40,391 bases of DNA from Anaerolineae bacterium (GTDB lineage Bacteria > Chloroflexota > Anaerolineae > Anaerolineales > UBA4823). The position numbers and the translations under genes were made by a program. The DNA lies in NCBI GenBank assembly GCA_003130835.1, contig QEXX01000008.1, forward strand, positions 1-40,391. The letters are read 5' to 3'. Of this stretch, positions 1 to 40,391 are shown one piece after another. How positions within the stretch are numbered: position 1 is the first letter of the stretch; every line of letters starts with the position of its first letter. The notes beneath the pieces are model-generated. The model saw only the letters and a list, made by a program, of their open reading frames with translations. It searched no databases and was not told the origin of the DNA.

Positions 1-1718
1 CGGTAGACCATGGGTACAGCCAGGGCATCTTGGATCGCAATGCCCTCATATTTTGGGCAGCGACCTTCCCAAGTGGAGTGATTCTCAACCACCATTGGCT
101 TCTGGTTTAGGGCAACTTGACCGGCAAGTCCTTCTCCTAACTCAAGCCGTATTCCGAGCGAAATAGGGAGATTTTTCACAGCCACCAACTTTAAATTATT
201 TTGATGAGGATCATAGAGCAAGATTTCCCCGCTCTCCACGGCTAATAAACGAGTTGTGCGCTCGAGGATTAACTCGAGTACATGGTCTAAATCTTGAATG
301 CCGGTTAAATCTCGGGCGGTTTCTAAAAGAGCGGCCATCTCGTCCGCGCGACGCTGAGTTTCGCGATAGAGACGTGCGTTTTGAAGGATGCCGGCTGCAT
401 TGGCAGCTAACATTTCAAGCCATTCTAAATCTTCAGAGGTGTAGGCTGAAACAGCATAACTTTGGGCGGCGATCATTCCAAGGATTTTATGATGGTGACG
501 GAGAGGCACGGCAAGTAGCGAGCGAACGGATTCCGCAGTTCCGAAATGGATACCGATGGAGGCAATTTCGGCATCTTGGGTTAGATCGCTTACCAGGACG
601 GATTTTCCGTGATCGACAACCCAACCGCTTAACCCTTGATGCAGGGGTAGTCTCTGTTTGGGCGCTCGCCCGCCTCGATCGAAGGCATATTCGACCACGA
701 TGTCAGTGCCCGCTTCATCGACCAGCGAGATGACAAAGGCCTCTGCAGGCATTACCCGTTGTATTGCCTGATGAAGAGTCTGGTAAATGACTTCAAAGTC
801 ATACCCGGCTTCGATTAGTTGCTGGCTGGCTTGGTGCAGGGATGTGCGCCGTTCGATTTCATGGCATGTTTGTCGGTAGAGGTCTTCAGCTTTCGCGCGG
901 GTTTGACGTTCGACTTCGCTGATCTTCTCGATGATTGCCCGATCGGTTAAATCCCGACCAACGCCAACGATTCCATAGATGCGTCCTGAGGTGTCCCTCA
1001 TCGGCGAGAGATGGGTTTGAATCAGATGTTCTCCGGCTTGGTCAAGGTAGCGCCATTCGTAGAGCACGTTTTCGCCTTTCAGTGCACGCTGATTGGCTTC
1101 TTCATGAACTTTTGCGGCATTATCTCCAAGAATGTCTCGGGCGGTCTTACCAAGAAATTGCTCTTTGCTTAGTCCATACTTTTCAAGCCACTGTCCATAA
1201 ACGCCAACATGGCGGCCTTCCGTATCTAACATGAAGACAATATCGGCCATTGAATTTACAAGAGAGTAAAAGCGATCCGTTTCGTTGTGGAAAGCGTTTT
1301 CGGCTTGTACGCGATCGCTGATATTGTGGTGGGTGAGGATTAATGGTGCATCTTTGCCGGTAAGGCTGACCGCCCGCATGCGAAACCATAGCTCTGCTTG
1401 AGGCGTGCGACATGGATATTCGACAATAAATTCTGAACGTTTCCCGGAGATTACGGCGCTTAAGCCTTTTAGTACATCACCTGCCAGAGAGTCGCCGGCT
1501 TCGCTTGCTTTACGACAGACTTCCAGATAGTTCATTCCCACACCGAGGTAAGTGCGGGCGTCCGCATTGTTTTGTTTTGCGAAATCCTGCCAGGCTTGGT
1601 TAACCCATAAAATCGCTCCGCTCCGATCGATCAGAATCACTTCATCCAATAAAAAATCCATAACTGACCAGAGCAACTTGCTTTCTGCTGGGCGATTCAA
1701 TTTCTCTTTGTCTTTCAT
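1..1718 (-). CDS. PAS/GAF multi-sensor protein, probable histidine kinase (C-terminus outside window)
   Basis: Continuous reading frame from an ATG at 1718 to the window edge, about 572 codons with no stop. Order seen: a PAS-like segment (about residues 18-130, with LDEVILIDRSGAILWVNQAW), a second PAS domain (about 150-265, with SMADIVFMLDTEGRHVGVYG and a PAC-like end GIVGVGRDLTDR), a coiled-coil linker, a GAF domain (about 310-460) and the start of another GAF domain (about 475 on, LEIGEGLAGQVALNQ-like region) that runs off the edge. The start lies one base after the TGA of the receiver gene at 1720-2124, so the two are probably co-transcribed and co-translated. PAS and GAF domains bind small ligands or sense redox and usually feed a kinase or a GGDEF domain; the output domain is not visible, so 'kinase' is an inference. 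No membrane segment is seen, suggesting a cytosolic sensor. Confidence 0.85.
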   Translation of the reverse strand, partial: MKDKEKLNRPAESKLLWSVMDFLLDEVILIDRSGAILWVNQAWQDFAKQNNADARTYLGVGMNYLEVCRKASEAGDSLAGDVLKGLSAVISGKRSEFIVEYPCRTPQAELWFRMRAVSLTGKDAPLILTHHNISDRVQAENAFHNETDRFYSLVNSMADIVFMLDTEGRHVGVYGQWLEKYGLSKEQFLGKTARDILGDNAAKVHEEANQRALKGENVLYEWRYLDQAGEHLIQTHLSPMRDTSGRIYGIVGVGRDLTDRAIIEKISEVERQTRAKAEDLYRQTCHEIERRTSLHQASQQLIEAGYDFEVIYQTLHQAIQRVMPAEAFVISLVDEAGTDIVVEYAFDRGGRAPKQRLPLHQGLSGWVVDHGKSVLVSDLTQDAEIASIGIHFGTAESVRSLLAVPLRHHHKILGMIAAQSYAVSAYTSEDLEWLEMLAANAAGILQNARLYRETQRRADEMAALLETARDLTGIQDLDHVLELILERTTRLLAVESGEILLYDPHQNNLKLVAVKNLPISLGIRLELGEGLAGQVALNQKPMVVENHSTWEGRCPKYEGIAIQDALAVPMVY

Positions 1719-1719
1719 T

Positions 1720-2124
1720 TCAAACAGCCTCACAGATTAAGCGCGCTAACGTCAATGGTAAGTCGGTATCCATCGTGTTTTTTGAGAAAAAGCCATTAGC
1801 CCCCGCTAATTTCGCTTGTTGCTGATAAGCCTCTCCCTCTATCATGGACATCAGATAGATTTGCGTATGCGGACAAATTTCCCTTACCCGTTGTGTGACC
1901 TGAAATCCATCGATGTCTGGCATTTTCAAATCGATTAACATCAAATCGACACAGTTTTTCTGACAGATGCGGATAGCTTCCAAACCATTTTCTGCCTCAA
2001 GGATGAGAATTTGAGGGAAGAGATTACCAATCCAGAGCGCTAAGGTATTCCTAAGAGCGGCATGATCATCGGCAATCAAGAGTTGATAGGGGATGGGATG
2101 ATTTTCAAACGGGTTCGTTTTCAT
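1720..2124 (-). CDS. Single-domain response regulator (receiver only)
   Basis: A 134-residue protein consisting of one CheY-like receiver. Acidic pair D19-D20, phospho-acceptor D65 in LIDLKMPDIDG, switch residue S93 and K115 (FFSKN) are all present with canonical spacing. There is no DNA-binding or enzymatic output domain. The LLIADDHAALR start resembles the NarL receiver subfamily. It sits directly upstream of the PAS/GAF sensor gene (1-base gap), so it is likely its partner in a phosphorelay. About 170 bases without a gene separate it from the NarL-type gene at 2297; I see no convincing terminator there. Family assignment is firm; the target is unknown. Confidence 0.9.
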   Translation of the reverse strand: MKTNPFENHPIPYQLLIADDHAALRNTLALWIGNLFPQILILEAENGLEAIRICQKNCVDLMLIDLKMPDIDGFQVTQRVREICPHTQIYLMSMIEGEAYQQQAKLAGANGFFSKNTMDTDLPLTLARLICEAV

Positions 2125-2296
2125 GATGCACCTTCTGAAGGTAAAGAAAGACGCAAAAATGTTAACTCTCTTTGAAGCGTTCTCGAAGACTACATCTATT
2201 TTGGCAGAATTGATGAGAAAAGGGTATCGGGGATGTTTGGCAATTGTTGTCAGGGAAGTCTGACTGCTTTCGATAAAATTTTTTACCCTGATTGGC

Positions 2297-2953
2297 CTAC
2301 TGATCGCTCAATGAAGTTAATCCATGTCGGATGGCAAACTTGACCAAGCTTGGCAAATCGGGTATGTCTAACTTTTCCATGATGCGGCTACGGTAAGTTT
2401 CAACTGTCTTTACAGAAAGATAGAGGCTTTTGGCAATTTCGTTGCTACTTTTGCCTTGAACCACAAGCTGAAGAACTTGCCGTTCCCGCTCGCTCAATTT
2501 TTCTAATGGGTCGGGTTGGTGTACTTGATCTTGGAGGTTTAGATAGTCTTCTAAAACCCTTTCGGTAATCTTTTGACTGAGATAGCGATGTCCTTCGGCA
2601 ACAGAGCGAACAGCTTGGATCACCTCTTCGCCAGCCGCTTCCTTGAGAAGGTAACCTTTTGCGCCAGCTTTCAAGGCGCGCAGGATATGTTCTCGGTGGT
2701 CATGCATGGACAGGATAATGATACGCAGCGAGCTATCTCGAGCGAGAATTTGAACAGTCGCCTCAAGGCCATTGATATCCGGCATGGCGATATCCATCAA
2801 GATAACGTCAGGCCTTAAGCTCAAGCATTCTCGCAGAGCTGTTTGGCCATCCCCGGCTGTGCCGATCACGCGGATATCGGGTTCTGATTCGAGCAGGGCT
2901 TTCAACCCATCTCGCACAACCGCGTGGTCATCGGCTAAAAACACCCTGATCAT
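2297..2953 (-). CDS. NarL/FixJ-family response regulator
   Basis: A 218-residue transcription factor: receiver domain (residues 1-120, acidic pair D8-D9, phospho-acceptor D54 in LMDIAMPDINGLE, K near 104) followed by a LuxR-type helix-turn-helix (about 150-215, LSERERQVLQLVVQGKSSNE and the recognition helix KTVETYRSRIMEKL). Start chosen at 2953 rather than the longer 2971 because 2953 forms a classic ATGA overlap with the stop of the upstream kinase and has GGAGG about 9 bases upstream. Together with that HisKA_3 kinase it forms a standard NarX/NarL or DegS/DegU-like pair. Regulon not deducible from the sequence. Confidence 0.93.
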   Translation of the reverse strand: MIRVFLADDHAVVRDGLKALLESEPDIRVIGTAGDGQTALRECLSLRPDVILMDIAMPDINGLEATVQILARDSSLRIIILSMHDHREHILRALKAGAKGYLLKEAAGEEVIQAVRSVAEGHRYLSQKITERVLEDYLNLQDQVHQPDPLEKLSERERQVLQLVVQGKSSNEIAKSLYLSVKTVETYRSRIMEKLDIPDLPSLVKFAIRHGLTSLSDQ

Positions 2954-3978
2954 GCTGATTGCTCCTCCCAAGTGGCAATCACACGGGTGCCTTTCCCTTG
3001 CTCGCTCTCAATTGAAAGCTGACCTCCAACTGCCAGCATCCGTTCGCGCATGATCTTAACCCCCCATGTCGGATACTCCCGTCGCTTAAGGACGATTTCG
3101 GGGTCAAACCCGATGCCGTCATCCTCGATTGTTAAGATAACACCCTTCGGGTTTTGGTGAAAAGTCAGATGGACTTGATTCGCTTGTGCATGGCGCATGG
3201 CATTATCCAGCGCACTTTGGGCGACTCGATAAAAAGCCATTTCAACCGTTGAGGGCAATTTCTGGTCTAAATCATCACAAGAAACCGTGATGGGATGCTC
3301 AAATCGTTTTTGAAATCGCTCTCCAAGCCATCTTAAAGCTTCACTTAAACCAAAATCGTCTAAGATCGGGGGATGAAGTTCAGCGATCACATCTCGGATC
3401 TGGGACGTTGCCTCGGCGATCAAGGCTTGGATTTCGTTTAGGCGCTCAAAGATTGCCTGATTGGAGTCTTGGGGAAGCAACCTTTCAAGGATTTTTAGAT
3501 TGAGATTCATCGCCGTTAAAGTTTGTCCAACGCGATCGTGCAGCTCATCTGCTAAGCGGCGTCGCTCAACCTCTTCAATCGAACTGCACCGCTGCGCTAG
3601 TTCGCGCATCTCTCGGTAAGCGGCTTCTAGTTGGTCAACAGTCCTTTTGAGTTGCTGTTGCTCGATGTCTAGGCGATGATGGATGCGCAGCAATTGCTTG
3701 TGTTCGGACGATAGGGCAAGGTAGAGTAAAATGGTGGTGATGACCACAAATCCCCAGCCCTTGTAGGTTTGAGCTTGCTGGTAAACTTCCAACGACGGAA
3801 TAATGATGGCTAGCAGACGATCGGAGAAAAAGATGTAAATAGCCGCAATTAAGAAATAGAGCAAAGATATTCTGAGCGGCATTGACTTTAGCCGTTGCTG
3901 TCCTAGGGAAGGCAGAGAAGGATCCATCATTTTACCACCCATCCGAAAGAAAATATCGGATTGAAACCTATATTTCAT
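2950..3978 (-). CDS. NarX/DegS-type sensor histidine kinase (HisKA_3)
   Basis: A 342-residue membrane kinase. Two hydrophobic segments near the N-terminus (about residues 35-60 and 73-90) enclose only a short outside loop, so the signal is probably sensed in or near the membrane. A coiled coil (about 95-140) leads to the HisKA_3 dimerisation domain with the phospho-acceptor in ADELHDRVGQTL (H147), and a HATPase domain with N-box DNAMRHAQANQ and G-box DDGIGFDP. Overlaps the NarL-type regulator by four bases (ATGA), so the pair is translationally coupled. Start could also be a Met at residue 13 or 17; the N-terminus before the first membrane segment is not conserved enough to decide. Confidence 0.92.
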   Translation of the reverse strand: MKYRFQSDIFFRMGGKMMDPSLPSLGQQRLKSMPLRISLLYFLIAAIYIFFSDRLLAIIIPSLEVYQQAQTYKGWGFVVITTILLYLALSSEHKQLLRIHHRLDIEQQQLKRTVDQLEAAYREMRELAQRCSSIEEVERRRLADELHDRVGQTLTAMNLNLKILERLLPQDSNQAIFERLNEIQALIAEATSQIRDVIAELHPPILDDFGLSEALRWLGERFQKRFEHPITVSCDDLDQKLPSTVEMAFYRVAQSALDNAMRHAQANQVHLTFHQNPKGVILTIEDDGIGFDPEIVLKRREYPTWGVKIMRERMLAVGGQLSIESEQGKGTRVIATWEEQSA

Positions 3979-4153
3979 TATACCCCAGACGGTTTTCCCT
4001 ATTCATTGAAAATCATCCATGTGTGTTGCAAGTCTGGTTTTTTTCTGCCGATGAGAGAGCGCTTGCTAGTTGAACTCAAACGCGACAATAGATAACCAGT
4101 CGATCAAGGTTTCCTGCATCTTTTCGATGGGGGTATCAGGTATAATGGGAAAT

Positions 4154-5083
4154 ATGAGTGAAACAAAATCCATAAAGGGCATTCTTGCTGCCAGCATTAC
4201 GCCATTGCTTGAAAGCGGCGATCTCGATGATGAAGGACTTGGAGTTTATCTTCGCTTTTTAGCCAAACAAGGTTGCCATGGGGCGTTGTTGTTAGGGACG
4301 ACTGGCGAGGGGCCGTCTTTTTCCCGTGAGGAACGAGAGCGAATTTTACGAGCTGCTCTCGTTGTTCGCCAAGAAGAGCCGGACTTTTTCCTCCTTGCCG
4401 GCACAGGTACACCGAGCTTGGAAGAGACGATACAACTGACCAAAACCGCCTGTTCTTTAGGGTATGATGGCGTCGTTGTGTTGCCTCCTTATTACTTCCG
4501 AAATGCTGGAGAAATGGGACTCTTCGCTTGGTTTGAGCAGGTTATTCAGCGTGCTGTCCCCAAGGATGCTAAGTTGTTACTTTATCACATTCCACCGATG
4601 AGTGGCGTTTCGCTCTCTCTTTCTTTTTTGGAAAAACTAAAGGACAAGTTTCCCGATACCTTTTATGGGTTGAAGGATTCATCTGGAGATGAAGCCTTTT
4701 GCCGGCAATTAGGTGAGCACTTTGGCAGGGATTTAGCTGTCTTTAATGGCAAGGATAACCTTTTGCCGCTTGCCTTGAGACATAACGCAGCAGGTTGTAT
4801 TACGGCAGGGGCAAATCTCTTCCCATACCTCCTGCGAGACACCTGGGAGGCTTACTGGCAGGGTGACGAACAAAGGTTCAGCCGTCTGAGCGATATCCTT
4901 CAGCAAGCGCGCCCCGTCATTGATCAATTTCCGCCAGCTAGTGCCTTGATCAAAGGATTGCTGCCGCGCCTAACGAAGTTCCCTCGTTGGCAAACCCGCT
5001 TGCCTTTGTTACCGATGGGGGAAGAAATCCTCGATCAAACCTATCATCTTCTCATCGAAGCTTGTGGCAACCCCTACATCTAA
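4154..5083 (+). CDS. DapA/NanA-superfamily aldolase (class I, Schiff-base)
   Basis: A 309-residue TIM-barrel lyase of the dihydrodipicolinate synthase / N-acetylneuraminate lyase superfamily. Seen: GTTGEG near residue 48, the catalytic tyrosine in LYHIPPMSG (Y144) and the Schiff-base lysine in YGLKDSSG (K174). The arginine that true dihydrodipicolinate synthases carry after the Tyr (YNVPSRTG) is a Met here, and the motif is closer to the YNIPALSG pattern of N-acetylneuraminate lyase. A role as a 2-keto acid (sialate or ketodeoxy-sugar) aldolase is therefore more likely than lysine biosynthesis; the substrate is not resolved. Start: the frame is open from 4070, but the family begins at about 4154 (alternative ATG 4145). 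TATAAT at 4141-4146 would place transcription start at about 4153, suggesting a leaderless mRNA. Confidence 0.88.
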   Translation: MSETKSIKGILAASITPLLESGDLDDEGLGVYLRFLAKQGCHGALLLGTTGEGPSFSREERERILRAALVVRQEEPDFFLLAGTGTPSLEETIQLTKTACSLGYDGVVVLPPYYFRNAGEMGLFAWFEQVIQRAVPKDAKLLLYHIPPMSGVSLSLSFLEKLKDKFPDTFYGLKDSSGDEAFCRQLGEHFGRDLAVFNGKDNLLPLALRHNAAGCITAGANLFPYLLRDTWEAYWQGDEQRFSRLSDILQQARPVIDQFPPASALIKGLLPRLTKFPRWQTRLPLLPMGEEILDQTYHLLIEACGNPYI

Positions 5084-7547
5084 TCCGTCTGTTCAGATCC
5101 GCGTGCTTCTAACCAGCTTGGTGTTTCTTGGATTGTTCATCCTAACGCTGGTTTTCTTGATCATTGCATATCCCTTTGTTCTAGCGCCGCCCCCTACTGT
5201 GACCCCGACTCTCACCTTAACGCCGACGATTACCCCCACGGTCACCCAAACACCGACCATTACACTCACGCCGACCCGCACTCTGACACCTAGGCCAACC
5301 CTGACTCCTTCGATTACCTCAACCCCCAGCCGCACTCCAATTCCTAGTGAGACACCCACCCCACCAGGACCGCCAACCCTCACGCCTGCAGTGCCTTTTG
5401 GGGGCCAATCCAATTACGCCCTAACAGATTGGAGTGAAGAATTAGCCGCAACTTTAGTCGAATTAATTCAGGATTACCCAAACACGCTCTCCCCGAGCGC
5501 GCGCGGCGTAAACGACAGCAACTATTATCAGGCGTTTACGTATGCGATCTTTGCCCAAAATGAAGCCTTGCTGCGCTTTCCAGATAGTCGGTTTGCTGCC
5601 CAATGGCGCTGGCAACAAGCCCTCAATTATGCTCGCTTGGGAGATGAAAAAGCGGGGCAAGCGTTTGCCTCTCTGATCGAAGTTGGTCTGAATAGCCAGC
5701 AAACTACCATCGCTGAATTGCCAAAGTGGCTAAGACAATTCCCGTTTCCAATGAAGGTTACCCTCACGCCCCTGCAGCCGCCGGCGGATTTGTTCACTGC
5801 CTATCTCTTGGAATTGAGCGGCCGCGGCAGCGCTTTCTTCCTCATTGCTGAAACCTCAGCCGCCTTTAGGGTTTACCCTCTGATGGTTGGTTTCGATTTC
5901 TCGGCGCAAAAGCCTGCTTTGGCTATCGCTACTGCCATACCCAGCATGGAACCCCCTCTGTATCAGGTATTCCGCGCCGATCTTAATTCAGATGGAGTTG
6001 GGGAAGTTGTTATCTATCGCACCAACCCCCAAGCCGTGAACTGGTTAGCACTGCCGATGGTTTTTGACCTTTCTACTTTACCTCCTCAGACATTAGGCTT
6101 TGATCCCGTTCGCTCTCCTTTCCAAATTGGAATGAGCTACCTCAATCTGTGGAAGGTGCAAACGGATGTAGATGGAAGAAAGATGCTTTCCTTCTCAACC
6201 CGCCTGTTTCCTACCTGTCCGCTTGATCTGCAACGAGATTACGTGTGGGATGGAAGCGCCTTTCAGCCTTTCACGACTACGGTTAAGGTCTATCCTTATG
6301 CGGATACGCTGAGTTACTGTGGTTTTTTGGTTGAACACGCCGCAAATGTTTGGGGGAGAGAAGTCGCGATCCAATTGATCGATGCCCTCCTGCCAATCTG
6401 GCCGCCCAAGGCAAATCCCGAAGGCAAACCATATCCACCGGATGCCAAAGATGAATGGCGTTTCCGTAAAGCTGTTTACCTGGCTGAGCTGGGCGAATTT
6501 GAAGCCGCTCAAGGAGCTTTAGAAGAGCTCATCCATGCCCCGGCGATTACCTCAAGCCGATGGTTGAGCGCAGCGCAGACCTTTCTGGACATTTATCGTA
6601 CGCCAGAAGATCTCTATCGCGCTTGTCTGACCACAGTGTACTGTCGAGCAGATCAGGTCTTATCCAATCAATTGCAAAATCAACAAACCCAACAGGTTGC
6701 TGATATCCTCAGCTTCATGAACCGTATCGGTGTCATTCGGCGCTCAACCGGATATTTCGATTTCGATGGCGATGGTAGGAAAGAGTTCTGGTTTGCCCTT
6801 CAACATCGAACAGGTGAGAAATTGGAAGTCTGGGCATTGTTCCCACGCGGTGATCGATTTGATGCCGTACAACTCCAGCAGATAGAGAACACAAGCCCTA
6901 CGTTCAGCTACTATGATCCACTCGCCATCCCGCCAGTCGTCTTGCTCAATCAACAGCAGGCTTTCCGTGTTTTGCGCTCTCCGAGCGATCGGAAACCGTA
7001 TATCGAAGCGGTTGAGCTTCCTCGTTATTTTCCTGATAGATTCAAAGATGCTGTAGGGAAGTTCGAAACAGAGCTTTTCCAAGGCGTTGCCCCAGAGCAG
7101 ATTTATCGTAATTTGCTAGACCTGCAGAAAACACCCAGCTTGCTTTGTCGGGCAACTTGGAGTTGTGATCGGTATTATTATCTATTGGGTTTAGCGGCTG
7201 AGTTGAGCGGTGATCAAAACGCAGCCATAGCGGCTTATTATCGCCTATGGATGGACTATCGTAAGTCGCCCTTTACCACCATGGCGCGCTTGAAATTGCG
7301 TTCTCTCAGCACACCGACTTTTACACCCACCCCAACCTTTACGCAGACGCCCACTTGGACGCCTTCACCGACCTTGACGCCTATCGTTCCCACCGTACCA
7401 GTCCCGACCGGCGCTACTCCGACCACGGGGCCGTTGACCCCCACTAGTGCACCCTTGCCGACCTTGCCGTCCGGGACGCCAAATCCCTATTATCCCCCTG
7501 AACAACCTACGGCTGCAACTTTTACTCCACCCTATCCTCAACCTTGA
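5064..7547 (+). CDS. Membrane-anchored Thr/Pro-rich protein with helical-repeat and FG-GAP-like segments
   Basis: 827 residues from a GTG start overlapping the end of the aldolase gene by 20 bases. One N-terminal membrane segment (about residues 15-38), then a Thr/Pro-rich spacer built of TPTLTPT-like units (about 42-115), a large extracytoplasmic body, and a second Thr/Pro-rich tail (from about residue 750 to the end, finishing PPYPQP). The body has alpha-helical, TPR-like stretches (for example around residues 160-215 and 440-520) and two short Asp-rich loops of the FG-GAP/EF-hand kind: ADLNSDGVGEVVIY near 305 and FDFDGDGRKEFWF near 568. No enzyme motif recognised. Proteins of this architecture are common in Anaerolineae and are probably cell-surface or envelope proteins; the Thr/Pro spacers could be glycosylated. 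Function unknown. Confidence 0.85.
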   Translation: MATPTSNPSVQIRVLLTSLVFLGLFILTLVFLIIAYPFVLAPPPTVTPTLTLTPTITPTVTQTPTITLTPTRTLTPRPTLTPSITSTPSRTPIPSETPTPPGPPTLTPAVPFGGQSNYALTDWSEELAATLVELIQDYPNTLSPSARGVNDSNYYQAFTYAIFAQNEALLRFPDSRFAAQWRWQQALNYARLGDEKAGQAFASLIEVGLNSQQTTIAELPKWLRQFPFPMKVTLTPLQPPADLFTAYLLELSGRGSAFFLIAETSAAFRVYPLMVGFDFSAQKPALAIATAIPSMEPPLYQVFRADLNSDGVGEVVIYRTNPQAVNWLALPMVFDLSTLPPQTLGFDPVRSPFQIGMSYLNLWKVQTDVDGRKMLSFSTRLFPTCPLDLQRDYVWDGSAFQPFTTTVKVYPYADTLSYCGFLVEHAANVWGREVAIQLIDALLPIWPPKANPEGKPYPPDAKDEWRFRKAVYLAELGEFEAAQGALEELIHAPAITSSRWLSAAQTFLDIYRTPEDLYRACLTTVYCRADQVLSNQLQNQQTQQVADILSFMNRIGVIRRSTGYFDFDGDGRKEFWFALQHRTGEKLEVWALFPRGDRFDAVQLQQIENTSPTFSYYDPLAIPPVVLLNQQQAFRVLRSPSDRKPYIEAVELPRYFPDRFKDAVGKFETELFQGVAPEQIYRNLLDLQKTPSLLCRATWSCDRYYYLLGLAAELSGDQNAAIAAYYRLWMDYRKSPFTTMARLKLRSLSTPTFTPTPTFTQTPTWTPSPTLTPIVPTVPVPTGATPTTGPLTPTSAPLPTLPSGTPNPYYPPEQPTAATFTPPYPQP

Positions 7548-7832
7548 TGGGTCTATCCTAGCGATTGATTTTATTTGCAGCTTGATTTGCCATTAAGCGA
7601 ATTATACCGGTTGAGCTACCCGTCTTGTCCAAACTTTGCGCTTTCGGTTTAGGGCGAGTCGCTTTATTCCTTCGTAGGGTTGATTGAATGCTTGGTTGAG
7701 TCGTTAAGGTTCTGGTTATTGGATTGTCCAAATTTGAGAGTGTCAAAGTTTAGAAACTAGTCTTTTCCGGTTTCTGTTATTCGTTCCCGCTTCTGCCGTT
7801 AATCCTTTATAATTGAAATGGGAGAACGAGAG
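7548..7832. other. Intergenic region, no gene recognised
   Basis: 285 bases between the Thr/Pro-rich protein and the coiled-coil gene. A TATAAT at 7808-7813 is a plausible -10 element for the downstream gene, but I see no matching -35 box at the proper distance. A 62-codon minus-strand frame exists but has no family resemblance and no good ribosome binding site. No strong hairpin with a T-tract was found. Confidence 0.5.
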
Positions 7833-8618
7833 ATGACTTTCGATGTGCAAGAATATCGTCAGTTTGTTGAGTTGCTCTACAAGCACCCGGAATGGCGAGC
7901 TGAGGTACGCCAACTGGTGCTAAGTGAGGAAGTTCTCAACCTGCCTCGCATTGTGCAAGAGCTGGCTGAAGTGCAGAAGCGCACCGAGCAGCGGGTGGAA
8001 GAGCTGGCAGAGGCGCAGAAGCGCACTGAGCAGCGGGTGGAAGAGCTGGCTGAAGCGCAGAAGCGCACCGAGCAGCGGGTGGAAGAGCTGGCTGAAGCGC
8101 AGAAGCGCACCGAGCAGCGGGTGGAAGAGCTGGCTGAAGCGCAGAAGCGCACTGAGCAGCGGGTGGAAGAGCTGGCTGAAGCGCAGAAGCGCACTGCATC
8201 TCAACTGGCGCGCTTGGAAAACCGCATTGGTGTCAGCACTGAACAAGAAGCTGCTGATACGCTAGGCTATGTGCTTCGCCAGAAGGGCTATCAAATCCTG
8301 GAAGGGCCCTTCAACTTACCCCTAAATGGGGAGATTGATGTGGTTTATAAGATTGCTGATCAGGAAGGGAAGCTGTTGACAGCGGTATTAGAAGCAAAGG
8401 TGCGTTTAAGCCGCAGTGGTGTTGAAGATTGGGCACAACGAATGCGTTCGGTGGATTTTCGCCGCAAGATCGAAGAGGCGGGCTTCGCAGGCCCTTACTT
8501 GGTCTATGCGTATGGGATGCGAGCGGATCCAAGTGCCTATGAAGCAGTCAACCGCTTCGGAATTGGACTCATTACCGACCGAGGGGAGCAAATTGAGCCA
8601 CAAGGTACGCTTCCTTAA
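7833..8618 (+). CDS. Coiled-coil repeat protein with PD-(D/E)XK-like C-terminal domain
   Basis: 261 residues from the ATG at 7833, chosen over 7818 because GGGAGAACGAG lies just upstream. The N-terminal ~40 residues are followed by a coiled coil made of near-identical 14-residue units ([14 protein letters not shown], about five full copies plus a partial one). The C-terminal ~125 residues carry [11 protein letters not shown], then [10 protein letters not shown] and [10 protein letters not shown], the E...(I)D...ExK arrangement of a PD-(D/E)XK nuclease fold. The overall design matches a family often annotated as DUF3782 or 'chordopoxvirus fusion protein', abundant in Chloroflexota and cyanobacteria. 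Nuclease activity is inference; the fold may be only structural. The repeat copy number is likely to vary between strains because the DNA repeats are almost exact. Confidence 0.85.
7959..8196 (+). repeat. 42-bp in-frame tandem repeat, five full copies plus a partial sixth
   Basis: Units begin at 7959, 8001, 8043, 8085 and 8127, each 42 bp (GAGCTGGCTGAAGCGCAGAA... pattern), with a partial unit from 8169. Differences between copies are single silent or conservative changes (GCTGAAGTG/GCAGAGGCG/GCTGAAGCG; ACC/ACT). Because 42 is divisible by three, several other frames through the array are also open and give spurious ORFs on both strands. Confidence 0.95.
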
Positions 8619-8680
8619 AGTGGTTAGCTTTAACCATAAGCTCTGAATGAGCGATCTTTTATCACCGAGTACAGCAATTA

Positions 8681-8799
8681 TGAGTCCACTGCAAAAAGGG
8701 TATGGGACCACAAAGACACAAAGCCACGAAGTTTTCATTATAGTATTGTCTGAGCGCCTTTGTGTCTTCGTGGTGAACAGGCTTTTTTCAGTATAGTCA
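8681..8799 (+). mobile_element. 119-bp MITE-like element, copy A
   Basis: Ends are imperfect inverted repeats: TGAGTCCACTGCAAAAAGG at the left and, on the other strand, TGACTATACTGAAAAAAGC from the right. Inside is a near-perfect hairpin, 8707-8725 against 8756-8774 (17 of 19 positions pair) with a 30-base loop. It is flanked by a direct ATTA on each side (8677-8680 and 8800-8803), which fits a 4-bp target duplication. A second copy in inverted orientation lies at 34304-34430 and differs mainly by one extra 8-bp unit. No coding capacity, so it would depend on a transposase elsewhere. Lying between converging genes, its hairpin may also help end transcription. Confidence 0.8.
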
Positions 8800-8800
8800 A

Positions 8801-9937
8801 TTATGGTTGAGTGGCGAGTGGCACAGAAAAGCCAAACGTCGAGCCTTCTCCTTCTTTGGAGATTACCCATACTTCTCCACCAGCAGCCTCGACAACTCGC
8901 TTGACAATGGCTAATCCCAACCCTGTCCCCTGCCGGGAACTTTTCTTGGCATTCGAAGCGCGAAAGAATTCTTGAAAAAGGTTCTTTAGATCTGCTTCTG
9001 GAATACCGATACCACTATCCCTGACTTCACCGATCAATTTCCCATCCTCGCTCTTGAGTGTCACTTCGATAAAGCCTTTTTCGGTGTATTTGATGGCATT
9101 CCCGATCAGGTTGGTCCAGACGCTGGTGAAATGATCGCGATTTCCCAAGATGATTTTTGGTCCGGGTTGAATGTGAAGGCGAAAATCCAACCCCTTTTCA
9201 AAGGCTTGAAGGCGCATTTTTTGAACTACGTCTTGTAAGATATCCTCCATGTTAATCTTATCTACGTTGCCTTCTTGGAGTTGGGTTTGAACTTTGCCTA
9301 GTTGGAGCAAGTCATTGATTAATTTCATTTGCTCTTGTGCTCGCGCAAGACATTTATCGATGATATCTTTTTGCTGCTCGGCAGAGACGTAACCATCTTG
9401 AATTAACCTTAAGTAGGTGTGAATCGCTGCGATAGGAGCTTGCAGTTCGTGGGTTACCAAGCGGATAAATTGCATTTTGGCGCGATCCAATTCTTCTAGG
9501 CGGGCTTTTTCTTCTTGTAAGCGGCGTGCTTCTTCTTCAATCCGCTGTAAACGCTTTGCCTCAAGGGAAAGACGTCTCCGCTCCAAGCCCTGTTGCACAA
9601 CCAAAAGCAAATCGTCCACCGAGAAGGGTTTGGTGAGAAAGTCGTATGCTCCTTCTTTGATGGCTCTGACGGCCATTTCAACGGTGGCGTAGCCGGTGAT
9701 AATGACGCAGACAGCTTCTGGATCGATGCGATGGATTTCCCCGATTAAATCAATCCCGCTAATTCCAGGCATCATGACATCGATCAGCACCAAATCGAAA
9801 GGCTGTTTGCGGAAAAGCTCCAAGCCTTGTTCGCCGGTTTCGGCAGTTTCAACATCATATCCTTGAGGAGTCAAGCCGCGCTTAATCCCTTCGCGGATGC
9901 CGGCCTCATCATCGATCACTAAAATTCTATCCGCCAA
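8801..9937 (-). CDS. Receiver-histidine kinase hybrid (cytosolic)
   Basis: 378 residues: an N-terminal receiver (acidic pair D9-D10, phospho-acceptor D53 in LIDVMMPG, K103 in FLTKP), a charged coiled coil (about 118-152), a HisKA domain with the phospho-acceptor in LVTHELQAP (H163), and a HATPase domain (GNAIKYTEKG, DSGIGIPEAD, GTGLGLAIVKR). No membrane segment. Start is a TTG at 9937 with GGAGGAGGG just upstream, overlapping the end of the preceding kinase gene by 11 bases. Such receiver-first kinases usually receive a phosphoryl group from an upstream kinase, here presumably the Cache/HAMP kinase, and pass the signal on. Last gene of the long minus-strand run; its TAA stop overlaps the ATTA flank of MITE copy A. 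Confidence 0.92.
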   Translation of the reverse strand: MADRILVIDDEAGIREGIKRGLTPQGYDVETAETGEQGLELFRKQPFDLVLIDVMMPGISGIDLIGEIHRIDPEAVCVIITGYATVEMAVRAIKEGAYDFLTKPFSVDDLLLVVQQGLERRRLSLEAKRLQRIEEEARRLQEEKARLEELDRAKMQFIRLVTHELQAPIAAIHTYLRLIQDGYVSAEQQKDIIDKCLARAQEQMKLINDLLQLGKVQTQLQEGNVDKINMEDILQDVVQKMRLQAFEKGLDFRLHIQPGPKIILGNRDHFTSVWTNLIGNAIKYTEKGFIEVTLKSEDGKLIGEVRDSGIGIPEADLKNLFQEFFRASNAKKSSRQGTGLGLAIVKRVVEAAGGEVWVISKEGEGSTFGFSVPLATQP

Positions 9938-11942
9938 TCAATCCCTCCTCCCCCCGTTGTGCCTGATTTAGGTTTAAGGTTATGGGCAAGCTAATGGTAA
10001 AGGTCGTGCCGCATCCCACCTCGCTTTTGACAGAAATTTGTCCCCGATGCATCTTAACGATCCCATAAATAATGGCTAAACCCAAGCCGGTTCCCTTCCC
10101 CACGGGCTTTGTAGTAAAGAAGGGAGTGAAGAGCTTATTCAAATGTTCTGGGGGGATACCTTTACCTTCATCTTGCACCTCAATTGTGATCATGCCAGGC
10201 GGTTTTGCGGCGGTGCGGATGGTAATCTTGCCTCCATTTGGCATGGCATCGGCTGCATTATGAATCAAGTTGAGCAGCACTTCGCGTAATTGAGCTGCAT
10301 CCAATTCCGCTAAGGGGAGCGATTCATCAAGTTCAAGGTTAAAGCGAATATTGTCGTAGCGAGCATGTCGTTTTTCGATGGCAATCCATTCTTGAATCAA
10401 ATCGTTCAATGCAGTTGGCTGGGCGTTGACTTGGGTTTGGCGAGCAAAATTCAATAAACCGGAGACAATTTGTTTACAGCGTAAGGTTTCGTTGATGATC
10501 GTTTCCAAATCGTCTTGATGTTGAGGATTTAGCGTTGCTTCGCGACGTAAAATGTCTGCATAAAGCAAGATGGTAGCAAGCGGATTGTTCAATTCATGCG
10601 CCACACCGGCTGCAAGTTGACCAAGGGAGGCTAATTTCTCGGATTGAATTAGCTTGTCTTGTGTGTTTTGCAGGGTATCTAACATAGTGTTAAAGGATCG
10701 TGCCACCAGTCCTACTTCTCCGCCAACGGCGACCGGGGCGCGAGCAGATAAATCGCCCGCCGAAACCCTCTGGCTGGTCTGAACAAGTTTGCGTAGTTCC
10801 CCCAAAGGACGGGTAATATAGCCGGAAACTGGGATTGCCAAGCCAAAGGTGACGATGATGCTGACAAAGGCAATGACCGCTACTTGTCGATTGAATGCAG
10901 TCAGCAACCGCAAGAAACGTTCCTGATTGGCGCCTACGTATAGAATTCCAACGATCTTCCCCTGATGGTCATAAATTGGATCATAGCGGGTGATGTAGTT
11001 TTGGTTCACGACAAAAGCTGGTCCAACAAAAGGTTCACCCTTGTATAACACCGTTTCTCCCACTTCAGCAGATAGGCGAGTGCCAATGGCACGTTGACCT
11101 TGTTCGGTTAGGACATTCGTAGAAACTCGTTGATCGCCGAGGAAGATCGTTACTGTGTCGACACCAGCTACGGTTTTGATCCGATCCACCAAAGTGAAGT
11201 CGTTATTGATTAAATGAAAAACGACAACTGCACCAAGTACCTGCCCTTTTTGCTGCAGAGGCGCAACCGCTACTAACGCCAAACCGGCACTCCCTTCGCG
11301 TGGGTCGTAGGGTTGTGGAGCTGCGCGGGGGGTGTCCAGGAGAGGGATGCGGGCTTTTTCGGCTAAATGAACGCTCAGCAACGCTTCTTCGGGAAGGATT
11401 TCGGTCCCAGAGCACAGCTCGCGCTCTTGAATGGCTTTCTGGACAATGGGGAGAGCAAAGGAATAACGCAGGTCTCTGTCTAGGACACTCAGGTTGCCTG
11501 CTTCCAGAAGGTAACCTGCTTTGACAATTCCACTCAAATCGACGATGACAACCGTGTGATTACCTTGATCGAAAAGACCTCTCATCTGGCTGGAGAGGTA
11601 AGCTTGGACATCGGATGCTGCCAGCTCTTCATGGGTTGAATCATCTTGAACAAATGCAAGCCAAGTTGCATCCTCAGAAAGACGCCTGGTTGTTTCTTCT
11701 ATCCATTTCAAATGATCGGCGTAGAAGGCTTGTGCCAAGCGCATATCGCGTGAGACACGGTCTGTCATGGAAGTGACCAAGTATTGGTCAATGGTTCTTG
11801 AGATCGCCCACGCGCCTACGCCAATCGAGAGCGCAGCTACCAACGAAAAAGCAACCACTAGCGTGAATTGAAATGGGGCAGGGAACAGTTGCTTGACAAA
11901 GTGGGTGAACCAATTCGAGCGCGTTTTGGATAGTTCGGTCAC
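9927..11942 (-). CDS. Cache/HAMP sensor histidine kinase
   Basis: About 671 residues. A first membrane segment near the N-terminus (FTLVVAFSLVAALSIGVGAW) is followed by a ~300-residue extracytoplasmic sensor of the double-Cache type (TVVIVDLSGIVKAGYLLEAG; later DPIYDHQGKIVGILYVG), a second membrane segment (VAVIAFVSIIVTFGLAIPV), a HAMP domain, HisKA with LAAGVAHELNNPLATI and a HATPase (NLIHNAADAMPNGG, DEGKGIPPE, GTGLGLAIIYG). The sequence around the His is NtrB-like. I prefer the GTG at 11942, which has AAGGA 8 bases upstream, over the ATG at 11987 that would overlap the ACT-protein gene. Cache domains generally sense small external molecules such as carboxylates; formate would fit the operon but this is speculation. 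Confidence 0.9.
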   Translation of the reverse strand: MTELSKTRSNWFTHFVKQLFPAPFQFTLVVAFSLVAALSIGVGAWAISRTIDQYLVTSMTDRVSRDMRLAQAFYADHLKWIEETTRRLSEDATWLAFVQDDSTHEELAASDVQAYLSSQMRGLFDQGNHTVVIVDLSGIVKAGYLLEAGNLSVLDRDLRYSFALPIVQKAIQERELCSGTEILPEEALLSVHLAEKARIPLLDTPRAAPQPYDPREGSAGLALVAVAPLQQKGQVLGAVVVFHLINNDFTLVDRIKTVAGVDTVTIFLGDQRVSTNVLTEQGQRAIGTRLSAEVGETVLYKGEPFVGPAFVVNQNYITRYDPIYDHQGKIVGILYVGANQERFLRLLTAFNRQVAVIAFVSIIVTFGLAIPVSGYITRPLGELRKLVQTSQRVSAGDLSARAPVAVGGEVGLVARSFNTMLDTLQNTQDKLIQSEKLASLGQLAAGVAHELNNPLATILLYADILRREATLNPQHQDDLETIINETLRCKQIVSGLLNFARQTQVNAQPTALNDLIQEWIAIEKRHARYDNIRFNLELDESLPLAELDAAQLREVLLNLIHNAADAMPNGGKITIRTAAKPPGMITIEVQDEGKGIPPEHLNKLFTPFFTTKPVGKGTGLGLAIIYGIVKMHRGQISVKSEVGCGTTFTISLPITLNLNQAQRGEEGLIGG

Positions 11943-11964
11943 AAAAAATTCCTTCGGCTGAACC

Positions 11965-12441
11965 TTACGGCAACAGGAAATAGGCATCTAAAGCGGTACG
12001 TGCTTTAGATGCCTCGCTTTCCGGAATCAGAGCCGAGCATGTTGAAACGGAGGTCGAGATGGCAAAGATTGGAATGGATTGTTCATTCAGGCATTTCAGG
12101 AAATTCCCTGCAATGCCGGGCCTCAGACGGAAATCCGGCCCGAAAATGCCAAGGCTGGCAACCTGTAATCTCAGTTTTGCGGAACCGATCCCAATTTGTT
12201 TTTGAAGCCGCAGCAACAGGTCAAAAGCGACTTGGGTATCGTGGCGAGCAACGGCTAAGGTTAATTGTCCCTGACCGCAACGATCGGAGAGCTGTACAAG
12301 GAATTGGATGTTGACCTTGTGGAGGCCGAATTCGGTCAATATGCTCGCCTCGGCATCCATGTGGGGGTGAGGTAGCCCCTGAATGCATAGCATGGTCAGG
12401 TTTTCATGGTAAAGGATGCCACCAATCTTGATCTTTTCCAA
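11965..12441 (-). CDS. Stand-alone ACT-domain protein (aspartokinase regulatory-region-like)
   Basis: 158 residues from a TTG start six bases after the stop of the receiver gene, with AGGA shortly upstream. The sequence resembles the tandem ACT regulatory region of aspartate kinase: LCIQGLPHPHMDAEASILTE at the start of one ACT unit and FAISTSVSTCSALIPESEAS at the core of the second. No kinase catalytic domain precedes it, so it is not an aspartokinase. ACT domains bind small ligands, usually amino acids, and control partner proteins. Its place between a receiver and a membrane kinase inside a hydrogenase/formate dehydrogenase operon suggests a ligand-sensing or adaptor role there. Similarity is recognised by eye and moderately sure. 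Confidence 0.7.
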   Translation of the reverse strand: MEKIKIGGILYHENLTMLCIQGLPHPHMDAEASILTEFGLHKVNIQFLVQLSDRCGQGQLTLAVARHDTQVAFDLLLRLQKQIGIGSAKLRLQVASLGIFGPDFRLRPGIAGNFLKCLNEQSIPIFAISTSVSTCSALIPESEASKARTALDAYFLLP

Positions 12442-12447
12442 TGGATC

Positions 12448-12825
12448 CTATTGTTTGAGTAGTTTATTGACCTGACGGATTAACTCGGCGGGCTCAACCG
12501 GTTTGCTCATAAAAGCATTGATGTGAATATATTCATCGGTTGGGAACAGAGCAGCATAATCGGTGTTAGCAATCGAAGTAACCATGATGATTGGGATTTG
12601 GTTGATTTCTTCGTCCTCATGGATCCGTTGGGTGATGGTTAAGCCATCCAACACGGTATCCATAATGACGTCCAAAATGACTAAATCCGGTTTTTCCGCT
12701 TTCATTTTCTCATAGCACTCGTTGCCGCTGGCAGCACTGAGAGTTGTATGGCCGGCTTTTTCCAGTACCATGCGAGTCGCTTCGACAAAATCTGGATCAT
12801 CATCAACGATTAAGATTCTTGCCAT
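12448..12825 (-). CDS. Variant single-domain response regulator (third of three in the operon)
   Basis: 125 residues, receiver only. Acidic triplet D8-D10, phospho-acceptor D52, switch Thr in IMVTSI and Lys in MSKPVEP. Departures from the norm: the loop after the Asp reads DVIMDTVLDG, one residue longer than usual and without the conserved proline, and 24 instead of 21 residues separate the switch Thr from the Lys. The receivers at 14632 and 22782 share both features. It starts 3 bases after the NuoF-like gene (GGGAG ribosome site overlapping that gene's end), so it is co-expressed with the diaphorase subunit. No output domain; it probably acts by protein-protein contact. Confidence 0.9.
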   Translation of the reverse strand: MARILIVDDDPDFVEATRMVLEKAGHTTLSAASGNECYEKMKAEKPDLVILDVIMDTVLDGLTITQRIHEDEEINQIPIIMVTSIANTDYAALFPTDEYIHINAFMSKPVEPAELIRQVNKLLKQ

Positions 12826-12828
12826 ATT

Positions 12829-14121
12829 TCACTCCCGCAGAATAGGTTCGTGAGTCGAATTCCCCACCAGACACTTTTTGTTGGTGAGATGGTAATCATA
12901 CTCTTCCCGAAATCGCTCAATGGTAGAGCGGGCGGGGTTGACAAGCGCTGAGCCCATTGGGCAGAAAGTGAGCCCATCGATTTCTCGTGCGAGTTCGAGG
13001 GCTAAGTCGAGATCGGCTGGTTTGCCTTTGCCGCGCTCGATTCTTTCTAGAATTTCGTATAGCCTGCGTGAGCCTAACCGACATGGGACGCATCGGCCGC
13101 AGGATTCGTGAGCAAAGAACTTTGTCAGTCGGCGGGCAACTTCGACCATACAAGTTGTTTCATCCATCACGATCATGGCTCCGGTACCTAATTGACTGCC
13201 AACCGCTGCCAAGGTTTCAAAAGCCATGGGGACATTGACGTGCTCGGCAGTCAAAACGGGGGTAGAAGCGCCACCGGGAATCACAGCCTTTAACTTCTTG
13301 CCGTTTCGGATTCCGCCGGCGTGTTCATAGATGATTTCTCCGATTGTTGTCCCGAGGGGTAACTCGTAATTGCCGGGTCGATTGACATGGCCGCTGACTG
13401 AGAAAATTTTGGGGCCTTTGCTCTCCGCTGTTCCGATGCTGGCAAACCATTCCGCTCCACGGAGAATGATGTGAGGAATACATGCTAGGGTTTCTATGTT
13501 ATGCACTAGAGTTGGATAACCGAAAAGACCTACTTGGGCTGGGTAGGGCGGCTTAAGCCGTGGGTTGCCTGGTTTGCCTTCCAGTGATTCCAGCATGGCG
13601 GTTTCTTCTCCGCAGATATAAGCCCCTGCTCCACGATGGACAGACATATCTAAGTCGAATCCAGAACCGAGAATGTTTTTTCCCAAAAAACCATGTTCGT
13701 AGGCGTCCGCAATCGCTTTGATCCACCGTTTGACGCCTAAAAAGAATTCGCCGCGGATGTAGACATAGGCGCGATGAGCTCCGACTGCATAACTGGCGAT
13801 AATCACTCCCTCAATTACTTGGTGTGGATCGCGTTCGACGATTTCGCGATCTTTGAACGTGCCCGGTTCGCCCTCGTCCGTATTAACCGCCACAATCTTG
13901 GGTACATTAGGGTCTTTGGGCATAAAACCCCATTTCACTCCAGCCGGGAAGCCAGCACCTCCTCGGCCGCGTAATCCGGAACGCTTGACAATGTCAATTA
14001 ATTCATCGGGGGATTTGGTTAGTGCCAATCGCACAGCCTCATAGCCGCCGTTGGCAAGGTAGGTGTAGATTTTTTCTGAGTTTGGGCGATGGATATTTCG
14101 GGTTAAGACCGGTTCGAACAT
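12829..14121 (-). CDS. nuoF: NuoF-like NADH-binding flavoprotein subunit (diaphorase, set 1)
   Basis: 430 residues, the normal length of NuoF / the 51-kDa subunit of complex I. Seen: the glycine-rich FMN/NADH region GRGGAGFPAGVKWGFMP (about residues 50-66), CGEETAMLESLEGKPGNPR, the SLBB-type region, and the [4Fe-4S] motif ESCGRCVPCRLGSRR near residue 340 with the fourth Cys in LTFCPMGSA. No extra ferredoxin domain at the C-terminus, unlike the second NuoF-like protein at 18413. It oxidises or reduces NAD(H) with FMN and passes electrons to Fe-S clusters. Paired with the NuoE-like gene 30 bases upstream. No membrane subunits of complex I are present, so this is a soluble diaphorase for formate dehydrogenase or hydrogenase rather than a respiratory complex. 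Confidence 0.92.
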   Translation of the reverse strand: MFEPVLTRNIHRPNSEKIYTYLANGGYEAVRLALTKSPDELIDIVKRSGLRGRGGAGFPAGVKWGFMPKDPNVPKIVAVNTDEGEPGTFKDREIVERDPHQVIEGVIIASYAVGAHRAYVYIRGEFFLGVKRWIKAIADAYEHGFLGKNILGSGFDLDMSVHRGAGAYICGEETAMLESLEGKPGNPRLKPPYPAQVGLFGYPTLVHNIETLACIPHIILRGAEWFASIGTAESKGPKIFSVSGHVNRPGNYELPLGTTIGEIIYEHAGGIRNGKKLKAVIPGGASTPVLTAEHVNVPMAFETLAAVGSQLGTGAMIVMDETTCMVEVARRLTKFFAHESCGRCVPCRLGSRRLYEILERIERGKGKPADLDLALELAREIDGLTFCPMGSALVNPARSTIERFREEYDYHLTNKKCLVGNSTHEPILRE

Positions 14122-14151
14122 CTTGATTGGCTTTCTTTTCGCGGTACTCTT

Positions 14152-14628
14152 TTAGTTTTCTTGTTGCAGTCGTTCTAGCAACTGATCGATAGCGGAGAAG
14201 GTCATGTTTTCATAGAGTTCATCATTGACCTTAACAGCCGGCGCCGTTCCACAAGCGGCTAGGCATTGAACGACTTCAAGGGTAAATTTGCCATCGGGGG
14301 TAGTCTCACCCGGCTGAATACCTAATTTTTCCGCTATATAGTTGATGATTGGCTCAGCACCTCCCACCAAATAACAAGACAACCCTTCGCAAACCTGAAT
14401 GCGGTATTTTCCTTGCGGTTGCAGCTTAAACATGGTATAGAAACTGGCTGTGCTTTTCACCTGTCCGACCGTCAGATTCAGGCGTTCGGCAACCCGTTGA
14501 ATCGCCTCTTCACTCAACCAGCCAAACTGTTCTTGAGCAATGTACAGGGCAGCTAATAACATGGCTCGCTTACGGCCATCTTGTAATGGATTGTCCGTCT
14601 GGGTCGTGATTGGTGAAGTTGCTACCAT
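14152..14628 (-). CDS. nuoE: NuoE-like [2Fe-2S] thioredoxin-fold subunit (set 1)
   Basis: 158 residues: an N-terminal helical bundle (LYIAQEQFGWLSEEAIQRVA) and a C-terminal thioredoxin-like ferredoxin with the four cluster Cys in VCEGLSC and QCLAACGTAP. This is the 24-kDa subunit fold of complex I and of NAD-linked hydrogenases and formate dehydrogenases; it carries a [2Fe-2S] cluster next to the FMN subunit. Translated right after the receiver at 14632 (3-base gap; AGGAAG ribosome site inside the end of that gene) and 30 bases before nuoF. A second NuoE homologue is encoded at 20349. Confidence 0.92.
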   Translation of the reverse strand: MVATSPITTQTDNPLQDGRKRAMLLAALYIAQEQFGWLSEEAIQRVAERLNLTVGQVKSTASFYTMFKLQPQGKYRIQVCEGLSCYLVGGAEPIINYIAEKLGIQPGETTPDGKFTLEVVQCLAACGTAPAVKVNDELYENMTFSAIDQLLERLQQEN

Positions 14629-14631
14629 AGG

Positions 14632-15021
14632 TTACTTCCTTTGTTCTAAAACGCTCCCAATGGTTTGAATCAGGGTTTGTGGCGAAAAGGGTTTGGGCAA
14701 CCAGCCAGCTGCATAATGAACCTGAGCGGGTTGAATTTGGTCGGCATAGGGTGTATCGGCAATTGATGTGACAAAAATAATGGGCAAATGACGCAGGATT
14801 GGGTCATGATGCAAGCGATCGCCAAACTCTAAGCCTTCATCTACTCGGTTCATCACCAAGTCCAAAAGGATCAAGTCGGGCCAATCGCTCTCAATGCGTT
14901 CCATCGCTTGGGTGGTATCGGTAGCCGTAATGACTTCATAACCAGCCGGCTCTAGAATCGTGCGGCTGATTTCACAGAAATCTGGGTCGTCATCAACAAT
15001 CAGAATACGTGCAATGCTCAT
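14632..15021 (-). CDS. Variant single-domain response regulator (second of three)
   Basis: 129 residues, receiver only, from the ATG at 15021; the frame is open further upstream but the extension would overlap the rubrerythrin gene and is not receiver-like. Acidic triplet D10-D12, phospho-acceptor D54 (LLDLVMNRVDEG), switch Thr in FVTSIA and Lys in WLPKPF. Shares with the receivers at 12448 and 22782 the one-residue-longer, proline-less loop after the Asp and the 24-residue Thr-to-Lys distance. Closely coupled to the NuoE gene downstream (3 bases). Confidence 0.88.
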   Translation of the reverse strand: MSIARILIVDDDPDFCEISRTILEPAGYEVITATDTTQAMERIESDWPDLILLDLVMNRVDEGLEFGDRLHHDPILRHLPIIFVTSIADTPYADQIQPAQVHYAAGWLPKPFSPQTLIQTIGSVLEQRK

Positions 15022-15055
15022 GGCAACCAACGAAGCGTTGCATCCAACTGCACCC

Positions 15056-15544
15056 TTAGCCGCCCCACGGCATCTGGGCATATTGTTCGAAGATGGTGTC
15101 GTGCATATTCTTAAAGAGTGCTTCGTGAGTTCGTTCCCATTCGGCCAAGGAGCGTAAAACCTGTTGGGCTGACCCTTCAGCCTTGCTGGCAGCCATCTCG
15201 TAAAACTCGGCAAAATCTCGTTCGATTAAGTAAGCCATGCGCAGCACCGGGAGATCGGCCACCATTGCTTGGGCAACACTCTGTTCGACTTGCTCGCTTT
15301 CCGCCCGTTGAGCAAAGAAGCTGCTCGGACGTAAGCTCTCTTCCATCACCACCACGGATTGCCCTTCGTTCAAAGATGCCAGTTGTTTTTCGATGAAGAA
15401 GATATGTTTTTGTTCTTCTTGAGCAAGCACTTTAAAGGCTCCCTTTGCTGCTGCATGATGAAGTCGCTCGGCATTTTCTTCAAAAAAGCGTTTCCCTTCG
15501 ATTTCGCGTTGTAAGGCATATTCATAGATTTTGCGGATATCCAT
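15056..15544 (-). CDS. Rubrerythrin-like diiron (ferritin-fold) protein
   Basis: 162 residues forming a four-helix bundle with the diiron ligand pattern of rubrerythrins: EIEGKRFFEENAE in helix 1, EEQKH in helix 2, ERDFAEFYEMA in helix 3 and EWERTHEAL in helix 4. The C-terminal rubredoxin domain of classical rubrerythrin is missing, so electrons would come from a separate donor. Such proteins reduce peroxide in anaerobes. Good ribosome site (GAGGAG). Its place 37 bases after the formate dehydrogenase gene suggests protection of oxygen-sensitive Fe-S enzymes made from the same transcript. Confidence 0.85.
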   Translation of the reverse strand: MDIRKIYEYALQREIEGKRFFEENAERLHHAAAKGAFKVLAQEEQKHIFFIEKQLASLNEGQSVVVMEESLRPSSFFAQRAESEQVEQSVAQAMVADLPVLRMAYLIERDFAEFYEMAASKAEGSAQQVLRSLAEWERTHEALFKNMHDTIFEQYAQMPWGG

Positions 15545-15581
15545 AACAATGACTCCTCTTCAACAACGTGCATTTGACGGA

Positions 15582-18368
15582 CTATTCCACCGCCTCAACT
15601 TTAACGGCGCAAACCTTATATTCGGGGATCTTGGCGATCGGATCCAAGGCTGCATGGGTCAAGACGTTTGCGGAAGCTTCGGGAAAATGGAAATTGGCAT
15701 AGACCATGCCGGGTAGCACCCGATCGGTGATCCAAGCCTCAGCCTCGATGCTGCCCCGTCGCGAGGTAACCCGCACGCGTCGATGTCCATTAAGCCCCAA
15801 TCGTTGGGCGTCTTCGGGGTTGATCTCAACCAATGGTTTGGGATAGATTTCCAACAAACCTTGCGCACGGCGGCTCAATTCACCTCCATGCCAGTGATAT
15901 AAAACCCGTCCGGTGGACAAAACCATGGGATATTCTGTATCGGGCAATTCAGCTGGAGGAATATGGTCAACTGCAGCGAACTTTCCTAACCCTCGCGCAA
16001 ACTTGCCCACGTGCAGAATCGGCGTGCCCGGATGGTGTTCATCTTTGACCGGCCATTGGAAGGTTTCCCCGCGCTCTAAACGCTCGTAGCGCACGCCAGC
16101 ATAGCTCGGCGCTAGAGCGTTTATTTCATCCATAATGTCTTTTGGATGGCGATAATCCCAACGAGCGTAAGGGGCTTGTAAATCAATCGTTCTGCCCGAT
16201 GTGCTTGAGGAAGTTGCCAAAAGGCGGTTGGCGACCTCACAGAGAATTTGCCAATCGGGTTGTGCCTCACCCAGCGGTTGCAGAGCTTGGCGCACGAGCT
16301 GGATGCGCCGCTCGGTGTTGGTAAAGGTGCCGGTCTTTTCGGCGAAACTGACGCCCGGCAACAAGACATCTGCATACGGAGCGGTTTCTGTATAAAAGAT
16401 ATCTTGTAAGACGACGAACTCACAGGCTTCGAGGCATTCGCGGACGTGATTTGTGTCGGGATCGCTCATCATGGGGTCTTCTGCCATAATATATAGGGCT
16501 TTGATCTTGCCCTCTTTTGCCGCAGGGATCATTTCGGTAACCGTCATGCCGATTTTGGTTGACATCGGTGCGCCCCAAGCTTGCGCAAATTTGTGAGCGG
16601 CTTCCTCGCTGGTCACCGGTTGGTAGGCTGGGTAAACATTAGGGAGCCCGCCCATATCACAAGCGCCCTGCACATTGTTTTGACCGCGCAGAGGATTGAC
16701 CCCGCCCCCGGGGATTCCCATGTTGCCTAAGAGCATTTGCAGGTTCGCCAGCGAGAACACGTTATAAACCCCGGTGGTATGTTGGGTAATTCCCATTGCC
16801 CAAATCACGGCCATGGGCTTGTTTTGGCCCATAAGCTGAGCAGCCTCTAAGAGCAGTTCTTGCGGCACGCCGGTGATCTCGCTCACCCTTTCCGGAGGGT
16901 ATTGTTCGACCACGGCTTTGAATTCCTCAAAGCCTTCGGTGCGCTCCTCGATGAAGGCTTTGTCCTCCCAGCCGTTTTTCAGGATAATATGCATCAGACC
17001 GTTCAGTAAAGCGATATCTGTACCGGGTTTATGTTGCAAATGAAGCGTCGCAAAATCCACTAATGGGATTTGACGCGGGTCTGCCACAATCAAAATGGCG
17101 TCTCTCTGCTTGACCGCTTGACGAATCTTCATCCCGATGACCGGATGTTGTTCGGTGGTATTCGAGCCGATGACGAAAAAGGCTTTTGCCTGTTGAGTCA
17201 CATCTTCGATAGAGTTCGACATGGCGCCGCTACCGAAAGAGATTGCTAGTCCGGCTACCGTGCTAGAGTGACATAAGCGAGCGCAGTGATCGATGTTGTT
17301 GGTTCCGATGATCTGGCGCGCTAATTTGTTCATCAAGTAGTTTTCTTCGTTGGTGCATTTTGCCGAGGTCAACAAACCGACCGAATCACTGCCAAATTTA
17401 TCCCGTGTTTCAAGCAGTTTGCGAGCAACAATATCCAACGCGGTATCCCAATCTACTTCCACCCATTCGCCGCGCCCTTTTCCTTCGCGTTTCCCCCCTT
17501 CTAACAGATATTTTCGCAGGCGCGGCTTAAGCAAACGATCTTCATGGTGGACGAAGTCATTTCCAAAGCGACCCTTGACACAGGTGAAACCTTGATTGAC
17601 TGGGGCATTTTCCACCCCGGTCACATTGACAATGCGATTGTTGCGCACTTGTAGCTCAATTTGACACCCCACTCCACAGTAAGTGCAAACCGTTTGAACG
17701 CTTTTTAGCTGATATGGACGCCCTTTGCCGATTGCCATCTTTGGCCAGAGCGCGCCGGTCGGGCAGACTTCCACACAACTGCCGCAAAATTCGCAAGGGC
17801 TATCCTGCATCGTGCTATCTGCCCCAAAGCCGATGTAGGCATTGAAGCCGCGATAGAAGACGCTGATGGCTTCAACCCCGTTGATATAGGCGCAAGCCCG
17901 CACGCATCTACGGCATAAAATGCATTTGTTGCGGTCAACAACAATAAACGGATTGCTGGTATCGATTGGATAATGGTGCTTTTCCCCTTGATAGCGATCC
18001 CCGGTCACACCGTATTCATAGGCTAAATCTTGTAGGAGACAGTTGCCGGTCGCCTCGCAGGTCATACAATCTAATGGATGATCGGAGATAAGCAATTCTA
18101 GGGAAAACTTGCGCGCTTCGATCACTTTGGGGGAGTGGGTATGAATCACCAGCCCCTCGGAAACCGGGAAGGTACAAGCTGGTTGGAGGGTTCTTTGTCG
18201 CTCTATCTCTACGAGACAAATTCGGCATGCGCCTTCAGGGGGCAGCGCCGGATGATCGCATAATACTGGGATATGAATGCCATGTTCACGAGCCGCCTGT
18301 AAAATCGTTTGACCATAGCGGGCTTGAATTTTTTGCCCATCGATGGTAATCGTTGCTTTATCGATCAT
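15582..18368 (-). CDS. fdhA: Formate dehydrogenase catalytic subunit, NAD-linked type, Cys-containing
   Basis: 928 residues. Order of sites: a NuoG-like [2Fe-2S] domain (C37, C48, C51, C65), a His-ligated [4Fe-4S] site (H97, C101, C104, C110), a two-cluster ferredoxin (C149/152/155/159 and C192/195/198/202), then the molybdopterin oxidoreductase part with a [4Fe-4S] site (C228, C231, C235, C263) and the active-site loop HCARLCHSSTVAG, where C366 would bind Mo or W in place of the selenocysteine found in many anaerobes and H367 follows. The C-terminal ~120 residues form the molydopterin dinucleotide-binding domain (LSTGRVLYHWHGGELSRRA). It interconverts formate and CO2. The neighbouring NuoE/NuoF-like genes make it an NAD-dependent, perhaps bifurcating, cytosolic enzyme. 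Other molybdopterin enzymes share this layout, but the CHxxTVAG loop favours formate dehydrogenase. Ribosome site AGGAAG. Confidence 0.92.
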   Translation of the reverse strand: MIDKATITIDGQKIQARYGQTILQAAREHGIHIPVLCDHPALPPEGACRICLVEIERQRTLQPACTFPVSEGLVIHTHSPKVIEARKFSLELLISDHPLDCMTCEATGNCLLQDLAYEYGVTGDRYQGEKHHYPIDTSNPFIVVDRNKCILCRRCVRACAYINGVEAISVFYRGFNAYIGFGADSTMQDSPCEFCGSCVEVCPTGALWPKMAIGKGRPYQLKSVQTVCTYCGVGCQIELQVRNNRIVNVTGVENAPVNQGFTCVKGRFGNDFVHHEDRLLKPRLRKYLLEGGKREGKGRGEWVEVDWDTALDIVARKLLETRDKFGSDSVGLLTSAKCTNEENYLMNKLARQIIGTNNIDHCARLCHSSTVAGLAISFGSGAMSNSIEDVTQQAKAFFVIGSNTTEQHPVIGMKIRQAVKQRDAILIVADPRQIPLVDFATLHLQHKPGTDIALLNGLMHIILKNGWEDKAFIEERTEGFEEFKAVVEQYPPERVSEITGVPQELLLEAAQLMGQNKPMAVIWAMGITQHTTGVYNVFSLANLQMLLGNMGIPGGGVNPLRGQNNVQGACDMGGLPNVYPAYQPVTSEEAAHKFAQAWGAPMSTKIGMTVTEMIPAAKEGKIKALYIMAEDPMMSDPDTNHVRECLEACEFVVLQDIFYTETAPYADVLLPGVSFAEKTGTFTNTERRIQLVRQALQPLGEAQPDWQILCEVANRLLATSSSTSGRTIDLQAPYARWDYRHPKDIMDEINALAPSYAGVRYERLERGETFQWPVKDEHHPGTPILHVGKFARGLGKFAAVDHIPPAELPDTEYPMVLSTGRVLYHWHGGELSRRAQGLLEIYPKPLVEINPEDAQRLGLNGHRRVRVTSRRGSIEAEAWITDRVLPGMVYANFHFPEASANVLTHAALDPIAKIPEYKVCAVKVEAVE

Positions 18369-18412
18369 AGTAGGCTTCCTCTCTTCGCAAAAGATTTGCG
18401 TACCTGACGCAC

Positions 18413-19939
18413 TTACTCAATCATGATTGCGTCAAACTTGCATACTTCAATACAAATGCCACACCGTTCGCAAATGTTTGGGTCAATATAGTGGACTTGA
18501 CGTTTTTCGCCGCTGATTGCCCCGGCTGGGCAGTTTCGTTTACATACCATGCAACCGGTGCAGTTCTCTTCAATGACCTTATAGGTGATTAAGCCTCGGC
18601 AAACTTTGGCAGGACATTTTTTGTCGTAGATGTGTGCCTCATATTCTGAACGGAAGAAGCGCAAGGAAGCCATCACCGGCCCGGGGGTCAATTGTCCTAA
18701 GGCACACAGGGAGGCTTCTTTCATGTTCCTTGAAATGTATTCAATCTCATCCAAATCTTCGGGCTTCCCCTCTCCATTCCCAATGCGGGTCAACACTTCC
18801 AACAAACGGCGACCACCGATGCGGCAAGGGACGCATTTACCACACGATTCGGCTGAAGCAAAGGTCAAAAAATATTTAGCAAACTCTACCATGCACGTAT
18901 CTTCGTCAACGACGATCATACCGCCCGAACCCATGGTGGCGCCCGCTTGCACCAAAGAGTCAAAATCTACGGGTGTGTCCAACGCTTCTGCAGGAAGACA
19001 TCCACCGAGTGGCCCGCCTGTTTGAACGGCTTTAAATTGTTTGCCTCCGGGTATACCGCCACCAATGTCATAGATGATCTCGCGCAGGGTGGTGCCCATG
19101 GGCACTTCGATTAAGCCGGTATGGTTGATCTTGCCGGTCAAGGCAAAGATGGCTGTTCCCGGTGAGCTTTCAGTGCCAATGCTTGCAAACCATTCGGCAC
19201 CGTTGAGAATAATTTGCGGCGTCATGGCATAACTCTTTACATTGTTGACATTAGAAGGCTTATTCCACAAACCGGAAACAGCCGGGAAAGGGGGACGTGG
19301 GCGCGGTTCCCCTCGCCGCCCTTCGATAGAAGCCATCAGAGCTGTCTCCTCACCGCAGACAAACGCTCCAGCACCTTCTTTGATGTATAGATCAAAGCTA
19401 AAATTTGTGCCAAAAATGTTCTTTCCTAAAAATCCAAACTCTCTTGCTTGTTGAATGGCAATCTTCAAATGCGCAATTGCTAAGGGATATTCTGCTCTAC
19501 AGTAAATGTAGCCTTCCTCCGAGCCAATTGCATAGGCAGCAATCGCCATCCCTTCAATGACACTATGAGGGTCGCCTTCCAAAATCGAGCGATCCATGAA
19601 CGCGCCCGGATCCCCCTCATCGGCGTTGCAGATCACATATTTGGGTTTTGCCGGCGAGCGACGGGCAAATTCCCATTTGATGCCGGTCACAAAACCTGCC
19701 CCTCCCCGCCCGCGCAGCTTGGAATCCTTCATGACCCCAATGACCTCATCGGGGGTCATCTCAGTGACTGCTTTTGCAAGAGCTAAATAACCGCCGCGTT
19801 CGATATATTCTTCAATTCGTTCCGGGTTGATAATCCCACAATTGCGTAAAGCGATGCGAACTTGTTTTCGATAAAACGGCAGGTCTGTGTACGATGGGAT
19901 TGTCAGTGGATTCGGCTGAGGTTGCACAGGGCTTTCCAT
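18413..19939 (-). CDS. NuoF-like flavoprotein subunit with C-terminal 2[4Fe-4S] domain (set 2, HndC/HylB-like)
   Basis: 508 residues. NuoF core: GRGGAGFVTGIKWEFAR (about residue 75), FVCGEETALMASIEGRRGEP, and ESCGKCVPCRIGGRR with a later ASLCALGQL Cys. A ferredoxin-like extension of about 70 residues at the end has two [4Fe-4S] motifs, CTGCMVCKRNC and CERCGICIEVC. This extended form is typical of the beta subunits of electron-bifurcating [FeFe] hydrogenases and of the HylB subunit of bifurcating formate dehydrogenase; their usual N-terminal thioredoxin-like domain is encoded here as the separate gene at 19958. Ferredoxin as a second electron carrier is thus likely but not proven. AAGGAG ribosome site; 44 bases ahead of fdhA. 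Confidence 0.92.
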   Translation of the reverse strand: MESPVQPQPNPLTIPSYTDLPFYRKQVRIALRNCGIINPERIEEYIERGGYLALAKAVTEMTPDEVIGVMKDSKLRGRGGAGFVTGIKWEFARRSPAKPKYVICNADEGDPGAFMDRSILEGDPHSVIEGMAIAAYAIGSEEGYIYCRAEYPLAIAHLKIAIQQAREFGFLGKNIFGTNFSFDLYIKEGAGAFVCGEETALMASIEGRRGEPRPRPPFPAVSGLWNKPSNVNNVKSYAMTPQIILNGAEWFASIGTESSPGTAIFALTGKINHTGLIEVPMGTTLREIIYDIGGGIPGGKQFKAVQTGGPLGGCLPAEALDTPVDFDSLVQAGATMGSGGMIVVDEDTCMVEFAKYFLTFASAESCGKCVPCRIGGRRLLEVLTRIGNGEGKPEDLDEIEYISRNMKEASLCALGQLTPGPVMASLRFFRSEYEAHIYDKKCPAKVCRGLITYKVIEENCTGCMVCKRNCPAGAISGEKRQVHYIDPNICERCGICIEVCKFDAIMIE

Positions 19940-19957
19940 ATCGAATCTCCTTTGGCT

Positions 19958-20335
19958 CTACCAATCTTGGGGAACCACCCCAACGACCCACTCTAGAACC
20001 GGTTTGCCACCAATGATGTGCTCATCAATGATACGCGCCACCATTTCTGGCTTTACGTTTCCATAAGTAATGCGCGGTTGATGCGGCAATTGAATATCAA
20101 CCAGAGGTTCTCGCACGCACATGCCAATACAACCGACCGTGGTGATTTGAGCCGTTATATTTCGTTTTCGCAATTCAAGTTCGATTTGTTCCAGCGTCTC
20201 TGCGGCTCCGGCGGCTAAACCGCACGTTCCAGCGCCAATATAAATCATCACATTTTCCTGTAAGGTCTGTTTCCGCAGCAATTGTTGTTGCTGCTGAAAC
20301 GCCCTTAACTCTTCAACACTGCTGATTTTGGTCAT
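19958..20335 (-). CDS. Thioredoxin-like (2Fe-2S) ferredoxin-domain protein (HndB-like)
   Basis: 125 residues matching the small thioredoxin-like domain that precedes the NuoF core in fused homologues: IYIGAGTCGLAAGA, then TTVGCIGMCVREPLVDI and a YGNVKPEMVARII tail. Only three Cys are present (one in GTCG, two in GCIGMC), while a standard [2Fe-2S] site needs four; the single-Cys GTCGxAAGA form is common in this family, so the protein may be a structural or docking part rather than a cluster carrier. Lies between NuoE-like and NuoF-like genes with gaps of 13 and 18 bases, which supports membership in the same complex. Confidence 0.85.
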   Translation of the reverse strand: MTKISSVEELRAFQQQQQLLRKQTLQENVMIYIGAGTCGLAAGAAETLEQIELELRKRNITAQITTVGCIGMCVREPLVDIQLPHQPRITYGNVKPEMVARIIDEHIIGGKPVLEWVVGVVPQDW

Positions 20336-20348
20336 ATCGCACCTCTTC

Positions 20349-20828
20349 TCACTCCAGACGTTTCAGTTGCCGCACCAACTTATCCGGTTCGGTTTGTCCA
20401 TAGACCTTGTCATCGACGACAACGACCGGCGCCAGACCACACGATCCGAGGCAATAGACGATTTCTAAACTGTATTTATAATCCGGCGAAGAACCGTTTG
20501 GCGGGGTTTGTAATTGTTCATGGATTACATCGACCGTTTTCATAGCGCCTTTTACATGGCAAGCTGTACCGTCACAGACGCGTATTAAATGCCGTCCTCG
20601 CCGTTTTAGGTGAAATTGCGCGTAAAAAGTGGCTACGCCTTGAATGCGGCTGATCGGAATGCGCAAGCGTTTTGAAATTTCCTTCAAGACCGGCTTAGGG
20701 AGGTATCCGTAAATCTCCTGAGTCCGTTGCAGAATTGGAATGATAGCGCCTTTTTGATTTTTATATTCCTCAAGTATAGCTAGCAACGGTATGAGATCAA
20801 ACGTTTGTTCTTCCAGGGTTTCGCTCAT
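20349..20828 (-). CDS. NuoE-like [2Fe-2S] subunit (set 2, HndA/HylC-like)
   Basis: 159 residues from the ATG at 20828 (GGAGTAG upstream; the open frame extends to 20909 but that part overlaps the kinase gene). N-terminal helical bundle (ILQRTQEIYGYLPKPVLKE), thioredoxin-like C-terminal domain with the cluster Cys in VCDGTACHVKGA and YCLGSCGLAP. Shorter and different in sequence from the NuoE at 14152, so the two are diverged paralogues rather than a recent duplication. First gene of the run NuoE - ferredoxin - NuoF - FdhA that forms the core of an NAD-linked formate dehydrogenase. Confidence 0.92.
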   Translation of the reverse strand: MSETLEEQTFDLIPLLAILEEYKNQKGAIIPILQRTQEIYGYLPKPVLKEISKRLRIPISRIQGVATFYAQFHLKRRGRHLIRVCDGTACHVKGAMKTVDVIHEQLQTPPNGSSPDYKYSLEIVYCLGSCGLAPVVVVDDKVYGQTEPDKLVRQLKRLE

Positions 20829-20832
20829 GTTT

Positions 20833-22770
20833 CTACTCCATTGACGAGATAGGCTGTGTCTCTGCTCTGACCAATGGCAAAAACACATGGAAGGTTGTAC
20901 CAACGCCAACCTTGCTTTCCACTGTAATGCGTCCTTCTAATCGCTGCACCAAGTCTTTGGTGATGGCTAAGCCCAAGCCGGTTCCTTCGGCTGATAGCTC
21001 TTTGGCATTTGGCGCACGGTAAAACTCTTGAAATAGGTGAGAGAGTGCCCCCTCGGGAATGCCGATGCCGGTATCCTGAACCGCCACGTGAGTCTCTCCA
21101 TTTAGGGATTCCATCTTTACGAGTATCTTTCCTCCCGTTAGCGTGTATTTCACGGCATTTGATATTAAGTTGTTGAAAATGCGGTCCAGTGCATCTTCAG
21201 TTGCTCGCACAAAAACCTTATCGTCCGGGCAATGGCACTCAAACTGAAGCTCAATTTGTTTCTCTTGCGCAGGGATTTTATACCGTTCGACAATCCGCTC
21301 GATGATCTCCTTCAAGGAGATGGGTTGTAATGCCTCAGGAATAAAGTTACTTACCTTGCCGGCTGCCAAGTCAAGCAGATCATCGATGAGCTTTTGCAGG
21401 TATTCGATCCGACGGGCGGCGCGTTCTAGGATTTCTTTTTGCTGCTCGGAGACTTCGCCCGCATATCCCGCAGTAATTGTGCGTAAAAGGCTTCGGGTCA
21501 CACTGACTGGCGAACGCAATTCGTGCGTAGCGGTATGGATGAATTGGCTTTTCATCTTGTCCAGCTCGCTCATCGCTTGGTAAGCAATGGCGTTCTCGAT
21601 AGCGATACTTCCTTGGGCAGCAATCGCAGCGATAAATTCTTCGTCCTCTTTGTTAAAGCGATATGCTTTTGTGTCATAAACTCTTAAGATGCCTAAAGGC
21701 CCACTTTTCCCAAGGAGAGGCGCAGACAGCATTGATTGAATGCCTTCTTGGCGGGCTTCGAGGGGATATTGCAACAGTGGGCTTTGGGGAGCATTGGGGA
21801 TGTTGACGACTTTACCGGATAGGGTCTCTTTTGCCAGCGGGTTGGTCAAGGCATCAACCGGGCCTTTATTGATATAAGTCTGACTTAAGCCATAGACGGC
21901 AACCGGCTCTAAAGTGCGCCCGCTTTTATCTAGCATACGGATAGAACACGCCCGCACCCCCATTGCCTTGGCAGTTGTTTCAACGAGCCGTTCCAAGACT
22001 TGCTTGAGATCGAGGGTCGAGCCGACCACTTTTGAGATTTCGTTTATGGCTTGCAAGCGAACGGTTGCGCGTTGTAAGTCTTGGCTGAGCTGAATGACCT
22101 CGGCCTCGCGCCGTCGCAACCGCTCTTGGATACTGCTGACTAAAAATGTGACAAAGATTGCCGTGGTTGAGAAAAAACTCAATACGCCCAAAACGTATAA
22201 GGGGCTTTGATAGAGCGAGAGCGGAAGATAATTCTGGAGGGCGTGGTGGGGCAACCAACCCATGTACTCGAGTAATACGGTGCCGCTGACCAAGAGGATT
22301 GCTAAAATGGAGAGAAGAAAAGCTGTGCGTTGCGGAAAGAAAATCGCTGCAATGATGATATGAAAGATAAAATACCAAATTGCCGGACTTTCCACTCCTC
22401 CGGAATAGTGGAAAAGCAAGGTCATCGCCAACCAATCCAGTGCTGTTTGCCAAATCGCTAACGATTGAAATTCATCTTCGGAAGCGCCGCGCTGTTTTGC
22501 GCGGCGTTCACTGGTGAGAAAAAACAGATTGTAGAGTAGAATGGCAACGCCGATGCCAGACAGAACGGCAATCGGCGCTCCTATGTTGAAGAATGAGTGA
22601 ACAATCCAAGTGGCGATCAGAACACCTGCACCGGCAATCCAGCGCAGTTTGATCAGCCACGAAACGCTGGATACTAGCTCGGCTTTAACCAGATTGCGGG
22701 AAATCCCCGTCTGTGCACTGTCCAAATACAGGCGCTCAAGTGAATCTCCATTGGAATTGGGGAATCCCAT
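20833..22770 (-). CDS. Six-TM/GAF sensor histidine kinase
   Basis: 645 residues. Six predicted membrane helices (about residues 38-60, 65-85, 105-122, 130-147, 149-170, 190-212) with short loops, a coiled coil (215-245), a GAF domain (about 250-400), HisKA with FIHTATHELRSPVS (H417) and HATPase (NLISNAVKYTLTGG, DTGIGIPEGA, GTGLGLAITKD). The membrane part has no large outside domain, so it may sense a membrane or quinone state, with a second input at the GAF. Eleven bases follow the receiver at 22782 and four precede NuoE-like, placing it between the hydrogenase and formate dehydrogenase genes. The adjacent receiver is the natural partner. Confidence 0.92.
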   Translation of the reverse strand: MGFPNSNGDSLERLYLDSAQTGISRNLVKAELVSSVSWLIKLRWIAGAGVLIATWIVHSFFNIGAPIAVLSGIGVAILLYNLFFLTSERRAKQRGASEDEFQSLAIWQTALDWLAMTLLFHYSGGVESPAIWYFIFHIIIAAIFFPQRTAFLLSILAILLVSGTVLLEYMGWLPHHALQNYLPLSLYQSPLYVLGVLSFFSTTAIFVTFLVSSIQERLRRREAEVIQLSQDLQRATVRLQAINEISKVVGSTLDLKQVLERLVETTAKAMGVRACSIRMLDKSGRTLEPVAVYGLSQTYINKGPVDALTNPLAKETLSGKVVNIPNAPQSPLLQYPLEARQEGIQSMLSAPLLGKSGPLGILRVYDTKAYRFNKEDEEFIAAIAAQGSIAIENAIAYQAMSELDKMKSQFIHTATHELRSPVSVTRSLLRTITAGYAGEVSEQQKEILERAARRIEYLQKLIDDLLDLAAGKVSNFIPEALQPISLKEIIERIVERYKIPAQEKQIELQFECHCPDDKVFVRATEDALDRIFNNLISNAVKYTLTGGKILVKMESLNGETHVAVQDTGIGIPEGALSHLFQEFYRAPNAKELSAEGTGLGLAITKDLVQRLEGRITVESKVGVGTTFHVFLPLVRAETQPISSME

Positions 22771-22781
22771 TCATCCCTCGA

Positions 22782-23183
22782 TTAGCTAGGTAACAATTCT
22801 TTGACCTTTGCCACCAACACCTCTGGATCAACAGGCTTCTCAAGAAAAACTTCCACAGGTAGATAATCCGAATCCGGAGCAAAACGCAGGGGTGTAGTGG
22901 TGTGAATAGCCGTTAGCATCAAGATTGGAATATCCCGAAACTCTTTGTATTCAGAATTCGGGTCTGGACTATGTAACGCTAAAGCAACTTGAAAGCCTGC
23001 TGTGGCAGTGTCCATCATGACATCCAAGACAATTAAGTCGGGGCGAAGCTTTTTGACCAGCTCTAACCCTTCTTCTGAGCTTTTCGCTTCGCTGACTTGG
23101 AAACCGGCTGCTTCTAGAGGCAAGCGAACGGTCAATCGTTGATCGGCGTCGTCATCAATAATTAGAATGTGTTTTTTGCTCAT
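22782..23183 (-). CDS. Variant single-domain response regulator (first of three)
   Basis: 133 residues, receiver only. Start at 23183 (ATGA overlap with the protease gene stop) rather than 23198. Acidic triplet D10-D12, phospho-acceptor D54 (VLDVMMDTATAG), switch Thr in LMLTAI and Lys in FLEKPVDP. The post-Asp loop has the same extra residue and lacks proline as in the receivers at 12448 and 14632, and the Thr-to-Lys distance is again 24. It contains an inserted stretch (ALHSPDPNSEYKEFRDIPI) before the switch strand. Coupled to the hydrogenase maturation protease upstream and the six-TM kinase downstream. Confidence 0.9.
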   Translation of the reverse strand: MSKKHILIIDDDADQRLTVRLPLEAAGFQVSEAKSSEEGLELVKKLRPDLIVLDVMMDTATAGFQVALALHSPDPNSEYKEFRDIPILMLTAIHTTTPLRFAPDSDYLPVEVFLEKPVDPEVLVAKVKELLPS

Positions 23184-23674
23184 TTCTCTCTCTTCCATAA
23201 TTCTCTCAGGATATGTTGTGTGATCTCAGGTATTGCAGCTTGGACAGACGGGCTAAGTTCTTCGGTGATCTCCAAGCGTTCAGGTTCCACACCGTAGATC
23301 AGGACTTCTTCGGGTAACTTCCCCAACGCTTCTGCCAATTCAAGAGCCTGTGTTACGCCCGTTTCGTGCAAAGACAACGTTTGCCCTCCCGCTAAATACC
23401 TGACATCCTCTGCTCGAAAACAATGCCATGTGCCCGGTTTTTCACCCATTTGCACAGCGTCAATCAGAATAACTCGCTTCCACCCATCCATCCGCAAGAC
23501 CAGGTCAATTCCACTGACGGCAGCAACCTCAACGGCGACCCCAGCCGGCAAGGTATGGCGGGTGAGCTCCTCCGCCACGCGTACCCCAAGCCCATCATCC
23601 CCGTAGAGCGTATTTCCCACCCCGAGGATTAGGGTCTGCCTTTGCTCTTCAGGGATGGATGGGCCTTGAAGCAC
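23180..23674 (-). CDS. [NiFe] hydrogenase maturation protease (HyaD/HycI family, M52)
   Basis: 164 residues from a GTG start. Family motifs: LILGVGNTLYGDDGLG near the start (D26-D27), LIDAVQMG (D72) and SLHETG (H103), corresponding to the three nickel-binding positions of this endopeptidase. It removes a short C-terminal tail from the hydrogenase large subunit after nickel insertion; the substrate is presumably the large subunit encoded just upstream, which ends in a six-residue tail after DPCISCSVH. The general hyp genes are not in the window and must lie elsewhere. No strong ribosome site is seen ahead of the GTG. Confidence 0.93.
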   Translation of the reverse strand: MLQGPSIPEEQRQTLILGVGNTLYGDDGLGVRVAEELTRHTLPAGVAVEVAAVSGIDLVLRMDGWKRVILIDAVQMGEKPGTWHCFRAEDVRYLAGGQTLSLHETGVTQALELAEALGKLPEEVLIYGVEPERLEITEELSPSVQAAIPEITQHILRELWKREK

Positions 23675-23690
23675 GTCAATGGCTTACAGC

Positions 23691-24974
23691 TTAGCGTTGA
23701 ATTTTCAGGACATGCACGCTGCACGAAATGCAAGGATCATAAGCACGCACTAACATCTCCAAGTCCAATTGCATTTCGGGTTCGGGTTTGTGCATCACTT
23801 TTGGTACCCAAGCGCGCATGTCATGCTCGAGGTTATTAATGTTCTGATTGGTCGGGATAATGCAGTTGGCAGCGGTGATACGACCGTCTTCGCCGATGGC
23901 GTAATGGTGGATCAATAAGCCGCGCGGCACCTCGGCGACCCCGACGCCCTCGCCTGGCATGTGTTTGATCGGGGCTGGTTCTTCGGGTTGGACACCGCGG
24001 TTCAAGAGTTCCTCAATGATGCGGATTGAGTCTTCGGTGCTATGCACGATCTCGACTACTTGCGCTGCAGAATTGAGGAACGTATTGGTCACTTTGGGTT
24101 TCATCCCTAATACGGCTGCAGCTTCTTTGGCTTTCGGGTGTAACAGGTTGTAATTATTATTAAACCGTGCCAAGGCTCCAACCATGAGCGACTCGCGTTT
24201 GTTGCGTGTGAATTTAGCAGTTGAGTGCGGCACCATAAATTCATTGGTGACTTCTTTGTAGCGCTCAGGAGGCACCCGCACGCCATCGCTGGTAACAATA
24301 TCCCCGTCGATAAAAGCGTATTCATCGGGCTTGCTGAGGGAGACGTACTCGGTGTCTCGCTCGAATTCTGGCCAAGGTAACTTCGCAAACAGTTCAACGG
24401 TTGCTTCAACATCTTTGCGCGAGTCGATCAAGCGTTGGCGCATGGCTTCCAATTCCGACATCTTGGGGAAGTGGGTGAAGCCACCTACCGTCATTGCAAT
24501 TGGATGCGTATGACGCCCGGTGACCATGGCGCACAGATCGCCGGCTAGCTTCTTCATGCGCAGGGCGCGCAACACCACCTCCGGATGGCTATTCACCAAC
24601 GGGATCACGCTACCAACACCCAAAAAATCAGGCGCAACCAGCATGTATACATGCAGGACATGACTATCTAAAATCTCACCATGAAAAGTTAACTTGCGCA
24701 AAAGCCAGCTTTGCTCGCTTAACTCCACTCCCAAGGCCTTTTCAGATGCCCGCAGAGAGGCTGTTGCGTGTCCTGTGGCGCAGATGCCACAAATGCGGCT
24801 GGTGATGTGGGAAGCCTCGCTATATGGACGTCCGCGCAACATCGCCTCGAAAAAGCGCGGCGTTTCAACCACGTCGAAGCGACAGGTCTTGAGTTTGCCG
24901 TTTTCAACCTCGACAACGATATTGCCGTGTCCTTCTACCCTGGTGACGTGATGGACATCAATTCGTTTATTCAT
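23691..24974 (-). CDS. hydA: [NiFe] hydrogenase large subunit, group 3b (alpha)
   Basis: 427 residues from the ATG at 24974, preceded by AAAGGG and four bases after the small-subunit stop; the open frame upstream to 25055 overlaps that gene and is not family-like. The nickel site is intact: RICGICATGH (C62, C65) and DPCISCSVH (C415, C418, H421), followed by the tail VLKIQR that the maturation protease should remove. Also VTRVEGHGNIVVEV near the start, typical of all large subunits. Gene order beta-gamma-delta-alpha equals the hydBGDA operon of archaeal sulfhydrogenases, so it belongs to the cytosolic, reversible, NADP(H)-linked group 3b enzymes. Confidence 0.95.
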   Translation of the reverse strand: MNKRIDVHHVTRVEGHGNIVVEVENGKLKTCRFDVVETPRFFEAMLRGRPYSEASHITSRICGICATGHATASLRASEKALGVELSEQSWLLRKLTFHGEILDSHVLHVYMLVAPDFLGVGSVIPLVNSHPEVVLRALRMKKLAGDLCAMVTGRHTHPIAMTVGGFTHFPKMSELEAMRQRLIDSRKDVEATVELFAKLPWPEFERDTEYVSLSKPDEYAFIDGDIVTSDGVRVPPERYKEVTNEFMVPHSTAKFTRNKRESLMVGALARFNNNYNLLHPKAKEAAAVLGMKPKVTNTFLNSAAQVVEIVHSTEDSIRIIEELLNRGVQPEEPAPIKHMPGEGVGVAEVPRGLLIHHYAIGEDGRITAANCIIPTNQNINNLEHDMRAWVPKVMHKPEPEMQLDLEMLVRAYDPCISCSVHVLKIQR

Positions 24975-24978
24975 AGAA

Positions 24979-25743
24979 CTACCCTTTCTGCAATAGTTTC
25001 TCACGTACCTGGTAAGTGGTGAACATCGTATAAATCGCCGTGATGTCTTCCACACTCAAACCAGCTTCTTCCAGTACGTCTTTCATCGAATCTTGATTGG
25101 GATTGGTGATGAAACCACGGCAGGCTTCACAGGACGAGCCGTAGGTTGGACAAATCGCTCCACAGCCGGCGCGGGTGACCGGTCCGAGACAAACTTTCCC
25201 TTTCGTGTACATACAGATGTTCTCTTTGAGGCGGCATTCGACGCACACGGGATAATCAGGGATGGGAGGCTTTTTCCCTAATAGGAGCGCTTTAACAACC
25301 GCAATGAATTCGTTGCGGTCGATGGGGCAACCAGGAATGGCGAAATCGACCGGAATCACCGCCTCGATTGGGCGAGCATCGTAGGTCTCATACCATTCCC
25401 ATTTGTCCCCATATACGTACTTGCGCACGTCTTCAAGGGGATGCAATGCTTTGAGGGCATTAACACCAGCCAAATGTGCGCAAGCTCCGAGGGCGATGAC
25501 AATGCTTGCCTGTTCGCGAATGGCTTTTAAGCGGGCTTCATCGCTTTGGCGGGTGCACGAGCCTTCGATAAAGGCAATTTGGTAATCTTCCCCTTTTTCG
25601 CTCATCGCCTCGCGAAACTGCACAATTTCGACCGCATTGAGTAATTCTGGGTGGTCCTGAAGTGAGTCCACCACTGTCAGTTGACACCCTTCGCAACTGG
25701 TGAAGTCAAAGAAAGCGATTTTAGGTTTGCCGTTGGCGCTCAT
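24979..25743 (-). CDS. hydD: [NiFe] hydrogenase small subunit, group 3b (delta)
   Basis: 254 residues from the ATG at 25743, which forms an ATGA overlap with the stop of the gamma-subunit gene and has GGAGGAGG upstream. Proximal cluster motif CEGCQ (C17, C20), ALGACAH and PGCPID, then a Cys-rich C-terminal part (CVECRLKENICMYTKGKVC and CGAICPTYGSSCEACRG) for two more clusters. No twin-arginine signal peptide, so the enzyme stays in the cytoplasm. It carries electrons from the nickel site of the large subunit to the flavoprotein gamma subunit. Confidence 0.95.
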   Translation of the reverse strand: MSANGKPKIAFFDFTSCEGCQLTVVDSLQDHPELLNAVEIVQFREAMSEKGEDYQIAFIEGSCTRQSDEARLKAIREQASIVIALGACAHLAGVNALKALHPLEDVRKYVYGDKWEWYETYDARPIEAVIPVDFAIPGCPIDRNEFIAVVKALLLGKKPPIPDYPVCVECRLKENICMYTKGKVCLGPVTRAGCGAICPTYGSSCEACRGFITNPNQDSMKDVLEEAGLSVEDITAIYTMFTTYQVREKLLQKG

Positions 25744-26609
25744 AATGCCTCCTCCAAGCCCTTGATCTCGCGATAGCTGAACACCGGGCCTGACTGACAT
25801 GCGTAGATATTATTGATTTGACAGTGACCGCACTTCCCTACCCCGCATTTCATCCGACGCTCAAGGGATAGGTAGATATTCCCTTCGGAAATTCCTTTAC
25901 CGAAGAATTCCATGAGGACGAAGCGGTACATCACCGGCGGACCACAGGTGATCCCGACTGTATTGCGGGGATAGATGGAGATGTGCTTAAATAGGGTGGT
26001 GACTACACCAACATTGCCCGTCCAGGTCTCGTCGCCGCGGTCGACAGTCACGTGCAGTTCGACATCCTCTCGTTCACCCCAAGCCTTTAATTCGTCTTTG
26101 AACAGCAGCTCGCCTGGGTTGCGAGCACCGTAGAGGATAATGACGCGACCGTAATGAGCACGTTCGTCCAGTACTTGATTGATTAACGAGCGTAAGGGTG
26201 CGAGGCCAAGCCCGCCAGGGACGAAGAGGATATCTTTGCCGCGAAAGTTTTCGTAGGGGAAGCCGCGACCAAAGGGTCCACGCAAGCCGACTTTGTCACC
26301 CGGCTTGAGGTTGTGCAGGGCGGTCGTGACATCACCCACTTTGCGCACACAGAGTTCAAAGGTGCCGTTGCTGCGGCTGGGAGAGCTGCTGATGCTAATC
26401 GGCGCCTCTCCAACGCCAAATACCGAAACCTCCATGAATTGCCCTGGACGATGGCCAAGGGACATTCCATTGGGCAATTCGATCGTAAATACTTTTTCTA
26501 AAGCCGTCATGGGACGGATATCGACGATTTTTGCCAAATAAGGCAGATAGATATCCCGTTCAAAATTGGGAATAACTTGTGTTTGAGGGTAACTCGCTAT
26601 GGCGACCAT
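25740..26609 (-). CDS. hydG: Hydrogenase gamma subunit, FAD/NAD(P)-binding oxidoreductase
   Basis: 289 residues of the ferredoxin-NADP reductase / dihydroorotate dehydrogenase electron-transfer type. FAD-binding barrel with LGHRPGQFMEVSVFG and PISISSSPS, nucleotide-binding half with VPGGLGLAPLRSLIN, and a C-terminal Cys-rich motif MKCGVGKCGHCQIN...C for a [2Fe-2S] cluster. Related to sulfhydrogenase gamma subunit and PyrK. It exchanges electrons with NADP(H) or NAD(H). Starts three bases after the beta-subunit gene with GGGAG overlapping that gene's end. hydG here follows sulfhydrogenase naming and is not the radical-SAM HydG of [FeFe] hydrogenase maturation. Confidence 0.93.
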   Translation of the reverse strand: MVAIASYPQTQVIPNFERDIYLPYLAKIVDIRPMTALEKVFTIELPNGMSLGHRPGQFMEVSVFGVGEAPISISSSPSRSNGTFELCVRKVGDVTTALHNLKPGDKVGLRGPFGRGFPYENFRGKDILFVPGGLGLAPLRSLINQVLDERAHYGRVIILYGARNPGELLFKDELKAWGEREDVELHVTVDRGDETWTGNVGVVTTLFKHISIYPRNTVGITCGPPVMYRFVLMEFFGKGISEGNIYLSLERRMKCGVGKCGHCQINNIYACQSGPVFSYREIKGLEEAL

Positions 26610-26612
26610 CTC

Positions 26613-27653
26613 TTAACTCCCAGCTTCTTGTTGTCGGTACAGCTCGTTGAAGACGCCGACCGGTGTGATATCGACAATACAAGCTCGTGCGCAACGCCCA
26701 CAACCGACGCATCCTAAATGCTTGTGGGCGTCGAGGATGTACTTGCCTTTGCGCATGAAGCGGTGTCGTTGACGAAGAGCGCGGCTGGCGCGGAAATTAT
26801 GGCCGCCGGCAACTGTGGCAAACTCATCCAACTGACAGGAATCCCACTGGCGCACCCGCTGACCATCGACCAAGTTCAGCTCCACCTCGTCTTTGACATC
26901 AAAGCAGAAGCAGGTTGGGCAAACGTTCGTGCAGGCGGCGCAGGCAAGGCAGCGATCCCCAAGTTCCTGCCAGAGGGGACTCTTCATGCTCAATTCGAGG
27001 ATCGAAGGCAGTTCGCTGACGTCGAAGTCCAAGCGGTAGGGGAATTTTGGCCATTTTGCGCTGATCACCGCATTAAGTTGTTGGATATCTTCTTTGTCTG
27101 CGGCGCGAGCATTGGCATATTTTGCCAACAATTGTTCTCCCGCCTGTGTCCCAATATCTACGGCATATCGATCGCCCAAATCAGTTAAGTGAAGGTCGTA
27201 GCCTTCATCGGCCGTTAGCGTCCCCATGCTTTTACAGAAGGAATGTTCATCACACGGGTTAAGGCATTCGATACTGATGATTAGGGTTTTCTTGCGGCGG
27301 TTCATATAATGGAGATCATACTGACCGCTAGAGAAAACCGTATCCAAAAGTTGAATGGCATGTAGATCGCAGGTGTGCACTCCCAAAATTACCGTTGGAG
27401 GTGACTCTGGAGGATCTTGCAATACGCCGCCATTCTGCCGCGTGTATTTGAACAACACTTCTCGAGTGGGAAGGAGGAATTTCTTCGGCGGCAGTAGGGT
27501 GGTGGGATAATCCATGCGCAATTCAGAGGCATCATGGATTTCCTCAAAGACATAAGCGCCGTTTTTTGGCGTAGGCCCCGCAACGCGATAATCCGCTAAC
27601 ATGCGGGAGACAAACTCTTGAAAAGCAGGTTTGGGAAGAATCGTGAGGCTCAC
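26613..27653 (-). CDS. hydB: Hydrogenase beta subunit, 4Fe-4S dicluster protein
   Basis: 346 residues from a GTG at 27653 with GAGGAG six bases upstream; the longer frame to 27686 lacks a ribosome site. C-terminal half has two [4Fe-4S] motifs, CLACAACTNVCPTCFC and CVGCGRCARAC, as in the beta subunit of archaeal sulfhydrogenase and in subunit A of anaerobic sulfite reductase. The N-terminal half (GVHTCDLHAIQLLDTVF) is typical of this family. It is the distal electron carrier of the group 3b hydrogenase. First gene of the operon-like block that reaches to 8801. Confidence 0.93.
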   Translation of the reverse strand: MSLTILPKPAFQEFVSRMLADYRVAGPTPKNGAYVFEEIHDASELRMDYPTTLLPPKKFLLPTREVLFKYTRQNGGVLQDPPESPPTVILGVHTCDLHAIQLLDTVFSSGQYDLHYMNRRKKTLIISIECLNPCDEHSFCKSMGTLTADEGYDLHLTDLGDRYAVDIGTQAGEQLLAKYANARAADKEDIQQLNAVISAKWPKFPYRLDFDVSELPSILELSMKSPLWQELGDRCLACAACTNVCPTCFCFDVKDEVELNLVDGQRVRQWDSCQLDEFATVAGGHNFRASRALRQRHRFMRKGKYILDAHKHLGCVGCGRCARACIVDITPVGVFNELYRQQEAGS

Positions 27654-27708
27654 ATTTTGCTCCTCTAGGCAAAGATTACAGGGCACAATACATTTTCATT
27701 CACACCCT

Positions 27709-27766
27709 AATATACTCAAGCCTAGAGGGAATGACTAGTGAGTTTTGTCACACGATTCTTTGTCAA
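27709..27766 (-). promoter_or_regulatory. Putative activator-dependent promoter of the hydrogenase operon
   Basis: On the minus strand, TATATT (27714-27709) is a fair -10 box with no good -35. Upstream lies a direct repeat TGACAAA-N8-TGACAAA (27765-27759 and 27750-27744), centred roughly 50 bases ahead of the predicted start. A poor -35 plus an upstream direct repeat is the pattern of an activated promoter. This is inference from pattern only; no known regulator site (such as FNR or Rex consensus) matches well. Confidence 0.35.
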
Positions 27767-27799
27767 TTTTTCCAATCGGATAAGATAACTCTAATATTC

Positions 27800-29698
27800 T
27801 CAGACGGCTTCTGGCAACGGTTCAAATTGGCTGCGATATAACTCCGCATAGAATCCATTGCGTTGCAGCAGGGCCTCATGATCGCCCTGCTCAACAACAT
27901 TCCCGTCCTTGATAACCAAAATGAGATCGGCGTTCCGAATGGTGGACAGACGATGAGCAATGATAAAACTGGTTCGGCCTTGCATCATTTTTTCCATAGC
28001 GGCTTGGATCAGCAATTCGGTATGCGTATCTACGGAACTGGTCGCCTCGTCTAGAATCAACATTTGAGGTTGAATCAGGATCGCCCGGGCAATAGTCATC
28101 AATTGTTTTTGGCCTTGGGAGAGATTGGTCACTTCTTCGTTCAAGACCATCTCATAACCTTCTGATAAAGTGCGGATGAAGTGGTCGATATTGGCAGCTT
28201 GGGCGGCTTGAATGACTTCGGCATCGCTCGCCGCTGGGTAGCCATAGCGAATGTTTTCCATGATCGTACCGTTGAACAGCCAGGCATCTTGCAAAACCAT
28301 CCCGAAAAGGCACCTTAGGTCACCGCGTGGGAATTGGCGGATATCGACACCATCGATCAGGATCGCTCCCCGATCAACGTCGTAAAAGCGCATGAGCAAC
28401 TTAACCAATGTGGTTTTCCCTGCCCCGGTTGGGCCGACAATGGCGACTTTCTGACCGGCTTGGATTTTAGCCGAAAAGCCCCGAATCACCATTTGGTCTG
28501 GCTGATAGCCGAAATAGACGTCGCGAAATTCCACGTCCCCGCGCACTTCTCGGAGGGGCATTGCTTTTTGTGTATCTTCTGGTTCTTCGGCTTGCGCCAG
28601 AAAATCAAAAACTCGTTCAGCAGCCGCAGCGGTTTGCTGCAAAACGTTGGAAATGGTGGCGATTTGGGTGATCGGTTGAGTGAACATCCGCACGTATTGA
28701 ATAAAAGCTTGAATATCGCCGACTGCAATCACCCTGCGCACCGCCAACCATCCTCCTAAAATGGTCACTGCAACAAAGCCTAAATTGCCCATGAAAGCCA
28801 TCAGGGGCATCATCACTCCAGAGAAGAATTGGGCTTTCCAAGCTGCATCATACAGGCGATTATTCAATACGTCGAACTTGGATAGGCTTTTTTGCTCCCC
28901 GTTGAAGATCTTGATCACCTGATGAGCGCTAAACGACTCCTCAACATGTCCGTTGACATGCCCTAATTCGTCCTGCTGTTGGGAGAAATACCGCTGTGAA
29001 TTGCGGATGATGACCATGACCAGAAGGAAAGAGAGGGGCACCATGATCAAAGCGACTAAGGTCATGATCCAGTTAATCGAAAGCATCATTACCAAAACAC
29101 CGAGAACGGTGGTCAACGAGGTGATGATTTGGGTCAAGCTCTGGTTTAGGGTTTGATTGATCGTATCCACATCGTTGGTGAGGTAAGAAAGGACTTCTCC
29201 ATGCGTTGTTCTATCGAAGTATCCAAATGGAAGGCGCTGGATTTTATGCATCACATCCTTGCGTAAGCGGTAGGTGATTTTCAAAGCAATATCTGTCATC
29301 ACCCAACCTTGCCAGAAGTTTAAGATGGAGGAAATCCCATACAGCCCGAGGGTAATCAACAGAAAGCGTCGAATGGCCGCAAAATCAATGCTGCCCTGGC
29401 CGCTCATTTGGGCGATCACGCCTTCAAAGAGCTTGGTGGTTGCCATGCCCAGCACTTTCGGGCCGAAGATCATCAGGGCAGTAGAGGTCAATGCCATCCC
29501 GATCACGAAAATGACCCAAAGACGATATTCACCAAGGTACTCAAGCAATTTGCGCAAGGCGCCTTTGAAATCCCGCGCTTTCTCGACCTTGCCCAAACCA
29601 GCCAGGTGAGGGCGTCCCCCGAAGGGACCGCCACCTCTTCCTGCGCCCATTGCGGGAGGTAGATTGCGGTTTCGGTTGGTTGCGGATGGCTGATTCAT
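27800..29698 (-). CDS. ABC exporter half-transporter with consensus ATPase site (heterodimer partner 2)
   Basis: 632 residues: six-TM exporter domain (about residues 50-350) fused to an ATPase domain with Walker A GPTGAGKTT, Q-loop MVLQDAW, signature NLSQGQ, Walker B LILDEATSSVD with the catalytic Glu, and H-loop IIAHRLSTI. The N-terminus is Gly/Arg/Pro-rich (GAGRGGGPFGGRP). Overlaps the upstream exporter gene by four bases (ATGA), as expected for obligate heterodimers such as BmrCD or TM287/288. Likely a multidrug or lipid/peptide exporter controlled by the MarR regulator in front of it. Confidence 0.93.
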   Translation of the reverse strand: MNQPSATNRNRNLPPAMGAGRGGGPFGGRPHLAGLGKVEKARDFKGALRKLLEYLGEYRLWVIFVIGMALTSTALMIFGPKVLGMATTKLFEGVIAQMSGQGSIDFAAIRRFLLITLGLYGISSILNFWQGWVMTDIALKITYRLRKDVMHKIQRLPFGYFDRTTHGEVLSYLTNDVDTINQTLNQSLTQIITSLTTVLGVLVMMLSINWIMTLVALIMVPLSFLLVMVIIRNSQRYFSQQQDELGHVNGHVEESFSAHQVIKIFNGEQKSLSKFDVLNNRLYDAAWKAQFFSGVMMPLMAFMGNLGFVAVTILGGWLAVRRVIAVGDIQAFIQYVRMFTQPITQIATISNVLQQTAAAAERVFDFLAQAEEPEDTQKAMPLREVRGDVEFRDVYFGYQPDQMVIRGFSAKIQAGQKVAIVGPTGAGKTTLVKLLMRFYDVDRGAILIDGVDIRQFPRGDLRCLFGMVLQDAWLFNGTIMENIRYGYPAASDAEVIQAAQAANIDHFIRTLSEGYEMVLNEEVTNLSQGQKQLMTIARAILIQPQMLILDEATSSVDTHTELLIQAAMEKMMQGRTSFIIAHRLSTIRNADLILVIKDGNVVEQGDHEALLQRNGFYAELYRSQFEPLPEAV

Positions 29699-31935
29699 GC
29701 TGTTACCTCCACACCGAGCTGGGATATGGCAATCTCCCGATAGACCTCACAACTCTGCATCAATTCTGCGTGCGTTCCTTTGCCAACGATGCGTCCTTGG
29801 TCCAAAACAAGGATTTGATCAGCGTCTTTGATGCTCGCCACTCGCTGACTGACGATGAAAACGGTGGCGTTTGCCAAGCGTTTTTTCAGCTCCTTGCGCA
29901 AGGCGAGATCGGTTTTGAAATCGAGGGCAGAAAAGCTATCATCAAAGATATATATTGGCGCGTTCTTGACCAAAGCCCGAGCAATGGCGAGGCGTTGCCG
30001 CTGCCCTCCGGAGAGGTTTGTGCCTCCTTGAGATACTTCTAGTTTGAGACCTTGCTCACTGCCCAGCACAAAATCCTGCGCCTGGGCAATTTTTAGGGCT
30101 TCAATTAAGTGTTCTGCGTCTGCTTCTTCATCGGCAAAGCGCAGGTTGTTTTCCACATCTCCAGAAAATAGGTTGCTTTTTTGGGGCACATAGGCAATTT
30201 GCTCTCTTAATTGGTGAAGGGGAATCTGGCGGATGTCTACCCCGTCGAGGGTGATTTTGCCCTCGGTGACATCGTAAAAACGCGGGATAAGATTTAAGAT
30301 GGTAGATTTCCCAGAGCCGGTTGTGCCCAGAATGGCTGTTGTGGTACCCGGTGGCGCTACGAAGTCGATTTCATGCAGTACATCCTCTTCGGCATCTGGG
30401 TAACGAAAAGAAACATTATGAAAGGCGATTTCTCCCCGCACAGGTTTTGGCAAGTTCAGCGGCTGGGCAGGATCTGTGATGCTTATTTCGCTTTCTAACA
30501 CATCTGCCACGCGGTGAGCGGAGACATCGGCACGTGGAAAAGCCATGAACATGAAAGAGATCATCATAAAGGAAAAGACAATTTGCATGGCATATTGCAT
30601 GAAGGCCATTAAGTCGCCCACTTGCAGACTGGCTTGGGCAACCTGTTGTGCTCCAACCCCAATGATAAGCAAGGAAACACCGTTCATGATCAGCATCATA
30701 AACGGCATAACGACGATAAATACGCGATTGACGAACAAATTTTCTTTCATCAAGTGTAAGTTAACCTCATCAAAACGCTGTTCTTCGTAGTCTTGACGGT
30801 TGAATGCGCGGATGACCATCATCCCCACCAAGTTTTCTCGGGCGACGGCGTTTAGCCGATCGACTAAGCCTTGGATGAGTTTAAATTTCTTAATCGAGAC
30901 TTGGTAAGCAACAAATATGACACCGACCAAGGTTATAACCGCTAAGCCAATCGTCCACACCATCGAGACGTCCTTGCTCATTGCGCGAATCAGCCCCCCG
31001 ATCGCGATCAAGGGTGCATAAAAGACCATCCGTACCATCATCATAATCAGCATTTGCAGTTGGTTGATGTCATTGGTAGAGCGGGTGATCAAAGACGCTG
31101 CAGAGAACCGATCAAATTCCAGACTGGAGAAGCTTAAGACTTTGGAATACAGTAGATGGCGCAAATCGCGGCTGAAACCGGCTGCTGTGCGCGCAGCTAG
31201 CAAGCCAACCGTGACGGTACAGAGTGCGGACAGAAAAGCAATGCCTAACATTTGCAAGCCCGTACGTTGGATGTAGGCGCTTTGTAAACGAGGGATATTT
31301 ACGCCTAAGGCGAGGTATTCATCCCGAACTGCCATCGAGAGGTTTTGGCGCAGGACATTCTCACCCAAAGCGCTCAATCTGTCATAAAGGCGATCGGCTA
31401 TCTGCTGCCGAGTGGATAGCGGGATTTTGCTCAGCACAGTTGACCAGTCCATCCCTGGTGGAATCTGGAACAGCTCTGCCCCTTGGCTAGGTAGCATGTT
31501 CGAAGGGGGCAATTTGCCACTTTGCCACTGATCAATCAGAAAAACGGTTAGGAAGGCTTTTTGGAAGCTTAGACTCTCTTGCACCTGCTGCTCGGTGAGC
31601 GGGCTTTTCAAGACATACAAAGCCGTCTCCGATGAAATTGGATAGAGCGAGCGAAGCTGTTCGAAATTGGGCGACTGTGGGTTTACTTTTTCATACAGCG
31701 TGAGAAGTTGGTTCTGTTCCTCCTTGTTTAAGAAGAGAGTCAGTTTTTGAAACTGCTGTTCCCGCAAGGCGCGCGGCAATACTTCCTCAATACCGTTTAG
31801 TTGGATACCGTTTGTGACAATTCTAGATAAGTAATCGGGCAAGGCTAAATCGGCATTGGCTTGGATAAATAACAGGAATATCGCCAACATCAACAGACCC
31901 AAATAGGGATTTAAGTACTTCAACAGTCTGACCAT
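29695..31935 (-). CDS. ABC exporter half-transporter with degenerate ATPase site (heterodimer partner 1)
   Basis: 746 residues. After the first membrane helix there is an extra segment of about 190 residues (ending near residue 220) before the second helix, so it is outside the membrane; the remaining TM domain and ATPase follow. Walker A GTTGSGKST, signature NLSGGQ, Walker B IYIFDDSFSALD, where the usual catalytic Glu is Asp, and H-loop IVSQRVASI, where His is Gln. These two changes define the non-hydrolysing site of heterodimeric exporters. GGAGA ribosome site, 32 bases after the MarR gene. Extra extracytoplasmic domains in this place occur in some Firmicute and Chloroflexota exporters; function unknown. 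Confidence 0.92.
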   Translation of the reverse strand: MVRLLKYLNPYLGLLMLAIFLLFIQANADLALPDYLSRIVTNGIQLNGIEEVLPRALREQQFQKLTLFLNKEEQNQLLTLYEKVNPQSPNFEQLRSLYPISSETALYVLKSPLTEQQVQESLSFQKAFLTVFLIDQWQSGKLPPSNMLPSQGAELFQIPPGMDWSTVLSKIPLSTRQQIADRLYDRLSALGENVLRQNLSMAVRDEYLALGVNIPRLQSAYIQRTGLQMLGIAFLSALCTVTVGLLAARTAAGFSRDLRHLLYSKVLSFSSLEFDRFSAASLITRSTNDINQLQMLIMMMVRMVFYAPLIAIGGLIRAMSKDVSMVWTIGLAVITLVGVIFVAYQVSIKKFKLIQGLVDRLNAVARENLVGMMVIRAFNRQDYEEQRFDEVNLHLMKENLFVNRVFIVVMPFMMLIMNGVSLLIIGVGAQQVAQASLQVGDLMAFMQYAMQIVFSFMMISFMFMAFPRADVSAHRVADVLESEISITDPAQPLNLPKPVRGEIAFHNVSFRYPDAEEDVLHEIDFVAPPGTTTAILGTTGSGKSTILNLIPRFYDVTEGKITLDGVDIRQIPLHQLREQIAYVPQKSNLFSGDVENNLRFADEEADAEHLIEALKIAQAQDFVLGSEQGLKLEVSQGGTNLSGGQRQRLAIARALVKNAPIYIFDDSFSALDFKTDLALRKELKKRLANATVFIVSQRVASIKDADQILVLDQGRIVGKGTHAELMQSCEVYREIAISQLGVEVTA

Positions 31936-31967
31936 TCGTTATTCTCCATCGGTCAAAATAAGAAGGC

Positions 31968-32432
31968 TCATTCATCACAATAGGTTTTTGTGGCAAACCA
32001 GCGTTGCAGAATCTCCACCATTTGTTCTAAGAACGGAAGCATCTGCTGTTGGGTTTGCAAGTCAATTCGCGAAACTAAGTCTGCTACACAACTCTGATGG
32101 GCGTTCATGCTTGCTTCAACAATTTGAATGCCCGCTTCGGTTAAGGAATTCTCCTTGATTCTTCGGTCGTGAGGGTGCTCTTTGCGAGTAAGATACCCCT
32201 GTTGGACCAAGCGATCGATTAACTGACTAGCTGCTGCGCTGCTAATGCCAAATTCTTCTCCTACCTCTGAGACAGTACACCCCCCTGCGCGTTGGACGTG
32301 ATATAAGATCATCATCTGCGGCATGGTGAGACCGTTTTGTTTGACGAAACGATAATGATTTTGCATGACCATGCGCAAAAGCAAACCGATGAACTGCTGT
32401 AATTGGGCGGAAAAGCGTAGCGCTTTGTCCAT
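31968..32432 (-). CDS. MarR-family transcriptional regulator
   Basis: 154 residues with the winged-helix core of MarR proteins: GCTVSEVGEEFGISSAAASQ (recognition helix) and the wing YLTRKEHPHDRRIKENSLTE. N- and C-terminal helices form the dimer interface. It opens the exporter operon and probably represses it until a drug or other small ligand binds. A strong promoter lies upstream (32466-32493); an operator overlapping it would give autoregulation, but I cannot identify a clear palindrome. Confidence 0.92.
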   Translation of the reverse strand: MDKALRFSAQLQQFIGLLLRMVMQNHYRFVKQNGLTMPQMMILYHVQRAGGCTVSEVGEEFGISSAAASQLIDRLVQQGYLTRKEHPHDRRIKENSLTEAGIQIVEASMNAHQSCVADLVSRIDLQTQQQMLPFLEQMVEILQRWFATKTYCDE

Positions 32433-32465
32433 CTCGACACTCCCAAAATGGTTAAGTAAGCTTGA

Positions 32466-32493
32466 ATTATAAGTGCATTTATCTTTTTGTCAA
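32466..32493 (-). promoter_or_regulatory. Sigma-70-type promoter of the marR-exporter operon
   Basis: Minus strand reads TTGACA (32493-32488), a 16-base spacer, TATAAT (32471-32466): both boxes match the consensus exactly. Predicted start near 32459, about 27 bases before the MarR ATG. It runs divergently from the promoter at 32503-32531. Confidence 0.8.
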
Positions 32494-32502
32494 GAGAAGC
32501 TC

Positions 32503-32531
32503 TTGAATCGCAAGTTAAAATTTGCTATACT
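32503..32531 (+). promoter_or_regulatory. Sigma-70-type promoter of the universal stress protein gene
   Basis: TTGAAT (32503-32508), 17-base spacer, TATACT (32526-32531). Leaves a leader of about 85 bases before the ATG at 32625. Its -35 box is only about 10 bases from that of the divergent MarR promoter, so a regulator bound here could affect both. Confidence 0.65.
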
Positions 32532-32624
32532 GAAGATGCACCATAAACTCTTGTTCTCTAACGCCGAATCACTGCCTTGGTGCCTCCGCGGTTTGGGTGT
32601 GTATGATCGAGAAAGGAGGTTCCC

Positions 32625-33518
32625 ATGGAAGGCGACCGATTGCGTCAACCTTTGCGCATCCTGTTCGGAGATGACGGATCAGAACATGCTTTTGCAGCCG
32701 CCAAGCTGCTTTGTGATCTGCCTCTCCCTAGCGGGAGTGAAATCATTGCGTTGGCGGTCTTCCCGCCAACCCGCATAAACCATTATCCAACCATCAAAGA
32801 ACAACTTGAATCAACCTGCCAACAACTGCGGGATCGAGGAATCTCCATTCAGTCAGAAGTAAAGGCAGGTGATCCTGCTGAAACGATATTAGACGTGGCA
32901 ACGCGGCAAAAGGCGAACCTAATCGTCGTTGGCGCCTTGGGATTACGTGCCACATTGGGCATTTTCCTCGGGGGTGTTGCCCAAAAAGTAGTGGAGTATG
33001 GCCACTGTCCCGTTTTGGTTGTGCGTGCTCCTTATGAGGGGTTGCATCGGGTTCTCATTGTCAACGATGGCTCAGAACATGGGTGGAACACCATAAACTA
33101 CATTTGTGATTTCCCCCTTCCACCACAAAGCCAAATTTATCTCCTCCATGTTCTACCACCGCTTTATCCGGAAGATTATCTGACCGCAGCTTGGGGGATG
33201 GGGAATGTCCCCTTTCCTTCCCTAGTCACTGCGCGGCCTTCGGTATCCGCTGAAAAGAGCGAAGAAGAACAATGGGGTGAAGAGCTTTTGGAAAAAAGCC
33301 GGGCGACTTTGAAGGAAGCTGGCTATTCGGCTGAGATTTTCTTGCGCCGTGGGGATGCCGCAACCGAGATTCTACAATTTGCCAAAGAAAAACAAATCGA
33401 TCTCATTGTGGCTGGGTCACGTGGCTTAAGTCAGGTCAGCGCATGGCTTCTCGGAAGCGTTTCCCGCAAACTGATTCATTATGCTAAATGCTCGGTGTTG
33501 GTCGTGAGAATGGCCTAG
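32625..33518 (+). CDS. Universal stress protein, two tandem Usp domains
   Basis: 297 residues, very good ribosome site (AAAGGAGG). Two UspA domains (about 5-140 and 145-297). The second ends with GSRGLSQVSAWLLGSVSRKL, which fits the ATP-binding pattern G-x2-G-x9-G-S/T; the first has GALGLRATLGIFLGGVAQKV, with Gly in the place of Ser/Thr, so it may not bind ATP. Both domains end in the family's CPVLVVR / CSVLVVR strand. Such proteins act in stress survival or bind signalling nucleotides. The gene 36 bases downstream is probably in the same transcript. Confidence 0.93.
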   Translation: MEGDRLRQPLRILFGDDGSEHAFAAAKLLCDLPLPSGSEIIALAVFPPTRINHYPTIKEQLESTCQQLRDRGISIQSEVKAGDPAETILDVATRQKANLIVVGALGLRATLGIFLGGVAQKVVEYGHCPVLVVRAPYEGLHRVLIVNDGSEHGWNTINYICDFPLPPQSQIYLLHVLPPLYPEDYLTAAWGMGNVPFPSLVTARPSVSAEKSEEEQWGEELLEKSRATLKEAGYSAEIFLRRGDAATEILQFAKEKQIDLIVAGSRGLSQVSAWLLGSVSRKLIHYAKCSVLVVRMA

Positions 33519-33554
33519 ATTCCTCAATCATAATGAAATGAAAGGAGGTGTGCT

Positions 33555-34118
33555 ATGCTGGTCGCGAAGCAAGTAGCCGATTTCATCACCTTCGCCCGTT
33601 TGGGAATCGGGATCTTTCTCGTGTACCTTGGCATCCTACAGGGTCAAGCGGGGCTTCCAATAGTCATCTGGCTGATGCTTGCCGATTGGTTCGGCGATTT
33701 TTTGGATGGCAAGCTTGCTCGCCGTAGCCGTAGGCAATATCACACGTGGATTGGTGACCACGATCTGCAGGTCGACATGTCGGTTGCCACCGGCTTGTTG
33801 CTTTACTTCATTGCTGCCCACATCTTACCTGCTTGGTGGGGATGGTTCTATTTGATTCTCTGGGGTGTTCTCTTCTTATGGCTGGGAATTCCGGCTTCTT
33901 TGGGGATGCTCTATCAAGCCCCGATCTATGGTTACTTACTCTGGCTTGCCTTGACACAAGTACCCCCGCTTGGCTGGTGGATGGTGGCTTATCTGGCGGC
34001 GATTATCCTGATCACTTGGCCAAAGTTCCCGAAGCAAGTGGTGCCAGGCTTTTTATACGGTTTTCGGGAAGTGCGCCTGCAGAAAAACAAGCACTCTGAC
34101 CGAGACAGGTTGTCGTGA
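33555..34118 (+). CDS. CDP-alcohol phosphatidyltransferase-like membrane protein
   Basis: 187 residues with about five hydrophobic helices and a strong ribosome site (AAAGGAGG). Contains DFLDGKLARRSRRQYHTWIG followed by DHDLQVD, recognisable as the CDP-alcohol phosphotransferase signature D-x2-D-G-x2-A-R...G...D-x3-D. The distance from A-R to the third Asp is one residue longer than usual (13 instead of 12) and the G/D spacing differs, so substrate or activity may be unusual. Family members make phospholipids or inositol/glycerol phosphodiesters. Linked to the Usp gene upstream; the reason for this pairing is unknown. Confidence 0.8.
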   Translation: MLVAKQVADFITFARLGIGIFLVYLGILQGQAGLPIVIWLMLADWFGDFLDGKLARRSRRQYHTWIGDHDLQVDMSVATGLLLYFIAAHILPAWWGWFYLILWGVLFLWLGIPASLGMLYQAPIYGYLLWLALTQVPPLGWWMVAYLAAIILITWPKFPKQVVPGFLYGFREVRLQKNKHSDRDRLS

Positions 34119-34215
34119 TGAAAATGATTGGAGAAAGTTGCCAAGACGAGCTGAATTAAACTTCTATCAACTGCGCGATATCTATCCCATTGTGTAGCAG
34201 ATACGTTCGATCTTT

Positions 34216-34244
34216 GGGGCTGTCTCAATCCAGAAGACAGCCCC
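34216..34244 (+). terminator. 10-bp perfect hairpin without T-tract
   Basis: GGGGCTGTCT (34216-34225) pairs perfectly with AGACAGCCCC (34235-34244) around a 9-base loop, about 100 bases after the membrane-protein gene. No run of T follows, so it is either a weak terminator, a transcript-end stabiliser, or part of an unrecognised element. The other bases of the 34119-34303 gap hold nothing I recognise. Confidence 0.45.
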
Positions 34245-34303
34245 GTGGCATTTGCGTCACGGTTTTGCTTGGGAGCTTACCTAGATAATCAACTTCCCAA
34301 AAA

Positions 34304-34430
34304 TGACTCTACTGAAAAAAGCCTGTTCACCACGAAGACACAAAGGCGCTAAGACAATGTAATAATGAAAACTTCGTGGCTTTGTGACTTTGTGACTTTG
34401 TGGTTCCATACCCTTTTTGCAGTGGACTCA
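34304..34430 (-). mobile_element. 127-bp MITE-like element, copy B (inverted relative to copy A)
   Basis: Reverse complement of copy A with a few substitutions. It is exactly 8 bp longer because the run of 8-bp units (CCACAAAG, TCACAAAG, TCACAAAG, CCACGAAG) has four members, against three in copy A. Ends TGACTCTACTGAAAAAAGC and, on the other strand, TGAGTCCACTGCAAAAAGG are imperfect inverted repeats. Flanked by AAAA on both sides (34300-34303 and 34431-34434), a possible 4-bp duplication. Its right end contains the only in-frame start codon of the following gene. Confidence 0.8.
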
Positions 34431-35355
34431 AAAATTAACCCTTCATGGACAAGAATTGTGGTATAAAGCAGGGGCTATCTCGACGACCCTGGAGTTTGAT
34501 TTGCTGCGAAAAATTTTATCGACCATCCGCCAAACCAGCGAAATTCTCACCATTCATCAAGGAACTTCTGTTGACCCTTTGCCTTCGCTCAAGGTGATTT
34601 CGGCAAATCTGTGCCATCCTTGGCCGCGTCTTCAGCGGGGTGAAGAGCGTTTGCAACAGTTTCTTCAACTCGTTCAAGACCATCAGGCAGACCTTCTGAT
34701 CCTTCAGGAAGTTTGGGGAACCCGTCGCTATCAAGTTCACGCGTGGCTTGCTGAAAGGTTAGCAATGAACGCGGTTTATGTACGCACCAACGGCGATTAT
34801 CTGCAGATTGGTTTTGAAGAGGGCTTGGCAATACTCAGCCGCTATCCCTTGTTGCCGAAAGGGAGCAAAATTCTTCGATCCAGCCTGCATCCTTTTGCCC
34901 GGCGACAAGCCTTAGCCGCAACGGTCAAAACACCCGGCGGAGATTTATTGGCTGTTTCCACTCACCTCAGCATTAGCCCTTGGTGCAATCGCCGTCAAGT
35001 GCAGGAATTGATCGAATGGGTGGAGAAGCAAAGCAGCCATGCGATCATTGGTGGAGATTTCAATGCTCCTGAGACGGCCTCCCGAATCGCCCTGTTGAAA
35101 CAACGTTGGATGGATACCTTGAGGCACGTTCATCCTGTCCATGCCGATCCAACCACCCATCAGATAGCCGTACCTTTCGTTGGGAAACTGCGACTTCGTC
35201 TAGATTATCTGTTTCTCTATCAAAAAGAGAAGCTGTGGCAAATCCTAAACGCTGGAAAAGAGGCGCGCTATTCCTTTTCCGATCACGCCGCTGTGTGGAC
35301 TCACTTAGGGTTGCGAAAGCCTTTGCTGGGCTCGTCGGTGCAATGGGGGTTTTGA
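34417..35355 (+). CDS. Endonuclease/exonuclease/phosphatase-family protein, N-terminus possibly remodelled
   Basis: 312 residues from a TTG at 34417. The DNase I-like (EEP) metal-dependent phosphodiesterase fold is complete: VISANLCHPW, LLILQEVWG (metal Glu), GLAILSRYP, VSTHLS, IIGGDFNAPE, RLDYLFL and FSDHAAV (catalytic Asp-His). Function could be phosphatase, sphingomyelinase-like or nuclease; not decidable. The first ~5 codons lie inside MITE-like copy B, no ribosome site precedes the TTG, and no ATG follows before the conserved core. The element may therefore have cut off the original 5' end, or the present start may be a newly recruited one. Without a good start, expression is doubtful. 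Confidence 0.8.
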   Translation: MQWTQKLTLHGQELWYKAGAISTTLEFDLLRKILSTIRQTSEILTIHQGTSVDPLPSLKVISANLCHPWPRLQRGEERLQQFLQLVQDHQADLLILQEVWGTRRYQVHAWLAERLAMNAVYVRTNGDYLQIGFEEGLAILSRYPLLPKGSKILRSSLHPFARRQALAATVKTPGGDLLAVSTHLSISPWCNRRQVQELIEWVEKQSSHAIIGGDFNAPETASRIALLKQRWMDTLRHVHPVHADPTTHQIAVPFVGKLRLRLDYLFLYQKEKLWQILNAGKEARYSFSDHAAVWTHLGLRKPLLGSSVQWGF

Positions 35356-35466
35356 GCTGTTCTGGTTGCACCAACCAAAAGGGGGGAAGCGGGGAAACTC
35401 AAATGACAGGCTATTCGAAGGCTCGAATGGAAGAGCGATCACGGTATCGATATTCTGAGTTGCCGA

Positions 35467-36504
35467 TTATCTTGCGAAGAACAGGATTGACTCTGGTCGA
35501 ATCGTCAAAGTAAGGGTTTCATTTTCGGGGGGAATCGACATCGAACAAGGGATTGAAAACGAGAGAAGTTCTGCGCCGCATTGAACTTCAAGCAGGCAAT
35601 GATCGCCGCGAAAAACCTTTTGGACCAGCTTCCCCTTGAGTTGCAAGCCCTCTTTCCCGTCAACGACTGCTCCCGTAGGTCGGATGAGAGCCAGCCCTTT
35701 CCCTGCCTTTTGGCTGGGATGTGAGATTTTTCCCCAAGGTAAGCTTAGCCAGCTCTGACCATTTTCATAGAGGATTTCTGCTTCGACCAAGTTTTTCATG
35801 CCCAAGAATTGGGCGACAAACGGAGAAACGGGTTTCTGATAGATCTCGTGCGGAGTCCCGGTTTGCTCAATTTTCCCTTCTTTCATTAAGATTATGCGAT
35901 CGGCAACCGTAAATGCTTCTTCTTGGTCATGGGTAACATAGATCGCAGTCTGATTCATCTGCCGTAAGATGTGTCTCAACTCCAATGCCAGGCGATCTCT
36001 CAAGGTGCGATCCAATGAAGCCAGCGGTTCATCGAGCATGAGTAACTGGGGTTGCGGGGCAAGGGCGCGCGCTAAAGCTACCCGTTGCATTTCGCCTCCC
36101 GATAAATTGGCGACATCTCGCCTTTCAAAGCCTTGCAAATTGACCAAGACCAACATTTCTTGCACTCGCTGCTGAATTTGGGCAGAAGAGAGCTTGCGCA
36201 TTCGCAGACCGAAGGCGATGTTTTCGAATACGTTAAGATGGGGAAACAAAGCTAAATCTTGGAACATCAATCCGAAATTTCGTTGATGAGGAGGAATGCC
36301 CCGCAAGGACTGTCCTTTCCAGAAAATTTCACCCTGATCTGCATCCAGTAAGCCGGCGATTACGGCGAGCGTAGTCGATTTTCCGCAGCCGCTCGGACCC
36401 AATAATGCGACGATTTCTCCAAGCTCGACCTTGAAGGAGATATTGTGTAGGATTTGCTGATTTTCTAGCGCTTTACTGACGTTTTGTAGGACTAAAGCTT
36501 CCAT
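35467..36504 (-). CDS. thiQ: Thiamine-type ABC importer ATPase
   Basis: 345 residues: ATPase domain with Walker A GPSGCGKST, Q-loop MFQDLALFPHL, signature LSGGEMQR, Walker B LMLDEPLASLD, H-loop YVTHDQEEAF, followed by a C-terminal TOBE-like regulatory domain (about 240-345). By itself it looks like a general CUT1/PotA/FbpC-type ATPase and is longer than enterobacterial ThiQ; assignment to thiamine rests on the TPP riboswitch and on ThiB/ThiP in the same operon. Last gene of that operon, converging with the EEP-family gene. Confidence 0.87.
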   Translation of the reverse strand: MEALVLQNVSKALENQQILHNISFKVELGEIVALLGPSGCGKSTTLAVIAGLLDADQGEIFWKGQSLRGIPPHQRNFGLMFQDLALFPHLNVFENIAFGLRMRKLSSAQIQQRVQEMLVLVNLQGFERRDVANLSGGEMQRVALARALAPQPQLLMLDEPLASLDRTLRDRLALELRHILRQMNQTAIYVTHDQEEAFTVADRIILMKEGKIEQTGTPHEIYQKPVSPFVAQFLGMKNLVEAEILYENGQSWLSLPWGKISHPSQKAGKGLALIRPTGAVVDGKEGLQLKGKLVQKVFRGDHCLLEVQCGAELLSFSIPCSMSIPPENETLTLTIRPESILFFAR

Positions 36505-36519
36505 AACTCCTTCCTTCTC

Positions 36520-38247
36520 TTAGAATTCTCCCACTTCTCCACTGCGGAACCTTTCAATCAAAATCATGCCAGCGGCTGTAATGCTCATCAATAGAACGCT
36601 CAAAGCCATGGATTGTCCGTAATTCAATTCTCCGGGTTGACCGAGAAAGCGATAGATGGCGATTGGCAAGGTTGGATATTCTGGTCTGGTCAAAAGGGCG
36701 GTTGCCCCAAACTCGCCCATCGAAATGCCAAAGGCAAAGACGCCGGCGACTAAAACCGCTCGCCCGATAATGGGCAGGTCGACGCGACGGGCGATTTCCC
36801 ATTGATTTGCCCCGAGAACCGCCGCAGCCTGATGATAGCGCGGGCGAATGCTCCTTAAGGCGGGTAACAAACTGCGCACGATGAAGGGAAAAGCCACCAA
36901 GGTATGGGCTAAAGGGATCAATAGGGGAGAAGAGCGTAAGTCGAAAGGAGCTTTTCCAAAGGCAAGTAAAAAACCCAACCCCAAAGTTACTGAAGACGTA
37001 CCTAAGGGCAGCAGAATGAGTGGTTCTAAGCTGCGCCGCAGGCGTTCCAAAGCCGGGGAATCGTGTTGGCGGGATAGGAACCAGGCGGCTGCAAGCCCAA
37101 GCAGCAGACCCAGAAAGACCGTAATCAAGCCATAAGCAACGGATATTCCGATGGCTCGAATGGGAGGAATGTAAAATAACGAAGCGCGTCGATTAATAAA
37201 GATCTCTTGATAGGCAGTGAAACTCAAGGTGGGGATGGACAAGCCTCGTTCCCCTCTTTCCCAGCCAGCGTAAACAAAAGATCGCCCAACCAGAGCCAAC
37301 AGGGGTAAGATTTGAAAGACAAACAAAAACGCAATGATGAGGAAGGCGAAAATCTTTTGCGAGGGACGTGAGAGGCGTGCCAATACCCGTTTTTGACTTG
37401 CTAGGGGAAGCGGACGGGTTACTATTTCTGAGAGACGATGATAGATCACCGTCAGTCCTAACGTACAACCTAACTGAATCAAAGATAATAGTACCGCAGC
37501 AGGTAGGTTAAACAGAGCGATCATTTGGTAATAAATTTCTACCTCTAGGGTTGCATAACGAGGTCCACCCAAGATTAGGATGACTCCAAACGAGGTGAAG
37601 TCAAAGATAAACACCAAAAGCGCGGCTGAAAAAATCGCCGGTAAAAGCAGGGGCAAGGTAACTTTCCAAAATGCTTGCCAAGGGGTAGCTCCTAAACAGC
37701 GTGCGGCTTGTGCTAAGCGGGGATCTAAGCGCGACCAAACATCCCCGACTAAGCGCAGCACAATCGTCAGGTTATAGAAAACATGGGCGATCAGGATAGC
37801 TGTCAAGCTATTCGTTAACGTAAAGGGAGCTTCCCGAAATCCCAAAAGGTTGAGGGCGGCTAAATTTGCCCAACCGCGAGGTCCAAAGAGAGCATTAAAA
37901 GAAGCAGCGACTACTAAGGTCGGCAGTACAAAAGGGATGGTGCTCAGAGAACGCAACAGTGCTTTTCCCCGAAACTCATAGCGGGCGAAGAGGTAAGCGG
38001 CCGGAAGACCGGCGATAACGGTCAAGATCGTGGATAAAGTGGCTTGGTAAACGGTGAAGCCAAACACCCGCCCCAGGTACGCCCAGTTCAAATCTCGTAA
38101 GGACTCTCCCCCATCCTGTGCTAACCGTTGGAGAGCGAAGACGACAATGCTGCCTAAAGGATAAAAATAAAACAGTGCAAGAAATAGAACGGGTAGCGCC
38201 CAAACGAAGGCGCTACCCCACTTTCGAGCCAAAAGGAGGTTTCTCAT
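36520..38247 (-). CDS. thiP: Thiamine-type ABC importer permease (fused two-half)
   Basis: 575 residues with about 12 membrane helices in two repeated halves. Each half has the ATPase-docking EAA loop: AARCLGATPWQAFWKVTLP and AAAVLGANQWEIARRVDLP. This double-permease form is typical of ThiP and FbpB proteins. ATGA overlap with the substrate-binding gene upstream. Inner-membrane channel for the substrate delivered by the lipoprotein. Confidence 0.92.
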   Translation of the reverse strand: MRNLLLARKWGSAFVWALPVLFLALFYFYPLGSIVVFALQRLAQDGGESLRDLNWAYLGRVFGFTVYQATLSTILTVIAGLPAAYLFARYEFRGKALLRSLSTIPFVLPTLVVAASFNALFGPRGWANLAALNLLGFREAPFTLTNSLTAILIAHVFYNLTIVLRLVGDVWSRLDPRLAQAARCLGATPWQAFWKVTLPLLLPAIFSAALLVFIFDFTSFGVILILGGPRYATLEVEIYYQMIALFNLPAAVLLSLIQLGCTLGLTVIYHRLSEIVTRPLPLASQKRVLARLSRPSQKIFAFLIIAFLFVFQILPLLALVGRSFVYAGWERGERGLSIPTLSFTAYQEIFINRRASLFYIPPIRAIGISVAYGLITVFLGLLLGLAAAWFLSRQHDSPALERLRRSLEPLILLPLGTSSVTLGLGFLLAFGKAPFDLRSSPLLIPLAHTLVAFPFIVRSLLPALRSIRPRYHQAAAVLGANQWEIARRVDLPIIGRAVLVAGVFAFGISMGEFGATALLTRPEYPTLPIAIYRFLGQPGELNYGQSMALSVLLMSITAAGMILIERFRSGEVGEF

Positions 38248-39326
38248 CGCAGCACCGTCTCACTCCAAGCTTGAATCCAGGCTTCACGATTTTGTTCGAT
38301 GGCTTGGGGATCAACTTGAGCTGTTTCAGTGGGGATGACCACATAACGCGTGAATTCCTCTGGCAATTGGGCATTGGAGTTTACCGGAAAGACAAACATT
38401 TGCAGCGGCATGTCTTCTTGAAAGGGTTTGCTGAGCATGAAGTCTATCCACTTTTCTGCTAAAGTTCGATTTTTCGTGCCCTTCAGGATGCCCACAAATT
38501 CAATTTGGCGGAAGCAAGATCGGCCTTCGGTTACGACCCCGGTGGGGGGTTGGTCGATGGGTGTTTCAGCAAAGATCACTTCCGCCGGCGGGCTGGAACT
38601 GTAAGAAACCACGATGGGGCGACTGCCGCCATGGACGGTGAATTCGCTGTAATAAGCGCTTTCCCAGTCATTGACCACCTTAACATCGTTCTCAACCAGA
38701 TTTTTCCAGTAATCTAAGTATCCCTCTGAGCCGTAAACACCAATGGTCGCAAGCAAAAAAGCTAAGCCTGGTGAAGAAAGGGCTGGATTTTGCACGACCA
38801 ACAAGCTTTTGTACTCCGGTTTGGTTAAATCGCCCAGATTTTTGGGCGGCTGAATGCCTTTCTCGGCGAAATAAGCAAGGTCATAATTGAGGCAGACATC
38901 CCCGTAATCGACCGGCAAAGCTCGATTTTGCGAATCTAATTGAAAAGTGGCGGGAATCTCTGTGAGTAGAGGCGAGGGATATGGCTCAAACAGATTTTCG
39001 GTTAAGGCACGGCTGAGAAACGTGTTGTCAACGCCGTAAAAGACATCGGCTAATGGATTTCCTTTGGCGAGGATGGCTTTATTGAGTGCACTACCTACGT
39101 CGCCGGCTTTCAAGAACTGCACTTTCACCTGATGTTCTTCTTCAAAGGCTGCAATCACCGACTCGGTTGCCGCAAAGGAGTCGTGAGTCATCACCGTCAG
39201 AAGCGGGCTTTCAGTAGACGTAGGCGCAGGCGCAGCAGTTGGTGTTGCACAAGCTGTAGCGATTGAACTAATAAGGAGTAAAATCACACTCCACTTAAGG
39301 ATGAGGGAGAGCTGTTTGTTTATCAT
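38244..39326 (-). CDS. thiB: Thiamine ABC importer substrate-binding lipoprotein
   Basis: 360 residues with a lipoprotein signal peptide (lipobox IATAC, C26) and a Thr/Pro/Ala linker. The mature part has the ThiB family pattern: LTVMTHDSFAATESVIAAFE, GDVGSALNKAILAKGNPLAD and VFYGVDNTFLSRAL. Captures thiamine or thiamine phosphates outside the membrane. Starts in an ATGA overlap with the pyrophosphokinase gene, with GGAGG just upstream. Confidence 0.93.
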   Translation of the reverse strand: MINKQLSLILKWSVILLLISSIATACATPTAAPAPTSTESPLLTVMTHDSFAATESVIAAFEEEHQVKVQFLKAGDVGSALNKAILAKGNPLADVFYGVDNTFLSRALTENLFEPYPSPLLTEIPATFQLDSQNRALPVDYGDVCLNYDLAYFAEKGIQPPKNLGDLTKPEYKSLLVVQNPALSSPGLAFLLATIGVYGSEGYLDYWKNLVENDVKVVNDWESAYYSEFTVHGGSRPIVVSYSSSPPAEVIFAETPIDQPPTGVVTEGRSCFRQIEFVGILKGTKNRTLAEKWIDFMLSKPFQEDMPLQMFVFPVNSNAQLPEEFTRYVVIPTETAQVDPQAIEQNREAWIQAWSETVLR

Positions 39327-39997
39327 GGAACACCTCCGGGAATTGAGTTCGATGTATGAAGGACAACCACTAAAAGGGAACCTTCTTGGATTTCAAGCGG
39401 CACTGTCTGTTCTAAAAAGACATTGCTTAGGCCGCGTGTTGCGCCGAAGACTAGGTTCTCATTGTTCAAGGGATATTCCACTCCGCTTAGGAGCACTCCA
39501 CGAACGTCACCGCCAATTGGGATTAGAGAAAGTGTATCCCCCTCACGTCCCTGTAAAAACCGTTTACAGGTCGGAGGGGCGTTGAGCATGTAGATTTCGT
39601 GCACTCCATCCACTAACACCACTGGAATATGACGAAACCGTCGATGGGCAGGCAAAAGCAGGTTCGCTAGGGTTTGATCCCAGCGCGCTCCCAAACCGCC
39701 CAAGATCACGATTTCATCCACCGCTTGCTCGCTGGCAGCTTGCAGGGCAAGTTCAAGGTCTGTCTCGTCTTTTCGGGCTGGGTAGCGTCGAACTTGGACT
39801 CCTTGAGCCAGCATCTGTTGGACTTCCTGCTCGCTGAGCGAGTCAAAATCCCCGATGAGGATGTCAGGTAGAAGGTTGAATTGCTGACATAAGCGCAAGC
39901 CGCCATCGGCTGCAATATACAGGTTTGACCCAGCCAGCCAATGGTTGGTCAGGGGTGAAGGATTGAATACACCATTTGCAAATATAACCGCACGCAA
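39323..39997 (-). CDS. thiN: Thiamine pyrophosphokinase
   Basis: 224 residues. Makes thiamine diphosphate from imported thiamine and ATP. Family marks: RAVIFANGVFNP at the start, YIAADGGLRLCQQF, ILIGDFDSLS, YPARKDETDLELAL, ILGGLGARWDQTLANL and the C-terminal domain GVLLSGVEYPL. The start is a TTG at 39997, not the upstream ATG at 40036: the family begins at this Met (MRAVIFANG), a strong Shine-Dalgarno GGAGGG ends 7 bases ahead, and the sequence between 39998 and 40036 forms the riboswitch switching hairpin. Reported alternative symbol in eukaryote-like naming is TPK. First gene of the thiamine operon. Confidence 0.93.
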   Translation of the reverse strand: MRAVIFANGVFNPSPLTNHWLAGSNLYIAADGGLRLCQQFNLLPDILIGDFDSLSEQEVQQMLAQGVQVRRYPARKDETDLELALQAASEQAVDEIVILGGLGARWDQTLANLLLPAHRRFRHIPVVLVDGVHEIYMLNAPPTCKRFLQGREGDTLSLIPIGGDVRGVLLSGVEYPLNNENLVFGATRGLSNVFLEQTVPLEIQEGSLLVVVLHTSNSIPGGVP

Positions 39998-40002
39998 AGA
40001 GA

Positions 40003-40027
40003 CACCCTCCTCTGCCGGAGGAGGGTG
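40003..40027 (-). promoter_or_regulatory. Riboswitch expression platform: Shine-Dalgarno-sequestering hairpin
   Basis: On the minus strand CACCCTCCTC (40027-40018) pairs perfectly over 10 bp with GAGGAGGGTG (40012-40003) around loop CGGCA. The second arm is the Shine-Dalgarno of the TTG start at 39997. The alternative partner of the first arm is the conserved riboswitch core GCCGGCGGAGGG (40060-40049), which matches the complement of CCCTCCTCCGGC (40025-40014) at 11 of 12 positions. The folds exclude each other: with TPP bound the hairpin forms and hides the ribosome site; without TPP the core pairs with the anti-SD and frees it. Confidence 0.75.
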
Positions 40028-40046
40028 GATAAGCATGATGTGAGCG

Positions 40047-40135
40047 ATCCCTCCGCCGGCATTACCCGGATCAGGTTCGCGGGTCGAGAGCTTACGGCTC
40101 TCCTCTCAGCCCAGCAACACTGAGCTCCCCGTGCC
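40047..40135 (-). ncRNA. TPP (thiamine diphosphate) riboswitch aptamer
   Basis: Minus strand carries the THI-element consensus: GGGGAGCTCAG...GCTGAGAGGA near the 5' half, a variable stem (GAGAGCCGTAAGCTCTC), then ACCTGATCCGGGTAATGCCG and GCGGAGGGA. These are the pyrimidine-binding CTGAGA and pyrophosphate-binding parts of the aptamer. Located between the promoter at 40162-40189 and the thiN gene, so it controls uptake and phosphorylation of thiamine. Confidence 0.97.
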
Positions 40136-40161
40136 TTCTTATAGTTTTCTTTTCGCTTTTT

Positions 40162-40189
40162 AGTATATCCGGAAACTTGCCCTTGTCAA
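40162..40189 (-). promoter_or_regulatory. Sigma-70-type promoter of the thiamine operon
   Basis: Minus strand reads TTGACA (40189-40184), a 16-base spacer, TATACT (40167-40162). Predicted start near 40155, about 20 bases before the riboswitch aptamer. The remaining bases to 40367 hold no recognised gene; they must include the promoter of the plus-strand gene at 40368, which I cannot define. Confidence 0.75.
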
Positions 40190-40367
40190 GACAATTCTGG
40201 TCAAGACTGGATTAGCTCACAATCAACAGCACAAAATTTGAAGAATACTTGTCTTGAGGGAAGATAGGAAAAATTCGGACGAAATAAGTCGATTTCCTTA
40301 AGCCTAGACAAAAGCTTATGCTTATGGGAAAATACACCGTCGTATTCACAATTTGAGAGGAGAAGCA

Positions 40368-40391
40368 ATGGCTAGAAAAGTTGAAGAGAAA
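40368..40391 (+). CDS. Start of an unidentified gene (cut by window edge)
   Basis: ATG at 40368 preceded by GAGAGGAGAAGCA, a good ribosome site, reads MARKVEEK and continues past the window. Eight residues are too few to name a family. Confidence 0.5.

Follow-up and report, generated by a model that had tools for sequence, protein, structure and literature searches.

A stand-alone aspartokinase-type double-ACT protein encoded between a receiver and a histidine kinase in a formate dehydrogenase/hydrogenase operon of an Anaerolineae bacterium

The stretch of DNA considered in the current analysis, referred to here as the window, comprises 40,391 nucleotides of contig QEXX01000008.1 from the Anaerolineae assembly GCA_003130835.1. 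Genes for formate dehydrogenase, [NiFe] hydrogenase and NuoEF-like diaphorase subunits occur in it together with a block of two-component signalling genes, and within this block lies the gene of a small protein with two ACT domains (Table 1). The receiver encoded upstream of this gene scores 79.7 bits with Response_reg of Pfam. It had been described as a variant receiver in the preliminary description of the locus, but it keeps D9, D10, D52, T83 and K108, which are invariant in the 13 rows of the receiver alignment (A3), and it looks phosphorylatable. Its best match in NCBIfam is the DVU0259-type model, with 66.6 bits as against a cut-off of 160. As in two-component modules with single-domain receivers, a receiver and a kinase are encoded side by side with the gene of interest; unlike in those modules, the ACT protein is placed between the two.

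Table 1. Features of the window in the region of the ACT gene
Feature	Position	Strand	Remark
Receiver-histidine kinase hybrid	8801..9937	-	end of signalling block
Cache/HAMP histidine kinase	9927..11942	-	ORF listed as 9927-11987; GTG 11942 preferred
Stand-alone double-ACT protein, aspartokinase beta-subunit type	11965..12441	-	158 aa, TTG start
ACT2 region, residues 93-158	11968..12165	-	conserved GPDFR.RPGIAG and STSVSTCS
ACT1 region, approximately residues 9-92	12166..12417	-	aspartokinase D-x-P-G effector loop lost
Single-domain response regulator (receiver)	12448..12825	-	phosphorylation residues present; 6 bases upstream of ACT gene
NuoF-like diaphorase subunit	12829..14121	-	NCBIfam
NuoE-like subunit	14152..14628	-	NCBIfam
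Formate dehydrogenase alpha, NuoG-like N-terminus	15582..18368	-	NCBIfam
Second NuoF-like subunit with ferredoxin tail	18413..19939	-	NCBIfam
[NiFe] hydrogenase large subunit, sulfhydrogenase type	23691..25055	-	NCBIfam

Two further features of the window are recorded here. The region 14632-15544, between the NuoE and formate dehydrogenase genes, is occupied by a gene resembling rubrerythrin and by a further single-domain receiver; the ORF of this receiver, as listed, overlaps the rubrerythrin-like gene unless a later start is taken. An ORF at 7818-8618 has a coiled-coil unit in tandem repeats (14 protein letters, not shown), and this repetition gives rise, on either strand, to further long frames that are probably spurious.

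The frame of the ACT gene is unbroken in all six genomes of the genus of the window, and pN is lower than pS for both ACT1 and ACT2 in each of the 15 pairs of these genomes, with synonymous sites near saturation. Judged from this conservation, which rules out a chance ORF, the gene is genuine and subject to purifying selection. ACT2 evolves more slowly than ACT1 in all 15 pairs (dN 0.13-0.26 as against 0.25-0.54). The identity to the window protein within the genus is 55-72%, which is below that of NuoF (91-95%) and of the receiver (92-95%). The spacing of the genes given in the preliminary description is borne out: bases 12442-12447 separate the ACT gene from the receiver, and the distance of 22 bases to the kinase is correct given a kinase start at GTG 11942; if the kinase began at ATG 11987, the two genes would overlap. 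The GTG start is favoured because exactly 22 bases are also left between the ACT gene and the kinase in two relatives of the genus (L003 and L005).

Pfam assigns ACT_9 (34.7 bits) and ACT_7 (33.2 bits, the cut-off being 27 for each) to residues 95-155, corresponding to ACT2, and gives the N-terminal half only a weak ACT match (E-value 0.22). Aspartokinase models of NCBIfam align to residues 1-156 with scores far under their whole-enzyme cut-offs, as is expected because the kinase domain is absent. A sequence search of the PDB relates residues 1-155 to a 164-residue aspartokinase chain (5yei_D, E-value 5e-8). The AF2 model, computed from an input alignment of 8 sequences, has a mean pLDDT of 92.9, and its top structural match in the PDB is chain B of the aspartokinase 5yei (TM 0.89/0.90); all the 50 top rows of the structure search are aspartokinases. 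The predicted fold and the family model identify the N-terminal half, which Pfam scores too low to assign, as a further ACT domain, and the protein has two ACT domains in the arrangement of aspartokinase. The proposal that it resembles the regulatory tail of aspartokinase without the catalytic domain is therefore upheld by the agreement of Pfam, NCBIfam, the PDB sequence match and the fold, including the ACT_7 and ACT_9 profiles suggested at the time as a check.

The ACT domains of aspartokinases are textbook amino-acid sensors. The aspartokinase beta subunits of Pseudomonas aeruginosa (5yei) and Corynebacterium glutamicum (2dtj) are similar to the window protein over its whole length, sharing the two ACT domains and a predicted fold with TM values of 0.86-0.89 on the query. 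Unlike these subunits, the window gene has no kinase domain upstream, the preceding gene being the receiver rather than an aspartokinase catalytic gene, and it has another genomic setting. GcvR is a stand-alone regulator with two ACT domains of ACT_6 type that lacks catalysis and is presumed to act by protein contact. The window protein is likewise a double-ACT protein free of catalysis; a regulator of GcvR type is rejected, as ACT_6 of Pfam has no match to the window protein up to an E-value of 1.

Residues of the window protein were mapped by alignment onto the aspartokinase of C. glutamicum, in which V132 corresponds to E382 and S131 to S381. E382A, S381F, T361A and A279T are listed in a review among the variants that have been tested for feedback inhibition (PMC10464499). 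Of 31 aspartokinases, 90% have E or D at the position of E382, which is occupied by I, V, M or L in most rows of stand-alone proteins. In the window the acidic residue of the STSE motif is absent and the serine is retained. Most stand-alone members have P102, D103, F104, R105 and I/V132-S133 where the 31 aspartokinases have T/A/V, G, M/I/L, L/Q and E/D-I. The aspartokinase loop GxG(M/I/L) thus reads GPDFR in most of them, and GPHLR in six deltaproteobacterial ones, and the motif of the second site reads STS[IV]S. Within the genus of the window, GPDFR does not vary, nor does most of the ACT2 signature.

ACT1 presents a different picture. Its D-x-P-G loop, which is retained by most of the 71 other stand-alone rows, with D in 73%, P in 90% and G in 100%, is gone in the genus of the window, and the position of N124, occupied by N in all 31 aspartokinases and all the 71 other stand-alone rows, is P in all six genus members. 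The putative ACT2 pocket is conserved but altered. Since the second ACT site has changed (GPDFR, STS[IV]S), an effector of aspartokinase is not expected, and lysine or threonine is unlikely as the ligand. The simplest reading of these residues is a single working site, ACT2, whose ligand is neither lysine nor threonine.

The protein had been called an orphan, and is instead one of a family. A search of 41 genomes identified a member in all six genomes of the genus and in none of the 35 genomes from other genera of the same family and order. When named genomes were scanned, seven loci came to light, of which six are deltaproteobacterial and one belongs to an Anaerolineales assembly. The search of the class, with a profile built from 12 members and a sample drawn evenly from a larger group, revealed at least 72 places in at least 66 of 396 genomes with E-values of 1e-15 or better, these being lower bounds as at most nine first-look candidates were scored per genome. 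The class members lie mostly in frames of 115-243 codons, with one of 354. A search of the whole phylum gave a match in 198 of 400 genomes. Among the matches listed from outside the class, nearly all are frames of more than 300 codons scoring 76-98 bits, like whole aspartokinases, along with a few short frames with lower scores and one clear stand-alone copy (G441, 168 codons, 153.6 bits), which has no labelled redox neighbour. A tree was built from 83 rows of stand-alone proteins and 31 of aspartokinases. In it all the aspartokinases lie on one side of a branch with support of 100/100 and the window protein falls outside their clade; the root is arbitrary, so that the tree shows the separation and not its direction. 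The 31 rows omit the aspartokinase of the window genome and three others, with profile matches of less than 130 residues. The genus of the window has a long branch, with 1.67 changes per column.

The genes adjoining these family members were labelled from tblastn matches of at least 50 bits, the queries being the proteins of the window and a small number of representatives, and many of the labels rest on tblastn alone. The five relatives from the genus have the same gene order as the window wherever the contig reaches. A receiver is directly upstream, on the same strand and within 400 bases, in 37 of the 72 places of the class, the window included, and NuoF is within 1,100 bases upstream in 26 of these 37. 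The gene is therefore conserved beside redox operons, within the genus by its order and in the class by the NuoF-receiver pair upstream in 26/72 places, a point on which the preliminary description had made its proposal depend. Several single-domain receivers are lined up beside the ACT or NuoE-NuoF genes at L054-L056, L060, L067, L072, L075 and L077. In the 35 places that have no receiver directly upstream the settings are varied. The ACT gene is directly upstream of AtpD in nine of the 72 places (L089, L106, L083, L088, L090, L095, L096, L098 and L107); the operons at L089 and L106 continue with beta, epsilon and then a, b, alpha and gamma genes, with the c subunit also in L089, an order which we take to be that of the Na+-type N-ATPases and not of the standard F-ATPase. 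Other copies are found beside NuoN (L058, L117), directly after formate dehydrogenase alpha (L053) or near formate dehydrogenase (L059). A match to NuoE/F, formate dehydrogenase, hydrogenase, NuoN or FocA occurs within 10 kb in at least 42 of the 72 places, many contigs being short, and several places have no recognised redox neighbour. In five of the six deltaproteobacterial copies (L008, L010, L011, L012, L013) a gene for a PaaK-like CoA ligase precedes within 34 bases, which is a setting quite unlike the others, the sixth copy (L009) being at a contig start. None of 36 aspartokinase loci used as a control had any labelled neighbour; most of these loci belong to other classes, and their flanks are short, extending to about 1.5 kb.

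The association was also approached from the receiver. The receiver model was derived from the 13 ACT-adjacent receivers of alignment A3, and hence ranks ACT-linked receivers high by construction; the cut of 190 bits was set after viewing the list, in the gap from 191.8 to 180.2 bits. Among 396 genomes of the class it identified 31 places at or above this cut (NuoF-type receivers), and the ACT gene is within 1 kb in 26 of them, in one case (G058) with another receiver between. A member is present in 29 of these 31 genomes as against 66 of the 396, three of the 29 (G042, G070, G232) having the ACT gene away from the receiver. A Fisher test of the association gave p 2e-23, with relatedness ignored. 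In G151 the contig ends after the receiver and no member was found in the genome. No member was found in the genome of G403, of the same order as the window genome. Its locus L190 is syntenic with the window, comprising formate dehydrogenase, NuoE, NuoF, receiver, Cache/HAMP kinase and hybrid kinase with NuoF 82% and the receiver 67% identical, but the interval from receiver to kinase (about 9465-9585) is without an ACT gene. Because this syntenic operon lacks it, the ACT gene is a frequent but optional part of the module, and the ACT-less operon serves as a natural comparison.

The location between the receiver and the Cache/HAMP kinase had been taken to suggest a metabolic input into the local signalling path or a direct control of the enzymes, both of which are plausible. 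The link is with the receiver and NuoEF and not with the Cache/HAMP kinase. A same-strand kinase follows within 400 bases in 27 of the 37 receiver-linked places, directly so in the window, as might be expected if the protein were an accessory input to the histidine kinase that gates its autophosphorylation or phosphatase activity. However, 26 of these 27 kinases best match a six-TM type (all the three that were scanned match 6TM_PilS of Pfam) and only that of the window is of Cache/HAMP type; besides, four of the 37 places have only an opposite-strand hybrid kinase and six have none nearby, two of these six at contig ends. This exchange of kinase type weakens the case for a kinase-specific partner, and we consider an input to the kinase quite unlikely. 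As the kinase type is exchanged while the receiver and NuoF stay, we infer that the receiver and NuoEF, the constant companions, are the preferred partners.

A direct allosteric subunit of an enzyme complex (NuoEF diaphorase, formate dehydrogenase, complex I or ATPase), for which the adjacent receiver would be a matter of operon packaging, would account for the receiver-less copies near formate dehydrogenase, beside NuoN and before AtpD; yet the largest group, the 37 places, has a receiver and not an enzyme subunit immediately upstream, and this possibility is held to be rather doubtful. The loss of the ACT1 effector loop, the long branch, the identity below that of the operon neighbours and the existence of an operon without the gene could also reflect a fast-evolving remnant that is a decaying passenger with no present role in the genus. 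Such decay is improbable in view of the intact gene in every genus genome, the excess of pS over pN in both domains and the invariance there of GPDFR and the greater part of the ACT2 signature. The protein shares fold and sequence family with aspartokinase, and might be taken for a regulatory subunit that the cell makes separately for its aspartokinase, but the window genome (G000) encodes a complete aspartokinase on another contig (C45, model positions 3-439 of 442), the tree sets the 31 aspartokinases apart and the acidic residue at the E382 position is missing. These observations rule out an aspartokinase fragment and leave regulation in trans of that enzyme a most improbable role.

The reading we favour, tentatively, is that an aspartokinase-type double-ACT regulator has moved out of amino-acid biosynthesis and is now the small-molecule-responsive part of a signalling module of NADH-linked formate dehydrogenase and hydrogenase. 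The protein would most likely be an effector-binding adaptor working by contact on the adjacent receiver/NuoEF module. It probably dimerises as the aspartokinase beta subunit does, the dimer being assumed from aspartokinase, and an effector other than lysine or threonine would bind the pocket centred on ACT2 (GPDFR and STSVSTCS). Binding would alter how the ACT protein touches the single-domain receiver encoded beside it, the NuoEF diaphorase or both, and electron flow or phospho-signalling would thereby track the level of the metabolite. The reading draws on the fold and family, on the adjacency and co-occurrence with receiver and NuoF as against the aspartokinase control loci, on the exchange of kinase type, on the changed site residues and on the slower evolution of ACT2. 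Against it stand the module of G403 that exists without the gene, the three genomes with the ACT gene apart from the receiver, the 35 of 72 places with no receiver directly upstream, the lack of a match in the 35 genomes from other genera of the family and order, and a conservation in the genus below that of NuoF and the receiver. The identity, fold, family and recurrent adjacency of the protein and the loss of its first site in this genus are observed, and the dimer, the ligand class, the partner and the direction of control are what we infer.

Among the open-access papers covered by the search, we recognised no description of proteins like these adjoining genes for formate dehydrogenase, hydrogenase or N-ATPase, nor of an ACT protein between a receiver and a kinase. 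The recurrence of the family beside genes of energy metabolism across the class points to an as yet undescribed switch by which a small molecule would control energy metabolism. The broader idea, put forward with more reserve, is that the stand-alone aspartokinase-type ACT proteins may form a class-wide metabolite switch, in which one family with one changed ACT2 ligand serves NADH-linked formate dehydrogenase/hydrogenase modules by way of single-domain receivers, and also serves complex I and Na+-type (N-) ATPase operons, the ACT1 site having been lost in some lineages. A separate ACT family in redox and ATPase operons would tie the metabolite state to the metabolism of H2, formate and ATP in bacteria that are known here mostly from metagenome assemblies, and it narrows the hunt for the ligand to a limited number of genes and a single, specific pocket.
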